Below the pieces are notes generated by a model. The model worked only from the letters and a program-made list of their open reading frames with translations, did no database searches and was not told where the DNA came from. 64,000 bases of DNA. Origin: Rhodococcus sp. 06-462-5 (GTDB taxonomy: Bacteria > Actinomycetota > Actinomycetes > Mycobacteriales > Mycobacteriaceae). Shown one piece after another: positions 1 to 64,000 of the stretch. The DNA lies in NCBI RefSeq assembly GCF_002258315.1, contig NZ_NOYD01000001.1, forward strand, positions 372,001 through 436,000. Direction: 5' to 3'. A program made the translations under genes and the position numbers. The stretch's first letter is position 1, and every line of letters starts with the position of its first letter.

Positions 1-108
1 CGCTGACGCTCACGCAGTACGGCAGCGGACGAACGCGTCGACGCGGGGCGGAGTCGTCTCCGTATGCACGGATGGCATCGAGCTCGGTGGCGTCGAGCTG
101 GGGTGATC
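1..108 (-). pseudogene. 3' fragment of a duplicated small gene
   Basis: Read on the minus strand, this stretch encodes SPQLDATELDAIRAY followed by PRRRVRPLPYCVSVS. It matches the last ~37 residues of the intact gene at 1705-2031, with a 3-residue deletion. The matching frame has a TGA immediately upstream (about position 108) and no start codon or RBS, so only the tail of the gene remains. It runs off the left edge of the window. Similarity ends just before the marR stop codon at 117. I read it as a decayed duplicate; the protein family is unknown. Confidence 0.7.
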
Positions 109-116
109 ACCCGCGG

Positions 117-617
117 TCAGACGCCGCCGGTGTCTCCGAGAGAGATCGACAACTTTCGCAGAAGCCGCTCCAGCTCGCTTCGTTCGTCGGGTTCGAGATC
201 CGATACCAGGCGGGCTGCATTGGCCACATGGCCGTCCACGACGCGTTCGACCACGTCGTGTCCCTCGGCCGTCAGCGTGATCAGAATGCTGCGCCGGTTC
301 GCAGGGTCGGTTTCGCGGGTCAGAAGACCCTTCGTCACCAGGCGGTCCACCCGGTTGGTCATCGCGGCCGAGCCGACCATCGTGCGGGCGACCAGGTCTT
401 TCGGCGTCAGAGTGTAGGGCGGCCCCGACCTGCGCAACGTCGCCAGCACGTCGAATTCCCAGGGCTCCATGTTCTCCCCGGCGAAGTAGCCACGGATCTC
501 GTGTTCGACCAATCGCGAGGTCCGCGACAGTCGCCCGACCAAGCCCATGGGTGATGCCTCCATCTCGGGCCGCTCTCGTTTCCATTGCTCCAAGAACGAA
601 TCGACTGCGTCGGTCAA
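117..617 (-). CDS. MarR-family transcriptional regulator
   Basis: A winged-helix MarR regulator of about 166 aa. The recognition-helix region reads DLVARTMVGSAAMTNRVDRL and is followed by the wing with DPANRRS, the usual D-x-R-x-x-R-x pattern. I chose the TTG at 617 because AAGGAG lies 6 nt upstream of it. An in-frame ATG at 662 has no RBS and sits inside a palindrome, so it is more likely 5' UTR. The gene is divergent from the EamA exporter and probably represses both itself and the exporter through two TTCGA-N2-TCGAA sites. The inducing ligand cannot be read from the sequence. Confidence 0.9.
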   Translation of the reverse strand: MTDAVDSFLEQWKRERPEMEASPMGLVGRLSRTSRLVEHEIRGYFAGENMEPWEFDVLATLRRSGPPYTLTPKDLVARTMVGSAAMTNRVDRLVTKGLLTRETDPANRRSILITLTAEGHDVVERVVDGHVANAARLVSDLEPDERSELERLLRKLSISLGDTGGV

Positions 618-654
618 CGAACTCTCCTTGCGCACTGCGGATGGCAATCGATAT

Positions 655-666
655 TTCGACATCGAA
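655..666. promoter_or_regulatory. MarR operator copy 1
   Basis: TTCGA-CA-TCGAA, a perfect 5-bp inverted repeat with a 2-bp spacer, lying in the divergent marR/EamA region upstream of the preferred marR start. It is one of two identical sites. The link to this MarR protein is inferred from position. Confidence 0.65.
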
Positions 667-714
667 CCGTTTGACGAACGGTAGCACCTGCCCTATTCTT
701 TCGACGGGGAACAA

Positions 715-726
715 TTCGACATCGAA
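715..726. promoter_or_regulatory. MarR operator copy 2
   Basis: The same palindrome TTCGA-CA-TCGAA, exactly 60 bp from the first copy and about 18 bp upstream of the exporter start at 744. A 13-base stretch including the palindrome is identical in the two copies. The placement suits repression of the exporter promoter. Confidence 0.65.
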
Positions 727-743
727 CTATTCGGGAACGAGAC

Positions 744-1724
744 ATGAGGCCTTCAGAAGGAACTTCCGTAGCGGACGCGATCAGGTGTCGTGCACGCCGT
801 GCCGGTTCGATGAAATCCGGGAGCACGGTGCGCGATTCGTTGCTGACCGTCCTTGCGCCCGCGGTCTGGGGAAGCACGTACCTCGTGACGACCGAACTCC
901 TTCCGCCCGACCGTCCTCTTCTGGCGTCGGTCGTGCGTGCACTGCCCGCCGGTCTGATCCTTGTCGCGTTGGGACGCGTTTTACCGCACGGAATCTGGTG
1001 GTGGCGCGCGATCGTGCTCGGTGTGCTCAATATCGGCGCGTTCTTCTACTTTCTGTTCGTTGCGGCGTATCACCTGCCCGGCGGTGTCGCGGCACTCGTC
1101 ATGAGTGTTCAGCCGATGATCGTGCTCGTTCTCGGTGTGGGACTGCTCGGGGCAAGGATCAAGAGCACGCACATCGTTGCCTGTGCCATGGGTGCGGTGG
1201 GGGTGGGACTTCTCGTCCTCCAGCCGAACGCCGGACTGGATCCGATCGGGGTCCTCGCAGGACTCGCGGGGGCGGCGAGCATGGCCTCCGGGCTGGTGCT
1301 GACGAAGAGATGGGGCAGACCCGAGGGCGTCGGAGTGCTGACGTTCACCGGATGGCAGCTGACGGTGGGAGGCTCGGTTCTGTGCCCGTTCATGCTGTTC
1401 GGAGAAGGTCTTCCTGACTCCATCACGGCAGAGAACGTCTCCGGGTTCCTCTACCTCAGTGTGATCGGCGCGCTTCTCGCCTACGCGGTGTGGTTCCGCG
1501 GTATCGGCACACTTCCCGCGCTTGCTGTGTCGTTTCTGTCGTTCGCGAGCCCACTCGCGGCAACTGTGCTCGGGTACCTCGTTCTCGGCCAGTCACTCTC
1601 GACTCTGCAACTGGTCGGTGCTGCGACCGTCGTCGCAGCAGTGATCATCGCGCAACCGATCCGCACCCCCTGGCCATTCCCGAGCGCGGTCCAGTGCTCC
1701 CGCTTCAGTCTTCGAGGACGCTGA
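744..1724 (+). CDS. EamA/DMT-superfamily exporter
   Basis: 326 aa with about ten hydrophobic segments arranged as two EamA repeats (about residues 30-165 and 175-305). An early WGSTYLVTTELLP segment and GPSR-like turns are typical of drug/metabolite transporters. The start at 744 has a weak GAACGAG RBS; an ATG at 810 (MKSGST) is an alternative. The divergent MarR suggests efflux of a toxic or signalling compound. The C-terminal tail after the last helix is basic and overlaps the convergent gene at 1705-2031 by 20 bp, so that end may have been acquired when the cassette joined its present neighbour. Confidence 0.88.
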   Translation: MRPSEGTSVADAIRCRARRAGSMKSGSTVRDSLLTVLAPAVWGSTYLVTTELLPPDRPLLASVVRALPAGLILVALGRVLPHGIWWWRAIVLGVLNIGAFFYFLFVAAYHLPGGVAALVMSVQPMIVLVLGVGLLGARIKSTHIVACAMGAVGVGLLVLQPNAGLDPIGVLAGLAGAASMASGLVLTKRWGRPEGVGVLTFTGWQLTVGGSVLCPFMLFGEGLPDSITAENVSGFLYLSVIGALLAYAVWFRGIGTLPALAVSFLSFASPLAATVLGYLVLGQSLSTLQLVGAATVVAAVIIAQPIRTPWPFPSAVQCSRFSLRGR

Positions 1725-2031
1725 CGCTCACGCCGTACGGCAGGAAGCGGACGCGTCGACGCGGGTCGGTGTTGTCCTTGTGTGCACGGAGGGCATCGAG
1801 TTCGGTGGCGTAGAGCTGGTCGATCTGCGGTGATCCGGCGTCGTCGACGCTGTAGATCGCCCAGACTCCGTCACCCTTCTGACCTGTGGTTTCAGGCTCC
1901 GGCGGAGCTTTGGGTGCGCCGGAGCCCGAGGCGAACAGGGAGCCGACCACCTCACGCAGGCCCTCGGTTGCCTCACGGGCGAACTTGTCGAAGTCATCGG
2001 ATCCGAATCCGAAGGGTCCTTGGTTGGCCAT
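1705..2031 (-). CDS. Small soluble protein of unknown function
   Basis: 108 aa starting MANQGPFGFGSDDFDKF. The start at 2031 has a strong AGGAGGT RBS. The N-terminal third looks helical, a Pro/Ala-rich linker follows, and the C-terminal half reads GVWAIYSVDD then RRRVRFLPYGVSVSVLED, a compact alpha/beta region. I do not recognise the family. The extreme 3' end is duplicated at positions 1-108. It is divergent from the hydrolase at 2062 with only 30 bp between starts. Confidence 0.8.
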   Translation of the reverse strand: MANQGPFGFGSDDFDKFAREATEGLREVVGSLFASGSGAPKAPPEPETTGQKGDGVWAIYSVDDAGSPQIDQLYATELDALRAHKDNTDPRRRVRFLPYGVSVSVLED

Positions 2032-2061
2032 GGCAGTACCTCCTGAAGGTGATACTCCAGT

Positions 2062-2811
2062 ATGCGCGTTTTCTCCGAACAGCCGCCGTGCGTACGAACG
2101 TTCACCCTGCCGGGCGACTCCGAACCGGCCATGGTGTTCCTGCACGGGCTCGGTTCGGCCGGCGTCCCGGCGTTCGGCGCGATCGCCACGGACTCTGCCT
2201 TCGAGGGCCGAGAGCGCCTACTGCCGGATCTGCTCGGATTCGGATTCAGCGACCGTCCGCACGACATCGGATACTCGCTCGACGACCATGCTGCGGCCAT
2301 CGCGGACATGCTCGATCGACGGAATCTCTCGTCGGTGGACCTGGTGGGTCACAGCCTGGGTGGATCGATCGCCACCGTGCTCGCGTACCGCAGGCCGGAT
2401 CTGGTGGGCCGACTGATCGTGCTCGAACCCAACCTGCTGCCGTGGGACGGTACCGCCAGCATCGAGATCGCTCGGAAAACCGAAGGCGAATTCGTCGAGT
2501 CCGGCATCTCGGAGCTCATTACCGCCGCCGATCCGGAGTGGGCGTCCACCCTGCGCGTTGCCGATCCGGTCGCCCTTCACCGCACTGCGGTCGGGCTGTG
2601 TGTGGGACCGGAGCCGACGATTCGGTCAATGTTCGAGTCGCTGACGGTGCCGAGGGTGTTCGGGTACGGAGATCGCACGGGCCCGCCGAGTCAGGAGGCC
2701 GAACTGATCAGCGCTGGAGTCGAGGTCGTACGAGTCGCCGATGCCGGGCACGTCATGATGGCCGACAACCCTGCCGGTGTGGTCGAGGTACTACGCGCCG
2801 CCCTGCTGTAG
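2062..2811 (+). CDS. Alpha/beta-hydrolase
   Basis: 249 aa alpha/beta-hydrolase fold. It has the HGLG oxyanion-hole loop near residue 28, the nucleophile elbow GHSLGG (Ser98), an acid candidate at Asp204 and the catalytic His230 in DAGHVM. It is a cytoplasmic esterase/lipase-like enzyme and the substrate is not evident. The 3' end overlaps the convergent AIM24 gene by 21 bp. Confidence 0.85.
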   Translation: MRVFSEQPPCVRTFTLPGDSEPAMVFLHGLGSAGVPAFGAIATDSAFEGRERLLPDLLGFGFSDRPHDIGYSLDDHAAAIADMLDRRNLSSVDLVGHSLGGSIATVLAYRRPDLVGRLIVLEPNLLPWDGTASIEIARKTEGEFVESGISELITAADPEWASTLRVADPVALHRTAVGLCVGPEPTIRSMFESLTVPRVFGYGDRTGPPSQEAELISAGVEVVRVADAGHVMMADNPAGVVEVLRAALL

Positions 2812-3543
2812 TCGGGCTCCGATGGAGTTGTGCAGAGATCTCAAGGAGTTCTGGCCCAGCGAGACCGTCTGCGATTCGACGTACCGCAACAGATGTGAAT
2901 CGTTGAGAACCTTCTCGCTCGATTGGATCAGCACTGTGCCTGCACCGGTGAAGTCGAACTGTCGCTCCTCGCCGCTGTTGGCACCGAGAAATCCGCGGGC
3001 TGCCCCGAGGAAGTTCTGCATCCAGTCGGCGTCGAAGTGATGCGAGGGTGACGGGCAATCCGCCCATCCCACAAGCGCTTCCGGGTCGATGCGCAGCGGC
3101 GGCTCGGCGAACATGACGGTGCCGTTGGACGAGGCCAGGAACTTACCGGTACCGAGCAGGGTGAGAAATCCGGGGACGATGGACTGCTTGAGATCCAGAG
3201 TCGGCTCGAACGCAAGCAGATTCGCGGCTCGGATCGTCAGGTTGCCGTCGTCGAGGTCGTAGCTGTTGATGTTGAATCCGCGGTCGCCGAGAATCAGCTT
3301 GCCCTGACCCTGCGCGAGAACCCAGTCGTTCGAGTAGAGCGGAGACGAGAACCGCGCCGCCACGATGGCGGGCATCGACGTCTGCCCGAGTGGTTCGAAG
3401 CGAACGTTGCCGTAGTACGCGATCATCGCGCCCTTCGACGTGAACCACGGCTGGCCTGCGAGTTCGACGCAGAACGCGTAGTCGTTGCCCGGGACGTTGT
3501 CGTTGACCGGCAGCGTGTAGGGGGTGTGGATTTCGAGACCCAT
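2791..3543 (-). CDS. AIM24-family protein (third of three)
   Basis: 250 aa, starting MGLEIHTPYTLPVNDN after GAGGAG. It is an all-beta AIM24/TIGR00266 (DUF124)-type protein with repeated G-x-G and hydrophobic strand motifs such as AQGQGKLILGDRGFNI. It is the last gene of a same-strand trio. Family members are known from bacteria and as a mitochondrial protein, but the biochemical role is unclear. It is somewhat longer and more diverged than its two neighbours. Confidence 0.8.
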   Translation of the reverse strand: MGLEIHTPYTLPVNDNVPGNDYAFCVELAGQPWFTSKGAMIAYYGNVRFEPLGQTSMPAIVAARFSSPLYSNDWVLAQGQGKLILGDRGFNINSYDLDDGNLTIRAANLLAFEPTLDLKQSIVPGFLTLLGTGKFLASSNGTVMFAEPPLRIDPEALVGWADCPSPSHHFDADWMQNFLGAARGFLGANSGEERQFDFTGAGTVLIQSSEKVLNDSHLLRYVESQTVSLGQNSLRSLHNSIGARLQQGGA

Positions 3544-3554
3544 GAGATTGCTCC

Positions 3555-4232
3555 TCAGAACTTCTGCTCGGACGCCTGCACCCACACGGTGCCCATACCG
3601 GTCATCTTCAGCTGGATGGCCTCACCGCTGCCCTTGCCGACGGCGTCCCGCCACCCGACGTTCGCGGAGATGTCGACGTTGATGTTGCCGATGTGGCACA
3701 CGTACGCCTGCGGATCGACCACGACCATGGGGTTGTTCGGTCCGACCTGCAGTGGAGTTGCGCCGCCGTGCGAGAGAACCGCAACGCTGCCCTGGCCGGT
3801 GAGCTGTGTCGTGAACAGACCCTGCCCGGTCATCGCACCGCGCACTGCACCGCGAACACCGCCCTGCGAGGTCAACGCGACGATGGAACTCTGGAGGTAG
3901 CCGTCGTGTACCAGAAGTCGATCGGCTTCGACGGTGAGCATCGAGGACCCGTCGAGATGGATCACCTCGATGTACAGCCCGGCGTGGCCGTAGAAGACCT
4001 CACCCTGACCCTCGGCGGCCATCATCGCCACGTGCTCACCTGCCATCATCCGGCCTGCCATCCCCGCCATGCCGCCCATGCCCGGCATGGCTCCGGCCGA
4101 ACCGCCCATCGAGTGCGGAACGAACCGTACGTCGCCGGTGTAGTAGAGCATCGATCCACGACGCGCGAGCACGTTCTGATTAGGTGCCAGAACGGATTTC
4201 ACGACTTTGCTGTTGACGAGTTCGAGCGGCAC
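3555..4232 (-). CDS. AIM24-family protein (second of three)
   Basis: 225 aa with a GTG start at 4232, one base after the upstream gene's stop and with GAGGAG upstream, so it is translationally coupled. It has an AIM24 beta-sandwich with the family-typical stretch MTGQGLFTTQLTGQGSVAVLSHGG and the C-terminal GSGEAIQLKMTGMGTVWVQ. A Gly/Met-rich insertion (GAMPGMGGMAGMAGRMM, about residues 47-63) sits where the preceding paralogue has GMGGGGG. It may form homo- or hetero-oligomers with the other two copies, by inference from the gene arrangement. Confidence 0.85.
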   Translation of the reverse strand: MPLELVNSKVVKSVLAPNQNVLARRGSMLYYTGDVRFVPHSMGGSAGAMPGMGGMAGMAGRMMAGEHVAMMAAEGQGEVFYGHAGLYIEVIHLDGSSMLTVEADRLLVHDGYLQSSIVALTSQGGVRGAVRGAMTGQGLFTTQLTGQGSVAVLSHGGATPLQVGPNNPMVVVDPQAYVCHIGNINVDISANVGWRDAVGKGSGEAIQLKMTGMGTVWVQASEQKF

Positions 4233-4233
4233 G

Positions 4234-4878
4234 TCAGCGCTCCTCGGGTTGGATGTAGACGACGCCCTGGCCGTCGAAGCGGAGGGAGAACGCCTCGCCG
4301 CTACCGCCGCCGATGGCGGAGCGCCACGTGACGTCGGTGACGAAGCTCTGATTCAGCTGGCCACGGTGGGCAACGAACGCGTCGGGATCGACGACGAGTG
4401 GGTACTGCGGATCGACGGCGAGGGCGATGATCGGTCCACCCTTCGAAAGCAACGCCACGGTGCCCGACCCACTGACGACGGTGGTGAACAAACCCTGCCC
4501 CGATGTTGCGCCACGAAGACCGGAGAACTTGACATCGGTCTTCAATTGCCCTGTGAGAGCGAGCAATTGGGAGGATTCGACGTGGAGATTGTCGCCCTGT
4601 ACCTCGACGAGAGTGATGTCCTGAGCGTCGACGGCGAAGTAGACGGTGCCCTTGCCGGACACGTCCATCAACTTCAGCGACTCGCCGGTCACCTTCTGTT
4701 TCAGGGCCGCGCGGAATCCTCCGCCGCCACCCATTCCCGCGTTCTTGAAGGTGACGTCGCCCTCGTACGCCACCATCGAACCCGACATCGCGCGCAGGGA
4801 GTCGCCGGTCAGGTCTGCGACCAAGACACGGTGCCCGTTCATCCTCAGCTGAGCCACGGGGGAACTATGCCACTGCAC
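4234..4878 (-). CDS. AIM24-family protein (first of three)
   Basis: 214 aa with a GTG start at 4878 (MQWHSSPVAQL). It carries the AIM24 core ATSGQGLFTTVVSGSGTVALL and the C-terminal GGGSGEAFSLRFDGQGVVYIQPEER, closely paralogous to the next gene. First cistron of the trio. A poorly conserved glycine loop (AGMGGGGGF) lies near residue 50. No signal peptide or membrane segment. Confidence 0.85.
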   Translation of the reverse strand: MQWHSSPVAQLRMNGHRVLVADLTGDSLRAMSGSMVAYEGDVTFKNAGMGGGGGFRAALKQKVTGESLKLMDVSGKGTVYFAVDAQDITLVEVQGDNLHVESSQLLALTGQLKTDVKFSGLRGATSGQGLFTTVVSGSGTVALLSKGGPIIALAVDPQYPLVVDPDAFVAHRGQLNQSFVTDVTWRSAIGGGSGEAFSLRFDGQGVVYIQPEER

Positions 4879-4908
4879 GCGCCCCCGCGGCTACTGCTGG
4901 AGAAAAAT

Positions 4909-5886
4909 CTAGACGAGCGGCTTCAGGGCCTTACCTGCCAGTTCGACGGCTCCCGGCTGGTGTCCGTTGGTGATCAGGTTGATGATGATGCCGTCGATAC
5001 CCTGATCGAGCACGCGCTTCTGCACCTGTTCGGCCACGTCGTCGGGAGTCCCGCAGAAGTGGCGATCGGTGGCCTTCGCCGCGTCCTCCTCCGACAGGTT
5101 CGTCAGATCGAGGCCCTGCTTGAGCACGAACTCGCGCTGCAGTTCCTTGGCCTTGTCGCCGTCCTCATCGACGATGACGAACGCGAGGAAGCTAGTCTCG
5201 AGGTCCTTGGGATCGCGATCGACTTCCTCGCAACGGGCCTGCACGGCAGCCATCTTGCGCGGCAATTCGTTTGCGTCGCAGATGATGTTGAGGTGATCGG
5301 CGAACTGTGCGGCCAATCCGAACGTCTTCTTCTCGCCACCGCCGCCGAGCATGATCGGCAAATCGTCGCGAATGCGGGGCTCGTTCATCGCGTTCTCGAC
5401 CTGGTACCAGAGGCCGTCGAATGTGGGGCGCTGTCCGCGCAGCATCGGTTCGATGATCTGCAGTGCCTCGTCGAGACGCTCGAAACGGTCGGTGAAGGTG
5501 CCGAATTCGAGTCCGAAGCTCTGGTGCTCGAGCTCGTACCAGCCGGCACCGATACCGAGGATCGCGCGCCCGCCGCTGACGACGTCGAGCGTGGTGACGG
5601 TCTTGGCCAAAATCGCCGGATTGCGGTAGGTGTTGCCGGTGACCAGCGCGGAGAGCTGGATGGTGTCGGTGGCCGTCGCGAGGGCGGACAGCGCGGAGTA
5701 GGCCTCGAGCATCGGCTCGTCTGGCTTGCCGATTCCGGGGAGTTGGTAAAAGTGATCCATCACGAATGCGGTGTCGAACCCGGCCGCTTCGGCCTCGCGC
5801 GCCTGCGCGATGACCTGGGGAAAGAGTTCTGCGACCGAACCGTCGTAGCTGAAGTTGGGCATCTGGTAACCGAGGCGAATAGTCAC
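4909..5886 (-). CDS. F420-dependent LLM-class oxidoreductase
   Basis: 325 aa, GTG start at 5886 ([14 protein letters not shown]). It is a luciferase-like TIM barrel with [20 protein letters not shown] near the N terminus and the flavin-loop segment [22 protein letters not shown]. These features match the Rv1855c-type F420-dependent group. It probably performs hydride transfer with F420H2 on an unknown substrate. The start keeps the first beta strand; longer upstream starts read into low-complexity Arg-rich shadow sequence. Confidence 0.88.
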
Positions 5887-5945
5887 GAGATCCACGCTAC
5901 TCGGATATCCGCCCGCGGCACGTGCGAGAGCGCGATAATTCGACG

Positions 5946-6326
5946 ATGACATCCTTGGAGCTGACCAGGCAACCGTTCTCCGGATTCGCCGTCGACGACC
6001 TGCAGGCGGCGCGCACGTTCTACGCCGAGACCCTCGGACTGACGGTGACCGAGAACGAGATGGGCATGCTCGAGCTGCACCTCGGCACCGGAGCGATGGT
6101 GCTGATCTATCCACGTCCCGCGCACGTGCCTGCCCAGTACACGATCTTGAACTTCCCGGTTGCCGACATCGACAGTGCGGTCGACACCCTGATCGCGAAA
6201 GGGATTGTGTTCGAGCAGTACCCGGATATGGGCACCGATGAGAAGGGAATCTTTCGACACGGCGGACCGCTGATTGCCTGGTTCACCGACCCGGCGGGCA
6301 ATGTGTTGTCGGTATTGCAGGATTGA
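5946..6326 (+). CDS. VOC-family (glyoxalase/dioxygenase-like) protein
   Basis: 126 aa single-domain vicinal-oxygen-chelate fold. It contains [21 protein letters not shown] and a second half ending in [16 protein letters not shown]. Candidate metal or substrate residues are Glu in MLELHLG and the C-terminal acidic turn. The start at 5946 keeps the first strand; an upstream GTG at 5922 is possible. Function beyond the fold is not evident. Confidence 0.85.
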
Positions 6327-6329
6327 CCT

Positions 6330-7439
6330 TTACGCGGTCGGCATTCCCGGGGCGAGAGTGACTGTGCCGGAGCTGGTTACGCCCGCATCATCGACCCATT
6401 CGACGACGGCGGAATCGCCCGGGCGACGTCCGAGTAGCGCCTCCGACAGGTCCGAGGAGGATCCGATGTCGGTGCCGTCGAACGTCACGATCACGTCTCC
6501 CGCAGACAACCCCAACGCCTCCGCTGGGGAATCGAATGTCACCGATACGACGGCCGCCCCGACCGCCGGCCTGTTCTCGAAGACGGACACATCGCGCACC
6601 GAGACTCCGAAATACGGTGTGGGGCCAACGTGTACCGTGCCGCCGGACCGGCCCGCGACCACCTGATCGAGCACCGCGACCGCCTCGGAGATCGGGACGG
6701 CATAGGCCTCGGGGGCCTGCGGCGGCGTGTTTTCCGTACCGTTGCGGGCCTCGTCGGACAACCCCGCGGTGTTCACGCCCACCACACGGCCCCAGGCGTC
6801 GAAGAGTGGCCCACCCGAATCCCCTGCTCGCACATCGGCATCGACGCGAATCATTCGCTCCAACGTATTCCGCGAACCGTCCACCGAACTGCGCGTACGC
6901 ACCTGCTGATCGAGAGCGGTCACCGCTCCCGGTGCAGGCACCAATACCCCTGCACCCGAGGCATTTCCGATGGCAGTCACCGCATCACCCACCTCCGGAA
7001 GTGGGTCCGGGGCAAGCTCGACCACCGGCAGGTCGGCCGCGGTGATCAACTGCACGACCGCCACGTCACGGGACTTGTCGTAACCCAACACGGTGGCGTC
7101 GTAAATCAGTCCGTTGCCCATGTGCACTGCGCTGATCTCGGTGGCGTTCTCGACGACGTGGAAGTTGGTGAGCACGATTCCGTCGGGTGCGACGACGAAG
7201 CCGGTGCCCGCGACCCCAGAAAATCCTGCGGACGCCGAGAGCGTGACGACGGTGGGAGCGACGCGAGCCGAGAGCTCCTCGAGCGATAGCGGTGGCGGTT
7301 CGACGACGGGGGCAGCCGGTGCGACGGGTGCCGGCGCGGCCACGAAATCCGCGGTTCCGGGATCGAGTTGCGGCGTCGCGAAGAGCCACACACCGGCAGC
7401 GACCAGCGTCAGCACCACCGCTCGTCCACCCGACCGCAT
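6330..7439 (-). CDS. HtrA-like serine protease with PDZ domain
   Basis: 369 aa. It has an N-terminal signal anchor (about residues 6-22), a Pro/Ala-rich linker to about residue 50, a trypsin-like S1C domain with catalytic triad His94 (TNFHVV), Asp125 (SRDVAVV) and Ser208 (GDSGGPLF), and a C-terminal PDZ domain (about 285-360; GLSAGDVIVTFDG). It is expected to act outside the membrane as a quality-control or signalling protease, as actinobacterial PepD/HtrA relatives do. Convergent with the VOC gene, 3 bp apart. Confidence 0.92.
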   Translation of the reverse strand: MRSGGRAVVLTLVAAGVWLFATPQLDPGTADFVAAPAPVAPAAPVVEPPPLSLEELSARVAPTVVTLSASAGFSGVAGTGFVVAPDGIVLTNFHVVENATEISAVHMGNGLIYDATVLGYDKSRDVAVVQLITAADLPVVELAPDPLPEVGDAVTAIGNASGAGVLVPAPGAVTALDQQVRTRSSVDGSRNTLERMIRVDADVRAGDSGGPLFDAWGRVVGVNTAGLSDEARNGTENTPPQAPEAYAVPISEAVAVLDQVVAGRSGGTVHVGPTPYFGVSVRDVSVFENRPAVGAAVVSVTFDSPAEALGLSAGDVIVTFDGTDIGSSSDLSEALLGRRPGDSAVVEWVDDAGVTSSGTVTLAPGMPTA

Positions 7440-7493
7440 AGAACCGATTATGGTCCGACATCGATGGTGGTGCCAGCTACTCGACGATCATGG

Positions 7494-7880
7494 CTACCGG
7501 TACCAGCGCCAGAGTCGCGGAGCTGTGCAGACCAGCAGCACCGCCAAGACAGTGACCACGGCCTGTCCGACGCGACCTGCCGTCATTCCGTCCGTCGGAT
7601 CGTGAGGCGGGTAGTTCACGACGGCGTTGGCCGCCGCATCGACAAGCAAGATCGCTGCGCCCAAGACCAATCCGATACGTCTGCGTCGAGCAATGAGAAC
7701 TGCCGCGAGCGGATCGAGGACGACGAGCGCGACGAAGAACCACGCGACAACTACCGGTACCCCCGGATAAGGATCGGATCCACCGCCGACGAGCTGCACC
7801 AGATGAACTGCCGTGCCGTAAGCGAATACGGCCGTGAACAGATACGTCAGCACATCGACGTGCCGTGGGGCGGATCGCAC
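7494..7880 (-). CDS. Small four-helix membrane protein
   Basis: 128 aa with four hydrophobic segments (about residues 9-30, 40-60, 67-88 and 103-122). A basic RRRR loop follows helix 2 and a WRWYR C terminus. No recognised domain. It is divergent from the DUF72 gene with 34 bp between starts, and lies upstream of the protease on the same strand with a 54-bp gap, so co-transcription is possible. Confidence 0.75.
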   Translation of the reverse strand: MRSAPRHVDVLTYLFTAVFAYGTAVHLVQLVGGGSDPYPGVPVVVAWFFVALVVLDPLAAVLIARRRRIGLVLGAAILLVDAAANAVVNYPPHDPTDGMTAGRVGQAVVTVLAVLLVCTAPRLWRWYR

Positions 7881-7914
7881 GGAAACGACGGTACCGCCCG
7901 TCTACAGTCTGCAC

Positions 7915-8748
7915 ATGTCCGCGTCGCATCGCCCCCGAGTCCTGATCGGCATCTCCGGTTGGACGTACGCGCCGTGGCGAGGCGATTTCTATCCGGCGGG
8001 CCTGGCTCATCGCAAGGAGCTCGGGTACGCATCGGAACATCTGACGTCGATCGAGATCAACGGCACCTTCTATGCGATGCAGAAGCCGTCGAGCTTCACC
8101 AAATGGCACGACGAGACGCCGGACGACTTCGTCTTCTCCATCAAGGGTGGTCGCTACGTCACCCACATCAAACGGCTCGTCGGGGTCGAGGCAGCGCTCG
8201 CGAACTTCTTCGCCACCGGAGTGTTGACGCTGGGCGACAAGCTCGGGCCGTTTCTGTGGCAGTTGCCACCGAACCTCGAGTTCGACGCGCAGAAGTTGTC
8301 GGACTTCTTTGCCATGTTGCCTCGGACAATTTCTGCTGCAGTCACGCTGGCTCAGTCACGCGACGACAAGCTGGCCGAGGATCGAGTGTTGTTGCCGCCT
8401 GCGTCGTCCCGGCGGCTTCGGCACTGCGTGGAGGCTCGGCATCAGAGCTTCGCCACCGACGAGGCCGTGGAGTTGTTGCGAGAGAACGATATTGCGTTCG
8501 TTGTCGCCGATACTGCCGGCAAGTATCCGTACGTCGACACTCCGACAGCCGATTTCATGTACGCCCGCCTGCACGGCGACGAGGAGCTGTATGCCAGCGG
8601 TTACACGGATGAGGCGCTCGATCGATGGGCCGCGAAGATCTCGGACTGGACGGCCACGGGCCTCGACGTCCACGTGTACTTCGACAACGACATCAAGGGA
8701 TACGCACCCTTCGATGCCATGAAACTGATCGAGCGAATCGGCAGGTGA
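7915..8748 (+). CDS. DUF72 domain protein
   Basis: 277 aa DUF72 (TIM-barrel-like) protein. It starts MSASHRPRVLIGISGWTYAPWRGDFYP and contains YASEHLTSIEINGTFY, VFSIKGGRYVTHIKRL, EARHQSF and the C-terminal HVYFDNDIKGYAPFDA, all family hallmarks. The function is not established. The ATG at 7915 is chosen because the domain starts there; upstream in-frame sequence is not conserved-looking. Confidence 0.9.
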   Translation: MSASHRPRVLIGISGWTYAPWRGDFYPAGLAHRKELGYASEHLTSIEINGTFYAMQKPSSFTKWHDETPDDFVFSIKGGRYVTHIKRLVGVEAALANFFATGVLTLGDKLGPFLWQLPPNLEFDAQKLSDFFAMLPRTISAAVTLAQSRDDKLAEDRVLLPPASSRRLRHCVEARHQSFATDEAVELLRENDIAFVVADTAGKYPYVDTPTADFMYARLHGDEELYASGYTDEALDRWAAKISDWTATGLDVHVYFDNDIKGYAPFDAMKLIERIGR

Positions 8749-8789
8749 GTATTCGGCTCTCTAGCTGGTTCAGTAGATCTACAGATAGT

Positions 8790-9596
8790 TCAATGTTCTC
8801 GTCCTGGCGCAGGTAGCGCCTCCGCCACACGGGACAAGCCCTTCGCGGAGGCCAGGATCGTCGCCACCTTCTCTCTCAGGGAATCGCCCTCGAAGGTCTC
8901 CGCTCGGCCGCCCACGCTGATCGATGCAACGACCGCGCCGTCTCGTCCGAGGATCGGTGCTCCGACGGCCGCGACGCCGGTGAGGTAGTCCGAGTTGCTC
9001 AGTGCGTATCCCTGCGATCGGATCTGTTCCAGACGCGTCAGCAACTCGTCGGGTGCGGTCGGTGTTCGATCCGTGAACGCAGGGAGGTCTTCGGTGAGCC
9101 AGCGGTCGCGAATCCGAGCGGAGAACGCGAGCATGGCCATCGGGCCCGCGGTGGCGTGATACGGCAGTACCGAACCGATCGAAATACCGGCGACCACAAG
9201 GGGATTGCTCCCTTCGTGGCGATCGATGCAAACGGCTCCCTCGTCCGCAGGAACCATGAGATACGCAGTGTCTCCGAACTTCTCGGCAATCTCCGACAGG
9301 TACGGTTGCGCGGCACCACGGATGTCGAGTTGGGTCAATGCCGACGAGCCGATCTCGAACACGGGCATGGCGATCCGATACGAGCCTTCGGTCGTTCGAT
9401 CCACCCATCCGGCATGGATGAGAGTGGTCATCAGTCTGTGCACGGTCGTCTTGTTCATTCGACTTGCCGTCGTCAGGTCGTTGAGTGTCCACACCGGGTG
9501 CGTCGTATCGAAGTGATCGAGCAGTGTGCAGGCTTTGACGACGGCACCGACGATGTCGCGGCCGGCGTGGGTATCGGACTCGGTGGGAACTTCCAC
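8790..9596 (-). CDS. IclR-family transcriptional regulator
   Basis: 268 aa. The N-terminal winged helix (about residues 15-80; LNDLTTASRMNKTTVHRLM) is followed by the IclR effector-binding domain (about 90-255; GSVLPYHATAGPMAMLAF and AVGAPILGRDGAVVASISVGG). GTG start at 9596 after GGAAGG. It is divergent from the lyase-hydratase-transporter operon and almost certainly regulates it. The ligand is probably an operon substrate or intermediate. Confidence 0.92.
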   Translation of the reverse strand: MEVPTESDTHAGRDIVGAVVKACTLLDHFDTTHPVWTLNDLTTASRMNKTTVHRLMTTLIHAGWVDRTTEGSYRIAMPVFEIGSSALTQLDIRGAAQPYLSEIAEKFGDTAYLMVPADEGAVCIDRHEGSNPLVVAGISIGSVLPYHATAGPMAMLAFSARIRDRWLTEDLPAFTDRTPTAPDELLTRLEQIRSQGYALSNSDYLTGVAAVGAPILGRDGAVVASISVGGRAETFEGDSLREKVATILASAKGLSRVAEALPAPGREH

Positions 9597-9674
9597 GTGT
9601 TGTTCCTTCCGGTCGGGTGAAGCGTCGACGCCATCCTACGAACCGATCGGCACCGGTGAGTCCACCTACCGGTA

Positions 9675-9703
9675 TTGACTTGTGATCCGAGCCACTCTAA
9701 ATT
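9675..9703 (+). promoter_or_regulatory. Promoter of the catabolic operon
   Basis: -35 TTGACT (9675-9680), 17-bp spacer, -10 TAAATT (9698-9703), immediately upstream of the IclR-type palindrome and 36 bp before the lyase start. Confidence 0.6.
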
Positions 9704-9717
9704 CGGAATACGTTCCG
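9704..9717. promoter_or_regulatory. Probable IclR operator
   Basis: Inverted repeat CGGAA-TACG-TTCCG directly downstream of the -10 box, so a bound regulator would block initiation. Its assignment to the adjacent IclR protein is inferred from position and symmetry. Confidence 0.6.
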
Positions 9718-9739
9718 CATTACGAAATGGATGGTGCTC

Positions 9740-10606
9740 ATGACCGCGACACTCAGAGATCTGACCGAGCAGGGCCTGGTGTACGCCCCGGGCGTATGGG
9801 ATGGACTGACGGCGAAGCTCGCCGAACAGGCCGGGTTCTCGGCCCTGTGCGCCTCTGGCTTCGCTGTGTCGGCAGCCCTCGGACTCCCCGACGCCGAGCT
9901 GTACACGATGACCGAGAACCTCCAGGCGGTGCGCACCATCGGAGAGGCGTCCTCGCTCCCGCTGGTGGCGGACATCGATACCGGCTACGGCAACGCCGTC
10001 AACGCGGCCCGGACCGCAGGCCGATTTGCCGCCGCGGGCGTTCAGGGCGTCTTCATGGAAGATCAGCTCTCGCCCAAGAAGTGCCCCATCTGCGTGGGCG
10101 AGCCGGTGGACCTCATCAGCATCGAGGAAGCGTCGGGCAAGATACGGGCGGTGCGGGATTCGCTGCCGGAGCAGGTCCTGATGATCGCGCGCACCGATGC
10201 GCGTGGCGACGACGCGATCCGACGCGCAACTGCATATGTCGACGCCGGTGCCGACATGATCATGCCGGTCACGAAGACCTTCGAGACCGCCGACGAGTGG
10301 GCTCGCTGTCACGACGCCGTGGGCGTCCCGCTGATGGCGACATTGACCGCGTCGACGTGGACCGAGCGCGAGTTCACCCCGGAGGTGTTGCAGCAGATCG
10401 GCGTTCGACTCGCTCTCCTGCCTACTCAGGTGCTGATGGCCGCCACCGGAGCCGCTCGTGAGGCTCTGCGCCGACTCGCAGGCGGCGAAGCCCCGGCCGA
10501 CGTCAGTGCCGACGCGTTGCAGCACCACGAGTTCGTCGATCTCATCGGCTTTCCGGAAGTCGAAGCAGCGCAACGCAAATACCTTCCCGCCGACTCGAAG
10601 GTGTGA
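9740..10606 (+). CDS. ICL/PEP-mutase-family lyase (2-methylisocitrate/dimethylmalate lyase-like)
   Basis: 288 aa TIM-barrel enzyme of the isocitrate lyase/PEP mutase superfamily. Metal and active-site motifs are VADIDTGYGN, FMEDQLSPKKCP (flexible catalytic loop with KKC) and IARTDAR. The family cleaves or rearranges 2-hydroxy diacids: 2-methylisocitrate, 2,3-dimethylmalate, oxaloacetate, phosphonopyruvate. The start at 9740 has GGATGG upstream; 9731 is an in-frame alternative. It is first in an operon with an aconitase-type hydratase. I infer a retro-aldol cleavage of the hydrated product to pyruvate or a 2-oxoacid plus a short acid; the exact substrate is unknown. Confidence 0.88.
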   Translation: MTATLRDLTEQGLVYAPGVWDGLTAKLAEQAGFSALCASGFAVSAALGLPDAELYTMTENLQAVRTIGEASSLPLVADIDTGYGNAVNAARTAGRFAAAGVQGVFMEDQLSPKKCPICVGEPVDLISIEEASGKIRAVRDSLPEQVLMIARTDARGDDAIRRATAYVDAGADMIMPVTKTFETADEWARCHDAVGVPLMATLTASTWTEREFTPEVLQQIGVRLALLPTQVLMAATGAAREALRRLAGGEAPADVSADALQHHEFVDLIGFPEVEAAQRKYLPADSKV

Positions 10607-10611
10607 TCGGT

Positions 10612-11877
10612 ATGAGTTCCGAAGCGCTGACGATGGTCGAGAAGATCCTCGGCCGAACCTGTGATGCCGACGTGGTGCACGCCGGTGAGAATCACGCCGT
10701 TCGGCCTGCTCGGATGATCGCCTACGACTTCCCCGGTTACACCGACGTGATGTTCCGGCAGATGCGCGAGGACTTCGGCATCACCGAACTCGACGACCCG
10801 TCCCGATACGTCGTCTTCATCGACCACATGCTCACCAAGAACAACGCCAAAGAACAAGAGGTGCATCAGGTCACGCGAGATTGGTGCGAGTTCTACGGCA
10901 TCGAACTGCACGAGGGACGTGGCATCGGCCATCAGCTCACCGCCGAACTCGGACTCGCGACGCCCGGAGACTTCCTCGTCCACTTCGACGGGCACATCAG
11001 CGGAATCGGTGCCTTCGGCGCACTCGGATGGGGCATCCGGCGCGATCTGATCGAGGCCTGGGTGACGGGACAGCTCTACGTCGACATCCCGGCCACCACC
11101 CGGTTCGACCTGGTGGGTGAGTTCGGCCCCGGCGTCGACAGTCGCGATCTCGTCCATACGATCATCGACCTGGTCGGTGCGGACGGGTGCGCCCACCAGG
11201 TCATGGAGTTCGGTGGTCCCGGAGCGCGGTCGATGAAGATCGACCACCGCCAAGGTCTGTGCGGGATGGCGATGTTCACCGGAGCGGTCTCGGCGATCTT
11301 CGAACCCGACGAACTGTCGCTCGCGTATGCCCATGACGTTGCCCGGCGGGCGTTCACCCCCGTGCTCCCCGACGAGGATGCCACCTACGCGGCCCGCCAC
11401 ACCATCGACCTGTCGACCGTCGTTCCGCAGGTGGTGCAGCCCGGTTCGGCCCGTGCAGCCAACACGCATACCGCTGCCGATCTGGCCGGAATCCCGATCA
11501 CCAAGGCGTTCATCGGCTCCTGTGCCAGCGGCCGCATCGAGGACCTGCGCGCGGCGGCTCTGGTGCTCGACGGGCGGACCGTCGCGCCCGGCGTCGAGTT
11601 GAACGTCGTTCCGACCTCCCAGAAGGTGCACGATCAAGCCGAAAGCGAAGGGCTGCTGGACATCCTGCGGTCGGCCGGTGCGCACATCGCGGTGTCGAGC
11701 TGCGACTTCTGCTTCGGATATCAGAAGCCCCTCGCGGCCGGCGAGAACTGCATTTCCACCGGGGTGCTCAACATCTCCGGGCGAATGGGCAGCTCCGACG
11801 CCAACATCTACATGGGCTCGCCCTTCACCGTCGCCGCCAGCGCCCTTGCCGGGACGATCGCGCAGGTCGGGTCATGA
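10612..11877 (+). CDS. Aconitase/3-isopropylmalate dehydratase large-subunit homologue
   Basis: 421 aa LeuC-like subunit. It contains FIDHMLTKNN, HEGRGIGHQL, GDSH-equivalent HFDGHISGIGAFG, and [4Fe-4S] cysteines in IGSCASGRIEDL and SSCDFCFG. It probably hydrates or dehydrates a substituted malate/maleate-type acid with the small subunit encoded next. It overlaps the small-subunit start by 4 bp (ATGA). The HFDGHI variant in place of GDSHT, together with the altered small subunit, suggests a substrate other than isopropylmalate or citrate. The arrangement resembles dimethylmaleate hydratase DmdA/DmdB. Confidence 0.88.
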   Translation: MSSEALTMVEKILGRTCDADVVHAGENHAVRPARMIAYDFPGYTDVMFRQMREDFGITELDDPSRYVVFIDHMLTKNNAKEQEVHQVTRDWCEFYGIELHEGRGIGHQLTAELGLATPGDFLVHFDGHISGIGAFGALGWGIRRDLIEAWVTGQLYVDIPATTRFDLVGEFGPGVDSRDLVHTIIDLVGADGCAHQVMEFGGPGARSMKIDHRQGLCGMAMFTGAVSAIFEPDELSLAYAHDVARRAFTPVLPDEDATYAARHTIDLSTVVPQVVQPGSARAANTHTAADLAGIPITKAFIGSCASGRIEDLRAAALVLDGRTVAPGVELNVVPTSQKVHDQAESEGLLDILRSAGAHIAVSSCDFCFGYQKPLAAGENCISTGVLNISGRMGSSDANIYMGSPFTVAASALAGTIAQVGS

Positions 11878-12422
11878 GCGCGTACCCGCCCCCGCCCGAC
11901 GTCATCGACGGTGCGGTCGCGTGGATATTCGGCGACGACTTCGACATCGATCTGGTGGTGGGTGTCGCGAACATCAAGTCCTACGACCCCGATCACCTCA
12001 GGTCGGTCTGCATGGCGGCGTACGACCCGAGCTTCGTCGATCGAGTTCGACCCGGCGACATCATCGTCGGTGGGCGGAATTTCGGCTACGGACATCCGCA
12101 CTATCCGCCGATGGTGGCGCTCCGCAACCTGGGCATCAGTGCCGTTGTGGCGGAATCGTTCTCGCCCGGATTCTGGCGTGGCGAGACCTTCAACGGTATG
12201 CCCCTGATCACCGTTCCCGGCATATCCGACGCGGTGGCCGTCGGTGACGATGTCAGACTCGACTGGCGTCGGGCCGAGGTGTCGAAGCCGGACGGCACCA
12301 CGATCACCGGCCATCCACCGAATGCCCGAACCGTCGCCGTCATCGAAGCAGGCGGTTCGTACGAACTTCTGCTCTCCGAACACCGAAGCAAGCAACCACT
12401 CACAGAAGGATCAGCGCGATGA
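11874..12422 (+). CDS. Aconitase/LeuD-like small subunit
   Basis: 182 aa swivel-domain subunit. It reads FGDDFDIDLVVG then GDIIVGGRNFGYGHPHYPPM, where LeuD proteins have NFGCGSSRE. The replaced SSRE loop normally contacts a substrate carboxylate, so substrate specificity should differ. It is coupled to both neighbours by ATGA overlaps. The last ~40 residues look less conserved. Confidence 0.87.
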   Translation: MSAYPPPPDVIDGAVAWIFGDDFDIDLVVGVANIKSYDPDHLRSVCMAAYDPSFVDRVRPGDIIVGGRNFGYGHPHYPPMVALRNLGISAVVAESFSPGFWRGETFNGMPLITVPGISDAVAVGDDVRLDWRRAEVSKPDGTTITGHPPNARTVAVIEAGGSYELLLSEHRSKQPLTEGSAR

Positions 12423-13738
12423 CGAACACCGACCACTCCCGCGCAGGAGTCGCACCGCCCAAGGCGGACACCACGACCGCGCGCCGAGCTGCGCTGGCCG
12501 GAGGTGTCGGCACGCTCATCGAGTACTACGACTTCGCGGTCTACGGCTTCCTCGCCGTCATCATCGCGCCGCTGTTCTTCCCGTCCACCAGCCCCGGCGT
12601 CTCGATTCTCGCCACCTTGGCCGTGTTCGGCGTCGCCTATGTCGCCCGTCCGCTCGGCGGAATCTTCTTCGGCCGACTCGGAGACCGCAAGGGTCGTCGG
12701 CACGCCCTCGTCATCACCGTGGTGTGCATGGGTGTCGCCTGCGGCATTCTCGGACTGCTTCCCACGCACTCGAGCGTCGGCGTGCTGGCCCCCGTTCTGC
12801 TGGTGATCATCCGGCTCGCTCAGGGATTTTCGGCGGGCGGTGAGATCGGTGGTGCCGCAACCTACATCGCGGAATCGGCACCGCCGAACCGTCGTGGATT
12901 CTTCGGTTCGTTCACGCCGGTGGGATCGACACTCGGCTTCGCCGTCGCCGCAGCCGTCGTCGGGCTCGTTGCTCTGATCACGACCGACGAACAGATGTCG
13001 TCGTGGGGATGGCGCATCCCGTTCCTGCTCGCTCTGCCCCTGGCGTTCGTGTGTCTCCGTGTGCGGCTCAAGCTCGAGGACAGCCCGGAGTTCGAGGAGA
13101 TGGCAGCCAAGAACGAGGTCGCCAAGAGCCCGTTGAGTGACGTGGTGAAGAAGCAACCGTGGTCGGTGCTACGCGTCGTCGGTATCGCGATCGCGATGAA
13201 CGGATCCGGGTACATCGGGCTGACCTACTTCAGCGTGTATCTGATCAACGACCTCGGGTTCTCGAAGGACTCGGTGTACTGGACGTCGGCGGTAGCAATT
13301 GCGTTGGCCTGCGCCACTTTCCCGCTGAGTGGAATGCTGACCGACAGGTTCGGCCGCAAACCGGTGCTGCTGTTCGGCTATGTGGCGTACGTGATCATCG
13401 CGCTGCCGGTGTTCATGATTCTCGGTGCCACGTCGAGCATTGTGATCGTCGGCGTCGTCTACTTCGTCTACATGGTGCTCAACGGTGTGGTGCAGGTCCC
13501 GGCCTTCCCGCTGTTCACCGAACTGTTCCCGCGATCCGTTCGCTACACCGGAGTGTCGTTGGGCTTCAACATCGGAACGATCGCCGCAGGCGGAACTGCA
13601 CCGTACGTTGCGGCACAGTTGGTCGAATCGACCGGCAACGCCATGTCACCGGCGTACTGGGTGATGGGCGTGTGTGCCATCGGTGTTGCGACGGTGCTGA
13701 CCATCAAGGAGACGGGACACAGCAAGCTTCCTGTGTAG
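12419..13738 (+). CDS. MFS transporter, metabolite:H+ symporter (MHS) type
   Basis: 439 aa, about 12 transmembrane helices. MHS-family hallmarks are GTLIEYYDFAVYGFLA in helix 1, GRLGDRKGRRHAL between helices 2 and 3, and RLAQGFSAGGEIGGAATYIAESAPPNRRG. These transporters import dicarboxylates and related organic acids by proton symport. Position as last cistron of the lyase-hydratase operon suggests it takes up the operon's acid substrate. Confidence 0.92.
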   Translation: MTNTDHSRAGVAPPKADTTTARRAALAGGVGTLIEYYDFAVYGFLAVIIAPLFFPSTSPGVSILATLAVFGVAYVARPLGGIFFGRLGDRKGRRHALVITVVCMGVACGILGLLPTHSSVGVLAPVLLVIIRLAQGFSAGGEIGGAATYIAESAPPNRRGFFGSFTPVGSTLGFAVAAAVVGLVALITTDEQMSSWGWRIPFLLALPLAFVCLRVRLKLEDSPEFEEMAAKNEVAKSPLSDVVKKQPWSVLRVVGIAIAMNGSGYIGLTYFSVYLINDLGFSKDSVYWTSAVAIALACATFPLSGMLTDRFGRKPVLLFGYVAYVIIALPVFMILGATSSIVIVGVVYFVYMVLNGVVQVPAFPLFTELFPRSVRYTGVSLGFNIGTIAAGGTAPYVAAQLVESTGNAMSPAYWVMGVCAIGVATVLTIKETGHSKLPV

Positions 13739-13743
13739 CTGGA

Positions 13744-13763
13744 GCTGCTCTGCTGTCAGCAGC
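13744..13763 (+). terminator. Weak hairpin after the catabolic operon
   Basis: GCTGCT, 8-nt loop, AGCAGC directly after the transporter stop codon. There is no U tract, so it is only a possible terminator or mRNA 3' stabiliser. Confidence 0.3.
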
Positions 13764-13819
13764 GATCCCATCAGGCTGGTCGACGGCAGTGCGGACCGGA
13801 TGACCGGCACACTGGGTAC

Positions 13820-14824
13820 ATGAAGCTATTGGTCCTCGGCGGCAGTGAGTTCGTGGGGCGAACTGCCGTCGAACATGCTCTCGATCTGCAGTGGGACGTC
13901 ACGGTACTCAATCGCGGCACGACCCCGTCGGATCCCCGGGTCACGCAACTCCGTGGAGACAGACGCGCGACCGGTGGGCTGAATGCGATTCGAGAAGGTA
14001 ACTGGGACATGGTGTTCGACACCTGGTCGTGGGAGCCGAGCGCCGTCGAGCGGTCGTCGGCGATGCTCGCCGGTCGAGTCGATAGCTACATCTACGTCTC
14101 GAGCCGATCCGTGTACGACGCGCCGGAAGCAGGAGCGAACGAGACCTGGCCGACGGTCCACGGGCCTGGCGAGGACTATGCGCGCTGCAAACTCGGCGGT
14201 GAGCAGGCCGCTGCTGCAGCGTTCGGTGCTCGGGCGCTGCTGGTCCGAGCGGGTCTGATCCTGGGACCCTACGAAAATATCGGCCGACTTCCCTGGTGGC
14301 TGAACAGAATCGGGCAGGAGCGGAGCCTGCGGAGTGACCCGAACAGACGCGCTGGCGATGTGCTCGCGCCCGGTCCCGTCGACCTGACACTGCAACATGT
14401 CGATGCTCGCGATCTCGTTGCCTGGAGTCTGGATGCAGCCACCCGGGGTCTCGGCGGCGCGTACGACGTGGTGAGCCGGCCAGGTCATGCCACGATCGAC
14501 GACGTTCTGCAGGCCTGCATCCAAGCCACCCGCTCCGACGCTCGGCTGTGCTGGGTGGAGCCGGACGTACTCAGCGCTGCAGGCGTGCAGCCGTGGACGG
14601 AGCTCCCGATCTGGATTCCGCCGGGGGCCGACCATGATTCGCTGCACGCATCCGATGTCTCGAAGGCATTCGCTGCAGGGCTCCGGACTCGTCCGATTCA
14701 GGAGACCGTCGCCGACACGTGGATGTGGTTGCAATCGCTGAACGGGCGGACGCCGATGAGGGACGATCGGCCGCCCGTCGGACTCTCGGCCGAGCGTGAG
14801 GCGGCAATTCTGGCGGGGCGGTGA
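13820..14824 (+). CDS. NAD-dependent epimerase/dehydratase-family protein
   Basis: 334 aa extended-SDR fold. The Rossmann start MKLLVLGGSEFVGR, the VSSRSVYDA segment with the likely catalytic Tyr, and GEDYARCKLGGEQA with the family YxxxK spacing are visible. C-terminal substrate domain ends about residue 310. It resembles actinobacterial reductases annotated near isoflavone-reductase or NAD-epimerase proteins. Substrate unknown. Monocistronic by context. Confidence 0.82.
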   Translation: MKLLVLGGSEFVGRTAVEHALDLQWDVTVLNRGTTPSDPRVTQLRGDRRATGGLNAIREGNWDMVFDTWSWEPSAVERSSAMLAGRVDSYIYVSSRSVYDAPEAGANETWPTVHGPGEDYARCKLGGEQAAAAAFGARALLVRAGLILGPYENIGRLPWWLNRIGQERSLRSDPNRRAGDVLAPGPVDLTLQHVDARDLVAWSLDAATRGLGGAYDVVSRPGHATIDDVLQACIQATRSDARLCWVEPDVLSAAGVQPWTELPIWIPPGADHDSLHASDVSKAFAAGLRTRPIQETVADTWMWLQSLNGRTPMRDDRPPVGLSAEREAAILAGR

Positions 14825-14988
14825 ACTCGGCAGACGCGCGCGGAATCGTCGGACGCGTTCGGAATTGCCACAGGATCGGTGTCGAAATCGCGCGCGTATG
14901 ACGAATGCGCGCGCGTTTGCGGGAAAACCGGCCCCGCTACTCCACTATTCGCCACTCTCGACTCGAAGCTAGAGAACGATAGACAACG

Positions 14989-15555
14989 CTACGGGGCGCA
15001 GAGTCGTCGCACCGCGCCCTCGATGATCGACGCCCGGCGCTGGTGTTCGGTGTCGTCGACGGGTCCGCAGTCGCTACCCGGAGCGGTCATCCACGACGAG
15101 GTGATTCCGAAAATCATGGTGAACAGGTCGTCGACGGTGAAGGCGTCGGAGATCAGCCCCTGTTCCTGTGCGGCCGTCATGGCGCGTCGTCGCTCGGCGA
15201 TCACTGCGTGGATGTCGTCCGCACCCGCGACCGCCATGCCGCCCTGAAGTTGCGTCCACAGCAGCAGTCGGTGTTCCTGCGGATTCGCGGCGAGGTGCAG
15301 ATATTCGCGCGCGGCGTATCCCCCGAGATCGTCGACGGTGAACGGAACCGACTCCAGGAAGCGCGCGAATCCGTCTTCCACCACGGCCCGGAACAGAGCT
15401 TCCTTGTCTCCGAAGTACGCGTACAGGCGTTCCTTGCTTGCCTTCGCCGAGACTGCGATGCGATCCACCCGTGCCCCGGCCAGCCCGTGCTCGGAGAACT
15501 CTGTGCGTGCGGCGACGACGATGCGGGCGCGGGTCGCGCTGGCGTCAGGCTTCAT
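14989..15555 (-). CDS. TetR-family repressor of the adjacent exporter
   Basis: 188 aa. The N-terminal HTH reads ARIVVAARTEFSEHGLAGARVDRI then YAYFGDKEALFRAVV, followed by an all-helical ligand domain. Start at 15555 with an AGGGTGG RBS. Divergent from the DHA2 exporter, with a 16-bp palindrome overlapping the exporter promoter. Very likely a repressor relieved by an exporter substrate. Confidence 0.9.
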   Translation of the reverse strand: MKPDASATRARIVVAARTEFSEHGLAGARVDRIAVSAKASKERLYAYFGDKEALFRAVVEDGFARFLESVPFTVDDLGGYAAREYLHLAANPQEHRLLLWTQLQGGMAVAGADDIHAVIAERRRAMTAAQEQGLISDAFTVDDLFTMIFGITSSWMTAPGSDCGPVDDTEHQRRASIIEGAVRRLCAP

Positions 15556-15573
15556 GGCGGCCACCCTACCGCC

Positions 15574-15589
15574 AACCAACTAGTTCGTT
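15574..15589. promoter_or_regulatory. TetR operator
   Basis: AACCAACT-AGTTCGTT, a 16-bp palindrome with a single mismatch and a perfect AACTAGTT core, overlapping the first base of the -35 box of the exporter promoter. Confidence 0.65.
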
Positions 15590-15617
15590 TGACACACGAT
15601 GCCGAGTGGCTTACCTT
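15589..15617 (+). promoter_or_regulatory. Promoter of the DHA2 exporter
   Basis: -35 TTGACA (15589-15594), 17-bp spacer, -10 TACCTT (15612-15617). The start codon is at 15674, giving a leader of about 50 nt. Confidence 0.6.
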
Positions 15618-15673
15618 TTCGATCGGGACATCGTCGTGCCCAGAGAATCAACGAGTACGAGTGGGGTAGCAAC

Positions 15674-17257
15674 ATGTCGCAGGTCTCCGGGCGCGAGTCG
15701 CTCGAAGAGAATCCGAATTACGAGCGCCGATGGCTGGTGCTCTGCATCGTCGCCATCACACAGCTCACGATCGTGCTGGACGGCACCATCGTCAACATCG
15801 CCCTACCGCAGGCGCAGATCGACCTCGGCATCAGCGACACCAGCCGCACCTGGGTGATCACCGCCTATGCGCTGGCGTTCGGTGCGCTGCTGCTGCTCGG
15901 TGGCCGCATCGCGGACTACTGGGGACGCAAGCGGTCGTTCATCGTCGGCATGGCCGGCTTCGCCGTAGCCTCCGCAGTCGGCGGACTTGCCCAAGAGGGC
16001 TGGCAGCTGTTCATCGCCCGCGCCGGCCAGGGTGTCTTCGCCGCACTGCTCGCACCGGCAGCACTGGCCATCCTGACGGTCACGTTCACCGACACCAAGG
16101 AACGCGCCAAGGCATTCGGCGTGTTCGGCGCGATCGCCGGTGGCGGCGCAGCCGTCGGCCTGCTCCTCGGCGGAGTGCTCACCGAGTACGCGAACTGGCG
16201 CTGGTGCCTGCTCGTCAACATCCCGGTCGCCGTGATCGCCATCGCCGCCGCAGTGCCGTTGGTCAAGGAGAGCAAGGCTCACGGAGACACCCGCTACGAC
16301 CTGCCGGGCGCGATCCTCGTCGCACTCGGACTGGCATCGCTGGTCTACGGCTTCACCGAAGCCGAAGACGGCTGGGCGACGGTACCCACCATCTCCTTCA
16401 TCGCACTCGGCCTCGCTCTTCTCGCTGCCTTCGTCGTGGTCGAGTCGAAGTCCGACAACCCGTTGCTTCCGATGAGTGTGCTGCTCGACCGGGACCGCGG
16501 TGCCGCGTACATCGGATCCGCCGTCATCGGTGCCGCACTGCTCGGCGGCACGTTGTACCTCACGTTCTACTTCCAGATCGTGCTCGAGATGAGCCCGGTG
16601 ATCGCCGGCGTCGCGTCGCTGCCCATGACCGGCGGCATCCTGATCACCGCCGCGATTGCCTCGGCGCTCGTGCCGAAGATCGGGCCCAAGCCGCTGATGA
16701 CCGTCGGTCCCGTCGTCTCGGCGATCGGCCTGCTGCTACTGACGCAGATCGGTGTCGACACCTCGTACTGGACGCACGTGCTCCCCGGCGTCGTGCTGCT
16801 CGGACTCGGCCTGGGTCTGCTGATGGTTCCGATGCAGAACGTTGCGCTCATCGGCGTCCCCGATCACGACGCGGGTGCCGCATCCGCGTTGATCAACGCC
16901 ACCCTGCAGGTCGGCGGCGCACTCGGCGCAGCGGTGTTCACCACGGTGTACACCTCGTCCAAGACGTCGTACCTGGCCGACAACCCGGCACCGACTCCGC
17001 CTGCCGGGGTTCCCGCCGAGGCTCTCGCAAGCCAGGAGATCCCGAGCGACGAGGTATTGGCCTCGCTGCCGGAGCCGATCCGCAACTTCGTGCTGGCCAC
17101 CATCGATCACGCCTTCGCAGCCGAGGTATCGGGCTACGCCTGGGCCTTCGGCACCGCCGCAATCCTGGTCGCGTTGGTGTGCCCGGTCGTGCTGGTGCTC
17201 GTCAGGGCCAAGAAGGACGACCTGCCCGTCGGCGACACCCCGGTGCACATCGGATAG
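15674..17257 (+). CDS. DHA2-family MFS drug exporter (EmrB/QacA type)
   Basis: 527 aa with about 14 helices. Motifs are LDGTIVNIALPQAQ in helix 1 (family motif D1), GGRIADYWGRKRSF (motif A) and VFGAIAGGGAAVGLLLGGVL (motif C of antiporters). A soluble insert of about 45 residues lies near residues 440-490. It probably exports hydrophobic compounds by proton antiport under control of the divergent TetR. Confidence 0.92.
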   Translation: MSQVSGRESLEENPNYERRWLVLCIVAITQLTIVLDGTIVNIALPQAQIDLGISDTSRTWVITAYALAFGALLLLGGRIADYWGRKRSFIVGMAGFAVASAVGGLAQEGWQLFIARAGQGVFAALLAPAALAILTVTFTDTKERAKAFGVFGAIAGGGAAVGLLLGGVLTEYANWRWCLLVNIPVAVIAIAAAVPLVKESKAHGDTRYDLPGAILVALGLASLVYGFTEAEDGWATVPTISFIALGLALLAAFVVVESKSDNPLLPMSVLLDRDRGAAYIGSAVIGAALLGGTLYLTFYFQIVLEMSPVIAGVASLPMTGGILITAAIASALVPKIGPKPLMTVGPVVSAIGLLLLTQIGVDTSYWTHVLPGVVLLGLGLGLLMVPMQNVALIGVPDHDAGAASALINATLQVGGALGAAVFTTVYTSSKTSYLADNPAPTPPAGVPAEALASQEIPSDEVLASLPEPIRNFVLATIDHAFAAEVSGYAWAFGTAAILVALVCPVVLVLVRAKKDDLPVGDTPVHIG

Positions 17258-17273
17258 CTCTCGCAGGACACAC

Positions 17274-17304
17274 GCCCCGCTGCTCAGCCGTCGAGCAGCG
17301 GGGC
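17274..17304. terminator. Bidirectional terminator hairpin
   Basis: Perfect 11-bp stem GCCCCGCTGCT / AGCAGCGGGGC with a 9-nt loop, between the convergent exporter and alarmone-synthetase genes. It lacks a U run, as is common for actinobacterial terminators. Confidence 0.65.
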
Positions 17305-17322
17305 TCGTCGTCGTGTGGGTCG

Positions 17323-18081
17323 CTACTCCGGGTCGATCGCGTCGGCCTGCGCGGTGAGCAGCATGTGCAACAACTCCGGCGGTAGGGCCAACGGCGGCAT
17401 CGAACCGAGGGTGATGGAGTTCTCGGCATCGCCGTTGAGCTCCGTCACCTCGTCGTGCAGTCTTTCCATCTTCTCGTCGAGCTTGTTCGCGCTCTCGGCG
17501 GCCTCGGTCAGTTCGGCCAGCAGAGTGGGCGGAATTTCTCCGCGGTACTTGTAGAAGATCTTGTGTTCCAAGCTTGCCCAGAAGTCCATCGCGATGGTGC
17601 GGATCTGCAGTTCGACGAGCACCGGTTGGACGCGGTCGGACATGAACACCGGAATCTCGACGATCAGGTGCAAACTCTTGTAGCCGTTGGGTTTCGGGTT
17701 CGCGATGTAGTCCTTGATCTCGACGACGCGCACATCGCTCTGGCTACTGAGCATGTCGGCAATGCGGTACGTGTCGGAGATGAAGCTGCAGGTGATGCGC
17801 ACTCCTGCGACATCGAAGATGTTCGCCCGGATCGCATCGAGGTTGAGGGAACAGTTCTTTCGCTTGGCCTTGTCGAGAATGCTCTCGGGTGTCTTCAACC
17901 TCGACGAGACGTGTTCGATGGGGCTGTAGCGGTGAATGTGGGTGAATTCCTGCTTGAGGATGTTGATCTTGGTGATCAGCTCGTCGATCCCGAACTTGTA
18001 GCTCATCATGAACCGCGTGAAATCGTGTCTCAGTTGACCCAGGTCGACCGCGGTTTCACTGTTCTTCATGACCTCGTTCAT
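17323..18081 (-). CDS. RelA/SpoT-domain protein, small alarmone synthetase-like
   Basis: 252 aa, synthetase domain only with no HD hydrolase, TGS or ACT domain. (p)ppGpp-synthetase motifs are SSRLKTPESILDKAKRK, IFDVAGVRITCSF (Asp90), YIANPKPNGYKSLH (125-138) and VELQIRTIAMDFWASLEHK (Glu157, Gln159). A coiled C-terminal helix follows. It is expected to transfer pyrophosphate from ATP to GTP/GDP. The start at 18081 is abutted by a perfect palindrome, and the upstream zinc-ribbon gene on the same strand overlaps it by 26 bp, so the two are probably co-expressed. Confidence 0.88.
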   Translation of the reverse strand: MNEVMKNSETAVDLGQLRHDFTRFMMSYKFGIDELITKINILKQEFTHIHRYSPIEHVSSRLKTPESILDKAKRKNCSLNLDAIRANIFDVAGVRITCSFISDTYRIADMLSSQSDVRVVEIKDYIANPKPNGYKSLHLIVEIPVFMSDRVQPVLVELQIRTIAMDFWASLEHKIFYKYRGEIPPTLLAELTEAAESANKLDEKMERLHDEVTELNGDAENSITLGSMPPLALPPELLHMLLTAQADAIDPE

Positions 18082-18364
18082 GGACACGATTGTCCACGAC
18101 GGCAGGTCGGGCGCGCGCGGCGCGCGAATCGAAGCTCGCATCACTGCACGACGGGCCGAGTTCGGGAGTGAATCTCACGAGGCCGCAGGATTGGCACTGA
18201 TGCGTCCGGTGATGCCCGAGCTCACACGAACATGCCCGTGAACCGACGAGAACCGAACCGGCGACGAGCCGATGACCGTTGCCACACCGCGTCGGTGCTC
18301 TCTCGGCCCACCTGTCTCCGACGCGGTACAGAGAGCCGGCCGCAGGCTCTGGTTCGAGTGCCAT
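18056..18364 (-). CDS. Zinc-ribbon-like small protein
   Basis: 102 aa. Central cysteine/histidine cluster TRCGNGHRL then ACSCELGHHRTHQCQSCGL suggests a metal-binding ribbon. Start at 18364 has GAAGGCGG about 8 nt upstream; an in-frame GTG at 18391 is an alternative. It resembles small actinobacterial proteins of the form CxNGH...VLVG...GHxTxxC. The 3' end reads into the start of the alarmone-synthetase gene. Function unknown. Confidence 0.65.
   Translation of the reverse strand: MALEPEPAAGSLYRVGDRWAERAPTRCGNGHRLVAGSVLVGSRACSCELGHHRTHQCQSCGLVRFTPELGPSCSDASFDSRAARARPAVVDNRVHERGHEEQ
18081..18096. promoter_or_regulatory. Palindrome at the alarmone-synthetase start
   Basis: TGGACA-CGAT-TGTCCA, a perfect 6-4-6 inverted repeat touching the start codon. 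It could be an operator or an mRNA hairpin that hides the initiation region. It also lies inside the 3' end of the upstream reading frame. Confidence 0.45.
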
Positions 18365-18494
18365 CGCGCGCGACCGCCTTCGAGAATCCACGTCGTTCGA
18401 TCTGGACCGCCCGAAGTGGCTCCGCTGGCCGCATCGCCAACTCCGGGGGCACGCTCAGACTAACAGAAATCGAACGTGTGTTCTAACTCGTGGG

Positions 18495-18650
18495 TCAAAA
18501 CCAGGTCTTGCGGCCACCGACTGCGCGGCCCATCGAACCGAGCAACGTCAGAACCGCGCCGACGACCACCAAAATGATGCCGATAGTCGTCAGAATTGAA
18601 ATGCCGGCGAAATAGCCGATGAGGGCGAGGATGATTCCGAGAACGATCAT
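18495..18650 (-). CDS. 51-aa membrane peptide, DUF6131-like
   Basis: Reads MIVLGIILALIGYFAGISIL and ends LGSMGRAVGGRKTWF. Two hydrophobic segments (about 2-20 and 22-40) are joined by a tight turn and end in a basic tail. AGGAG precedes the ATG at 18650. This matches the small actinobacterial DUF6131 proteins, often induced in stress. Function unknown. Confidence 0.75.
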   Translation of the reverse strand: MIVLGIILALIGYFAGISILTTIGIILVVVGAVLTLLGSMGRAVGGRKTWF

Positions 18651-18743
18651 GACTACTCCTGGTGCCAAAGTGAGCCCGCTACCGACGAATTGCCGATGGG
18701 ACCGAAGCTACGCCACCGAGATGGAGGAATGGTCACAATTATC

Positions 18744-20693
18744 CTATTCTCCGGCATCCACTCTCGCTGCGAGGAATGCTTCCGGATCGATCAGATCCGC
18801 CTGCCCGACGATCGATCCCAGGTCAGCGATACGTTCGATACCGGTAAGCACCATCTCCTCTTCCACCGTGCCCTCGGCGTAGCCGTAGTAGCAGGTCGAC
18901 GTCGTGTGGTTGTGGTCCTTGTCGATGCGGTTCGCCCGGCCCTCGATCTGCCTGATGTCGATGGGTGTCCACCTCGGGTCGTGAATCAGCGTCACGCGTG
19001 GGGCGAGGGTCGACACCGTCCCCTCCGGAAGCAGTAACTCGTTGGTGTGCAGATTGATCGCACTGGTGGTGGTCGACACGATGACCGACGCGTCGCCGGT
19101 CTGAAAGCGTCTGATCGACGCCTCCTGCTCGGGGCTGCTCATGGAGCCGTCGACGACTGCGACATCGAGACCCTCGTCCCGCAGTGTCTGCGCGAGCGCA
19201 GCGACCGACTCCCGATAGAACATCGAGACGAACACTTGATTGCCGGCCTTGACCCACGTCCGTACCTGATCGGCCGACGCGGGAATGCGCAAGTACGAAC
19301 ACTTCTGGCGAAACCGCAGCGTCGCGGCGCGAGTGCTCGGGTTCTTCTGCAGCACCCGCTTGCCGCCGACGGCCTTCCAGATCGGTAGCCCGACTTCCTT
19401 GCGGTAGTCCACCCACGCAGAGTTGTACAGCCGCTTCTGGGCGGCAGTGAGTTCCTGCCCGAGCGGTTCGCGGGGAGTCGGCGGCGAGGGACGCGAAATC
19501 GACCACGGCACAGTGCCTCCCGACAGCCAGCCGTGCACGGACGCGATGTCACGTGCGCGGCGGGCCGCGTCCTCGGGCTCCCAGCGCCACGTCGTCAACC
19601 CCGTCGTCGCCTTGCCCGCCTTCACGGCGAACCCGGATTCGATGAGGAACTCGGCCCACTTCATCGTCACCGCGTACCCGAGGTACTCCTCGTCGCCCAG
19701 GATCTCGACTCCGCGACTGCGCTCCACCGCCCGAGCCATGTACGCGAAGTGCAGCGGCTGATAGCCGGGCGTGGCAGACATCCACACCACCGAGCGAGCA
19801 GCCTCCTGATACCGCCAGAGAATCTGAGACTGCTGCGATTCGATGTTCATCAACGCATGCGACTCGTCGGCGATCACCACATCGATGTCGAACCGCAATT
19901 CACCGAGTGAGATGGTCCGTTTGTTCTGTGTCCGTTTGCGTTTGCCCAGGTCGGTCTCCGGCGGAACGGACAGAAGCTTCTTCGTCGACTGGTAGGTGAT
20001 GAGCAGCCAACGCTTTCGCTCGGACGGCTCGATGTCCGCCTCGCTGTCTGCAATGGTTCGACGCCACCCCGGCAACGCGCCCTTGGGGGCCACCACCAGC
20101 ACCGTGCCGATCTCGGCGGCCGACATCTGCCGGACGGCCTCGCACACCGCGAGGGTCTTGCCCAGACCCGTCGAATCCATCTGCGCGAAGTACGGGAACC
20201 CGGCCTCGAGGGCGGCGAGATGGCGTCGTACGGATTCGAGTTGGGTGTCACGCGGCTGCATCGCCCGCTCCCGCACCACCTCGTCACGCCAATTCTCGTT
20301 GGCGTCGTCCTCTAACCACCGCTGCAGGCTGTACGGCATCGACTCGTACGGCTGCAGATACTCGGGCAATTCGGTGCCGTAGTACGCGAACACCCGAGGA
20401 CCGGGATACCAGCGCGCCCCGGCCGCGCCTGCCGCCGACCGATCCTCGAACGGGACGTCCAGCACCCAGACGCGCTCACCGGGATCGGGCACCCGAAGAT
20501 CGGGGGCAGAGGTCTTGCGCGGTGAGGTCTTGCGCGGGGCTGCCCGCTTGCGAGGTGCGGCCTTCTTCGCCGCTGGTTTCTTGTCCGCAGGCTCACCGTT
20601 CTTGGCGGCCGCGAACTTTCGCGCAGCGCTGCTCTGCCCGGCCTTGACGGTGCGGGCAGTGGTGGATCGGGCTGTGCGTCTACGAGGTGGCAT
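18744..20693 (-). CDS. SF2 DEAD/DEAH-type helicase with basic tail and DUF5710-like domain
   Basis: 649 aa. Residues 1-65 are Lys/Ala/Pro-rich like a histone H1 tail (KKPAAKKAAPRKR). Residues ~70-105 read VWVLDVPFEDRSAAGAAGARWYPG, like DUF5710. The SNF2-like ATPase core has a Walker A DSTGLGKTLAV, a DESH box (IADESHAL), motif III SATP, and motif VI QIEGRANRIDKD. Probably an ATP-dependent DNA translocase or helicase. The ATG at 20693 starts the basic tail; the frame stays open upstream but only as antisense to other genes. The role is uncertain; relatives occur in actinobacterial chromosomes and phages. Confidence 0.85.
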   Translation of the reverse strand: MPPRRRTARSTTARTVKAGQSSAARKFAAAKNGEPADKKPAAKKAAPRKRAAPRKTSPRKTSAPDLRVPDPGERVWVLDVPFEDRSAAGAAGARWYPGPRVFAYYGTELPEYLQPYESMPYSLQRWLEDDANENWRDEVVRERAMQPRDTQLESVRRHLAALEAGFPYFAQMDSTGLGKTLAVCEAVRQMSAAEIGTVLVVAPKGALPGWRRTIADSEADIEPSERKRWLLITYQSTKKLLSVPPETDLGKRKRTQNKRTISLGELRFDIDVVIADESHALMNIESQQSQILWRYQEAARSVVWMSATPGYQPLHFAYMARAVERSRGVEILGDEEYLGYAVTMKWAEFLIESGFAVKAGKATTGLTTWRWEPEDAARRARDIASVHGWLSGGTVPWSISRPSPPTPREPLGQELTAAQKRLYNSAWVDYRKEVGLPIWKAVGGKRVLQKNPSTRAATLRFRQKCSYLRIPASADQVRTWVKAGNQVFVSMFYRESVAALAQTLRDEGLDVAVVDGSMSSPEQEASIRRFQTGDASVIVSTTTSAINLHTNELLLPEGTVSTLAPRVTLIHDPRWTPIDIRQIEGRANRIDKDHNHTTSTCYYGYAEGTVEEEMVLTGIERIADLGSIVGQADLIDPEAFLAARVDAGE

Positions 20694-20709
20694 CGGATCC
20701 AGTCTGTCG

Positions 20710-20731
20710 TACGGTGTGCACGAACACCGTA
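20710..20731. promoter_or_regulatory. Inverted repeat between helicase and amidotransferase genes
   Basis: TACGGTGT, 6 nt, ACACCGTA, an 8-bp perfect inverted repeat in the 48-bp divergent region, immediately before the AAAGGAG of the amidotransferase gene. Possible shared operator. Confidence 0.4.
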
Positions 20732-20741
20732 AAGGAGCCCT

Positions 20742-21455
20742 GTGACATACACGAACGACCCGCGCGCCGTAGTACTCGTCCACGATCAGGATCCGGCTCT
20801 CGCGCGCCGCGACATCGGCACCCTCGACGCCGAATTGCGCAGCAGGGGTTTCCAGTTGGACGTGCATTCCTTCGACCACAGCCCCGGCACCGCACCGCCG
20901 TCGCTGTCCGACGCGCAGTTGCTGGTGGTCATGGGCTCGCCGGACGCTGCGTACGACGACACACTGACCTGGCTCGCGCCGGAAATCGCATACGTACGGC
21001 AGGCCATCGACGCGCAGGTCCCGATCCTGGGCGTCTGTTTCGGTGGTCAGTTGCTCGCTCGGGTGATCGGCGGCAGCGTTCGCAGGTCCGAGCATCCCGA
21101 GTACGGTTTCGTCGACGTCGAGACGTCCGATCCCGAGCTCATCGCCCCGGGCCCGTGGATGGAGTTTCACGGAGACACCTTCGTCGCTCCCCCGGAGGCG
21201 ACGGTGATCGCCCACAACGAGGCCGCGCAACAGGCGTTCGTCCTCGGACCGCACCTCGGACTGCAATTCCACCCCGAAATCGACCTCGACACCTACGACG
21301 CGTGGGCCGCTGCGTGGGACCGCGACGGCGTCGAACATGCGGTGGACGTGCACGGCATTCGCCGCGCCATCGCGGACGCCGAACCTGCAGCTCGGGCGCG
21401 TTGCTCGGCTCTGGTGGACGCATTTCTCGCCCGATCCTCGGCGGTGCCCCGGTAG
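20742..21455 (+). CDS. Class-I glutamine amidotransferase-like protein
   Basis: 237 aa, GTG start with AAAGGAG. Cys99 in ILGVCFGGQ, His176 and Glu178 in LQFHPEID form the GATase-I triad. No synthetase domain is attached, so it resembles stand-alone amidotransferase-like or gamma-glutamyl hydrolase-like proteins. First of three same-direction genes with short gaps; the next starts 9 bp later. Confidence 0.87.
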   Translation: MTYTNDPRAVVLVHDQDPALARRDIGTLDAELRSRGFQLDVHSFDHSPGTAPPSLSDAQLLVVMGSPDAAYDDTLTWLAPEIAYVRQAIDAQVPILGVCFGGQLLARVIGGSVRRSEHPEYGFVDVETSDPELIAPGPWMEFHGDTFVAPPEATVIAHNEAAQQAFVLGPHLGLQFHPEIDLDTYDAWAAAWDRDGVEHAVDVHGIRRAIADAEPAARARCSALVDAFLARSSAVPR

Positions 21456-21464
21456 GGTCGAACG

Positions 21465-22643
21465 ATGACCGAGGCCAGGCCCAGCAACTTCAGCGATCAC
21501 CAACTCGGCATCTACGCCGCCGGGATGTTCGCCCAGCAGACACCGTCGATCACCACCAACCTGGCGCGGCTCGAGGACCAGGCTGCCGAGAAGCTCTCGC
21601 CCGAGGCTCTCGGCTACATCGTCGCCAGCGCGGGCAGTGGCTCGACGGCTCGTGCGAACCGGGCTGCTTTCGACAGGTGGGCCATCGCACCGCGGATGCT
21701 GCGCAGCTCGGCTGCCCGCAACCACGCGTGCACCGTGCTCGGCACCGACATGCCTGCACCGCTGCTGATCGCTCCCGTGGGCATTCAGACCCTCGCCCAC
21801 CCCGACGGTGAGCTCGCCACCGTCCGCGCAGCTGCGGAACTCGGTGTGCCGTACATACATTCGACGCAGGCCTCGCATTCGTTCGAGCAGATTGCCGAGG
21901 CGGGCGGCGACGCTCCCCGCTGGTATCAGCTCTACTGGCCGACGGACGAGTCGGTGCTGCTGAGCTTCCTGCAGCGCGCGAAGGATTCCGGTTTCAGCGC
22001 GCTGGTGCTGACGCTCGACACCACCTTGCTGGGCTGGCGGCCCGCCGATCTGGACCGTGGTTACCTCCCGTTCTTGGCCAACCTGGGTATCGAGAACTAC
22101 CTCAGCGATCCGGCGTTCCAGGCCGGGCTGGCACAGCCCGTCGAGGAGAATCCCGTTGCTGCCGCGATGCATTGGGCGCAGATGTTCCCCAACCCGGGTT
22201 TGTCGTGGAAGAACCTCGCGTTCCTGCGGGAGCACTGGGACGGCCCGATCGTGCTGAAGGGAATCTGCACGGTCGACGACGCGCGAGAGGCCGCTGCGCA
22301 CGGAGTCGACGGCATCGTCGTCTCCAACCACGGCGGTCGTCAGATCGACGGGGCCAGAGCATCACTCGACGCGTTGCCGTCCATCGTCGACGCCGTGGGC
22401 GACCAGCTGACGGTCCTGTTCGACTCGGGAGTGCGCACCGGGGCCGACATGGCCAAGGCCCTGGCGCTCGGTGCCGATGCGGTACTGCTCGGCCGCCCGT
22501 TCCTCTACGGACTCGCACTCGGTGGGCAGGAGGGCGTGGCGCACGTATTGCGTTGTCTTCTGGCCGAATTCGATCTGGTGACCAGCCTGTCCGGCCATAC
22601 CGGTGCGGGCGAGCTCGGCCGCGACTCGATCATGGAGTCCTGA
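21465..22643 (+). CDS. FMN-dependent alpha-hydroxy-acid oxidase, lactate 2-monooxygenase-like
   Basis: 392 aa TIM barrel. FMN/active-site residues: Lys265 (IVLKGI), His289 and Arg292 in SNHGGRQIDG, and DSGVRTGADMAKALALGADAVLLGRPF. The length and the N-terminal helical segment fit the lactate 2-monooxygenase branch, which converts lactate to acetate, CO2 and water. A plain oxidase or dehydrogenase is also possible. Its stop overlaps the next start (TGATG). Confidence 0.87.
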   Translation: MTEARPSNFSDHQLGIYAAGMFAQQTPSITTNLARLEDQAAEKLSPEALGYIVASAGSGSTARANRAAFDRWAIAPRMLRSSAARNHACTVLGTDMPAPLLIAPVGIQTLAHPDGELATVRAAAELGVPYIHSTQASHSFEQIAEAGGDAPRWYQLYWPTDESVLLSFLQRAKDSGFSALVLTLDTTLLGWRPADLDRGYLPFLANLGIENYLSDPAFQAGLAQPVEENPVAAAMHWAQMFPNPGLSWKNLAFLREHWDGPIVLKGICTVDDAREAAAHGVDGIVVSNHGGRQIDGARASLDALPSIVDAVGDQLTVLFDSGVRTGADMAKALALGADAVLLGRPFLYGLALGGQEGVAHVLRCLLAEFDLVTSLSGHTGAGELGRDSIMES

Positions 22644-23938
22644 TGGAGTGGACGAAGCACGCCATCTGGTGGCACCTGTACCCGCTCGGATTCACCGGCG
22701 CACCGGTGCACGGCTGGGACGGTGAATCCCAAGCGGATCTGCACCGGCTGAACAGAATCGAGAAGTGGCTCGACTACGCACTCGAGCTCGGCGCGTCGGG
22801 CATCGCCCTCGGTCCGATCTTCGAGTCCGAGAAGCACGGCTACGACACGGTCGATTACTACCACGTCGACGGCAGACTGGGCACCGACGAGGACATCGAC
22901 TCGCTGATTGCCGCAGCGCACTCCCGCGGCCTGAAGATCATGTTCGACGGCGTCTTCAACCATGTGGCGCAGAGCTTTCCGAAGTTCCGAGAGGCACTCG
23001 ACGAGGGCCCGGACTCCGAGGCCGCGCAGTGGTTCCACCTCGACTGGTCCGGCGACGAGCCGACGCATCGCAACTTCGAGGGCCACGACGAACTGGTTGC
23101 GCTCAACCACGAGAGCCCGCACGTGCAGCAGTACGTCGTGGACGTGCTCTCGCACTGGCTGGGGCGCGGCGTCGACGGCTGGCGGCTCGACGCGGCATAT
23201 GCGGTGTCGCCACGCTTCTGGGCCGCGGTACTGCCGAAGGTCCGGGAAAAGCACCCGGACACATACTTTCTCGGCGAAGTCATTCACGGCGACTACGACC
23301 GAATCGTCTCGGCCTCCACGCTGGATTCGGTCACCCAGTACGAGCTGTGGAAGGCAATCTGGAGCGGTCTGAGCGAGAAGAATTTCTTCGAGCTCTCCCA
23401 TGCGCTGGAGCGGCACAACGGGTGGCTCGACGCCTTCGTCCCCGCCACGTTCGTCGGAAATCACGACGTCAATCGCATCGCCAGCGTCATCGAGGACGAG
23501 CGACATCTGTTGCACGCGTTGGTGGTTCTGTTCACCGTGGGCGGTATGCCGATGATCTACTACGGCGACGAGCAGGCGTTCAGGGGCATCAAGGAGGACC
23601 GCGTAGGCGGCGACGACGACGTGCGTCCGGAGTACCCCGACACGTCCGAGGATCTCGCCCCGTACGGCTGGCCGGTGTTCCGAATTCACCAAGAGCTGAT
23701 CGGGTTACGGCGGCGAAACCCGTGGTTGTACTCAGCCCGCACCGAAACTCTCGAACTCACGAACACAGCACTCGTCTACCGAGCTTCTGCGGACGGCGAG
23801 TCGATCACCGTGGCACTGAATCTCGGCGACGACGCGATCGACTACGCGGTCGAGGGCAGCGAGGTGCTGGCCGGGGAAGCGGGCCTGAACGACGGGCGAG
23901 TGAACGTTCCGCCGCACGGCTGGGCCGTCATCGGCTGA
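22643..23938 (+). CDS. GH13 alpha-amylase-family glycosidase
   Basis: 431 aa. Conserved regions: region I DGVFNHV, region II GWRLDAAY with nucleophile Asp183, region III FLGEVIHGDY with acid Glu212, region IV FVGNHDVNR with Asp275. A short beta-domain ends at the C terminus. There is no signal peptide, so it is cytoplasmic and likely acts on oligosaccharides or trehalose/glycogen-derived sugars. Translationally coupled to the lactate monooxygenase gene, which is an unusual pairing. Confidence 0.9.
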   Translation: MEWTKHAIWWHLYPLGFTGAPVHGWDGESQADLHRLNRIEKWLDYALELGASGIALGPIFESEKHGYDTVDYYHVDGRLGTDEDIDSLIAAAHSRGLKIMFDGVFNHVAQSFPKFREALDEGPDSEAAQWFHLDWSGDEPTHRNFEGHDELVALNHESPHVQQYVVDVLSHWLGRGVDGWRLDAAYAVSPRFWAAVLPKVREKHPDTYFLGEVIHGDYDRIVSASTLDSVTQYELWKAIWSGLSEKNFFELSHALERHNGWLDAFVPATFVGNHDVNRIASVIEDERHLLHALVVLFTVGGMPMIYYGDEQAFRGIKEDRVGGDDDVRPEYPDTSEDLAPYGWPVFRIHQELIGLRRRNPWLYSARTETLELTNTALVYRASADGESITVALNLGDDAIDYAVEGSEVLAGEAGLNDGRVNVPPHGWAVIG

Positions 23939-24121
23939 CTGCCCTGGCCGCTTTCGCGCGGTCGAAGAATGCCGGCAGATGCGGCAGCTGTTCGTCGGTG
24001 ACGGTGAACTTCATTCGGTCGCCCGCTAGCCGATGCGGTGGTCGAGGACGAAAATGACGTTCTCGTCGAGGCGATACTCCAGGTAGACGCGTTCGGCCCT
24101 GGCGGCACAGTAACTTGTCAT
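23928..24121 (-). other. Gap with two tiny open frames
   Basis: The region 23939-24347 has no ordinary gene. Its left part holds two minus-strand micro-frames: 24026-24121 (31 aa, MTSYCAARAERVYLEYRLDE...) and 23928-24014 (28 aa, MKFTVTDEQLPHLPAFFDRA...), separated by 11 nt. Their composition looks protein-like and the second overlaps the GH13 3' end by 11 bp. Neither has a clear RBS. They may be micro-proteins or the remains of a frameshifted gene. Confidence 0.3.
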
Positions 24122-24210
24122 CGTCGTATTCGGGTGTCTATCAACTGGGCTAGAGAACCGTATCGACGGCAATGCAGCGCCCAACCGAGGCCGGTGGGTA
24201 CAGTCGAGCG

Positions 24211-24286
24211 CGACACGGGGTGCCCCCAGGGGCTGAGAACACACCCGTCGAACCTGATCTGGTTAGGACCAGCGAAGGGAATGTCG
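24211..24286 (+). ncRNA. TPP riboswitch (THI element)
   Basis: Diagnostic segments occur in order: P1 strand CGACA, CGGGGTGC, GGCTGAGA, ACCCG, GAACCTGATCTGGTTAG, ACCAGCGAAGGGAA, then the P1 return strand TGTCG. These match the thiamin-pyrophosphate aptamer consensus closely. About 61 nt separate it from the SDR start codon; there CCTC at 24326-24329 could pair with the purine-rich AGAGGCGAGG just before the ATG, suggesting translational control. No thiamin-synthesis gene follows. Confidence 0.95.
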
Positions 24287-24347
24287 TGACGTTTCGGTAT
24301 TTCCTGTCCTTCGCGTGGGTCCCGACCTCGAACGAGAGGCGAGGCGC

Positions 24348-25109
24348 ATGAAATTCGACGAGCAGACGGTCTTGGTGACCGGCGGTGGCCGTGGACTGGG
24401 AGCAGCGATCACGGCGGCATTCTCAGGTCAGGGTGCGCGCGTGGTGATCGATTACCGCAACAGCAAAGATGCTGCCGAAGCACTGGCGGACCGACTCGGC
24501 GAGAACGCGATCGCAGTGCAGGGTGACGTCACCGACGAAGGCGATGTGGCTGCACTGTTCGACACCGCCCGTGCACACTTCGGCACCCCGATCACCACCG
24601 TCGTCAACAATGCGCTGGCCGATTTCTCCTTCGCCGGCGATGCCCGGCCCAAGGCCGACACCATCACCTGGGAACGCTTCGACGCTCAATTGCGTGGCAG
24701 CGTCCGCGCGGCGTTGCTCACCACCCAGGCGGCACTGCCGGGTATGCGCGAGGCCGGGTTCGGTCGAATCATCAACGTGGGCACCAACTTGTTCCAGAAT
24801 CCGGTGGTGCCGTACCACGACTACACCGCCTCCAAGGCCGCACTGCTTTCGCTGACCCGCACTCTGTCCGCGGACCTCGGTGCAGACAACATCTCCGTCA
24901 ACATGGTCTCGGGCGGACTGCTGCGCACCACCGACGCCAGTGCCGCTACCCCGGTCGAGGTGTTCGACTTCATCGCCGCCTCCACTCCGCTGCAACGCGT
25001 CACCACGCCCGAGGAGTTCGCCGATGCCCTGCTGTTCTTCGCTTCGCCGTGGGCGCGGTCGGTGACCGGCCAGAATCTCGTCGTCGACGGCGGCTTGGTC
25101 AAGAACTGA
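24348..25109 (+). CDS. SDR-family oxidoreductase under TPP riboswitch
   Basis: 253 aa classical SDR. TGGGRGLG cofactor motif (residues 11-18), VNNALADFSF in place of NNAG, active-site YHDYTASKAALL (YxxxK) and GLLRTTDASA. 3-oxoacyl-ACP-reductase-like. Start at 24348 has GAGGCG; an upstream GTG (24315) would run through the riboswitch expression platform. Riboswitch control implies a role connected to thiamin or its precursors. I recall THI-linked oxidoreductases of this type from comparative studies (provisional name oarX), but cannot verify that here. Confidence 0.88.
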   Translation: MKFDEQTVLVTGGGRGLGAAITAAFSGQGARVVIDYRNSKDAAEALADRLGENAIAVQGDVTDEGDVAALFDTARAHFGTPITTVVNNALADFSFAGDARPKADTITWERFDAQLRGSVRAALLTTQAALPGMREAGFGRIINVGTNLFQNPVVPYHDYTASKAALLSLTRTLSADLGADNISVNMVSGGLLRTTDASAATPVEVFDFIAASTPLQRVTTPEEFADALLFFASPWARSVTGQNLVVDGGLVKN

Positions 25110-25110
25110 C

Positions 25111-26379
25111 ATGCACCTCAACGCATTTCTCTACGGTTGCGGCCACCACAGCGCCGCGTGGCGGCATCCCGGTTCGCGAGTGGAGGATCTCGGCGACATC
25201 TCCTACTACGAGGAACTCGCGCAGCTCGCCGAACGGGGAAAGTTCGATGCGGTGTTCTTCGCCGACGGACATTCGGTGCGCGACCCGGCCGGAGCCGGCA
25301 CGTGGTTCCTCGAGCCGATCACCGCGCTGTCGGCCATGGCCGGGGCCACCACGCACATCGGTCTGGTCACCACGGTGTCGTCGACGTTCTACACCCCGTT
25401 CCATGCTGCACGCATGCTGGCGTCGCTCGATCACATCAGCGGCGGCCGGGCGGGCTGGAACGTCGTCACCTCCATGTTCGACGCCGAGGCACGCAATCAC
25501 GGAATGGACGTCATCCCCGCTCGTGAGGAGCGCTACGCGCGCGCCGAAGAGTTCGTCGATACGGCTCTGGCGCTGTGGGATTCGTGGGATGCCGACGCAT
25601 TGACGCTCGATCGAAGCGGACAGTATGCGGATCCGGCCAAGGTGCACTCGATCGACCACGACGGCAAGCATTTTCGAGTCGACGGCCCGTTGACGGTACC
25701 GCGGTCGCCGCAGGGCAGGCCGGTGCTGTTCCAAGCCGGGGCGTCGGGGCCGGGTCGCGAACTGGCGGCGAAATACGCCGAGGCAATCTACGCTGTCGCC
25801 TACGATCTCGTTGCAGCGCAACGCTATTACGGGGACGTGAAGACGCGGATCCGCCAAGCGGGTCGCGACAGCGCGGCGGTGGGGATCATGCCGGGTCTGG
25901 TGACCTATATCGGCTCGACCGTGGACGAAGCCCGCCGAAAGAAAGCCGAACTGGATCGGCTGCTCCCCACCGAGCAGTCGTTGGCGATGCTGTCGACGTT
26001 CACCGGGCAGGACTGCGCTGCTTGGGAACTCGATGCTCCGGTACCGAACCTGCCGCCGGCATCGGAGTTCACCGGACCGCAGGGCCGCTACGAGACAATC
26101 CTGCGGATCGTCGAGAAGGACGCTCCCACCGTGCGGGAACTGCTCGGTACCCTCGCGGCCGGCGGAGGCCACGCCACGATGATCGGCACACCGGAATCGA
26201 TTGCAGACGAGATGCAGTCCTGGATCGGCCGTGGTGCCGACGGATTCAATCTGATGTGTCCGCGATATCCGGACTCCCTCGAGGACTTCGTGGACCATGT
26301 GGTCCCGATCCTGCAGCAGCGCGGCGTCTTTCGATCCGACTACACCGCGTCGACGCTGCGCGGGCACCTGGCTCGCTGA
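25111..26379 (+). CDS. FMN-dependent LLM monooxygenase (NtaA/SnaA/DszA type)
   Basis: 422 aa two-component-type flavin monooxygenase. Signature stretches: SYYEELAQLAERGKFDAVFFAD, DHISGGRAGWNVVTSMFDAEARNHG, GKHFRVDGPLTVPRSPQGRPVLFQAGASGPGRELAAKYAEAIY. It starts one base after the SDR stop, so it is co-translated under the TPP riboswitch. Family members oxidise nitrilotriacetate, dibenzothiophene sulfone or pristinamycin and need FMNH2 from a separate reductase. I infer oxidation of a thiamin-related heterocycle, which is untested. Confidence 0.88.
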   Translation: MHLNAFLYGCGHHSAAWRHPGSRVEDLGDISYYEELAQLAERGKFDAVFFADGHSVRDPAGAGTWFLEPITALSAMAGATTHIGLVTTVSSTFYTPFHAARMLASLDHISGGRAGWNVVTSMFDAEARNHGMDVIPAREERYARAEEFVDTALALWDSWDADALTLDRSGQYADPAKVHSIDHDGKHFRVDGPLTVPRSPQGRPVLFQAGASGPGRELAAKYAEAIYAVAYDLVAAQRYYGDVKTRIRQAGRDSAAVGIMPGLVTYIGSTVDEARRKKAELDRLLPTEQSLAMLSTFTGQDCAAWELDAPVPNLPPASEFTGPQGRYETILRIVEKDAPTVRELLGTLAAGGGHATMIGTPESIADEMQSWIGRGADGFNLMCPRYPDSLEDFVDHVVPILQQRGVFRSDYTASTLRGHLAR

Positions 26380-26401
26380 TCGGATTCACCGATTCACCGA
26401 C

Positions 26402-26986
26402 TCACCGAGCAGGCCCGAAGACCCCCCGATCGACGAACGTCACCAGAGCGTCGAGTCCGTCGTCGGGCGAGCCCTGCCACAGCCGGGCGAAATTCTCTGC
26501 TGCACCACCGATCAGCATCGCGGTGGTGGCAGGGGACGCCGGTAGCTCGACGCCTGCCCTCTCGAAATTCGCGAGGCGGACGACCCACGGCTCGAACTGA
26601 ACCTGCGTGAATCGCTGTACTCGCAGTGCGAAGTCTGCATTGACCAGAGCTGCATCGCGGAGGGCATCGATCACCACTCGGTGCCGAGTGAGCAACTGCC
26701 AGAACACTTCCACGTGCGGACGCATCGTCGGGTGCTCGCGCGCCGACGGGTCCTGAGTGGCGACGATGACGTCGGCGTCCTCACCGATCTGCTCGGCGAG
26801 GGCGAGCAGCAGCTCCTCCTTGCTGGAGTAGTGGTTGTAGAACGAGCCTGCCGCTCGTCCGGCTTCGCGGGTGATGTCGACGATCTTGGTGTTCAGGTAT
26901 CCGGACCGGGCGAACACGACGCGGGCGGCGTTCTCCAGTTCGACCCGGGTTCGTCCGGCCTGTTGCGCCCGTGTTGTGGCGGCCAT
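26402..26986 (-). CDS. TetR-family regulator
   Basis: 194 aa, start at 26986 with AGGGAG. HTH: FARSGYLNTKIVDITREAGRAAGSFYNHYSSKEELL. C-terminal ligand domain is helical. Divergent from the quinone-oxidoreductase gene, with a 20-bp perfect palindrome between them. Convergent with the monooxygenase gene and outside the riboswitch operon. Confidence 0.9.
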   Translation of the reverse strand: MAATTRAQQAGRTRVELENAARVVFARSGYLNTKIVDITREAGRAAGSFYNHYSSKEELLLALAEQIGEDADVIVATQDPSAREHPTMRPHVEVFWQLLTRHRVVIDALRDAALVNADFALRVQRFTQVQFEPWVVRLANFERAGVELPASPATTAMLIGGAAENFARLWQGSPDDGLDALVTFVDRGVFGPAR

Positions 26987-27027
26987 CTCTGCTCCCTGCC
27001 TGTTGACACCTCTGCCGTCACGATACA

Positions 27028-27047
27028 CACTGAATCACGATTCAGTG
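27028..27047. promoter_or_regulatory. TetR operator
   Basis: CACTGAATC-AC-GATTCAGTG, a perfect 9-bp inverted repeat with a 2-bp spacer, 26 bp upstream of the oxidoreductase start and 41 bp from the tetR start. Confidence 0.8.
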
Positions 27048-27073
27048 AATGCTCATTCGTCGAAGGAGTCGTT

Positions 27074-28009
27074 GTGAAGGCAGCAGTTCTGACCGAATTC
27101 GGGATACCGAGATACGCCGACCACGGGCATCCGGTACCGGCCGATGGCATGGAGGTGGTCGACGTGGCGGCGGCGACGCTCAATGCCGTCGACATCGCCA
27201 TCGCCGCAGGAACCCATTACCTCAGCCCGCGGTCGCTGCCCACCGTCAGCGGTATCGAAGGCGCGGGCACCACGCAGGACGGTCGCCGAGTCTATTTCTG
27301 CCCGCCGGTCCCGCCGTACGGTTCGATGGCTCAGCAGGCGTTGGTACCGACGGCGTCGCTCATCGAGCTACCCGACGGGCTGGACTTCTCGACCGCCGCG
27401 ACGCTGGGCAATGCCGGCCTTGCGGCGCTGATGCCACTGACCCACGGTGGTCGAGTGAAGGAAGGGGAGAGCGTTGTGATCCTCGGTGGCACCGGGGTCG
27501 TCGGACGCCTGGCAGTGCAAGCCGCGAAGCTGCTCGGAGCGGGATCGATCACCGTGGTCGGGCGCGACGAGGTCGCACTCGAATCCACCCGCGAACTCGG
27601 GGCCACGGCGACGGTCACCATCGGAGACAAGAGCCTGGACGAGCTCGGCTCGGCCATTCGGCAGGCATCCTCCGGCGCGGACGTCGTACTCGATTACACC
27701 TGGAGCACAGTCGCTTCGGCGGCACTGCGCGCAGGAAACCGACTCGTTCGTCTGGTGCAGATCGGCGATCGAGCCGGTGCCGAAATCACTCTACCGGCGC
27801 AGCTTCTTCGATCGCTCGGGGCGACCATCGTCGGTTTCATGCCGCTGCACTACGGGCCCGATGCCACCTCGCAGGCCTATCGAACCCTGACCGACTGGGC
27901 CGCGGCCGGCGAGATCACCGTGGAGTACGAGAACGTCCCGCTGGCCGAGGTGGCGAGCGCGTGGAAGCGAGCCCCACTCACCCGTCACAAACTGATATTG
28001 GTCCCCTGA
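27074..28009 (+). CDS. MDR-family zinc-independent quinone oxidoreductase
   Basis: 311 aa, GTG start after GAAGGAG. GroES-like N-terminal half and a Rossmann half with VILGGTGVVGRLAVQAAKLLGA, then VGRDE for NADPH 2'-phosphate contact. The zinc ligands of true alcohol dehydrogenases are missing, so an NADPH:quinone or enone reductase is likely. Regulated by the adjacent TetR. The 3' end overlaps the convergent hydrolase by 25 bp. Confidence 0.87.
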   Translation: MKAAVLTEFGIPRYADHGHPVPADGMEVVDVAAATLNAVDIAIAAGTHYLSPRSLPTVSGIEGAGTTQDGRRVYFCPPVPPYGSMAQQALVPTASLIELPDGLDFSTAATLGNAGLAALMPLTHGGRVKEGESVVILGGTGVVGRLAVQAAKLLGAGSITVVGRDEVALESTRELGATATVTIGDKSLDELGSAIRQASSGADVVLDYTWSTVASAALRAGNRLVRLVQIGDRAGAEITLPAQLLRSLGATIVGFMPLHYGPDATSQAYRTLTDWAAAGEITVEYENVPLAEVASAWKRAPLTRHKLILVP

Positions 28010-28908
28010 CCGGCTCGAGTGTCCAACGAGTCGATGAATTTCCTTGTCAATCGAGCGATGTCGTCGGCATGGGAGATCGGCGACCAGTGTCCGGCTGGAA
28101 TGTCGTTGCGGGTCAAATCTTTCACCCACTTGTCGGTGTCGTCGTAGTGGTACGGGCGCACCGCGACGTCCTCGGTGTTGACGATGAGGTGTACCGGGAT
28201 GTCGATGTACCGATCCCGTGGATTGCCCAGAATGGGAAGAATGTTCGCGCGGTAAAGCTTTGTTCCGTTGGTGGCGTCCGACCACAATGTGGGGTTCTGG
28301 GTGACGAGCTTCGGGTCGACTCCCGAGAACTCTTCGAGGAATGCAGGCCAGCCCTTGGCGAACTGTCGCTTGATCCGCAGCGTCGACAGCCCGGGGATGT
28401 GGAAGGTGACGGTGTACCACGACGCGCGTACCTGGGCGAGCACCTGCTTGATGCCGGTGAGGGTGGGTCTGCGTAGCCGCGACTGCGACCACTTGCCGAG
28501 GTGATCGAGATTCGGCCCGGAAATCGATGTGTACGAGCGGATGCGGTCCTTCGCGCGCGGCTGGGCGGCGGCTTCCCAAACCTCCACGGCACCCCAGTCG
28601 TGGGCGAGCACGTGCACCGGGGCGTCGGGGCTGACCGCGTCGGCGACAGCGTAGAAATCCGAGGCCAGACGCGCCAACTTGTACGCCGACTGCTCGGTGG
28701 GGACCGAGCTGTCGCCTGCACCGCGGGAGTCGTAACTGATCACCCGAAAGCGGTCCTCGAGCTGGGGGACGATGTGGCTCCACAGCTCGTGGGTATCGGG
28801 CCACCCGTGTACGAGGACGATGGGGTCACCGTCGGGGTTGCCGCTCTCGAACACCGCCAGTCGGATTCCCTCGTTGACGACCGTCGTTCGAACCGCGTTG
28901 CTGCTCAA
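27985..28908 (-). CDS. Epoxide-hydrolase-like alpha/beta-hydrolase
   Basis: 307 aa. HGWP (residues 34-37), nucleophile Asp104 in LAHDWGA, and a C-terminal AGHWSPISHADD supply an epoxide-hydrolase/dehalogenase-type active site. TTG at 28908 lies 13 nt after the reductase stop and behind CGGAA; the long upstream frame to 28983 is not conserved-looking. Last cistron of the reductase operon. The same domain in other actinobacteria can be fused to an SDR, which is absent here. Confidence 0.82.
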   Translation of the reverse strand: MSSNAVRTTVVNEGIRLAVFESGNPDGDPIVLVHGWPDTHELWSHIVPQLEDRFRVISYDSRGAGDSSVPTEQSAYKLARLASDFYAVADAVSPDAPVHVLAHDWGAVEVWEAAAQPRAKDRIRSYTSISGPNLDHLGKWSQSRLRRPTLTGIKQVLAQVRASWYTVTFHIPGLSTLRIKRQFAKGWPAFLEEFSGVDPKLVTQNPTLWSDATNGTKLYRANILPILGNPRDRYIDIPVHLIVNTEDVAVRPYHYDDTDKWVKDLTRNDIPAGHWSPISHADDIARLTRKFIDSLDTRAGQGTNISL

Positions 28909-28921
28909 CAGTATTTCCGTT

Positions 28922-30028
28922 CTATAGATCGAGTACGAGACGCCCGCTACGAGCACGCGAGACGCAGATGAGCATGTGATCACGTTGTTCTTCGGGAGTC
29001 AGCCGAGATTCGAGATGTTCGGGCTCACCCGACAGCACCCGAACCTTGCAGGTACCGCAGAAGCCCTGCTGGCACGAGTACGCGATATTCGGTTTCTGTT
29101 CCTTGACGGCCGTCAACACCGACGCGTCGGCCGCGACGTCGAGCACGGCACCGGTGCTGATCAGCTGCACCTCGAACGGAGTGCCGTCGAGAATGGGTGG
29201 CGGGCCGAAACGCTCGAAATGCAGTGCGGTGGACGGGCACTGGCGAAAATCGCGGCGGACGGCGTCGAGCATCGGGGTGGGGCCACAGCAGTAGACGGCA
29301 CCTCCCGCGGGTGCGCGCTGGAGTAATTCGCCCTCGGTGGGGTAGCCGTGCACGTCGTCGGTGCGAACGAACACGCGGTCCGACTCCCAGCTCTCGATCT
29401 CGTCGAGGAAGGGCATCGTGTCGCGAGATCGACCGCAGTACACGAATTGCCAGTCCATGCCGAGAATCCGCGCAGCTCTGACCATCGCGATGATGGGAGT
29501 GATGCCGATACCACCCGCGACGAACAGGGCGCTGCCCTCACCGACGAAAGGGAATCCGTTGCGGGGACCGCGGACGGTCACCTCGGTGCCTGGCTCCAGC
29601 CCGTGCATCTCGATGGATCCACCTGCGCCGGTGGGGATTCGACGCACCGCGATCCGGTAGGAGCTGCGATCGGACGGGTTGCCGCACAACGAATACTGGC
29701 GGCGGCGGCCGGAGGGCAGGTGCAGATCGAGATGGCAGCCCGGATGCCAGATCGGCAGCTGCTCCCCCGTCGGCGACGCAAGGGTGATGGCTGCGACATC
29801 GTTGTCCTCGGCGACGATCTCGCGTTCGGTGACGACCAACGTCAACGCGGAATCGGGATTGTGGCCGGCGACGGCCTCGTCGTACTCCGCACCGGCAGCC
29901 GCACGCATGTATCCGTTGAGAAACGTGCCGAGGAGCTGCATCGAGCGATCGGGATGTGCCCGTCCACGCAGATCGGGTGGCGCATCCTTGGGAAGCAGTC
30001 GCGGGACGCGGCGCGAGGTGAGCTTCAC
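28922..30028 (-). CDS. Ferredoxin-type reductase (FAD/NAD(P) plus C-terminal 2Fe-2S)
   Basis: 368 aa. Order: FAD-binding barrel (RQYSLCGNPSD), NAD-binding domain (VAGGIGITPIIAMVR, CCGPTPMLDAV), plant-type ferredoxin domain with CQQGFCGTCKVRVLSG and a distal Cys in LICVSRA. This is the PDR/VanB-type single-chain reductase. It overlaps the upstream diiron-like gene by 4 bp (GTGA). It probably supplies electrons to that protein or to an oxygenase elsewhere. Confidence 0.9.
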   Translation of the reverse strand: MKLTSRRVPRLLPKDAPPDLRGRAHPDRSMQLLGTFLNGYMRAAAGAEYDEAVAGHNPDSALTLVVTEREIVAEDNDVAAITLASPTGEQLPIWHPGCHLDLHLPSGRRRQYSLCGNPSDRSSYRIAVRRIPTGAGGSIEMHGLEPGTEVTVRGPRNGFPFVGEGSALFVAGGIGITPIIAMVRAARILGMDWQFVYCGRSRDTMPFLDEIESWESDRVFVRTDDVHGYPTEGELLQRAPAGGAVYCCGPTPMLDAVRRDFRQCPSTALHFERFGPPPILDGTPFEVQLISTGAVLDVAADASVLTAVKEQKPNIAYSCQQGFCGTCKVRVLSGEPEHLESRLTPEEQRDHMLICVSRARSGRLVLDL

Positions 30029-30924
30029 CTGGCCGCAGCCTGCGCGGCAGGCGAGGACGCGAGGTACCGGACGGCCTGCGCGGTCGAGCCTTCCTGGCTG
30101 GGGTGGTACGACTTCCTGAGGTAGCGCGACATGCTGCGACCGACGTGCGTCAACGCGGGAAGGGTGCCGCGCCTGACCGACTTCCGCCACAGAGCCGACC
30201 GAGGCTTGCGCACGGATTTCGGCGCAGACTGCAGTTCCGGGTCGTTCTTCATCAGGAAGATGATCCCGCGCATCCAGATGTACGCCATCAACGGCACGAC
30301 CAGCACGAAGGTGCGAAGGCGACGGACCTCGCGCTTGTCGAAGTAGCGGAGCGTGTCGTACGCGACCGAGCGGTGCTCGACTTCTTCGGCACCGTGCCAC
30401 CGCAGCAGATCGAGCATGGTGGGGTGGATTCCTGCGCGATCGAGACCGTCTGCGTTGAGCACCCAGTCGCCGAGGAACGCCGTCACGTGTTCGATGGCGG
30501 CGATCAGGGCCAGGCGCTCGACCAGGTTGTTCTTCGACCGCAGGCTCGTCACCGAATCGGCTCCGAGTACCTTGCCGAAGGTCCATTCCATCTGATCGGT
30601 GAACGGCTTGGGGTCGAGCCCCTTGGCCTCGAGGTGAACGAGTACACCGGTGTGGGCCTCGGCGTGCACGGCCTCCTGGCCGATGAAGCCGATGACGTCG
30701 TCGCGCAGCTTCTCGTCGTCGATGTACGGCAGGGCCTCTTTGAACGTGTCGACGAACCAGTGCTCACCGGCGGGCAGCAACAGATGCAGCACGTTGAGCA
30801 CATGCGTGGTGTACGGGTCACCCGGCACCCAGTGCATCGGCAGATCGGTCCAGTCGAACTTCACGTTCCTGGCCTGCAGCATCACTTCGCCGGGATCCGA
30901 CGCGACGGTGTTCCGTTCGTTCAT
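30025..30924 (-). CDS. PF10118-type metal-dependent hydrolase, diiron-like
   Basis: 299 aa. Ferritin-like carboxylate/histidine pattern: AGEHWF, FIGQEAVHAEAH, AAIEHVTAFLG and AEEVEHRSVAYD. This is the COG3687 'predicted metal-dependent hydrolase' family. Coupling to a 2Fe-2S reductase suggests an oxidase or oxygenase chemistry instead of hydrolysis. RBS GGAGGAGGT before 30924. A hydrophobic segment near residue 210 may bind the membrane. Confidence 0.85.
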   Translation of the reverse strand: MNERNTVASDPGEVMLQARNVKFDWTDLPMHWVPGDPYTTHVLNVLHLLLPAGEHWFVDTFKEALPYIDDEKLRDDVIGFIGQEAVHAEAHTGVLVHLEAKGLDPKPFTDQMEWTFGKVLGADSVTSLRSKNNLVERLALIAAIEHVTAFLGDWVLNADGLDRAGIHPTMLDLLRWHGAEEVEHRSVAYDTLRYFDKREVRRLRTFVLVVPLMAYIWMRGIIFLMKNDPELQSAPKSVRKPRSALWRKSVRRGTLPALTHVGRSMSRYLRKSYHPSQEGSTAQAVRYLASSPAAQAAAR

Positions 30925-31038
30925 CGAGCCACCTCCTCCACATCCGCATGTGTGGCCGATGCCACAGTGCGCGCTTTAGTATAAACACCAGTTACAGGTA
31001 AAAGGAACCGTGTCGGAGCCGAGTGAGAGACTGCTGTG

Positions 31039-31575
31039 ATGACCGACTCCTCCCCCGTGTCGATTCCCCCTGCCCCGGCGTCGACTCCCCCGAGTCGCGT
31101 CCCCATCGCCTGGCCTGCCGAATGGCCCGTCGAGGTCCGAAAGATCGCCGACGCCACGAACGATGCCCTCGCCGCGGTTGCGGCGCGGGATCCGATCGCG
31201 TTCGACGACGCCGTCGAACTACTGGGCCGCTCGGACTCGGCGCAGGCCGGGCACGTGCATGCCGAAATGGTACGCACGTTGCTCGAAGAGGTACATAGCG
31301 ATGGCTTGACCGGCGAGAACGTCCAGGAGGTGCTGGGGCGAACCGTGCGAGGCGCGGACTGGCTGCCGAATCTGGACATCGCGGGGTTCGTCGAGGTGCT
31401 CACCGGAGCCCTGGGGGTTTCCGACGTCGAAGAGCAGTCGCGCACGAAACCCCGTCCGGCACACGCATTGTTGGTGGTTGCGGACCTACTCGCGGTTCGC
31501 CGCGGTCGCGCAGAGACCTACCTGCGCCGCGCACTGGCCGAAGTACACCGAGCCGAGACGATCGAGATGCCCTAG
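31039..31575 (+). CDS. Conserved-looking protein of unknown function
   Basis: 178 aa, soluble and largely helical. A Pro/Ser-rich N terminus (about 25 residues) is followed by IADATNDALAAVAARDPIAFDDAVELLGR and a C-terminal helix. No recognised domain. GTG at 31036 or ATG at 31039 may start it. Divergent from the diiron-like gene. Confidence 0.65.
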   Translation: MTDSSPVSIPPAPASTPPSRVPIAWPAEWPVEVRKIADATNDALAAVAARDPIAFDDAVELLGRSDSAQAGHVHAEMVRTLLEEVHSDGLTGENVQEVLGRTVRGADWLPNLDIAGFVEVLTGALGVSDVEEQSRTKPRPAHALLVVADLLAVRRGRAETYLRRALAEVHRAETIEMP

Positions 31576-31586
31576 CGAGATCTTCC

Positions 31587-31612
31587 CCTGTCTTGTACAA
31601 GCGCTAGACAGG
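31587..31612. terminator. Possible weak convergent terminator
   Basis: CCTGTC, 14 nt including the palindrome CTTGTACAAG, GACAGG, between two convergent genes. Short stem without a U run. Confidence 0.3.
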
Positions 31613-31623
31613 CCAAGAAAGCG

Positions 31624-32100
31624 CTACCGATGCAGGATGTTCGCTCCGGCGATGATGGCCCGGACGGCCGACAGGGTTGCGTCGGCCTCGAGTGCCATCG
31701 ACCATTCGCGACGACCGTCGTGCTCGGCCAGGATGAAGGTCGCCGTCTCGTCGCCGACGATCTGCTGGTGGAACGAGAGGATCTCGATGCGGAATCCGGC
31801 GTCGTGCAGCATCGACGTCAACGCCTCGATCGGCCCGTAAGACGTTGCAGCACAAGTGATGATGGTGTCGCCGAGGCCGAAGGTGGCGTCGAACGACGTC
31901 TTGCCCCCTGGGGCTCGAGTTCCGGTCCAGGAGCCCATTCGAAGCGGTCCTGTGGTGGGCGAGAAGCGGTCGGTGAATGCCGTCCACGTCATGGTGTGCC
32001 AGGTGGACTCGGTGATCTCGTCGCGCATCGTGCGCGGCAGAGCGCAGCCGAAGCGGCCGTGGAAGGGATCGGTGGCGAAAGAAGAAGCAAGTGCATTCAT
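31624..32100 (-). CDS. Free-standing LeuA allosteric (regulatory) domain protein
   Basis: 158 aa. It matches the C-terminal allosteric/dimerisation domain of 2-isopropylmalate synthase: FGLGDTIITCAATSYGPIEA, DAGFRIEILSFHQQIVGDET and ALEADATLSAVRAIIAGANI, preceded by an ~60-residue N-terminal part. No catalytic HMGL-like barrel is present. It may bind leucine and modulate LeuA or act as a leucine sensor. An apparent branched-chain amino-acid attenuator leader precedes it. Confidence 0.85.
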   Translation of the reverse strand: MNALASSFATDPFHGRFGCALPRTMRDEITESTWHTMTWTAFTDRFSPTTGPLRMGSWTGTRAPGGKTSFDATFGLGDTIITCAATSYGPIEALTSMLHDAGFRIEILSFHQQIVGDETATFILAEHDGRREWSMALEADATLSAVRAIIAGANILHR

Positions 32101-32106
32101 GGGAGT

Positions 32107-32133
32107 GGTCCTGGCGAATGTGAAGGGAGGACC
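32107..32133 (-). promoter_or_regulatory. Hairpin hiding the RBS of the LeuA-domain gene
   Basis: On the minus strand GGTCCT (32128-32133) can pair with AGGACC (32107-32112). The second strand contains AGGA, the likely Shine-Dalgarno, 8 nt before the ATG at 32100. Consistent with translational gating downstream of the leader peptide. Confidence 0.55.
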
Positions 32134-32146
32134 GAGAGAGCACGAC

Positions 32147-32181
32147 GACCCGCAGCGAGGGGTCGGTCCGAATCAGACCCC
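32147..32181 (-). promoter_or_regulatory. Mutually exclusive attenuator stems
   Basis: Transcript order: GGGGTC (32176-32181), GACCCC (32159-32164), GGGTC (32147-32151). Segment 2 can pair with 1 or 3. Segment 1 contains the last two sense codons of the leader peptide, so ribosome position would decide which stem forms. Confidence 0.55.
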
Positions 32182-32214
32182 GCTACGGCGGCGTACTACG
32201 AGAATGCGCTTCAC
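32173..32214 (-). CDS. Branched-chain leader peptide
   Basis: 13 codons with a GTG start: M-K-R-I-L-V-V-R-R-R-S-G-V. Five of 13 codons are Ile, Leu or Val (I-L-V-V plus a terminal V). It lies 72 nt upstream of the LeuA-domain gene and overlaps attenuator segment 1. The RBS is weak, so the start is uncertain. Confidence 0.5.
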   Translation of the reverse strand: MKRILVVRRRSGV

Positions 32215-32329
32215 AGCGTCGAACTTAGCCGCGACCTGGACTGGCGCGCAAGTATCGAGCGAATACAGATCTCTAGGACACGAGCTAGATGTCCGCATAT
32301 ATCGCACGATTCGTTGTAACTTTGGCCCC

Positions 32330-33532
32330 ATGGACCCCGTGCGTAACCCTTACGCTCCCGGCGCCGGCCAGCGCCCACCCGAGCTCGCAGGCCGAAAGAA
32401 GCAGCTCGACGCCTTCGACGTGGTGCTCGAACGCATCACCCGCGGCCGACCGGAACGCAGCGTCGTACTCACCGGGCTGCGAGGCGTCGGAAAGACGGTG
32501 CTGCTCAATCAACTCCGATCCGCGGCGATCGCGCGCGGATGGGGCACCGGGAAGATCGAGGCTCGCCCCGACCAGGAATTACGCCGCCCGCTGTCCTCGG
32601 CACTGCATATGGCGGTCCGCGGGATCGCGGCCTCGCATCGCGACCCCGAACGCGTCGACGAGTTCCTCGGCGTACTCAAGGCCTTCGCCCTGCGCTCCAC
32701 GGCCGACAAGGGCATGCGGGAACGCTGGCAACCCGGCATCGACGTCCCGGCCAAGACCGGCCGCGCCGACTCCGGCGATATCGAGATCGACCTCGTGGAA
32801 CTGCTGCTCGATGCCTCCGCGCTGGCCGGCGACGTGGGCGTGGGCATCGCCATCTTCATCGACGAGATGCAGGATCTGGGACCAGCCGATATCTCCGCGC
32901 TGTGTGCGGCCTGCCACGAGCTCAGCCAGGACACCGCGCCGCTGATCATCGTCGGGGCCGGGCTGCCGCACCTGCCCGCGGTGCTCTCGGCGTCCAAGAG
33001 CTACTCCGAGCGTCTGTTCAGCTACCACCGGATCGGGCGGCTCGAGCGGGCCGCGGCCGATCTGGCCCTGATCGCCCCGGCCGACCGCGAGGACGTCGAA
33101 TTCACTCCGGAAGCTCTGGACGCGCTGTACGCGGCCGCCGACGGATACCCGTACTTCGTGCAGGCGTACGGCAAGGCGACGTGGGATCTCGCGGCCGACA
33201 CCCCGATCACCGTCGAGGACGTGCGCGTCGCCGCCCCGACGGCGGAGGAGGAACTGGCCGTCGGATTCTTCGGTTCTCGCTACGAACGGGCAACGCCGGC
33301 CGAGCGCGAATACATGCGCGCGATGGCCGAACTGTCGGTGGACGACGGCTCGGTGCCGACCTCGGCCGTGGCGACCGAGCTGGGACGCAAGCCTGCGTCG
33401 TTGTCTCCGGCGCGGGACGGCCTGATCAAGAAGGGCCTGATCTACTCGGCCGAGCGCGGAACCATCGCTTTCACGGTCCCGCACTTCGGTCGCTACCTGC
33501 GCGCACAGACCGACGAGCCTGCAGCGGTGTGA
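32330..33532 (+). CDS. AAA/STAND-type ATPase with C-terminal winged helix
   Basis: 400 aa. Walker A LTGLRGVGKTVLL, Walker B AIFIDEMQDL, sensor-like IIVGAGLPHLP. C-terminal winged-helix segment SAVATELGRKPASLSPARDGLIKKGLIYSAERGTIAF. Resembles archaeal-type ATPases common in actinobacteria, possibly DNA-binding regulators. The N-terminal PYAPGAGQRPPELAGRKKQL marks the family start. Monocistronic, divergent from the leucine leader region. Confidence 0.85.
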   Translation: MDPVRNPYAPGAGQRPPELAGRKKQLDAFDVVLERITRGRPERSVVLTGLRGVGKTVLLNQLRSAAIARGWGTGKIEARPDQELRRPLSSALHMAVRGIAASHRDPERVDEFLGVLKAFALRSTADKGMRERWQPGIDVPAKTGRADSGDIEIDLVELLLDASALAGDVGVGIAIFIDEMQDLGPADISALCAACHELSQDTAPLIIVGAGLPHLPAVLSASKSYSERLFSYHRIGRLERAAADLALIAPADREDVEFTPEALDALYAAADGYPYFVQAYGKATWDLAADTPITVEDVRVAAPTAEEELAVGFFGSRYERATPAEREYMRAMAELSVDDGSVPTSAVATELGRKPASLSPARDGLIKKGLIYSAERGTIAFTVPHFGRYLRAQTDEPAAV

Positions 33533-33536
33533 AATT

Positions 33537-34721
33537 TCAGTGCGCCTCGGCTCGCTCGACACACAGCTGCTCGAGCTTCCGCACTGCCCTGGGGTCGGAC
33601 CGATCGACGTTGACGAGGTCTGCGTCACCGTCGTAGAAATCGATCAGTCGTTGGTCCATCACCCGGCGCCACAGCGGCGGAACCAGCGAGCAGAAGATCA
33701 TCACCGCGTAGCCGGCCGGTAGCTGCGGGGATTCGTCGACGGTGCGCAATGCCTGGTATCGGCGCACCGGATTCGCGTGATGGTCGCTGTGACGTTGCAG
33801 GTGGTAGAGGAACAGGTTGCTCCACAGGTGATCGCTGTTCCAGCTGTCCCGGTGAGTCGGCTTGCCGTATCGACCGCTGGGCCGCTTCTGGCGCAGCAAT
33901 CCGTAGTGCTCGAGGTAGTTGGCCGCCTCGTACAGGACGATGGCGATCGCGGCCTGCAGCACCAGATACGGCACGATCACGGTGCCGAAGACGGCGATCA
34001 GTACGCCGAACAGCGCGACGCTCATGGCCGCGGCGTTGAACAGATTGTTTCGGTACGTCCACCGCGACAGCCCCTGCCGGGCGAGGCGTCGCGACTCGAG
34101 CTCCCAGGCCGAGCGCAGGCCGTGCACGACGGTGCGCGGCAGAAACTTCCAGAACGACTCGCCGAATTTGGCGGACGCCGGGTCCTCCGGGGTCGCCACG
34201 CGCAGGTGATGGCCGTGATTGTGTTCGACGTAGAAGTGGCCGTACAGAGTCTGTGCCAACGTCACCTTCGACAGCCAACGTTCGAGGCGGGCACGCTTGT
34301 GGCCCAGTTCGTGGGCGGCATTGATGCCGACGCCACCGACGATGCCGACGGTGATGGCCAGGCCGATCCGCTCGGGCACTCCCAGCGGTCCGTGCGCCCA
34401 CAGGTAGCAGGCGGCAACGAGCCCCGCGTACTGCAGCGGCAGGAACAGGTAGACGCACCAGCGGTAGTACCGATCGTTCTCCAACGCGGCGATCGCCTCG
34501 TCCGGGGGATTGCTGCGGTCGACACCGGCGAATTTGTCCACTAGGGGCAGTGCGATGCCCATGATCATCAGACCGAGGGTCCAGAAAGCACCGGGACCGA
34601 GGAGGGTCACCAGACCCCAGGCCAGGAACGGGCTCAGGGGAATAATCAGTCCCAACGGCCACAGGTAGCGTTTGGGGTCGCGCCACCGCGGCGACGTACT
34701 CGTGGCGGACTCATCACGCAT
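33537..34721 (-). CDS. alkB: Alkane 1-monooxygenase
   Basis: 394 aa integral membrane non-haem diiron hydroxylase. Histidine boxes HELGHK, EHNHGHH and LQRHSDHH, plus NYLEHYGLLRQ, are all present. About six membrane helices. It hydroxylates the terminal carbon of alkanes using rubredoxin electrons. No rubredoxin, rubredoxin reductase or alkU-type TetR is adjacent, unlike the usual Rhodococcus alkB cluster. ATG at 34721 chosen; GTG at 34736 is an alternative. Confidence 0.95.
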   Translation of the reverse strand: MRDESATSTSPRWRDPKRYLWPLGLIIPLSPFLAWGLVTLLGPGAFWTLGLMIMGIALPLVDKFAGVDRSNPPDEAIAALENDRYYRWCVYLFLPLQYAGLVAACYLWAHGPLGVPERIGLAITVGIVGGVGINAAHELGHKRARLERWLSKVTLAQTLYGHFYVEHNHGHHLRVATPEDPASAKFGESFWKFLPRTVVHGLRSAWELESRRLARQGLSRWTYRNNLFNAAAMSVALFGVLIAVFGTVIVPYLVLQAAIAIVLYEAANYLEHYGLLRQKRPSGRYGKPTHRDSWNSDHLWSNLFLYHLQRHSDHHANPVRRYQALRTVDESPQLPAGYAVMIFCSLVPPLWRRVMDQRLIDFYDGDADLVNVDRSDPRAVRKLEQLCVERAEAH

Positions 34722-34890
34722 TGAAGGTTTCTTCACTCCTGGTCGGTGTCGTGCCCCGAGGTGCGAGGACAGATCGGTAGTGGCGTGTCACAACTACATC
34801 GCCCGTTCCACGATGATAGTTACCCAAGCAAAAATCTGTGGGTTCGCCGATGAGCCGTCGAAGGCCCCGCCGCCCTTGTACGGTGACCGA

Positions 34891-35745
34891 ATGGAGCATG
34901 TCGAGTCGTCGTTCGTCGGAGTTCACGGAACCCGAATCGTCTACGACGTCTGGACCCCCGAGACCACGTCGACCGGGATCTTGGTGCTCGCTCACGGCCT
35001 GGCCGAGCATGCCGGCCGGTACCGGCACGTCATCGAACGGCTGGGCTCGCTCGGCGTCGTCGTCTACGCGCCCGACCACCGCGGACACGGGAGATCCGGT
35101 GGCAAACGGGTGTCGCTGGAGAAGTGGTCCGACTTCACCGACGACCTGCACACGCTGTTCGGCGTCGCAGCCGCCGAGCATCCGAATCAGCGCACCTTCC
35201 TGCTCGGCCACAGCATGGGCGGTGCCATCGCGCTGTCGTACGCGCTCGACCATCAGGGCGACCTCGACGGTCTGATGCTGTCCGGACCTGCAGTGGCTCC
35301 CAGCGTGGGACAGCCGAAAGCCTTGGTGGCGGTGGGTAAGGTCCTCGGACGATTCCTCCCGGCAATTCCCGTGCTGAAGCTCGACCCCCATCTCGTCTCC
35401 CGCGACAAGGATGTGGTCGACGCCTATCTCGCCGATCCGCTGGGATACCACGGCGCGGTTCCGGCGGGCCTGGCCGCAGCCATGCTGGGCGTCGGGGAGA
35501 CCTTCCCGGCTCGACTGCCGTCGCTGAAGATCCCCGTGCTGCTCCAGCACGGAACGGCGGACGGATTGGCCGATGTCTCGGGCAGTGAACTGATCGCCGA
35601 GCTGGCCGGATCCGACGACCTGACCCTGAAGACGTACGACGGGCTGTTCCACGAAGTGTTCAACGAACCGGAGAAGGAGCGCGTACTCGACGACCTCATC
35701 GCTTGGCTGCGTCCCCGTGTACACACCGGCGCTGTAAGTTCCTGA
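34891..35745 (+). CDS. Monoacylglycerol lipase-like alpha/beta-hydrolase
   Basis: 284 aa. LAHGLAEHAGRYRHV, GHGRSGG, nucleophile Ser108 in GHSMGG, HGTADGLAD, and catalytic His in GLFHEVFNE. Matches the Rv0183 type. Probably releases glycerol and fatty acid from monoglycerides. Followed 29 bp later by a patatin-like phospholipase gene. Confidence 0.9.
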   Translation: MEHVESSFVGVHGTRIVYDVWTPETTSTGILVLAHGLAEHAGRYRHVIERLGSLGVVVYAPDHRGHGRSGGKRVSLEKWSDFTDDLHTLFGVAAAEHPNQRTFLLGHSMGGAIALSYALDHQGDLDGLMLSGPAVAPSVGQPKALVAVGKVLGRFLPAIPVLKLDPHLVSRDKDVVDAYLADPLGYHGAVPAGLAAAMLGVGETFPARLPSLKIPVLLQHGTADGLADVSGSELIAELAGSDDLTLKTYDGLFHEVFNEPEKERVLDDLIAWLRPRVHTGAVSS

Positions 35746-35774
35746 CGGATCTTTTCGAAGAAGGGGGTACCACC

Positions 35775-36620
35775 ATGACCAGGCGAGCACTCGTATTGGG
35801 CGGCGGCGGAGTCGCAGGTATTGCGTGGCAGACGGGTGTCCTACTGGGATTGGCGGAATCAGGAGCCGACGTCACCGACGCCGAGATGCTGCTGGGAACG
35901 TCGGCCGGCTCCTCGGTCGCGGCCCAGATCTCGAGCGGAGCCGCGTTGGCCGAGCTGTTCGAGCGTCAAGCAGACGAAGCGAAGCAGGACCACGAACCGC
36001 ATGCCGAGGCGACCATCGACGAACTGGTCTCCATGCTGGCTCGGGCGGCCCAGAACTCGGACGGCAGTGCCATCGACACTCGCAGGCGCATCGGCACCGA
36101 AGCGCTCGCGGCCTCGACGATCACCGAGCGTGAGCGCAGGGCGATCATCGAACGACGGCTGCCGTCGCCCACGTGGCCCAACCGCGATCTGCGGATTGTC
36201 ACCGTCGACGCGGTGACCGGGCGGCATCGGGTACTCGATCGTGGCTCGGGCGTCCAGCTGATCGACGCCGTGGCCGCGAGCTGCGCTATCCCGGGAATGT
36301 GGCCGCCGGTGACGATCGGCGATCATCGCTACGTCGACGGAGGTATTCGGGCGAGCGAGAATGCCGATTTGGCAGTCGGTTTCGAGAAGGTGCTGGTGTT
36401 CAGAGTCGGAGCGCTCGACCTGGAGAACGATCCCTTCGACGTCGAACGAGAGCGACTGATCAAGGGCGGCTCCAAGGTGGAAGTGATTGCCCCCGATGCC
36501 GATTCGTCGGCGGCCATCGGACCCGATGCCACCGACGTCGCCGTCCGATCGGCTGCGGCCGTGGCCGGACGCGCACAGGGCAACGCCATCGCCGCGCGCA
36601 TCGCCGAGTTCTGGGTCTAG
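35775..36620 (+). CDS. Patatin-like phospholipase
   Basis: 281 aa. Oxyanion loop LGGGGVAGIAWQTG, nucleophile Ser43 in GTSAGS, and catalytic Asp in YVDGGIRAS form the Ser-Asp dyad. The start at 35775 follows AAGGGGG. It probably acts on acyl-lipids together with the preceding lipase. Confidence 0.88.
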   Translation: MTRRALVLGGGGVAGIAWQTGVLLGLAESGADVTDAEMLLGTSAGSSVAAQISSGAALAELFERQADEAKQDHEPHAEATIDELVSMLARAAQNSDGSAIDTRRRIGTEALAASTITERERRAIIERRLPSPTWPNRDLRIVTVDAVTGRHRVLDRGSGVQLIDAVAASCAIPGMWPPVTIGDHRYVDGGIRASENADLAVGFEKVLVFRVGALDLENDPFDVERERLIKGGSKVEVIAPDADSSAAIGPDATDVAVRSAAAVAGRAQGNAIAARIAEFWV

Positions 36621-36629
36621 AGAACCTCT

Positions 36630-37538
36630 CTAGCCGAACAGGGCAGCCCCGTTTCCCCAGCAGACGGCACGAACCCAGTCGTCACCGAGATCGAGTCGGC
36701 GCACTGCCTGCAGGGCATGCAGATACGGGTACGGGATGTTGGGGAAGTCGCTGCCGAACAGAATGCGATTCTGTAGATCGAGTAGCCGGGGCAGTTCGTG
36801 TCTCGGAAACGGTGCGCCTGCCTCCGAGAAGTCGGTGAACGACATCGTGGTGTCCAGCCGGACGTTCTGGTAACGATCGGCCAGGTCGAGGAAGTCGCCG
36901 TACTCGGGCATGCCCATGTGCGCGATGATCAACGGAAGCTTCGGGAACCGCTGCAGCAGTGCGGCAATGGGTTCCGGTCCGGTATGGGTGCCGGGTGCCG
37001 GGCCTGATCCGCAGTGGATCACCACGGGTACCTCGGCATCGGATATCGCACCCCAGACGCCGTCGAGCCGGGGATCGATCGGTGAATAGTTGCCGACCTG
37101 GATGTGCGACTTGAAGATTCGAGCGCCGTTCGCCAAGGCCTGCTCGACGTACTCGGTGGCTCCGTCCTCGGGGTAGAAGGTGGCGGTCTGCAGGCAGTCG
37201 GGGGTGCGGGCCGCGAAGTCGGCACCCCACGAGTTGAGCCAGGCCGCCATCGACGGCTTGTGCGGGTAGATCATCGACGTGAACTGCCGTACTCCGAACC
37301 CCCGAATGACGTCCAGCCGTTGTTCTTCGGCGAACCGGTAGGAGATGGGCCAGACGCTGCCGGTCAGCGGACCGGCACTGTCGAAATAGCTCCACACCTT
37401 GTCCATCACGTTCTTCGGCATGAAGTGCGTGTGGACGTCGAACAGGCCGGGCAGCGACAGGTCGGTCCAGAAGGCGACGATCCGTTCCGTCTCCTCGGCA
37501 AGTTCGGCGTCGGAGCGCGGCGGCTCAGCGTGCGACAT
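36630..37538 (-). CDS. Amidohydrolase-family protein (ACMSD-like)
   Basis: 302 aa TIM-barrel metal hydrolase. LFDVHTHFMP (HxH metal site), VVIHCGSGPAPG, LIIAHMGMPE, and FGSDFPNIPYPY (metal Asp). Resembles aminocarboxymuconate-semialdehyde decarboxylase-type amidohydrolases. Overlaps the upstream dienelactone hydrolase by 14 bp. The pairing suggests a ring-cleavage or lactone pathway, but no substrate is evident. Confidence 0.87.
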   Translation of the reverse strand: MSHAEPPRSDAELAEETERIVAFWTDLSLPGLFDVHTHFMPKNVMDKVWSYFDSAGPLTGSVWPISYRFAEEQRLDVIRGFGVRQFTSMIYPHKPSMAAWLNSWGADFAARTPDCLQTATFYPEDGATEYVEQALANGARIFKSHIQVGNYSPIDPRLDGVWGAISDAEVPVVIHCGSGPAPGTHTGPEPIAALLQRFPKLPLIIAHMGMPEYGDFLDLADRYQNVRLDTTMSFTDFSEAGAPFPRHELPRLLDLQNRILFGSDFPNIPYPYLHALQAVRRLDLGDDWVRAVCWGNGAALFG

Positions 37539-38211
37539 GGGCGTCGAACCACTCGAGAGTCTTGCCCCAGGCATCGGCGGCGGCGTCGGCGTCGAACACG
37601 GCAGGGCGGTCGTCGCAGTGGAATCCGTGCTTGCCGTGGGCGTACCGCGTGATCTCCGTGGCCACCGGTGCCGTGGCGGTGATCTCGCGCAGCGTCTCGA
37701 CGTCCTGGAACGGGATGCCCTCGTCCAGGTCCCCGAAGAAGCCGTGCCAGGGGGTCTGGAGGGCGTCGCCCACCGAGGCCATCGCGGGATAGCCGAAGCG
37801 GCCCTTCGTTATTCCGCCGCCGTAGAACGTCGCTGCCGCACCGAGGGGGCGTCGAACGGCGGTCTGGAACGCGACACTGCCGCCCATGCAGAAGCCGACG
37901 ATGGCGATCGACGAGGGCTCGAATCCCAATTCGGCGAGGGCACTCGCCGCCGCGTCCACGTCGGAGTCCACTTCGTCCGCCTCGAGTTTGCCGATGGCCG
38001 CCATGGCCGAATCCATGTCCGAGTAGTCGAGCACGGTGACGCCCTCCTGCCGGTGGAACAGATGCGGGGCGACCGCGACCCACCCTGCAGCCGCGACGCG
38101 ATTGCAGACGTCGACGATGTGGTCGGTGACCCCGAAGGCCTCCTGGATGACGATGACGCCGCCGCGGGCATCACCATCGGGCCGAACGACGGTGAGGGGA
38201 GTGGTGTTCAT
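37525..38211 (-). CDS. Dienelactone hydrolase-family protein
   Basis: 228 aa. Nucleophile Cys108 in VGFCMGGSVAF, with EAFGVTDHI near residue 24 and HGKHGFHCDD near the C terminus supplying His. The Cys nucleophile is diagnostic for the family. First gene of a two-gene operon with the amidohydrolase, divergent from the quinone reductase. Confidence 0.88.
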   Translation of the reverse strand: MNTTPLTVVRPDGDARGGVIVIQEAFGVTDHIVDVCNRVAAAGWVAVAPHLFHRQEGVTVLDYSDMDSAMAAIGKLEADEVDSDVDAAASALAELGFEPSSIAIVGFCMGGSVAFQTAVRRPLGAAATFYGGGITKGRFGYPAMASVGDALQTPWHGFFGDLDEGIPFQDVETLREITATAPVATEITRYAHGKHGFHCDDRPAVFDADAAADAWGKTLEWFDAHVAR

Positions 38212-38317
38212 CCCTCGATTGGAGCACATCACCACTAGCGCATGCCGGTAACAACGGTGAGTTCCGCAGTTTTGTACGGTGGCGTGCAGGGAACGATCCC
38301 GACCGAGAGGACAACTC

Positions 38318-39295
38318 ATGCGTGCGGTTCAGATCTCCAGCCTCGACGGACCCGATTCGGTGAGCGTGGTGGACATCGACGCGCCTGCCCCGCGCGACGG
38401 GTCGGTGGTCATCGAGGTCCATGCGGCGGGTGTCGCCTTTCCCGACGCATTGCTCACCCGCGGGCTCTACCAGTACAAGCCCGAACTACCGTTCGTCCCC
38501 GGCAGCGAGATCGCCGGCATCGTCCGGTCGGCACCGCCGGAGTCCGGCTTCTCGGCAGGTGATCGAGTAGCCGCCCTGACCGGATTGAGCGACGGCATGG
38601 CCGAGGTCGCCGTGGTCTCACCCGACACTGTGTTCGCGCTGCCCGAGTCGGTGTCGCTCTCCGCAGGGGCAGGGCTGTTGTTCAACGACCTGACGGTGCA
38701 CTTCGCGCTTCGTGAGCGCGGTCGTCTGGCCCCGGGCGAAACGGTCCTGGTACACGGCGCAGCAGGAGGCATCGGAACCTCCGCGTTGCGAATGGCTCCG
38801 GTACTCGGCGCATCTCGCGTCATCGCCGTCGTGAGCTCGCAGGCCAAGGCGGACATCGCCCGCTCCGCTGGAGCCACCGATGTGGTGCTGGTCGACGGGT
38901 GGAAGGACGCGGTCAAGGAACTGACCGGCGGCCGCGGCGTCGACGTCGTCGTCGATCCTGTGGGTGGTGACCGGTTCACCGACAGTATCCGCTCGCTTGC
39001 GCCGTCCGGCCGAATCCTGGTGCTGGGCTTCACCGGTGGCGAGATCCCGACGGTCAAGGTCAACCGGCTACTGCTCAACAACGTCGACGTCGTCGGCGTC
39101 GGTTGGGGTGCATGGTGGATGACGCGCCCGGGCTACCTCGCCACCCAGTGGGCCGAGATCGAACCGCTCCTCGCCGACGGATCGCTCAGCGCGCCGGAGC
39201 CGTCGGTGTTCCCGGCCGCCGACGCTGCCGCCGCCATCGCATCACTGGAAAACCGCACTGCCGCAGGCAAAGTGGTGCTGGACTTCACACGCTGA
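38318..39295 (+). CDS. NADPH:quinone reductase-like MDR
   Basis: 325 aa. AAGVAFPDALLTRGLYQ, VPGSEIAGIV, and the NADPH motif LVHGAAGGIGTSALRMA followed by GRGVDVVVDPVGG. No structural or catalytic zinc set. It probably reduces quinones or enoyl/enone compounds. Monocistronic, 22 bp before the convergent ABC1 gene. Confidence 0.9.
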   Translation: MRAVQISSLDGPDSVSVVDIDAPAPRDGSVVIEVHAAGVAFPDALLTRGLYQYKPELPFVPGSEIAGIVRSAPPESGFSAGDRVAALTGLSDGMAEVAVVSPDTVFALPESVSLSAGAGLLFNDLTVHFALRERGRLAPGETVLVHGAAGGIGTSALRMAPVLGASRVIAVVSSQAKADIARSAGATDVVLVDGWKDAVKELTGGRGVDVVVDPVGGDRFTDSIRSLAPSGRILVLGFTGGEIPTVKVNRLLLNNVDVVGVGWGAWWMTRPGYLATQWAEIEPLLADGSLSAPEPSVFPAADAAAAIASLENRTAAGKVVLDFTR

Positions 39296-39315
39296 GTTGG
39301 GGTCGGGCTGCCGGT

Positions 39316-40671
39316 TCATTCCGGCAGCTCGACGCCCCTCGCCTCGGCCAGGGCTGCGATCTCGGCAGGGAAGACGTTCTTGAACACGAACGGATCGGTT
39401 CCGAGCGCCCAGTTCGGTGCGAGCTCGATGGCGTATCGCTCGAAGTAGCCGAGTTGCTTGGCCACCAGGATCAATTCCTCCGGGCTCGACGTCTTGTACT
39501 GCTTGCCCATGCCCACCAGCGCTCGAATGAAGTCCGCCAGGCTGAAGTGCGCGAGGGTTGCCGAAAGCATCGGCGCGAACACCGACTGCAGGATCGCGCC
39601 GACCTCGGCGTCCGAACCCATCTGCGGGGCAACGATTCCCAGCCGCTTGACGGTACCGGCGAGTCGGGTGAAGTCGCCGTCGATCACGGTGGCGTGGAAC
39701 AGGTCGAGCAGCAGCGCGCGCCACTGCTCGTCCACTTCGCCCATGACTCCGAAATCGAGGAACGCGACCCTGCCGTCGTCGAGGACCCAGACGTTTCCCG
39801 CATGCACGTCGCCGTGGAAGAGGCCGTGCAGCACAAGGGCTTCCATCCAGACCTTGGCCGCACGGCGGACGATCAGCTCGGACTGATCTCCCGGCTCGTA
39901 ACGGTCGAGTGGGGAGCCGTGCATGCGTTCCATGCAGATCACGCGCCCGCCGCAGTAGTCGAGAAACACCTCGGGCGCGGTGACGTGCTCGTTGTCGCCG
40001 AACGCGCCGATGGCCGCGCGAAAGCTGTCCTGCCGCTTGGCTTCCACGGCGCTGTCGAGTTCGGCGAAGGTGGCAGCGTGCAGGTCGACGATGATCGCCG
40101 ACGCGTTGGCCGTGGCGAAGAACGGAATGAACTTCTCGAGTCCGCGGGCGATGAGGTACGCGATACGCAGGTCGATCTTCATGCGGTGATAGATGCCGCG
40201 ACGCTGCACCTTCATGACCACTTCGCGGCCGTTGTCACGGCGCACGCACAGGTGCACCTGAGCGACCGAGGCGGACGAGAGCGGCACGTCGTCGAACGAG
40301 GAGAACAGCTCGTCGATTCCGCGGCCCAGATCGGCCTCGATCACCGCGCGCGCCTGCGACCCGGGAAACGGTGGCACCTCGTCGAGGCAGCGTAGACAGG
40401 TGTCGGCGAGGACCTTGGGAAACAGCCCCGGTGAGGACCCCATCAACTGCCCGACCTTGACGAAGGTGGGGCCGAGAACGAAGAAGGCGTCGACGACGGC
40501 CTCGGAGGCGTGCAGCGGCCACCCGCGCCGTGGCGCGCGCACCCAGCGGCCGATCGCGACGAATTGGAAGTACGCCAACACCGAGCCGATGACGATGAGC
40601 CGCAGCAGTTCTCGTACCCCGAACTTCCTCAGCTCGGGTGCCGGCTTCGGTGTCAGAGGCTCGGGTGTCAT
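39316..40671 (-). CDS. ABC1/UbiB (AarF) atypical kinase
   Basis: 451 aa. LGPTFVKVGQLMGSSPGLFP (KxGQ motif), SSASVAQVHLC (Ala-rich nucleotide loop), VVMKVQRRG (Lys), LFHGDVHAGNVWV and FLDFGVMGE (metal site). These define ABC1 kinases, which act in lipid/quinone homeostasis. The N terminus has one hydrophobic segment near residue 28. Coupled by ATGA to an upstream TetR. Confidence 0.9.
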   Translation of the reverse strand: MTPEPLTPKPAPELRKFGVRELLRLIVIGSVLAYFQFVAIGRWVRAPRRGWPLHASEAVVDAFFVLGPTFVKVGQLMGSSPGLFPKVLADTCLRCLDEVPPFPGSQARAVIEADLGRGIDELFSSFDDVPLSSASVAQVHLCVRRDNGREVVMKVQRRGIYHRMKIDLRIAYLIARGLEKFIPFFATANASAIIVDLHAATFAELDSAVEAKRQDSFRAAIGAFGDNEHVTAPEVFLDYCGGRVICMERMHGSPLDRYEPGDQSELIVRRAAKVWMEALVLHGLFHGDVHAGNVWVLDDGRVAFLDFGVMGEVDEQWRALLLDLFHATVIDGDFTRLAGTVKRLGIVAPQMGSDAEVGAILQSVFAPMLSATLAHFSLADFIRALVGMGKQYKTSSPEELILVAKQLGYFERYAIELAPNWALGTDPFVFKNVFPAEIAALAEARGVELPE

Positions 40672-41231
40672 GCGTGCACCCCCGCAGGCACGCGTGCTGC
40701 CGAGGCTTCCAGGCGTGCCAACAGTCGATCGAACCGCGTTGCATCGTCGGAGGCGCGTGAGAGCACCAACGCGCCCTGAATTCCGGCCACGATCTCCTCG
40801 GCCAGTTCGGCTGCCGAGTCGCCGTGCCCAAGACGGCTCAGTACCGGAGTGAGTGCGTCGATCCAATGGGTGAAATGCGTTGCGACGCGGCCCGAGAACA
40901 CCGCACGTTCGAGACCGAGCGTGAACGCTCCGAACAGGCACACCAGACGATTGGACCGGAAGTATCGCGCGGTTTGCTCGAACATCTCGTGGGTGGTCGA
41001 CGCGGCATCGGTGCCGTGTCGCAACGGCTCGAACACGTTGTGGTGGAACCACAGCTCGACGTCGTCGAGGACTGCCTCGGCCATCTCCTGCTTTCCCCGC
41101 GGAAAGTAGTGGTAGAGGCTGCCTTTCCCCAGGCCGGTCTGTTTGCTGATGACGGCGAGGGACGATCCGTCGAAACCGTGGTCGCGGAACACCCTTGCGA
41201 GTATCGGCACCACGTCGTGGCGATCGCTCAT
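40668..41231 (-). CDS. TetR-family regulator (LmrA/YxaF-like)
   Basis: 187 aa. HTH ISKQTGLGKGSLYHYFPRGKQEM and a C-terminal domain with CLFGAFTLGLERAVF resemble the LmrA/YxaF group. Start at 41231, just after a palindrome that is probably its own operator. It overlaps the ABC1 kinase start by 4 bp, so the kinase is under the same control. Confidence 0.9.
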   Translation of the reverse strand: MSDRHDVVPILARVFRDHGFDGSSLAVISKQTGLGKGSLYHYFPRGKQEMAEAVLDDVELWFHHNVFEPLRHGTDAASTTHEMFEQTARYFRSNRLVCLFGAFTLGLERAVFSGRVATHFTHWIDALTPVLSRLGHGDSAAELAEEIVAGIQGALVLSRASDDATRFDRLLARLEASAARVPAGVHA

Positions 41232-41241
41232 GAGCCGGTAC

Positions 41242-41257
41242 TGTACCAATCGGTACA
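41242..41257. promoter_or_regulatory. Autoregulatory TetR operator
   Basis: TGTACC-AATC-GGTACA, a perfect 6-4-6 inverted repeat 10 bp upstream of the tetR start codon. Confidence 0.65.
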
Positions 41258-41296
41258 CGCCAGGTGTATCGGGGCTCCGGGAGTGGAGCCTGCGAA

Positions 41297-41953
41297 ATGA
41301 CCCATCGGGGTCGAGCCGAGATGGGTCGTACAGCTGTGAAGAGAACTACCGTCCTGGCCGCTGGAGCCTTTCTCGTCGGCGGGGTGACCTATCTGGCCGC
41401 CGAGGCCGTCGCCGCGCTCGGGTGGACGGACCGGCCGTACAGCTACGCCCGCAACAACATCAGCGACCTCGGAATCCCGGACATCTCGCCGCTGCACACG
41501 GTGATGAACACCGGCTTCGTCGTCGACGGCACGTTGTTCGTCCTGGCGGGGCTGGGACTGTCGGTGCTCTTCGAGGGCCGCGCGCGGTGGATCGTGGCCG
41601 GCACCTCCGTCGTTCACGGTGTCGGCAGCATCGTCGTCGGGCTCGCTCACGCCTCGGTCGCCGGGGCCTCGACGCCCCATGCGGTGGGTGCGGGCATGGC
41701 GATCGTCGGCGGCAATCTGGTGCTGCTGGCGGCAGGCCGATACGGCGGCCGCGTCGGCGCGCCGCGTTGGTACACGGTGGGCAGTGCGACTGCAGGAGTG
41801 GCAGGCCTGGTGGGGCTGGCTCTGTTTCTCGCCGACACCGGAATCCTCGGCGGCGGAACATTCGAGCGCATCTCGGTCTACACCATCATCGGATGGGAGA
41901 TCGTCACCGGTGCAACGATTCTGGTCAAGCGCCGCCTACTCGAAGTCGGGTGA
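41297..41953 (+). CDS. DUF998 membrane protein
   Basis: 218 aa with six hydrophobic segments. SYARNNISDLGIPDISPLHTVMNTGFV in the first loop and GASTPHAVGAGMAIVGGN are DUF998 hallmarks. GGAG 8 nt before the ATG at 41297 supports this start. Function unknown. Convergent with the enoyl-CoA hydratase, overlapping by 18 bp. Confidence 0.85.
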   Translation: MTHRGRAEMGRTAVKRTTVLAAGAFLVGGVTYLAAEAVAALGWTDRPYSYARNNISDLGIPDISPLHTVMNTGFVVDGTLFVLAGLGLSVLFEGRARWIVAGTSVVHGVGSIVVGLAHASVAGASTPHAVGAGMAIVGGNLVLLAAGRYGGRVGAPRWYTVGSATAGVAGLVGLALFLADTGILGGGTFERISVYTIIGWEIVTGATILVKRRLLEVG

Positions 41954-42715
41954 CTCCTTTGCGAGGAAAGCGCGTACGCCCTCCTTGCCATCCGCCGACT
42001 CGAACGCCTCCTCGAACACCGGCAACGCCCGTCGCGCCGGCAGGCCGGGGGACTCGCCGAACGTGAGAGCGAGGGCGCGCTTGTTCGCCCGAACAGCAGA
42101 GCGGGACTTTCGCGCCAACGCCTGCGCCAAGCCCAGTGCCACCGACAACGACTGTCCACGCGGAGCGACTCGATTGATCAGGCCCCATTCCAGAGCAGTC
42201 TCGGCCGAGACGGGCTCGCCGAGCAACACCAGTTCCGCCGCGCGCGCCTGACCCACCCGCCGCAGCGCACGCATGGACCCGCCGCTGCTGGGGATCACAC
42301 CGAGGTCGATCTCCGGCAGTCCGAGTCGAGCTCCCGCGTCGGCGACGACGAGGTCGCAGCACAGCGCCATCTCGAGGCCGCCGCCCAACGCGAATCCGTC
42401 GATCGCCGCGACCGTGGGTAGCGGCAGATCGTCCAGCAACTCGAGGGTGGCGTTCTCGAGATTGCTCTTGCGGGCGAGTACGTCACCGCCGTCCTGCATC
42501 TCGGGCATCTCGGCTATGTCCGAGCCGGCACTGAACACCCGGTCGCCGGTGAGAACGATCGCCCGAACCGAGGCATTGTCGGCCAGCTCGAGAAGGACTG
42601 CGCGTAGTCGCCGCGTTGCCGGTCGGGTCAGCGCGTTGACCGGCGGATTGCTCAGCGTGATCTGCGCGACGGCCGCGTGCGGGAAGGTCAGGACGGGAGA
42701 AAGTGCGGTGGGCAT
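41936..42715 (-). CDS. Enoyl-CoA hydratase/isomerase family protein
   Basis: 259 aa crotonase fold. FSAGSDIAEMPEM and IDGFALGGGLEMALCCDLVVADAGARLGLPEIDLGVIPSSGG include the oxyanion-hole glycines and the ALPE-like acidic residue. It probably hydrates an enoyl-CoA in fatty-acid or aromatic degradation. Start at 42715. Confidence 0.9.
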   Translation of the reverse strand: MPTALSPVLTFPHAAVAQITLSNPPVNALTRPATRRLRAVLLELADNASVRAIVLTGDRVFSAGSDIAEMPEMQDGGDVLARKSNLENATLELLDDLPLPTVAAIDGFALGGGLEMALCCDLVVADAGARLGLPEIDLGVIPSSGGSMRALRRVGQARAAELVLLGEPVSAETALEWGLINRVAPRGQSLSVALGLAQALARKSRSAVRANKRALALTFGESPGLPARRALPVFEEAFESADGKEGVRAFLAKESPDFE

Positions 42716-42751
42716 ACTTCGGAACCGTAGAGCGTGCGGCTGACCTGGTGA

Positions 42752-42781
42752 TTGGGAGACTGCCGAGAAGGCATGTAGGTT
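42752..42781 (+). promoter_or_regulatory. Likely tRNA promoter
   Basis: TTGGGA (42752-42757), 18-bp spacer, TAGGTT (42776-42781), ending 13 bp before the tRNA. Confidence 0.45.
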
Positions 42782-42794
42782 GGTGAACACCCGA

Positions 42795-42868
42795 CGCGGG
42801 GTGGAGCAGCTCGGTAGCTCGCTGGGCTCATAACCCAGAGGTCGCAGGTTCAAATCCTGTCCCCGCTA
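42795..42868 (+). tRNA. tRNA-fMet(CAT), initiator
   Basis: A full cloverleaf is visible: acceptor GCGGGG/CCCCGC with an unpaired C1-U72 position, D-arm, anticodon loop CTCATAA, T-arm GGTTCAAATCC. The acceptor mismatch and three consecutive G-C pairs in the anticodon stem mark it as the initiator. CCA is not encoded. Confidence 0.95.
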
Positions 42869-42874
42869 CTACGC

Positions 42875-42911
42875 GAGTCAGGCCCGACATCGATGATGTC
42901 GGGCCTGACTC
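42875..42911 (+). terminator. Terminator after tRNA-fMet
   Basis: Perfect 16-bp stem beginning GAGTCAGGCC and closing with GGCCTGACTC, 5-nt loop CGATG, 7 nt after the tRNA. It can serve both the tRNA and the convergent Lon-N gene. Confidence 0.85.
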
Positions 42912-42952
42912 GTCTGTGCTGCCCTCGCCTGTGGTGCCGGTGCGTTCGCGAA

Positions 42953-43591
42953 TCAGGGCTGCAGTCTGAACTGCACGACAGCGGTGACATTCTCGATCGC
43001 GTCGTCGAGAGCGGTCATGCGTGCTCTGGCGTCGGGCGCAGACAGGATGTCGAGTCGATCGGACTGACCCATCGGAATCAGTGCTGCCAGCGACCAGATT
43101 TTCTCGGCGGCCGAGATCGGCAGGCCCAGGAAGTCCGGAACACCGGGTGTGGCGACGTTTTCCGTCGATTCGAGTCGGCCGATCAGCTCGTAGAGATCTT
43201 CGACCCGTGCCCAGGTGGCGTCGAATTCGGTGTCGGCGATCACCGCGTCGGTATCTTCGTCCGGCCACGCTCGAACGTCGGCCTGTGGGTACGGATCGTC
43301 CGGCAGCCAGGCGTCGATCCTGATCCGTTCACCGCCGACGCACTCGAGAAGAAATCGGCCGTTGCCGATGGACTCGTGACCGATGATGTGTGCGACCGTC
43401 GCCACATCGTGCCGTACGTCGCCGCCGCCGGCCTCGTGCCCACGCGCGATGAGTACAACGCCGAAGCTCGGGTCGTCCTGCTTCAGGCAGTCGTGCACCA
43501 GAGCTTGGTAGCGCGGCTCGAAGATGTGCAGGGGTAGGCGTTCGCCGGGGAGCAGCACACTGCCGAGCGGGAACATCGGTGTCACGCTCAC
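42953..43591 (-). CDS. Lon N-terminal (substrate-binding) domain protein
   Basis: 212 aa. Reads FPLGSVLLPGERLPLHIFEPRYQALV, the Lon-N/PUA-like fold, without ATPase or protease domains. GTG start at 43591 overlaps the upstream hydrolase stop (GTGA). Function of stand-alone Lon-N proteins is unclear. Confidence 0.9.
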   Translation of the reverse strand: MSVTPMFPLGSVLLPGERLPLHIFEPRYQALVHDCLKQDDPSFGVVLIARGHEAGGGDVRHDVATVAHIIGHESIGNGRFLLECVGGERIRIDAWLPDDPYPQADVRAWPDEDTDAVIADTEFDATWARVEDLYELIGRLESTENVATPGVPDFLGLPISAAEKIWSLAALIPMGQSDRLDILSAPDARARMTALDDAIENVTAVVQFRLQP

Positions 43592-44502
43592 GGGTGCTGC
43601 AACGGAACAGCCGCCGGGGTGATCGCCGCAGGCGCGCTCTTCTCGGTCCGGTTGGAGTCCAGGAATTCGTCGAGCAGTCGGAAGAAGAAGTCCGGCTCGT
43701 CGAGCTGGGGAAAGTGGCCGGCGTCGGGAAAGATCTCGACGCGACTGTTCGGGACCTCGCGTCGAATGTTGTCGGCGTGCTTGGCCGGAATCATTCGGTC
43801 CTTGCCGCCCCAGACGAGCAGCGACGGAATCGACTCGAACTTCTCGAAATGTTGCTTCGCGCTGACGGTCTGACCACGCGGGCCAACCACTGCTCGCGTC
43901 GACGCCAGAAATGCGCCGCGGGTGGAGCGGTCCGCCACGGACCGGAACGACCGCCAGGTCTCGGCCATGCTGGGACCCGGCTCGACCGGCAGACCCCATC
44001 TGCCCAACTGCGCCAGCGCACTCTCGGTGTTCTTACGGAACCAGTCCGATGCGAGCAGGGGCAGCACCAGCTCACTGCCGGGCAACGTCGCGGCCTTGAG
44101 GAGCAGGCTCACTTCGGGGCCGAGGCCGCCGCTGCTGACCAGCGCCAGGCGATCGACCCGCTCGGGGAAAAGGTACGTCAGCTGCATGACGATGCCACCG
44201 CCGAGGGAGTGACCGACCATCGGAGCGGAATCGATGTTCAGGTGATCCATGAGATCGCGAATGGTGGCCGAGTGCGAACTCAGCGAGTAGTCACCGGTCG
44301 GCTTGTCGGACTCACCGTGGCCGAACAGATCGGGCGCGATGACCCGATACTTCTGCGACAGACGCTCGAGCTGCGTGCCCCAGGACTGATGCGATCCGAG
44401 TAGGCCGTGAACCAGAATCACGGGCGGGCCGTCGCCCATGTCCACGTATCGCAGGACGTCCTTGTGTAGTTCTACCGACTGCAATTCGTACGATGAACTC
44501 AT
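43588..44502 (-). CDS. Alpha/beta-hydrolase
   Basis: 304 aa. HGLLGSHQSW, GHGESDKPTGDYSL, nucleophile Ser in VGHSLGG, WGGKDRMIP (acid) and DAGHFPQLDEP (His). Typical of meta-cleavage-product or mycobacterial-type hydrolases. Coupled to the Lon-N gene. Confidence 0.88.
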   Translation of the reverse strand: MSSSYELQSVELHKDVLRYVDMGDGPPVILVHGLLGSHQSWGTQLERLSQKYRVIAPDLFGHGESDKPTGDYSLSSHSATIRDLMDHLNIDSAPMVGHSLGGGIVMQLTYLFPERVDRLALVSSGGLGPEVSLLLKAATLPGSELVLPLLASDWFRKNTESALAQLGRWGLPVEPGPSMAETWRSFRSVADRSTRGAFLASTRAVVGPRGQTVSAKQHFEKFESIPSLLVWGGKDRMIPAKHADNIRREVPNSRVEIFPDAGHFPQLDEPDFFFRLLDEFLDSNRTEKSAPAAITPAAVPLQHP

Positions 44503-44601
44503 GGTCGACCTCCTCGTCGTGTGATTCCCGGGTCGTCGCGTGGCTCGGCGAGCCGCTGGCACAAACGTACAAGCTGAGCCGACACTGCGACAGACCCTCG
44601 G

Positions 44602-47160
44602 TCAGCGCGCGAGCCCCGCCTCGTCGAAGGTGTTGGCGATCGTCTCGGCCAAGTGTTCGGCCATCGGTTCGCGCAACATGTCGACGTGATCTCCGGGGAT
44701 GTCGACGAAGCTCAGCTCACCACGACCGACCGTCTGCCACGACCTGAGATCCTTCACGTTCTCCGCTGTGCGAACCACGGTCATCGAACCCGACCACGGT
44801 GTCGGCACGTGCTTGTTCAACGCCACGTACCCGATGCTCGCGAAGACCAACCATTCCATCGTCGTCGGGTACCGCAGCAGCCCGGCGAACTGCATCCGTA
44901 CCCAGAGGGCGGCGGTGCCGACGCGGCCGAGGTGGAAGCCCGCTTCTTCTCGCGTCCGAGCCGGCGGAGCAGCCGGAACCTCGGTACCGCCGGGCAACTT
45001 GTCCAGCAGATGCCGGAACAGCCGTGTGTCGAGAAGCAGCAGGTGCGGGGAGCCCAGGCCGGAGTCTCGGATCTCCTCCGCCATCGCGATGGCGATCCAG
45101 CCGCCGAGCGAATGGCCGACCAGATGGAACGGGCCCTCGGGCTGGACCGTACGAACAGCGTCGACGTAGCGCTTCGCGGTTCGCCGAATCGTTCGGTCCG
45201 GGCGTCCGCGCTTGCCTCGGCCGTGCGCCTGCAACGCATACACCGGGCGGTCGTCGTCGATGTGTTTGACGAGATTGAGGAACGCCATCGCCCCGACACC
45301 TGCACCACCGATGAGGAAGATCGGTGCCTTGCTGCCCTCGGTGCGCAGCGGCACGAGCACATCGTGTTCACCGGTTGTGCGCCGGCGCGCAGTCGCTGCG
45401 TCCTCGAGGCGGGCATCGACTGTCACGGCCAGCGCTCGAACAGTGGTCGCCGCGAACACGTCCTCCGGCGTCAGATCGATCTTCAGGCTCTCGCGGAGGT
45501 GAGCCAGCATTGCCGTTGTGGTCAGCGAGTTGCCGCCCAGCGCCAGGAAATCCTCGTCCCGGCCGATGGTGTCCAGTCCGATCGCGGTGCGTGCGGCCTC
45601 GGCCACGATGTACTCGGTCGGGCCGACCGCCGTGCGCTCGACGCGTCGATCGGCGGGCTCTGGCAGTGCACTTCGATCGAGCTTGCCGCGCTCGTTTCGC
45701 GGCATCGCGTCGAGCGCGACGATATGGGTGGGCACCATCCATTCCGGCAGCGTCCGGCGCAGCGACGCTCGGATCTCGGCCACGGAGGGTCGTCGCTCGG
45801 AACGGGCCGAGCACACGTAGGCGACCAGGTCGGTATCGGTGCCGGAGGTTCTGCCGATCACGGCGGCGTCGCCGATCCCCGGCATCGCGCGCAGTGCTGC
45901 CTCGACCTCGGCCGGCTCCACCAGATATCCGCGCACCTTGACGGCGTCGTCGATGCGTCCGGCCAGGTGCAGCGTCCCGTGTTCGTCGAGTCGGCCCAGA
46001 TCGCCGGTGCGGTACCGGAAAAGACCGTCGCCGAGGGCGGTGAATCGTTGGGAGTCCAGACCGGCACCGCCGAGGTAGCCGTCGGCCAAGCAATTCGCCG
46101 TCACCCGTACTTCGCCGATCACGTCGGGTGCACACGTCGAACCGTCGGAGGTGACGACTTCGACGAGCTTGCCTGCGATGGGTCTGCCTGCAGGGAGAAA
46201 GCCCGACGGCAGCGCTCGTTCGGGCGGGTATTCGCCGTAGGCGACGGCACCGGCTTCGGTGGTCGCGTACCAGTTGACCACCGTGGCGCGGCTGTCGAAT
46301 CGCCGCCGGAAGCCGTCGGCGTCGTCGGAGTGCAGCGATTCCCCGTATGTGACGACCACCCGCAGCGAAGGTACGGCCCCGCGCCCGGTGGGTCCGTGAT
46401 CGGCCGCGGAGACAGCACGCAGCAGCGAGGACGAGCAGTGCAGCGTGGTCAGTGAATGCGCGGCTGCCCACTCGACGGTGCTGCTGGGGACACCCGACCT
46501 GGGGTCGCGGCAGTGCACAGCGGCGCCGCTGAGCAACCCCGCGAACAACGTGTTCAAGCCGGCACCGAAGCTGACCGGAAGGGAGTTTCCGACGCGGTCG
46601 TGTGGGCTCAGCGCCAACGCGTTGGCAACCTCGTATGCCTTGGTCAGGCACATGCGGTGGCTGAGGATCACACCTTTGGCGGTGCCGGTGGATCCCGAGG
46701 TGTAGTTGATCACCGCGGTGTGGTCGCCCGACAGCGTCGGCAGCGGAACACAGGAATCGACGGCGGCGGCGACGGCGGCCGAGTCGATCGCCGTCGCGTC
46801 TGCTTGGTCGATGATCGTGGCGCGGCGCTCGGCGGGAAGCATGGGGTCGAGCGGAACCAGGGGATGGCCCGCGGTGACGACGGCCAGCATCAGCACGATC
46901 GAATCGGGCGTCGCGTCGGTGTCCACGGCGAGCGGCCGAGAATCGGCGGGAAAGAGGGTGGCGATCTTCCGGGCCAGCGAGTAAGCGCGGTGGAGGAGCT
47001 CGTCGAACGTCAGCGAGGTGCCGTCGACGTCGAGTGCGACGGCGTGCGGCAGGGCGTGAGCCACCTCGCGGTAGCGGGCCATGAGGGTGTCGCGGCGTTC
47101 GGGCCGGCACAGTGGGGCCAGTGAAAGTCGGGTCGGCGCATCGATGTCCTGAATCGACAT
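44602..47160 (-). CDS. NRPS-like synthetase, A-T-TE architecture
   Basis: 852 aa. Adenylation domain (~25-500): A3 YTSGSTGTAKG (153-163), A7 YRTGDLGRLDE, A8 GRIDDAVKVRGYLVEPAEVE, A10 Lys494 in NERGKLDRS. Carrier domain with phosphopantetheine Ser545 in LGGNSL. Thioesterase with Ser684 in GHSLGG and a His in PGDHVDML. No condensation domain. At A4 the usual FDxS Asp is replaced (SFGAGLN), which suggests a substrate without an alpha-amino group, such as a keto or aryl acid. AAGGAG precedes the ATG. The product is unknown. Confidence 0.9.
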   Translation of the reverse strand: MSIQDIDAPTRLSLAPLCRPERRDTLMARYREVAHALPHAVALDVDGTSLTFDELLHRAYSLARKIATLFPADSRPLAVDTDATPDSIVLMLAVVTAGHPLVPLDPMLPAERRATIIDQADATAIDSAAVAAAVDSCVPLPTLSGDHTAVINYTSGSTGTAKGVILSHRMCLTKAYEVANALALSPHDRVGNSLPVSFGAGLNTLFAGLLSGAAVHCRDPRSGVPSSTVEWAAAHSLTTLHCSSSLLRAVSAADHGPTGRGAVPSLRVVVTYGESLHSDDADGFRRRFDSRATVVNWYATTEAGAVAYGEYPPERALPSGFLPAGRPIAGKLVEVVTSDGSTCAPDVIGEVRVTANCLADGYLGGAGLDSQRFTALGDGLFRYRTGDLGRLDEHGTLHLAGRIDDAVKVRGYLVEPAEVEAALRAMPGIGDAAVIGRTSGTDTDLVAYVCSARSERRPSVAEIRASLRRTLPEWMVPTHIVALDAMPRNERGKLDRSALPEPADRRVERTAVGPTEYIVAEAARTAIGLDTIGRDEDFLALGGNSLTTTAMLAHLRESLKIDLTPEDVFAATTVRALAVTVDARLEDAATARRRTTGEHDVLVPLRTEGSKAPIFLIGGAGVGAMAFLNLVKHIDDDRPVYALQAHGRGKRGRPDRTIRRTAKRYVDAVRTVQPEGPFHLVGHSLGGWIAIAMAEEIRDSGLGSPHLLLLDTRLFRHLLDKLPGGTEVPAAPPARTREEAGFHLGRVGTAALWVRMQFAGLLRYPTTMEWLVFASIGYVALNKHVPTPWSGSMTVVRTAENVKDLRSWQTVGRGELSFVDIPGDHVDMLREPMAEHLAETIANTFDEAGLAR

Positions 47161-47198
47161 GATTCTCCTTGCACGAGCCCGACCCGTGATTGCGAAGT

Positions 47199-47219
47199 CG
47201 GTTTGTTGCTCACAAACCG
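47199..47219 (-). promoter_or_regulatory. 5'-UTR hairpin of the NRPS gene
   Basis: CGGTTTGT, 5 nt, ACAAACCG: a perfect 8-bp stem 38 nt upstream of the start codon. Confidence 0.45.
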
Positions 47220-47224
47220 TCTTC

Positions 47225-47243
47225 GAGACTGTTTTAACGTCTC
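47225..47243. promoter_or_regulatory. Putative operator of the NRPS promoter
   Basis: GAGAC, 9 nt, GTCTC, just downstream of a minus-strand promoter candidate (TTGCGT, 18 nt, TACCTT). No regulator gene is adjacent. Confidence 0.45.
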
Positions 47244-47281
47244 AAAGGTAGACGCGCATGGCCTTTTTACGCAAGCGGAAA

Positions 47282-47326
47282 ACCGGACATTCCACAACAA
47301 TCGGGTGACGTTGCGGAATGTCCGGT
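47282..47326 (-). terminator. Terminator of the ABC permease operon
   Basis: Perfect 12-bp stem ACCGGACATTCC / GGAATGTCCGGT, extended by CAAC/GTTG after one mismatch, followed on the minus strand by TTTT. It separates the exporter operon from the NRPS gene. Confidence 0.8.
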
Positions 47327-47344
47327 CGGTTTCCGGGCCTGCCC

Positions 47345-49921
47345 CTACAGGTCCGCGATGGCCTCCAGTGGCTTCGTGCGTGCGGCTCGCACGGCGGGCC
47401 ACAGCGCCGCCAAGACTCCGACGACGGCCGAGCCCAGCAGCATCGCCACCACCTGGCCCCACGGCACGGTCATGGTGCCCAGGCCCTCGTCGCGCAGAGT
47501 CTGCACGAATCCCCACCCGAACGCGATGCCGAGGACGACGCCCACGATTGCGCCGAACAGGGCGATGAGCAGCGACTCGAGATAGATGATGCGACGAACC
47601 TGGGGCCGCTGCATGCCTATCGCCCGCAGCATGCCGATCTCCCGACGCCTCTCCACGACCGACAGGGCCAGCGTGTTGACGATGCCGAGCACGGCGATGA
47701 CGACGGCCAATGCCAGCAATCCGTACAGCACGGCGAGCAGGGTGTCGATCTGCTGACCCTGGCTGCCCTTGAACTCCTCGACGTCCTGAACCTGGACGAC
47801 GACGAACGGCTTGGTCGCGGCTTCGAGGTCGGTGCGCAGCGTGCCCAGGTCGGTACCGGGCGTGGCCTTGACCAGAACCAGGATGTCGGACCGGGTGATG
47901 GACGGCGTCACCTCCTGGTAGATATCGCCCGAGACGATCCAGCTCCCGATGAGCGGATTGTCGGTGAACACGCCGGTGACGGTCACGGGGACCGACGCCC
48001 CGTCCACGGTGTCGAAGGTGACCTCGGTTCCGACCGTCCATCCCCGGTTGGCTGCTTCGGTCTCCGACACCGAGAATCCGTCGCTGTCCAGGTCTGCCGT
48101 GCCCTGGACCATCGACAGCTCGAGCAGTCCCTCGGGCGAGCCGTCGATGGCGGCGCCGTACTCCTCCTGGCCGGCGATGGTGACGAACACCGGGTGCAGT
48201 ACCGCCGTGCGGTCCACGCCGCTCACCTGTTGCGCAGCAGTCGTGGCACCGGTCGGAACGCCGATGGACTGCGGACCGGTGAGGATGTAGTCCGCCTCGA
48301 CGCCGGTGTCGACGAGTGAGTCGACGCTGGCCTTGGCAGTGGATCCGAGCACGCCGATGACCGTGACGAGCATGAGGCCGAGCATCAGCGCGAAGGCGGT
48401 GGCCGCGGTGCGTCGCGGGTTGCGTACCGAGTTGGTCCTGGCCAAGCGTCCGATCGCTCCGAACGGACGGGTGATGACGGCACCCAGCGCGCCGACCACA
48501 GGCCGTGACAGCGACGGTGCGGCCAGTGCGGTGGCGACGATCAGCGCGACGGCTCCCGCGCCGACCGTGCCGGCGGCCGCTCCGCCGGTCGACTGCGCGC
48601 CGATGATCAGTGCGGCCGCGCCTGCGATTCCCAGGCCGACGCCGACGAACGTCCGGGTGCGCAGGGTGTCGCCCGCAGAGGCGAACTCCTCGCGCATCGC
48701 GGCGACCGGTGGAATCTTGGCCGCTCGTCGGGCGGGTGCGTACGCGCTCAGCACGGTGACGACGATGCCGACGGCGAAGGCGACGGCAACGGTGCGCGGC
48801 TCGAGCGCCAGCGGTCCCGACGGCAGGCCCAGGTCGAAGGCGTTGAGCAGTGCCCGTAGTCCGTAGGCGAGCCCGACTCCGCCGACGAAGCCCAGCACGC
48901 TGCCGATGACGCCTACGACGAGAGCTTCGAGGACGACCGAACGGCTGACCTGCCCGCGGCTGGCTCCGATGGCGCGCAGCAGTGCCAGTTCGCGGACGCG
49001 CTGAGCGACGATCATCGAGAACGTGTTGTAGATGATGAAGGTGCCGACCAGCAGGGCGATCCCACCGAAGGCGAGCAGGAAGTAGTTGATGAACGACAGC
49101 GCCGACTCGACCTCGGCCTGAGTCTCCGCCTGTACGTCCGCGGCCGTCTGGACCTTCAGATCTGGGAACGCCGCGGCGATCTCGTCGCGAAGATCGCTCT
49201 GACCCAACCCTTGCGCGGCGAGATCGTTGCCTGCGACGTCGATGTACTGCACGTGGGCACCGTCGGTGAACAGCTCGTTCGCCTGGCTCTGCACGAACTG
49301 GATTCCGATGTAGCCACCGGATTCGGTTGCCGTGGAATAGATTCCGACAATCGTGACGTCGGTGATGCCCTTGGACGGCACGAGAACCTGCGTGGCGTCA
49401 CCCACCTTCAGGCCGGCGCGTTCGGCACCACCGGCGTTGATCACGACCTGACCGGGAGCGGTGGGAGCCGAGCCGTCGACGAAGGTGGTCGGATCGCCGA
49501 GTCGTTGATCGTCGGGGAGGTACGACTCACCGATGGTCGGTGCGCCGCCGGACTGTACGGCAGCCCCGTCCGACCCCAGCAGTACCAACTGCCCGCCGAC
49601 GTACGGGGACACGGCGCGCACGTTCGGCAGTGCCGAGATCGCCGCGATGTCCTCGTTCGGCACGCCGGACGAGCGCGCGTCCTCGGGGCTCACTCGAACG
49701 TCCGCGCCCTGCGCGGTATCGGCGAACAGCGAGGAGAAGGTGCGCTGGAGGGTATCGGTGAACACGAACGAACCCGCGACGAATGCCGTGCCGAGCACCA
49801 CGGACAGTACGGTCAAGGCAAGCCGAACCTTGTGTGCAGCAAGGTTTCTCAACGACACCTTGCGCATGGGATTGCCCGACGGCTTTTGTCGAGGAGGTTT
49901 GCTGGAAACGGAATGCGCCAT
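47345..49921 (-). CDS. ABC transporter permease, FtsX/MacB type
   Basis: 858 aa with two FtsX halves. Helix 1 near residues 30-55, then a large extracytoplasmic domain (~60-255), three helices (~270-390), a central pair, a second extracytoplasmic domain (~535-700), and three C-terminal helices. Repeated motif ALLRAIGASRGQVSRSV / GMLRAIGMQRPQVRRII. TAATG overlap with the ATPase gene. Probably exports lipids, peptides or antibiotics. Confidence 0.92.
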   Translation of the reverse strand: MAHSVSSKPPRQKPSGNPMRKVSLRNLAAHKVRLALTVLSVVLGTAFVAGSFVFTDTLQRTFSSLFADTAQGADVRVSPEDARSSGVPNEDIAAISALPNVRAVSPYVGGQLVLLGSDGAAVQSGGAPTIGESYLPDDQRLGDPTTFVDGSAPTAPGQVVINAGGAERAGLKVGDATQVLVPSKGITDVTIVGIYSTATESGGYIGIQFVQSQANELFTDGAHVQYIDVAGNDLAAQGLGQSDLRDEIAAAFPDLKVQTAADVQAETQAEVESALSFINYFLLAFGGIALLVGTFIIYNTFSMIVAQRVRELALLRAIGASRGQVSRSVVLEALVVGVIGSVLGFVGGVGLAYGLRALLNAFDLGLPSGPLALEPRTVAVAFAVGIVVTVLSAYAPARRAAKIPPVAAMREEFASAGDTLRTRTFVGVGLGIAGAAALIIGAQSTGGAAAGTVGAGAVALIVATALAAPSLSRPVVGALGAVITRPFGAIGRLARTNSVRNPRRTAATAFALMLGLMLVTVIGVLGSTAKASVDSLVDTGVEADYILTGPQSIGVPTGATTAAQQVSGVDRTAVLHPVFVTIAGQEEYGAAIDGSPEGLLELSMVQGTADLDSDGFSVSETEAANRGWTVGTEVTFDTVDGASVPVTVTGVFTDNPLIGSWIVSGDIYQEVTPSITRSDILVLVKATPGTDLGTLRTDLEAATKPFVVVQVQDVEEFKGSQGQQIDTLLAVLYGLLALAVVIAVLGIVNTLALSVVERRREIGMLRAIGMQRPQVRRIIYLESLLIALFGAIVGVVLGIAFGWGFVQTLRDEGLGTMTVPWGQVVAMLLGSAVVGVLAALWPAVRAARTKPLEAIADL

Positions 49922-50655
49922 TATCGGACCGTCTCCAGCTTCTTCATCCGCTCGAGTACGGCGTCGGCCGTGGGCGAGTTCAGCTGATCGATGACCGATC
50001 CGTCGGCGAGGAACACGACGCGGTCGGCGTAGCTGGCCGCGCGTGGATCGTGCGTGACGATGACGACGGTCTGATCGAATTCGTCTGCGGCAGTGCGCAG
50101 GATCGACAGCACCTCACCGGACGAGCGGGAGTCCAGGTTGCCGGTCGGCTCGTCGCCGAACACGATGTCGGGCCTGCCTGCCAGTGCACGTGCGCACGCC
50201 ACTCGCTGCTGCTGTCCGCCCGAGAGTTCGCTGGGGCGGTGATCGAGGCGGTCACGCAGGCCGAGTCGGTCGACCACGGTGTCGAGCCATCCCTGGTCCG
50301 GTGTGCGGCCGGCGATGTCGAGAGGCAGCGTGATGTTCTCGAGCGCGGTGAGCGTCGGGACCAGATTGAAGGCCTGGAACACGAATCCGATTCGGTCCCT
50401 GCGTAATCCGGTCATCTCCTTGTCGGACAGCGCCGTCAACTCGGTGTCGCCGATGGTCACCGTTCCCGAGGATGCATTGTCCAAACCGGCCAGGCAGTGC
50501 ATGAGCGTGGACTTGCCCGAGCCCGACGGGCCCATGATTGCGGTGAATTCTCCGCGAGCGAATTCCACGCTCACCCCGGACAGTGCGTGGACCTGGGTGT
50601 CCCCTGATCCGTAGACCTTCGATACGTTGACCGCACGTGCGGCGATGTCGCTCAT
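49921..50655 (-). CDS. ABC transporter ATP-binding protein (LolD/MacB type)
   Basis: 244 aa. Walker A GPSGSGKST, Q-loop FVFQAFNL, signature LSGGQQQRVACARAL, Walker B DIVFGDEPTGNLD, H-loop VTHDPRAA. Partner of the permease encoded one base downstream. Confidence 0.95.
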   Translation of the reverse strand: MSDIAARAVNVSKVYGSGDTQVHALSGVSVEFARGEFTAIMGPSGSGKSTLMHCLAGLDNASSGTVTIGDTELTALSDKEMTGLRRDRIGFVFQAFNLVPTLTALENITLPLDIAGRTPDQGWLDTVVDRLGLRDRLDHRPSELSGGQQQRVACARALAGRPDIVFGDEPTGNLDSRSSGEVLSILRTAADEFDQTVVIVTHDPRAASYADRVVFLADGSVIDQLNSPTADAVLERMKKLETVR

Positions 50656-50730
50656 GGTTGCCAGTGTTGCAGCGTTCTGCGCCGGTTGCTATCAGGGGAG
50701 ACCCTGAACACCACCCCTATGATGGGCCTC

Positions 50731-51495
50731 ATGCGCATCGGAGCCCACGTCCGCGACAGCAGCGACCCTCTCGGTACGGCCGAGGCGCTCGGCGTCGACC
50801 TCGTCCAGATGTTCCTCACCGATCCGCAGAAGTGGAACAAGCTCACCCCGCACCCGCAGGGCGAGGCGCTGCTGAGGGGCGATGTCGACGTGGTGGTGCA
50901 CTCGTCCTACGTCCTGAACGTGGCGAGCTTGAACAATCGGATCCGCATTCCCTCGCGCAAGGCCGTCGTCGAGCAGGCTGCCGCTGCGGCCGAGATCGGG
51001 GCCATCGGGTTGGTCGTCCACGGCGGCCACGTCCGTGAGGGCGAGGACACTGCGAAGGGAATCGACAACTGGCGCAAGCTGTTCGAGCGCCAAGCGGAGC
51101 AGGGCGGCTTCGCCGTGCCGATCTTCGTCGAGAACACCGCGGGCGGAGACTCCGCGATGGCGCGCCACTTCGACGACATCGCCCGGTTGTGGGACGCGAT
51201 CGGTGAATTCGGTGCCGGATTCTGTCTGGACACCTGTCATGCGTGGGCCGGGGGCGAGGATCTGGTCGACGTGGTCGACCGAATCAAGGCCATCACCGGG
51301 CGAATCGATCTGGTGCATCTGAACAATTCACGCGACGAGTTCGACTCGGCGCGAGACCGGCACGCAAATCTCGGCACCGGAACGATCGACGCCGAGATTC
51401 TGACGGCCGTCGCACTGGCGGCCGACGCGCCGGTGATCCTAGAGACCCCGCCCGAGGGGATCGAAGACGACGTCAGGCTGCTGAAGAGCCTGTAG
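50731..51495 (+). CDS. nfo: Endonuclease IV (AP endonuclease)
   Basis: 254 aa TIM barrel with the three-zinc set: His in VVHSSY and VHGGHV, Glu in VENTAGG, Asp/His in LDTCHAW, HLNNSRDEFDSARDRHANLG, and Glu in ILETP. Cleaves 5' to abasic sites in base-excision repair. ATG at 50731 or 50722. Overlaps the convergent condensation fragment by 23 bp. Confidence 0.93.
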   Translation: MRIGAHVRDSSDPLGTAEALGVDLVQMFLTDPQKWNKLTPHPQGEALLRGDVDVVVHSSYVLNVASLNNRIRIPSRKAVVEQAAAAAEIGAIGLVVHGGHVREGEDTAKGIDNWRKLFERQAEQGGFAVPIFVENTAGGDSAMARHFDDIARLWDAIGEFGAGFCLDTCHAWAGGEDLVDVVDRIKAITGRIDLVHLNNSRDEFDSARDRHANLGTGTIDAEILTAVALAADAPVILETPPEGIEDDVRLLKSL

Positions 51496-52162
51496 TCGTG
51501 ACAGCGAGGTCGTGCACGGCCACCGACCACAGCCGGATCAGTTCGTCGATGCCGTGCAGATTCACAGCCCAGGTGATGCGCGCCAGCACGGTACCCGCAT
51601 CCGTCACGGTGATCCCGATGTCGATGGCGTGATCGCGGCGGGGCTCGGCCCGTGCATCCTCACGCAGGATTATCTGGGCTCCCGCGCGCGAGGCCAGCGC
51701 GGGATAGTTGCGAGTCAGTGCGTAGTCGCGGCCGCCGTTCGGCACCGAGCCCAGTCGCCTCGATACCTCGTCGAGGAGGTGCTCGCGGTGGGCGGGGACG
51801 GCGAGAGCGTCGGAATGGATCGAAGGGAGCCGGACCGGGTGAACTGCCTGGGTGTTGTCGAGATCGAGGTCCACCAACACGCCGGCCGAGGAGCCGCGGC
51901 GGTTGTTTCTCTGCCACGTGGACACGGCCGAGCCCAAGGCCGCGAGCAGCAGAACGCGGCGGCGGTGCAGGCCGTCGGGCAACACGAACGTCATCGACGT
52001 CTGCTCGAATTCCGTGGGCCGTTCGGTGAGCAGCGGTCGCTCTGCCGGGGTCAGGACGGCTACCCAGTACGGAACCTGTTCGGCCACCTCAGTGCAGAGA
52101 GTGCGTCCGAGCTGGGCCGGGCTGATCGTCTCGCGGTGCACGAGTCTCAGCGGTGCGAACAC
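51473..52162 (-). CDS. Stand-alone NRPS condensation/epimerisation-like C-terminal fragment
   Basis: About 229 aa, GTG at 52162 behind GGAG (GTG at 52183 is an alternative). Segments VLLLAALGSAVSTWQR, VLVDLDLDN, VHPVRLPS, VSRRLGSVPNGGRDYALTRNYP correspond to the C-terminal half of condensation/epimerisation domains. The HHxxxDG catalytic motif is absent. An IdeR-type iron box sits ~35-55 bp upstream. It could be a siderophore accessory protein or a recruited domain remnant. Confidence 0.7.
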   Translation of the reverse strand: MFAPLRLVHRETISPAQLGRTLCTEVAEQVPYWVAVLTPAERPLLTERPTEFEQTSMTFVLPDGLHRRRVLLLAALGSAVSTWQRNNRRGSSAGVLVDLDLDNTQAVHPVRLPSIHSDALAVPAHREHLLDEVSRRLGSVPNGGRDYALTRNYPALASRAGAQIILREDARAEPRRDHAIDIGITVTDAGTVLARITWAVNLHGIDELIRLWSVAVHDLAVTTTGSSAA

Positions 52163-52195
52163 GGTCACTCCGACGAACCCCACTTCCGATCCGGA

Positions 52196-52214
52196 TTGTC
52201 CTAGCCTTACCTAA
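52196..52214 (-). promoter_or_regulatory. IdeR/DtxR iron box
   Basis: TTAGGTAAGGCTAGGACAA on the minus strand agrees at 14 of 19 positions (12 of the first 13) with the consensus TTAGGTTAGGCTAACCTAA. An adjoining CTAACC, 7 nt, GGTTAG repeat (52211-52229) adds further half-sites. Confidence 0.75.
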
Positions 52215-52225
52215 CCTTTCCCAGG

Positions 52226-52750
52226 TTAGCTCGAGCCGGAATCGGAGGCCAGGACGCCCCCGTCGGGATCGGTTCGGCCGGTGGCGCGCAGCGCCGGAAT
52301 GCCGGGAGCGACCGGTAACCTTCCGGTCTCGAGCTCGTCCAGCAGGCCCTCCGACCAGGTCAACAGCCCGGTGACGTCGAGACGATGCGGAGGGTCGGAC
52401 TCGAAGGCGATGAGCCGGTCGTGTCCTTGCCGGAGCAGTGAACCGGCACCGACGCGGTTGCCGCGCATCAGATGGGTCAACCCGACGGCCAGTTGGGCGA
52501 GGCCCTGCCACAACGGACGCTCGTCGGGCGAGCAACTCTTCCACGTGCCTTCCAGTACCTCGTGCGCATGGAAGGGCATGTTCGCGTCGAGGAATCTCTG
52601 CGCTTCGACGAGGGCGGCGGTGGGAGGAAGACGGAGGTCGTCGGGAACACGTGGGGTTCCGTTGCCGCCGCGCGAGAGTGGCCGCCCGAGACCGTCACGA
52701 GGCCTGGCGTTGAGGGGTTTACCGTGCGCATCACGTTCGCGTTCGGCCAT
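52226..52750 (-). CDS. DUF309 protein
   Basis: 174 aa. The helical core FHAHEVLEGTWKSCSPDERPLWQGLAQLAVGLTHLMRGN is the DUF309 hallmark. Basic N-terminal 40 residues are low-complexity. Function unknown. Its 3' end holds part of the iron-responsive region. Confidence 0.85.
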   Translation of the reverse strand: MAERERDAHGKPLNARPRDGLGRPLSRGGNGTPRVPDDLRLPPTAALVEAQRFLDANMPFHAHEVLEGTWKSCSPDERPLWQGLAQLAVGLTHLMRGNRVGAGSLLRQGHDRLIAFESDPPHRLDVTGLLTWSEGLLDELETGRLPVAPGIPALRATGRTDPDGGVLASDSGSS

Positions 52751-52786
52751 GGCGGAAACCCTAGTGGGTAGTGGCCCGCACCGAGC

Positions 52787-54052
52787 TCACAGCCGCGAAG
52801 ACGAACGTGCGGTGATGACACCCAGTGCTGCCAGGGCGGCGGCAGAGGTGACGACCATCGTGGTGGACACGGCAACGGCGTCGTTTCCGAGTGCACCGAC
52901 GATCGGCGCAACGATGGCACCGAGCCCGAATTGAGCTGCTCCGAGGAGGGCAGCGGCACCGCCTGCGGCCTCACCGTGCCTGGACAGCGCGAGCGCAGGC
53001 GCGTTGGGCATCACGAAACCGACGGCACCGAGCACGAACCACAGCGGAACCACGAAGCCGATCATCCCGCCGATCTCGGCGATCGCCAGCACGGCCATGA
53101 CGCCGCCCGCGAGGACGGCGAACGACAGCGCAGCCAACACGATCTGCACCGGAGCGAAGCGTCCGAGCAGGAGGACGTTGAGCTGAGATGCACCGATCAG
53201 CGAGATCGCACCGGCGGCGAAGACGATGGCGAACTGCTGCTCGTCGAGGCCGAACTCCTCCTGCAGCACGAACGACGATCCGGCGATGTAGGCGAACAAC
53301 GAGGACATCGCGAGGGCCGCGACGAGGACGAGCACCACGAACTGGGCGTCGCGCAGCAGTGAACGGTAGGTGCGCAACACCGGCATGACGCCGCTCGCGC
53401 GACGACGCTCGGGCGGCAGCGTCTCGCGGAGCGACACGATCGCCAGTGTCATCAGGGCGACACCCATGATCGCCAGCGCGGCGAACACGAGCCGCCACGA
53501 TCCCACCAGCAGCACTGCACCGCCGAGCGAGGGAGCCAGCACCGGGGCGACACCCATGACGAGCATCAGCCGGGACAGGACGGTTGCGGCCGCGCGGCCG
53601 CTGAACAGGTCTCGCACGATGGCCATCGCGACCACCGCAGCAGCCGCAGCACCGAGACCCTGCACGACGCGTAGGCCACCGAGAACGGCGATGTTGGGAG
53701 CCACGATGCACGCGACGGAGGCCAGGATGTGCACCCCGGTGCCGACGATGAGCGGTAGGCGACGGCCGACGATGTCCGAGAGCGGGCCGATGACGAGTTG
53801 GCCGAGGGCGAGCCCGATCAACGTGCCCGCGAGGGTGAGCTGCACGGCCGACGACGGGGTGTTCAGGTCGTCGGCGATGGCCGGGAGAGCCGGCAGGTAC
53901 ATGTCGATGGTCAGTGGACCGAGCGCGATGAGCGCGCCGAGCACCAGGATCACCCGCAGGCGTTCCTTCGATGTCGGCTCGGGGGACGCGCTCGTTGTCG
54001 GTGCTTCGGCTACGGCTGTCTCGGCTGCTGACGTGTTCGGTGCTTGGGCCAC
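52787..54052 (-). CDS. Bcr/CflA-type MFS drug exporter
   Basis: 421 aa, 12 helices. LGALIALGPLTIDMYLPALPAIADDL and GLALGQLVIGPLSDIVGRRLPL are diagnostic for Bcr/CflA. RVVQGLGAAAAAVVAMAIVRD follows. Probably a proton-driven multidrug exporter. GTG start. Confidence 0.9.
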   Translation of the reverse strand: MAQAPNTSAAETAVAEAPTTSASPEPTSKERLRVILVLGALIALGPLTIDMYLPALPAIADDLNTPSSAVQLTLAGTLIGLALGQLVIGPLSDIVGRRLPLIVGTGVHILASVACIVAPNIAVLGGLRVVQGLGAAAAAVVAMAIVRDLFSGRAAATVLSRLMLVMGVAPVLAPSLGGAVLLVGSWRLVFAALAIMGVALMTLAIVSLRETLPPERRRASGVMPVLRTYRSLLRDAQFVVLVLVAALAMSSLFAYIAGSSFVLQEEFGLDEQQFAIVFAAGAISLIGASQLNVLLLGRFAPVQIVLAALSFAVLAGGVMAVLAIAEIGGMIGFVVPLWFVLGAVGFVMPNAPALALSRHGEAAGGAAALLGAAQFGLGAIVAPIVGALGNDAVAVSTTMVVTSAAALAALGVITARSSSRL

Positions 54053-54060
54053 CCGAGGTT

Positions 54061-54096
54061 CAGCAACCGGGGCACTCGTTCTGTTCCCGGTTGCTG
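54061..54096. terminator. Inverted repeat between reductase and exporter genes
   Basis: CAGCAACCGGG, 14 nt, CCCGGTTGCTG: a perfect 11-bp stem. It lies in the short gap of two minus-strand genes, either as a terminator for the reductase or an operator for the exporter. No U tract. Confidence 0.5.
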
Positions 54097-54113
54097 ACTA
54101 CAACTTTCGTGTT

Positions 54114-55058
54114 CTACGCCACGGCGTCGGACAGCACCGTCAGCTTCTCGACCTCCTCGCCGGTCAAAGCCAGGGCCGGTGCGTCGAGCAGGGCAGGCAG
54201 CTGAGAAATCTTGCTGGCGCTGGCGATCGGGGCGGTGACGCCCGGTCGCGCGAGCAGCCACGCGAGGGCCACGCTCGAGATCTCGGCCGAACGTGATTCG
54301 GCGATCTCACGCAGACCCTGCACCACGTCGAGACCGGCGTCGGAGAAGTACCCGGTGGTCAAACGTTCGCGCTGTTTGCCCGCGAGGTCCTCGCGGGTGC
54401 GGTACTTACCCGTCAGGAACCCGGCCGCGAGCGAAAAGTACGGAAAGACGCCGAGATGGTTCTCGACGGCCAGCTTCTGCAGTTCGCCTTCGTAATCCCG
54501 GCGGGCGACCAGGTTGTAGTGCGGCTGCAGCGCGATCGGAGCGGCGAACCCGTTCTCCTTCGCCAGTTCCAGCCACTCGCGCACCCGCGCCGGGGTGTAG
54601 TTCGAGATGGCGACGTACCGCACCTTGCCTGCCGTTACCAAGGCATCGAACGCGGCGAGGGACTCGACCAGCGGAGCCTTCTCGTCGTCGTAGTGCGCGT
54701 AGTAGACGTCGATGCGGTCGGTCCGCAGCCGAGCCAGTGACGCGTCCGCGGCGGCGCGGATGTTGGCCGGGGCCAATCCGCGGAACTCGGGATGTTGGCT
54801 GACCTTGGTGGCGATGACGACATCGTCGCGGTTGCCACGGGCGGTGGTCCAGTTGCCGATGATCGTCTCGGACTCGCCACCGGAGTTGCCGTCGGCAAAT
54901 GCGGAGTACGAATCTGCGGTGTCGACGAAGTTGCCTCCGCCCGCGGTGAAAGCGTCGAGGATCTCGAACGACTCGGCCTCGTCACTGGTCCAGCCGAACG
55001 TGTTCCCGCCGAGAGCGAGCGGAAAGATCTCCAGATCGGAACTACCGATGGCAACCAC
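54114..55058 (-). CDS. Aldo/keto reductase
   Basis: 314 aa. NFVDTADSYSAF (Asp/Tyr), IATKVSQ (Lys) and YYAHYDDEKAP (His) give the catalytic tetrad; WLLARPGVTAPIASAS binds NADPH. GTG at 55058 follows AAGGGG; TTG at 55064 is an alternative. Confidence 0.9.
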   Translation of the reverse strand: MVAIGSSDLEIFPLALGGNTFGWTSDEAESFEILDAFTAGGGNFVDTADSYSAFADGNSGGESETIIGNWTTARGNRDDVVIATKVSQHPEFRGLAPANIRAAADASLARLRTDRIDVYYAHYDDEKAPLVESLAAFDALVTAGKVRYVAISNYTPARVREWLELAKENGFAAPIALQPHYNLVARRDYEGELQKLAVENHLGVFPYFSLAAGFLTGKYRTREDLAGKQRERLTTGYFSDAGLDVVQGLREIAESRSAEISSVALAWLLARPGVTAPIASASKISQLPALLDAPALALTGEEVEKLTVLSDAVA

Positions 55059-55110
55059 AGACAAACCCCTTACGTCGGCGTACTACTCGACTGTACGGGC
55101 AGTCGAGTCC

Positions 55111-56043
55111 TCAGTGCCACGTGTGATCCACCAGCGCGGTTCGCGGACCGAACTTCGGCTTGGTCGCCTTGCCGCTCAGATACAGCAGGCGAACTGCGCG
55201 ATGCCGATGCGGCGACAGAGGCTGCAGATACTCGACCATCTCGGCGTCGTCGATCGGCCTACCCAACAACGACCAGCCCACCACCGCCGCCAGGTGATAG
55301 TCGCCCACCGACAACGCGTCGGGGTCCCCCAGGGCGCGTTGCGCGGTCTCGGCTGCCGTCCATACACCGACGCCCGGGATCGCCCGCAGCCTGCGTGCAG
55401 CGTCCTCGGGTGTCATTCCCGACGCCTCCTCCAGGCGTCCGGCCGCGCAGGCGGCGTGAACGATGGTCTTGGACCGGGCCGGATCGACGTTGGCGCGGTG
55501 GTACTCCCACGACGGGATCCGCCGCCACACGTCGGGTGTCGGGAAGACGAACATCGGCTTCGGCGTCGGACCCGGTGCCTTCTCGCCGAACTTGCTCACC
55601 AGGTGGCGCCACGACCCGAAGGCCGAGATTCCGTGTACGCGTTGCTCGATGATCGCCGGGATCAAGGCCTCGAGCACCAGCCCGGTTCTACCCAGTCGCA
55701 GGTGCGGCAGCTGCCGGTGGGCCTCCTGGAGAATCGGGTGCTCGGGCGCGAACGTGGAGGCATCGTCGCCGCGGCCCAGCAGGTCGGGTGCCGCGTCCAG
55801 AAGTTCGGGTGCACCGGGGCCCCAGGCTCGAACCTGGGCGCTCGTCGGCGAGGCCTGGATCAGGCGATACGTCACCGGACCCGAGCTCATTCGCGACGTG
55901 CGCCAGATCCCGCCGTCCGGCGTCGACTCGTAGGTGGGATCACCTCGGCCCCGACGCAGCGGCGACACCGACATCCGGACGTCGATCCGTTGCTCGGAGG
56001 TGACGAGGCGGGCGACCCCGTCGGAACCGGCGTCGTCGGGCAT
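55111..56043 (-). CDS. AlkA-like DNA-3-methyladenine glycosylase
   Basis: 310 aa HhH-GPD protein. LEALIPAIIEQRV, then the hairpin AIPGVGVWTAAETAQRALGDPDALSVGDYHL with catalytic Asp in VGDYH. No Fe-S cysteines. Removes alkylated bases in base-excision repair. RBS GGAGGTG upstream of 56043. Confidence 0.9.
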   Translation of the reverse strand: MPDDAGSDGVARLVTSEQRIDVRMSVSPLRRGRGDPTYESTPDGGIWRTSRMSSGPVTYRLIQASPTSAQVRAWGPGAPELLDAAPDLLGRGDDASTFAPEHPILQEAHRQLPHLRLGRTGLVLEALIPAIIEQRVHGISAFGSWRHLVSKFGEKAPGPTPKPMFVFPTPDVWRRIPSWEYHRANVDPARSKTIVHAACAAGRLEEASGMTPEDAARRLRAIPGVGVWTAAETAQRALGDPDALSVGDYHLAAVVGWSLLGRPIDDAEMVEYLQPLSPHRHRAVRLLYLSGKATKPKFGPRTALVDHTWH

Positions 56044-56050
56044 CGGTTCT

Positions 56051-56206
56051 TCACCTCCGAACGTTCGTGGTCATGCGGACCGAGTGGGTCCCCGTCAGGG
56101 CGTCGGCCGACACGATTGCAGCGCCGACGGCAAGATACATAGTGCCCCGCGGAGCGCGGGAGAGCCGCACAGCCTCCCGCGCCGCGTCCGGTCCCATCGA
56201 CACCAT
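56051..56206 (-). CDS. Possible 51-aa protein ahead of the glycosylase
   Basis: Starts MVSMGPDAAREAVRL and ends HSVRMTTNVRR; its stop codon lies within the Shine-Dalgarno of the glycosylase gene, as in coupled operons. No clear RBS, and its start is 13 bp from the divergent MFS start. Could be a non-coding leader. Confidence 0.35.
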   Translation of the reverse strand: MVSMGPDAAREAVRLSRAPRGTMYLAVGAAIVSADALTGTHSVRMTTNVRR

Positions 56207-56219
56207 CTGGAGGATCTTC

Positions 56220-57413
56220 GTGACTCGATCGCGCGCAGTCGCGTTCATAGGAGTCGCCTACGCGTTCGTCGTGGCGATGATGGGCACGACCATGCCGACG
56301 CCGCTCTATGCGCTGTACGAGATCGAGTTCGGCTTCTCCGTCTTCGTCGTCACCTTGGTGTTCGCGGCGTACGCGGTCGGTGTGCTCGGTGCCCTGCTGG
56401 CATTCGGTCGGTGGTCCGATTCACTCGGGCGTAGGCCGATGCTGTTGGCCGCCATCGCTTTCGGACTGATCAGCGCCGTGGTGTTCGTGTTCGCCGGTTC
56501 GCTGGCAGCCCTGGTGATCGGACGCGTGCTGTCCGGAATATCGGCAGGCATCTTCGTGGGCACCGCGACGGTGACGTTGATCGAACTGGTACCGGACAAG
56601 TGGCGCGACCGAGCCCCGGCCATCGCCACCGCGGCCAACATCGGCGGCCTCGGCCTCGGTCCGTTGGTGGCCGGATTGCTGGCCGAATACCTTCCGCAAC
56701 CGCTCCGCCTGACGTTTTTCGTCGATATCGTCCTGCTCGTCGTGGCAGCGGTGGCGGTGTTCCTCGCGCCCGAAACCGTCAGGGTGGCGCGCGGTGCCCG
56801 CCCACAGATGCAGAGATTGTCCGTGCCGGCGGATGTCCGTGGCACGTTTCTGCGCGCCTCGATCGGTGGCTTCGCCGGGTTCGCGGTGCTCGGGCTGTTC
56901 ACCGCGGTCTCACCGGGATTCATCGCAGGCGTGCTGCAGATCGACAACCACGCGGTCACCGGGGCCGTGGTGTTCGTCGTCTTCGCGGCATCCGCGACCG
57001 CACAGATCGTTCTGGGCCGAGCCGATCCCGGGTCCGCTCAGCGCTGGGGTTGCGTCGTTCTGACGGTCGGGCTGGTGGTCCTGGCGCTGTCGCTGCTGGT
57101 GACGTCGCTGCCGGTCCTGGTGATCGCGGCGCTGCTGTGCGGTATCGGGCAGGGCGTGACGTTCAGCAACGGCATGGCCGCCATTGCCGCAGGGCTTCCG
57201 CCGGAACGTCGAGCCGAAGTGACGTCGACATTCTTCGTGGTGCTCTACGTCGCCATCTCGGTGCCGGTCATCGGGGCCGGGGCTGCGGCGAACGAATGGG
57301 GATTGGTGACGGCGGGACTGGTGTTCTCCGCGCTCATCGCAGCGCTCGCGACGGTGGCGTTCGTGCTGCTCACCCTCGACGGCAGGAAGGCCGAGGCGTC
57401 CCACTACGCCTGA
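56220..57413 (+). CDS. MFS transporter
   Basis: 397 aa, 12 helices. GTG start at 56220 after GGAGGA. Helix 1 FVVAMMGTTMPTPLYALYEIEFG, motif A FGRWSDSLGRRPM, and RVLSGISAGIFVGTATVTLIELVP. Likely drug or metabolite exporter of unknown specificity. Confidence 0.88.
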   Translation: MTRSRAVAFIGVAYAFVVAMMGTTMPTPLYALYEIEFGFSVFVVTLVFAAYAVGVLGALLAFGRWSDSLGRRPMLLAAIAFGLISAVVFVFAGSLAALVIGRVLSGISAGIFVGTATVTLIELVPDKWRDRAPAIATAANIGGLGLGPLVAGLLAEYLPQPLRLTFFVDIVLLVVAAVAVFLAPETVRVARGARPQMQRLSVPADVRGTFLRASIGGFAGFAVLGLFTAVSPGFIAGVLQIDNHAVTGAVVFVVFAASATAQIVLGRADPGSAQRWGCVVLTVGLVVLALSLLVTSLPVLVIAALLCGIGQGVTFSNGMAAIAAGLPPERRAEVTSTFFVVLYVAISVPVIGAGAAANEWGLVTAGLVFSALIAALATVAFVLLTLDGRKAEASHYA

Positions 57414-57531
57414 CCCGGACGGCGGTGCGCCGGAGTCGATTCGCGGTGCGCGCAGTCGATTGCCAAGTACCTCGGTGTTCGTGCGCGAGTCACCCGGAGT
57501 TTGTCGGTGCCCCGACGTAGGGTCTGAGACC

Positions 57532-58095
57532 GTGATCATCGTGAGTACGGACGGCTCGTGTCTGCGTAACCCCGGCGGAGCAATCGGGTGGGCGTGGGTC
57601 AACCACACGGGACCGAGCAACTCCGGTGGTGAGCCCTCGGGCACCAACCAGGTCGCCGAGCTCAGGGCCCTGCTGGAGGCCGTGCTGGCACACCCCGGCC
57701 CCGAGCCGCTGTTGATCGAATCCGATTCGCAATACGCCATCAAGTGCGCGTCCGAGTGGCTCGCAGGGTGGAAGCGCAAGGGCTGGAAAACCGCGGGCGG
57801 TACCCCGGTGCGCAACCTGGAGCTCGTGCAGAGCATCGAGCGAGCCATCACCGAACGCGAAGGTCCGGTCCGGTTCCGGTGGGTCCGCGGACACGTCGGC
57901 AACCACTTCAACGAAGCGGCCGACGCCTTGGCGGGGGAGGCCGCACGCGCCGTGGCCGCAGGCGGTCCGACAGCTCCGGTCAAGACCGCACCCGAGAGGT
58001 CGACACCGGCCGAGGCGGATGCAGTTCCTTCGTCTCCGGCCCCGGCTGCGCGCGAGGCGTCGACGTCCGACGACGCGGTTCCGACGCTGTTCTGA
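57532..58095 (+). CDS. rnhA: Ribonuclease H-family protein
   Basis: 187 aa. RNase HI residues: Asp in STDGSCLRNP, Glu in NQVAELRALL, Asp in IESDSQYAI, Asp in NEAADALAGEAA. The domain ends near residue 138; a 50-residue Ala/Pro/Ser tail follows. Degrades RNA in RNA:DNA hybrids. GTG start. Confidence 0.9.
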   Translation: MIIVSTDGSCLRNPGGAIGWAWVNHTGPSNSGGEPSGTNQVAELRALLEAVLAHPGPEPLLIESDSQYAIKCASEWLAGWKRKGWKTAGGTPVRNLELVQSIERAITEREGPVRFRWVRGHVGNHFNEAADALAGEAARAVAAGGPTAPVKTAPERSTPAEADAVPSSPAPAAREASTSDDAVPTLF

Positions 58096-58290
58096 TCGCT
58101 CATCCCGCCTCGACGTCAGAATCGCGCACCGGCAGTCGATAGAATCACGACATTCCACTCAATTCGGATTCTCTGATACCGGAGGCGTCGAGCGCACTGT
58201 GCACTCCATAGATCCCTCTCGGCCGCCCATGGCCGCTGCTTCGTCCGTAGGCACTGCTTCATTCGAGGGCGTCCGTTTTCGAGTGATCGC
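58096..58290 (+). other. Long leader before the CNNM operon, no gene seen
   Basis: 195 nt without a credible reading frame. Several short self-complementary stretches exist, but I could not match it to an M-box, Mn or other metal riboswitch. It could be an untranslated leader. Confidence 0.3.
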
Positions 58291-59697
58291 ATGGTGATCA
58301 CCGCGCTGCTGTCCTTGCTCCTCGGCTTCGTACTCACCGCCGCGATCATCGCGGCCAACGGATACTTCGTGGCCCAGGAGTTCGCCTACATGTCCGTCGA
58401 CCGGGCGACGCTCCGCACCGGGGCCGAGAAGGGCGATGCGTCGGCCGAGCGGGCACTGAAGGTCACCAAGCGCACCTCGTTCATGCTGTCGGGCGCGCAG
58501 CTGGGCATCACGGTCACCGGTCTGATGGTCGGCTACGTGGCCGAGCCGTTCATCGGTGAATCGCTGGGTGAGCTGCTGAGCAGTGCCGGAGTTCCCATCG
58601 CGGTGGGTATTTCGATCGGCACGGTGGGCGCTCTCGTGCTCGCGACCGTCGTGCAGATGATCTTCGGCGAGCTCTATCCGAAGAATCTCGCGATTGCGAA
58701 CCCCGATCCGCTGTCCCGACGCCTTGCCCGGTCGACGCTGATCTACCTGGCCGCGTTCGGTTGGCTGATCACCTTCTTCGACAAGTCCTCCAACGCGATG
58801 CTGCGTCTGCTGCGCGTCGAACCGGTGCACGACGTGGACAGCAGTGCCACCGCGAAGGATCTCGAGAGCATCATCGACGATTCCCGGGCCAGCGGGGATC
58901 TCACCGAGGATCTGTCGTTGCTGCTCGACCGCATCCTGGACTTTCCGGAACGCGACGTCGAGCACGCCATGATCCCGCGCAGTCGGGTGGACGCGGTCAC
59001 CCCTGCCACTGCCATCGGCGAGATGCGGGCGCGGATGGTGCGTGCGCACACTCGCTACCCGGTGATCGGCGACCGTGAGGAGCCGATCGGTGTGGTGCAG
59101 CTGGCCGAGGTGCTGGCCGCTGCCCCCGACGACAGCCGTTCGGTCACCGAGATCATGCGAGAGCCGCTGATCGTGCCGGAGCTGATGCCGCTCGAGGATG
59201 CCCTGGAGTTGTTGTCGAGTACCAAGAACGAATTGGCATGCGTGATCGATGAATACGGCGGATTCGCCGGTGTGCTGACCATCGAGGATCTCGCCGAGGA
59301 ACTGGTCGGCGAGATCACCGACGAGCACGACGAGGACATCGCAGGCGTGGAGGATCAGGAAGACGGAGTGTGGCTCATGGACGGCGACGTCCACGTCGAC
59401 GAGGTCGAACGCACCATCGGTCGCGACATGCTGCTGCCGCGAGGCGATTACGAGACGCTCGCCGGCCTGCTCATCGCAGAGGGCGGGAGTCTGCCCGAGG
59501 TCGGAGACACGGTGCGGATCGACCTCGCGGTGTTGGGGGCCGACCTGATGGAAGAGATACCACCGCGTCCGTCGCTGGAAGTCGAGGTGTTGGGTGTGGA
59601 CCGGTACGTGCCGAGTGAGCTGAGAATCAGACTGCACGAGAATTCGCCGGACGGCAGCGAGGATTCGCAGGAGTCGGACGAGGAGACGGACCGATGA
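58291..59697 (+). CDS. CNNM/CorC-type membrane protein with CBS pair
   Basis: 468 aa. DUF21 domain with four helices (~1-180; LSGAQLGITVTGLMVGYVAEPF, FGELYPKNLAIANPDPL), CBS pair (~220-345; MIPRSRVDAVTPAT, CVIDEYGGFAGVLTIEDL) and a C-terminal CorC_HlyC domain. Family members move Mg2+/Co2+ or act in metal efflux. ATGA overlap with the next gene. Confidence 0.92.
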   Translation: MVITALLSLLLGFVLTAAIIAANGYFVAQEFAYMSVDRATLRTGAEKGDASAERALKVTKRTSFMLSGAQLGITVTGLMVGYVAEPFIGESLGELLSSAGVPIAVGISIGTVGALVLATVVQMIFGELYPKNLAIANPDPLSRRLARSTLIYLAAFGWLITFFDKSSNAMLRLLRVEPVHDVDSSATAKDLESIIDDSRASGDLTEDLSLLLDRILDFPERDVEHAMIPRSRVDAVTPATAIGEMRARMVRAHTRYPVIGDREEPIGVVQLAEVLAAAPDDSRSVTEIMREPLIVPELMPLEDALELLSSTKNELACVIDEYGGFAGVLTIEDLAEELVGEITDEHDEDIAGVEDQEDGVWLMDGDVHVDEVERTIGRDMLLPRGDYETLAGLLIAEGGSLPEVGDTVRIDLAVLGADLMEEIPPRPSLEVEVLGVDRYVPSELRIRLHENSPDGSEDSQESDEETDR

Positions 59698-60707
59698 ACG
59701 CATGGGTCGTCGTCTTGGTCACGGTAGTGCTCATCGCGCTGAGTGCGTTCTTCGTGGTCATCGAGTTCGCTCTGCTCGGTGCCCGGAGGCATCGACTGGA
59801 AGAGAAGGCCGGAACGAGCCGATCGGTGCGGGCGGCGCTGCGCGGAATGAACGAGTTGACGATCATGTTGGCGGGCGCGCAGCTGGGCATCACTGGCTGC
59901 ACCTTCGCGCTCGGTGCCGTCACCAAGCCCGCCGTCGATTCCTGGCTGGGTCCGGTGTTCACCTCGTGGGGTGTGCCGGGTTGGTTGGCCGGGACCGCCG
60001 CCTTCGCGCTGTCGCTGTTGCTCGTCACGTTCCTGCATCTGGTGATCGGTGAGATGGCCCCGAAGTCCTGGGCCATCGCGCATCCCGAACTCGCCGCCAC
60101 CATCATCGGGCTGCCGTCTCGGGCGTTCATCCGCCCCTTCCGGCTGTTCCTGGTGTGGGTCAACAAGATCGCCAACAAGCTCGTCGAACGGTCGGGAGTG
60201 GAACCGGTGGAGAGCGCTGCGGTCGGCGGACGTGATGCCGAGACCATCCGCAACCTCGTCGAGTACTCGTCGCAGGTCGGTGTGCTGGAACCGGAACTGC
60301 AAACCCAGATCACCCGGGTGATCGAACTCGAGACACTGACCGTCGAGAAGATCACGGTGCCCGACTCCAAGGCGACCTCGGTGCCGCACGGTGCCACTGT
60401 CTCCGATGTGCAGGCGGCGGCGCTGCGCTCCGGTCACCTTCGGGTACTGCTCACCGACAGCTCCGGCGCGACGCCCGGCGTCGTCCACGTGCGAGATACG
60501 TTGCTGGCCGACGTCGGTGAACCGGCGGCCGACTACGCACGGGAGGCCTACACGGTCGACGGTTCGACACCGGTGTACGAGTTGCTCCGGCAGATGCGTA
60601 ACCGCAGTGTTCAGCTCGCGGTGGTCGAGACCGGTGGACGATTCCTCGGCATCGTCACGCTCACCGACGTCATCAAGCGGGTGCTGCCCACGGCTCCTGC
60701 TGCCTAG
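59694..60707 (+). CDS. Second CNNM-type membrane protein, shorter
   Basis: 337 aa. DUF21 with LAGAQLGITGCTFALGAVTKP and VIGEMAPKSWAIAHPELAA, plus a CBS pair (last part LGIVTLTDVIKRVLP) but no CorC_HlyC domain. Coupled to the preceding paralogue; the two probably form a hetero-oligomer. Confidence 0.9.
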   Translation: MNAWVVVLVTVVLIALSAFFVVIEFALLGARRHRLEEKAGTSRSVRAALRGMNELTIMLAGAQLGITGCTFALGAVTKPAVDSWLGPVFTSWGVPGWLAGTAAFALSLLLVTFLHLVIGEMAPKSWAIAHPELAATIIGLPSRAFIRPFRLFLVWVNKIANKLVERSGVEPVESAAVGGRDAETIRNLVEYSSQVGVLEPELQTQITRVIELETLTVEKITVPDSKATSVPHGATVSDVQAAALRSGHLRVLLTDSSGATPGVVHVRDTLLADVGEPAADYAREAYTVDGSTPVYELLRQMRNRSVQLAVVETGGRFLGIVTLTDVIKRVLPTAPAA

Positions 60708-60716
60708 CAGGACGAT

Positions 60717-61601
60717 TCAGCCGCGCGGTTGCATTCGGCTGTTGGGCAGGGGTGGCGCGTGCAGTCGAGATCCCGGATAGCCCTCGACGGTGCCGAACTG
60801 CTCGCTGCCCCGCTCGTAGGCTGCCCGGTACTCGACGACGTCCTCGTGGCTGCGGCCGACGAAGTTCCACCACATGACGATCTGCTCTCCGAACGGCGGT
60901 CCACCGAGCAGCAGCAGTCGCACCGGCTTTCGGGTCGGATTGTGCAGATCGAGCGTCGAACCGCCTGGTTCGCGATAGCCCAGCTCGGCTGCGGCAAGGA
61001 CGGTCTCGTCCATCGTCACGGTGCCCTGGTCGACGATGACGCCGTGCTCGAACGTCGGGTCGACGTCGAGGGTGACGCGGGCTCCGGCGTCGAGCACGAT
61101 CTCGGCTCCGAGAAGTGGGGTGAACGTGGCCACCGGCGAGGTCTCGCCGAGCAGCGAGCCGAGGAACACTCGTGCGGTCAGCCCCTGGCTCGTGTGGGTC
61201 TGCGGCACGTAATGCTCGAAAGTCGGTGCGGTGAAGCGAGATCGAGCCGGAAGGGCAACCCACAGCTGCATGCCGTGCAGAATCTCGGTCTGCGGGGTGG
61301 AGGTCTCGGAGTGACTGATGCCGTAGCCGGCCGTCATCAGGTTCAGTTCGCCGGGCCGCACCATGGCATGTGATCCGACGCTGTCGCGGTGTTCGATCTC
61401 GCCGGAGAACAACCAGCTGACGGTCTGCAGTCCGGTGTGCGGGTGCGGCGGGACGTCCATCGACGAGGTGTCGGGCCCGTAGTGATCCGCGAAGCACCAC
61501 GCGCCTATCAGTGAACGCTGCCGCTGGGGAAGTGTGCGCCGAACCTTCAGGGCGCGCGGGCCGCCGAGAGGAACCTCGCGTGGGGTGAGAATTTCGATCA
61601 C
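60717..61601 (-). CDS. Pirin-family protein
   Basis: 294 aa bicupin. N-terminal cupin metal site HPHTGLQTVSW and YGISHSETS with Glu/His ligands; conserved C-terminal cupin LLLGGPPFGEQIVMWWNFVGRS. Pirins can act as quercetinases or redox sensors. GTG at 61601 after AGGAG. Convergent with the CNNM operon, 9 bp apart. Confidence 0.92.
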   Translation of the reverse strand: MIEILTPREVPLGGPRALKVRRTLPQRQRSLIGAWCFADHYGPDTSSMDVPPHPHTGLQTVSWLFSGEIEHRDSVGSHAMVRPGELNLMTAGYGISHSETSTPQTEILHGMQLWVALPARSRFTAPTFEHYVPQTHTSQGLTARVFLGSLLGETSPVATFTPLLGAEIVLDAGARVTLDVDPTFEHGVIVDQGTVTMDETVLAAAELGYREPGGSTLDLHNPTRKPVRLLLLGGPPFGEQIVMWWNFVGRSHEDVVEYRAAYERGSEQFGTVEGYPGSRLHAPPLPNSRMQPRG

Positions 61602-61687
61602 GTCTGCTCCTGATGGCACGAAAGTTGGCGCTCGAATCGACTGGGTGGAACAACCCGAATGCGGCGAGGGCTGTTCCCGGTCCGGCT

Positions 61688-62068
61688 CTACCCGACGAGT
61701 GACGCGGTTCCGCTGAGCAGCCGCACGTCGTAGGACTCGGCCGCACCGTGCACCTCGGTCGATTCACCGTGGACCGTGTACAGCACCGAGTAGGAGGTGA
61801 AAGTGACAGGTTGGCTGTCGTCGGAGTCGACGGTGACGCGCGGTAACACGACCAGCAGGTGGGTCCGGTTACCGTCCGAGAGATTGTCGACGACGGAACG
61901 GACCTCGAAACCCAGGTCCGATCGGGTGACGTCGGTGGACTCGAGCGTCTGTCCGCTCAGAACGAGCTGCGCCGCCCAGACGCCTGCGGATCGATGGGCA
62001 TCGACGCTCCCGGTGATGTCGTCGCCGGTGAAGTCGTAGTGATTCGCTGCGGTGAAAGGCATGGTCAC
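61688..62068 (-). CDS. Small beta-rich protein of unknown function
   Basis: 126 aa, GTG at 62068 after GAGGA. Reads MTMPFTAANHYDFTGDDIT, HLLVVLPRVTV and VLYTVHGESTEVHG: alternating strands, no membrane segment. Not recognised. Confidence 0.75.
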   Translation of the reverse strand: MTMPFTAANHYDFTGDDITGSVDAHRSAGVWAAQLVLSGQTLESTDVTRSDLGFEVRSVVDNLSDGNRTHLLVVLPRVTVDSDDSQPVTFTSYSVLYTVHGESTEVHGAAESYDVRLLSGTASLVG

Positions 62069-62154
62069 AGGCTATTCCTCGGGTCGTGGAAAAACTTCGA
62101 AAAAATTTCTCATCCGGTACCCATCCACCTCGACAGGGGCTGCGAATGCACAAT

Positions 62155-62213
62155 GAGACACCCGCTACTGCTGTCGCCCCCGACCGCCGTCAGTAGTGGG
62201 TGTCTCCCTTTTT
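62155..62213 (+). terminator. Strong orphan intrinsic terminator upstream of the diguanylate cyclase
   Basis: 16-bp stem: GAGACACCC-g-CTACTG pairs with CAGTAG-t-GGGTGTCTC (one G-U pair), 20-nt loop, followed by CCC and TTTTT on the plus strand. No plus-strand gene precedes it, as the upstream genes are on the minus strand. The gene-free stretch 62069-62374 otherwise holds the cyclase RBS. Confidence 0.8.
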
Positions 62214-62374
62214 GTGTGCGGGACGACGTCCACATCGCGATGGATGCGTTTGGAGCCCGACTCCCGATCCGCCGCACGGCAGCCGTTCGAGACCGGATCG
62301 GAAGATTTCGGGCGAGCCGAAACGGTGGTCGGTACGCTTTCGGACCTGGGCAGGTCGTTTCTCGAGGGAGCCTC

Positions 62375-63646
62375 ATGTACGAAGACTTTCGATCGCCCGC
62401 ATCGCGGCACGGCGAGCGATCGAATGCGTCGGTACAGCCACGTTCGACGCGAGCGCACGGCCAGGCGCGTAGTCGCCACCGCAAACGGTCGAGCACGCCC
62501 TCGCCGCCGAGGTCGATCTCGAGTATCACCGCTCCGCCGCTCGGACCTCAGCCCAGTGCGGCTCAGGTTCTTCGCCACTGGTTCGCTGCCCCGCACGATT
62601 TCGACTGGATTTTCGTGCACAAGTCGACTCGTCCGCTGCACCGATTGATCCGGGTCGTGTTCGCGAGCTGTGTGGCTCTGTACGCCGCGGTGTCGATGCT
62701 GATGTTGGCCTCGCCGAACGGGCCGACCGGATCGGGTCCGGTTGCCTACGTGATCTTCATCCTGGTTCTGCAGTTCGCCGTCATCGTGTATCTGCTGTTC
62801 GGGCCGCTGCCGGACCGTAAGTGGCAGGTGGTGACCTTCCTGGTATTCGGCGACGTCGGTCTCGCGTCGGTGATTCTTCTCGACGTCCCCACGTCGGCGC
62901 TGATCGGTACGTTCCTCTTCGCGCTGACCGGGTCGATGTGCACCTTCTTTCTCGGACCGCGACTGCTCGTCGCCCACCTGGTGTTCGCCAATCTGGTGAT
63001 CGTCTACATCGGGGTGGCCGCGTATGTGCAGGGCCTGTGGGGTCCGTGGGATGCGATCGCCGCTGTGCTGGTGGCCGCGGGTGCGACATCGGGTGTCCCG
63101 ATCTTCGCCCAGATCGCCTGGTCGTTGGTGTGCGAGGACGCACGGCAGTCCGAGATCGATCCGCTGACCCGAATGAAGAACAGGCGCGGACTGCAGAACG
63201 CCATCGAAGATCTGCGGATGCTCGCTCACCGCGAGCAGTTGGCCTTCGTTCTCGTTCTGGTCGACATCGATCGCTTCAAGAGCGTCAACGACCGCTACGG
63301 GCACGACCAGGGCGATGCTGTCATCGTTCTCGTTGCCGACCGACTCCGGGACCACCTCGGGAAGGTGGGGGTGGTGGCGAGAACCGGGGGCGAGGAGTTC
63401 GTCGCCGTCCTCGTCGGCGAGGCGGAACAGCTGTGTGAACTGGTGCTCGAGGTGAGCGGCAGTCTGACGGATTGCTCGGACCCGATACCGGTCACGGTGA
63501 GCGCAGGCGCAGTGGTGATCGCTCCCGATTCCGACGCGTGGACCTCAGGGGTCGATGTGGTAGACGACGCGACGCGCGCGGCGGATTCCCTCATGTACCG
63601 AGCCAAGGCCGACGGCGGAAATCGAACGATGCTCGAGGCAATGTAG
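62375..63646 (+). CDS. Membrane-bound diguanylate cyclase (GGDEF)
   Basis: 423 aa. Basic N-terminal 80 residues, six membrane helices (~92-250), then a GGDEF domain (~258-420) with DPLTRMKNRRGL, LVDIDRFKSVNDRYGHDQGD and active GGEEF (338-342). No RxxD inhibitory site precedes the motif. Makes c-di-GMP from GTP. GAGGGAG precedes the ATG. Confidence 0.92.
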   Translation: MYEDFRSPASRHGERSNASVQPRSTRAHGQARSRHRKRSSTPSPPRSISSITAPPLGPQPSAAQVLRHWFAAPHDFDWIFVHKSTRPLHRLIRVVFASCVALYAAVSMLMLASPNGPTGSGPVAYVIFILVLQFAVIVYLLFGPLPDRKWQVVTFLVFGDVGLASVILLDVPTSALIGTFLFALTGSMCTFFLGPRLLVAHLVFANLVIVYIGVAAYVQGLWGPWDAIAAVLVAAGATSGVPIFAQIAWSLVCEDARQSEIDPLTRMKNRRGLQNAIEDLRMLAHREQLAFVLVLVDIDRFKSVNDRYGHDQGDAVIVLVADRLRDHLGKVGVVARTGGEEFVAVLVGEAEQLCELVLEVSGSLTDCSDPIPVTVSAGAVVIAPDSDAWTSGVDVVDDATRAADSLMYRAKADGGNRTMLEAM

Positions 63647-64000
63647 CGCCCAATTCACTGAGCCTGCTGACCAATCGGTCGGTGTCGAGACCCGCACATC
63701 CGACGGCGAATTCATCCAACGACACGAGGGCGTGGAAGTCGACTCGTACATCGCGGTCGTAGGCGACGTCCACGAGATTTGCGAAGCGCTGAGCGGCGAA
63801 CTCGTCGACACTCGCGAGAGCCGGAACCTCGGTGACGGTCACGCTCGTTGCCTCCTCGAACAGCCGGAGGTAGTCGCCCGTCGAACGAGCGGCGCAGCAC
63901 AGATCGGCAAACGAGTGGCCATCCGACCCGCGTTCGAGAGTCCAGGTTCCCGACGCGAATCGCGAACCGCTGGTGCCGGCGGCACGGTAATCGACGGGAC
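63591..64000 (-). CDS. zapE: AFG1/ZapE-like ATPase, C-terminal part
   Basis: The frame is open to the window edge. Visible end: DYRAAGTSGSRFASGTW, FADLCCAARSTGDYLRLFEEA, VPALASVDEFAAQRFANLVDVAYDRDVRVDFHA. These match the C-terminal part of AFG1/ZapE ATPases. The Walker motifs lie outside. Its 3' end overlaps the cyclase gene by 56 bp. Confidence 0.8.
   Translation of the reverse strand, partial: PVDYRAAGTSGSRFASGTWTLERGSDGHSFADLCCAARSTGDYLRLFEEATSVTVTEVPALASVDEFAAQRFANLVDVAYDRDVRVDFHALVSLDEFAVGCAGLDTDRLVSRLSELGATLPRASFDFRRRPWLGT

Follow-up and report, generated by a model that had tools for sequence, protein, structure and literature searches.

Why does a TPP riboswitch in Rhodococcus sp. 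06-462-5 stand ahead of an SDR oxidoreductase and a luciferase-like monooxygenase (LLM)? The arrangement lies within the 64,000 nucleotides of DNA analysed here (the window), in which a preliminary description had placed a TPP aptamer at 24211-24286. The element is real, as those positions form the core of a match to the Rfam TPP model (RF00059; 24206-24298, plus strand) that scores 72.0 bits against a gathering score of 54.3 (E 3.3e-12), spans model positions 1-105 without being cut off and is the sole TPP match above the gathering score in the 64 kb. Our own model R1, built from 15 sequences including the window aptamer, gave 80 bits at this site and elsewhere one chance-level match (10.6 bits, E 0.26). 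While the likeness to RF00059 is that of a full-length match above the gathering score, the aptamers of such cassettes form a compact subclass without P3a, with a CTGAGA-to-ACCC spacing of 4-5 nt in the relatives. Across 110 aptamers (100 distinct rows) pairing is kept in 95.9% of cells, and in 13 of 21 pairs both partners vary, whereas shuffling gave a mean of 9.7 such pairs and reached 13 in none of 500 shuffles; fitting these rows to the model biases them towards the structure, and kinship between rows can push a count past that of shuffles.

The SDR start codon follows the aptamer end by 49 nt, and the leader between them carries a candidate SD sequence, GAGAGG (24334-24339, plus strand), 8 nt before the ATG at 24348. 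A putative SD-masking hairpin on the same strand (24326-24339), read from the sequence as CCTC 24326-24329 with GAGG 24336-24339, appears in the MFE fold of the leader and would presumably mask the SD. The fold energy of the whole leader was not better than that of shuffles (z -0.15), and we therefore claim no ON/OFF partner structure; the region 24080-24380 held no terminator-like sites, and a sigma-70-like scan was negative. In four relatives (L071, L074, L095 and L064) an SD-like AAGGGA or GAGGGA lies within the 3' strand of the aptamer, just ahead of a possible first-gene start, which suggests OFF logic, and TPP would likewise be expected to repress the genes in the window's organism.

Behind the aptamer, two genes one base apart (25110) had been described as an SDR and an NtaA/SnaA/DszA-type monooxygenase, and both coordinates and family profiles confirm this. 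The first (24348-25109, plus strand; 253 aa from ATG 24348, with a longer frame from GTG 24315 also present) matches NF006393, the PRK08642 family named '3-oxoacyl-ACP reductase', at 434.4 bits against a cut-off of 292. In 28 aligned SDR sequences G-T-N-L is invariant, as are the Tyr and Lys of Y-T-A-x-K, and the position of the catalytic Ser, aligned to 2ew8, is Thr in all 28; in classical (FabG-like) SDRs these positions form the catalytic Ser-Tyr-Lys. The third-best match among solved SDR structures is an SDR-type pyridoxal 4-dehydrogenase. The second gene (25111-26379, plus strand; 422 aa) encodes an FMN-dependent LLM of the NtaA/DmoA/DszA/CmoJ group, with 536.8 bits to TIGR03860 against a cut-off of 279.7. 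Its AF2 model (pLDDT 85.5; segments 9-12, 53-65 and 123-131 under 50) has the predicted luciferase-like fold of the NtaA/DmoA group, with BdsA and CmoJ as best matches in a fold search (E 1.8e-40) and identities of 32-40% and query TM-scores of 0.79-0.87 among the 25 best. The nearest solved structures include BdsA, CmoJ/YtnJ, NTA monooxygenase and RcaE, the same names being returned by sequence, and we take these relatives to be mostly monooxygenases that cleave C-S or C-N bonds. CmoJ/YtnJ, BdsA/DszA, the NTA and EDTA monooxygenases and RcaE share the TIGR03860 profile and the fold with the window LLM; unlike them, its orthologs, 67-97% identical to it, form a TPP-linked set. Blocks invariant across 29 ortholog sequences include a GHH close to the N-terminus, a T-S-M-F-D following W-N, and A-A-G-G-G-H.

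No dedicated flavin reductase adjoins SDR-LLM in the window; a 2Fe-2S/FAD reductase-like ORF lies on the other strand at 28922-30586, 2.5 kb downstream of the LLM. To judge from their families, neither the TetR gene at 26402-27028 nor an amylase-like gene upstream is related to the cassette. Genes downstream of seven loci (DUF4185, CitMHS, Rv2466c-like and others) differ between families and were set aside.

Is the linkage of aptamer and genes a local accident? A survey of the aptamer-SDR-LLM order, one of the checks proposed in the preliminary description, was strongly positive. In the 80 loci of the best LLM relatives from named genomes, the SDR-LLM pair is present in 70 (SDR matches under 150 bits counted as none) and a same-strand TPP aptamer, sought up to 1700 nt ahead, precedes the cassette in 71; in eight of the other nine a divergent aptamer lies at a distance of 130-243 nt, and in the ninth, L084, the contig extends only 489 nt upstream. 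Within the genus, whose loci come partly from the same strains as the 80-locus set, the aptamer stands at all 30 LLM loci, the window's included, and at all six SDR-only loci fetched. Of 251 genomes of the bacterial family, 52 have the LLM (E<=1e-160), and all of these are among the 87 with the SDR (36 non-genus rows checked computationally, 16 genus rows by eye). Five rows that carry the tree label 'Cyanobacteriota' belong to Rhodococcus, and that label was ignored. The linkage of aptamer and genes is conserved in two phyla, beyond chance. The SDR can stand alone behind an aptamer (L117-L122) and the LLM lacks an adjacent SDR in 10 of the 80 loci, so strict two-step coupling of the enzymes is not universal.

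These counts bear on a fatty-acid or general redox function with only incidental TPP control. The NCBIfam name of the SDR, 3-oxoacyl-ACP reductase, would fit such a role, as would three Caballeronia plasmid loci in which no aptamer lies within 6 kb of the SDR. Against it, the same-strand aptamer of 71 of 80 loci compares with none at the upstream regions of 20 LLM paralogs (20 of the 40 listed), and thiM, thiE, thiD, ThiT or symporter genes are neighbours in several lineages, which leaves this explanation very improbable.

What the neighbours are points to thiamin. Beside the cassette in 25 loci lies a sodium:solute symporter of ThiV-like type with its own aptamer (family assigned by Pfam for one and by NCBIfam for three), an arrangement found in 25 of 26 Pseudomonadota loci. 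Its predicted likeness to the ThiV/SSSP symporters, at superfamily level, extends to the TPP aptamer; the window locus has no such symporter. PMC4260697 places a TPP riboswitch at THIV of Methylobacillus flagellatus, and two Methylobacillus loci in our set, L099 and L103, have the symporter neighbour. In all 18 aptamer pairs from Pseudomonadota loci having both a cassette aptamer and a minus-strand one, the cassette aptamer resembles those of actinobacterial cassettes (mean core identity 0.695) more than it does the minus-strand aptamer of its own locus (0.601). Loci above L116 did not enter this comparison, nor did three extra aptamers (two from L110, one from L080) and the L086 minus-strand aptamer.

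Elsewhere the genes join salvage operons outright. The order is aptamer-thiM-thiE-SDR-LLM in L079, aptamer-SDR-LLM-aptamer-thiD-MFS-thiM-thiE in L080, aptamer-thiM-thiE-thiD-SDR on a Neorhizobium plasmid (L154, by annotation) and a Rhizobium plasmid (L155, by ORFs and Pfam), and ThiT-ThiN-aptamer-SDR-BluB-like-ThiD in a distant member of the phylum (L005/L161). The rhizobial thiM-thiE-thiD operons are presumably those called 'thiMED'; they share the TPP aptamer, with the SDR after thiM-thiE-thiD, whereas in the window the SDR pairs with the LLM, apart from the kinases. TPP control together with operon linkage, by which we judged a thiamin-salvage role, is found at these five loci and at the 25 symporter loci; the window itself has the aptamer and no operon linkage, and most actinobacterial loci, the window's included, have no thiamin gene beside the cassette except the aptamer (neighbour clusters partly named). 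The earlier statement that the riboswitch controls genes other than those of thiamin synthesis thus holds for the window and misleads as a general rule, since thiM-thiE(-thiD) operons include the SDR in certain other genomes. Its suggestion that the pair salvages a thiamin-derived compound agrees with most of the comparative evidence (symporter, thiM, thiE, thiD, ThiT and ThiN neighbours in relatives) and with the same genome, in which other TPP-like sites lie ahead of tenA-thiYXZ-like genes and, below threshold, ahead of ThiG.

Which half of thiamin is recovered is less clear-cut. On the thiazole side, LLM and SDR would act on damaged or side-chain-oxidised hydroxyethylthiazole and yield HET for ThiM, and the thiM neighbours fit a thiazole substrate equally well: a single L079 operon runs from thiM and thiE into SDR-LLM, the two rhizobial plasmids have thiM-thiE-thiD-SDR, and thiM belongs to the L080 cluster. 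The symporter with its own aptamer argues the other way, its type being tied to HMP in SAR11 (PMC11452348), as do the 5.4-kb contig of L005/L161, on which thiD is present and no thiM was seen, and the window's own genome, which has ThiG and lacks ThiC. We consider the thiazole side a possible but clearly weaker candidate.

The same neighbours weigh on a defence against thiamin antagonists of the bacimethrin, pyrithiamine or oxythiamin type, in which the LLM would dealkylate or cleave such an analogue and the TPP starvation it brings about would induce the genes, so that TPP control would sense the damage. The related LLM RcaE, a riboflavin monooxygenase, takes the ribose off a vitamin (PMC12746152), and the cassette has reached two phyla and is present on plasmids. 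In several lineages, however, it is paired with genes for uptake and salvage, which suits acquisition better, and no recurring export or resistance family was recognised beside the cassette among neighbour clusters of which a minority could be named, making defence unlikely.

ThiC offered a further angle. It is absent from all 37 genus members (the window's genome and 36 relatives), 36 of which carry the SDR. Across the family with the genus excluded, 16 of 36 LLM carriers lack ThiC against 30 of 193 non-carriers (Fisher p 2.3e-4); within genera this association is gone (Mantel-Haenszel OR 1.04 with a permutation p of 0.60, and OR 1.70 with p 0.22 when the SDR is taken instead) and may therefore reflect shared ancestry. 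The case that ThiC loss makes for the pyrimidine branch is accordingly weaker. Among ThiC-less genomes, ThiG is retained in 18 of 20 that have the SDR and in 25 of 26 that do not, and so does not discriminate, nor is TenA, present in 34 of 48 genomes, decisive. The same data speak to the idea that the pair replaces ThiC non-orthologously, making HMP from an ordinary metabolite with the help of O2. In its favour one can cite, besides the genus, the 14 of 42 carriers without any ThiC match and a fifteenth, L072, with only a 58-bit ThiC remnant containing an in-frame TGA; against it stand the 28 carriers with a ThiC match, the loss of the association within genera, the 26 of 46 ThiC-less family genomes outside the genus that have no SDR, and the lack of a skeleton-forming enzyme beside the window pair. 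We regard such a replacement as improbable.

The thiamin link of the cassette is well supported, and a role of the pair in thiamin salvage or repair is very probable; we infer the substrate, the order of the reactions and the preference for pyrimidine over thiazole. As a whole, we lean towards a TPP-repressed module for salvage or repair of thiamin vitamers, with LLM cleavage preceding SDR reduction. When TPP is low the SDR-LLM mRNA would be translated, and TPP would switch the module off. With O2 and FMNH2 from a reductase encoded elsewhere, the LLM would oxidise the carbon beside a heteroatom in a thiamin breakdown product and break a C-S or C-N bond, so that a heteroaryl aldehyde is set free. 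Candidate substrates are pyrimidine products with a substituent on the 5-methylene, for example the one that arises when sulfite cleaves thiamin, or aminomethyl-pyrimidines. The SDR would then reduce the aldehyde to an alcohol accepted by salvage kinases, most likely HMP for ThiD and less likely HET for ThiM, after which ThiE would join the pyrimidine and thiazole halves. The pyrimidine side is slightly favoured, and the cleave-then-reduce chemistry is more tentative.

In the portions of the open literature covered by our search we recognised no description of this SDR and LLM being paired behind a TPP riboswitch. Rodionov et al. 2002 (JBC) reportedly listed a thiamin-regulated '3-oxoacyl reductase-like' gene, possibly named oarX, and an earlier record of a TPP-controlled SDR may thus exist; open literature queried for 'oarX' with 'thiamin' gave nothing. 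The main text of Sun et al. 2013 (PMC3766115) contains none of the words 'monooxygenase', 'dehydrogenase' or 'oarX'. A pair that recurs with the switch in two phyla, often beside thiamin salvage genes, suggests an undescribed step in the recovery of damaged vitamin B1. Auxotrophy for thiamin and the exchange of its vitamers shape microbial communities; of these vitamers, only some have their use explained by TenA and its partners, the known enzymes of pyrimidine salvage. More speculatively, the pair might be an O2- and flavin-dependent source of the thiamin pyrimidine for bacteria after the loss of ThiC, using C-S or C-N cleavage to 4-amino-5-formyl-2-methylpyrimidine and then reduction to HMP to draw on debris now thought unusable, and spreading between phyla with its riboswitch. 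If the salvage reading is true, it would supply a missing step in ThiC-less Rhodococcus-type bacteria and in Pseudomonadota with the ThiV-like symporter, link two orphan enzyme subfamilies to a class of substrates that can be tested, and predict which of the degraded forms of vitamin B1 are usable by the carriers.

Across the 64 kb of the window, only 24206-24298 on the plus strand exceeds the gathering threshold of Rfam's TPP model (72.0 bits against 54.3; E 3.3e-12). The SDR gene starts 49 nt 3' of this aptamer (start 24348, 253 aa; NF006393/PRK08642, 434 bits against a cut-off of 292), and the luciferase-like FMN monooxygenase (LLM) gene follows one base past the SDR stop (25111-26379; TIGR03860, 537 bits, cut-off 279.7). 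The preliminary description, which had read a TPP aptamer from the sequence and named Rfam as the check, is thus confirmed by the Rfam match, and its coordinates, gene order and spacing for the three elements agree with the profile matches and ORF positions. The cassette stands isolated, with an amylase-like gene before it and a TetR gene on the other strand after it. Elsewhere in the window lie an FMN-dependent alpha-hydroxyacid dehydrogenase gene (21465-22643, plus strand; best NCBIfam names, MftD and lactate dehydrogenase, well below their cut-offs), a tRNA gene with a CAU anticodon by Rfam alignment (42795-42868, plus strand) and a minus-strand helicase-domain ORF (18744-22331) in which a Lys/Ala/Pro-rich stretch precedes the helicase domains. 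The true start of this ORF is probably further in, because the listed frame to 22331 is antisense over other genes.

With the LLM as query, named bacterial genomes gave 416 relatives, of which the 80 best were taken. We trained a TPP covariance model on 15 aptamers defined by Rfam, ran it on these 80 loci and tabulated their context by script. The aptamer-SDR-LLM order proposed for survey in the preliminary description proved widespread in this set: SDR then LLM were adjacent in 70/80 loci, and a same-strand aptamer preceded the cassette in 71/80, comprising 66 of the 70 pairs, five of nine LLM-only loci and not the one locus with a distant SDR fragment. The aptamer lay -7 to 113 nt from the first gene in 67 of these 71, the remaining four distances being 149, 290, 325 and 1486 nt; the last is that of Pseudarthrobacter locus L079, where thiM and thiE sit between aptamer and pair. 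Of the nine loci without a same-strand aptamer, eight have a divergent one 130-243 nt off, and in the ninth (L084) the contig supplies only 489 nt ahead of the cassette. Eleven of the 80 loci lack independence from the model, because they supplied 14 of its 15 training aptamers; by Rfam alone these 11 hold 14 TPP matches, a same-strand aptamer precedes the cassette in 10/11, and at L082 Rfam itself places a divergent aptamer only. As a control, no TPP match at E<=1 was obtained in the upstream regions of 20 out of 40 listed LLM paralogs, these 20 sharing 41-51% identity with the window LLM.

Within the genus of the window, 30/37 genomes have an LLM ortholog of at least 80% identity and 36/37 have the SDR, own genome included, and several of these strains occur again among the 80 loci. 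The aptamer is present at all 30 genus LLM loci and at all six SDR-only loci examined (L117-L122). Since these six have aptamer and SDR without an LLM ortholog of at least 80% identity, the SDR seems not to need the LLM in some genus members; the genes downstream vary (at L119, an exonuclease/TerD protein). In a family draw of 251 genomes the LLM (E<=1e-160) was found in 52 and the SDR (E<=1e-85) in 87, all 52 falling within the 87 (36 non-genus rows computed, 16 genus rows compared by eye). A draw across the whole phylum yielded few SDR matches (2/149 at E<=1e-60, own genome counted).

No terminator-like structure was found 3' of the window aptamer, and the overall fold of the leader is no better than that of shuffles. 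Read from the sequence, a candidate SD, GAGAGG (24334-24339), is able to pair with CCTC (24326-24329). In four relatives (L071, L074, L095 and L064) an SD-like AAGGGA or GAGGGA lies in the aptamer 3' strand, just 5' of a possible first-gene start, from which we infer OFF logic; the easiest reading of such sites within the aptamer would be direct translational repression by bound TPP.

The neighbouring genes of the relatives point to thiamin salvage. A sodium:solute symporter gene that has its own 5' TPP aptamer lies near the cassette in 25 of 26 Pseudomonadota loci (Achromobacter, other Alcaligenaceae, Oceanisphaera, Halomonas/Vreelandella, Methylobacillus and others), identified by family search in 3/25 and by sequence clustering in the rest. 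It is mostly divergent, convergent 3' of the LLM at four loci (L069, L073, L076, L102), and separated from the cassette by a dihydroorotase-type gene at three (L092, L105, L115). PMC4260697 describes, after Rodionov 2002, an SSSP with a TPP riboswitch 'termed THIV in Methylobacillus flagellatus', and PMC11452348 presents ThiV as the likely transporter of the thiamin pyrimidine HMP in SAR11; the symporters seen here are ThiV-like at the level of the superfamily. In Achromobacter pulmonis a second, partial LLM copy (L106:2145-2531) was seen close to a further TPP aptamer on the minus strand. L079 has the order aptamer-thiM-thiE-SDR-LLM, Candidatus Yaniella (L080) has aptamer-SDR-LLM-aptamer-thiD-MFS transporter-thiM-thiE, and in Glaciibacter (L110) the cassette adjoins aptamer-led thiO, ThiG and ThiF-type genes and a PF09819 transporter gene, one aptamer there being weak (32 bits). 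A distant phylum member outside the window's class (L005/L161, G141:C373) carries aptamer-ThiT-ThiN-aptamer-SDR-BluB-like nitroreductase-ThiD, with thiD cut by the contig end and an SDR that at 48% identity still passes the family cut-off; this one genome possibly represents a variant in which another flavin enzyme takes the LLM's place. By the minority of neighbour clusters searched by family, no thiamin gene could be named next to the cassette at most actinobacterial loci.

Plasmids carry aptamer plus SDR-LLM in Pseudochrobactrum (L151, L159) and Rhodococcus sp. DMU1 (L152), and aptamer-thiM-thiE-thiD-SDR in Neorhizobium (L154, by annotation) and Rhizobium (L155, by ORFs and Pfam); at plasmid loci L156 and L158 the aptamer position alone matches the offset of the latter group. 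At three Caballeronia plasmid SDR loci (L153, L157, L160) no TPP aptamer was found within 6 kb. In all 18 aptamer pairs taken from Pseudomonadota loci that hold both kinds, the cassette aptamer is nearer to actinobacterial cassette aptamers than to the minus-strand aptamer of its own locus, and it lacks P3a, with 4-5 nt there against mostly 17-35 nt in minus-strand aptamers. This likeness and the missing P3a suggest that the cassette may travel together with its riboswitch, with which the plasmid copies agree. The LLM tree places three halomonads beside Nocardiopsis at a weakly supported fork (83/43), nested in an 11-row fork (91/91) with one Micrococcaceae and one Microbacteriaceae row. Since the well-supported branches require just one change for Pseudomonadota, mixing of the two phyla is suggested, not established.

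The LLM is highly conserved (mean column identity 77% over 29 aligned sequences), and its closest solved relatives by sequence and fold are CmoJ/YtnJ, BdsA, NTA monooxygenase, DmoA, HcbA1, LadA, EmoA and RcaE, most, not all, of which cleave C-S or C-N bonds. RcaE, a riboflavin lyase/monooxygenase, takes the ribose off a vitamin heterocycle, according to PMC12746152. In the SDR, Tyr and Lys are invariant and Thr occupies the catalytic-Ser position in 28/28 sequences. Among its best solved matches are (S)-1-phenylethanol dehydrogenase and SDR-type pyridoxal 4-dehydrogenase, which act on aryl or heteroaryl carbonyl-alcohol pairs, the likeness being at the general SDR level (E about 1e-32 to 1e-30). 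By analogy, these relatives taken together suggest that the LLM would cleave its substrate oxidatively to a heteroaryl aldehyde, which the SDR would reduce to the alcohol. No flavin reductase directly adjoins the pair; a 2Fe-2S/FAD/NAD reductase-like ORF 2.5 kb away on the minus strand (28922-30586), beside a PF10118 metal-dependent hydrolase gene, is a possible electron donor.

The window's genome, rated 100% complete, has no ThiC match, nor has any of 36 genus relatives; ThiC was matched in 183/251 family genomes. Besides the cassette site, this genome has two TPP-like sites, one ahead of tenA and thiY-, thiX- and thiZ-like genes, the other, sub-threshold at 48.4 bits, preceding ThiG by about 1.3 kb. 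Among 42 carriers (own genome and 41 of the 80, picked for diversity; named genomes of unestablished completeness), ThiC is absent in 14 and a strong ThiG only in that of L080. A fifteenth, Dietzia alimentaria (L072), keeps only a ThiC remnant (58 bits, in-frame TGA, G193:C26:100458-100667) at a distance of about 4 kb from its ThiG; the same E-value recurs for G290 of the family draw. In ThiC-less genomes ThiG is retained regardless of the SDR (18/20 with, 25/26 without). ThiC absence was considered as a pyrimidine-branch signal and weakened by a mixed test: with the genus excluded, ThiC is missing more often with the LLM (16/36 carriers vs 30/193, p 2.3e-4), but within genera the association is gone (OR 1.04, p 0.60). 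For R. equi, a related lineage, PMC2947987 and PMC11893733 report that thiC loss accompanies thiamin auxotrophy and that HMP did not rescue strain 103S.

The element is real, as is its gene order, and both are widely conserved and linked to thiamin. The SDR was reportedly perhaps listed in a 2002 thiamin regulon paper; the LLM half and the distribution of the module were not found in the open-access literature searched. We judge the module to be a TPP-repressed vitamer salvage system with an uncharacterised flavin-plus-SDR step.
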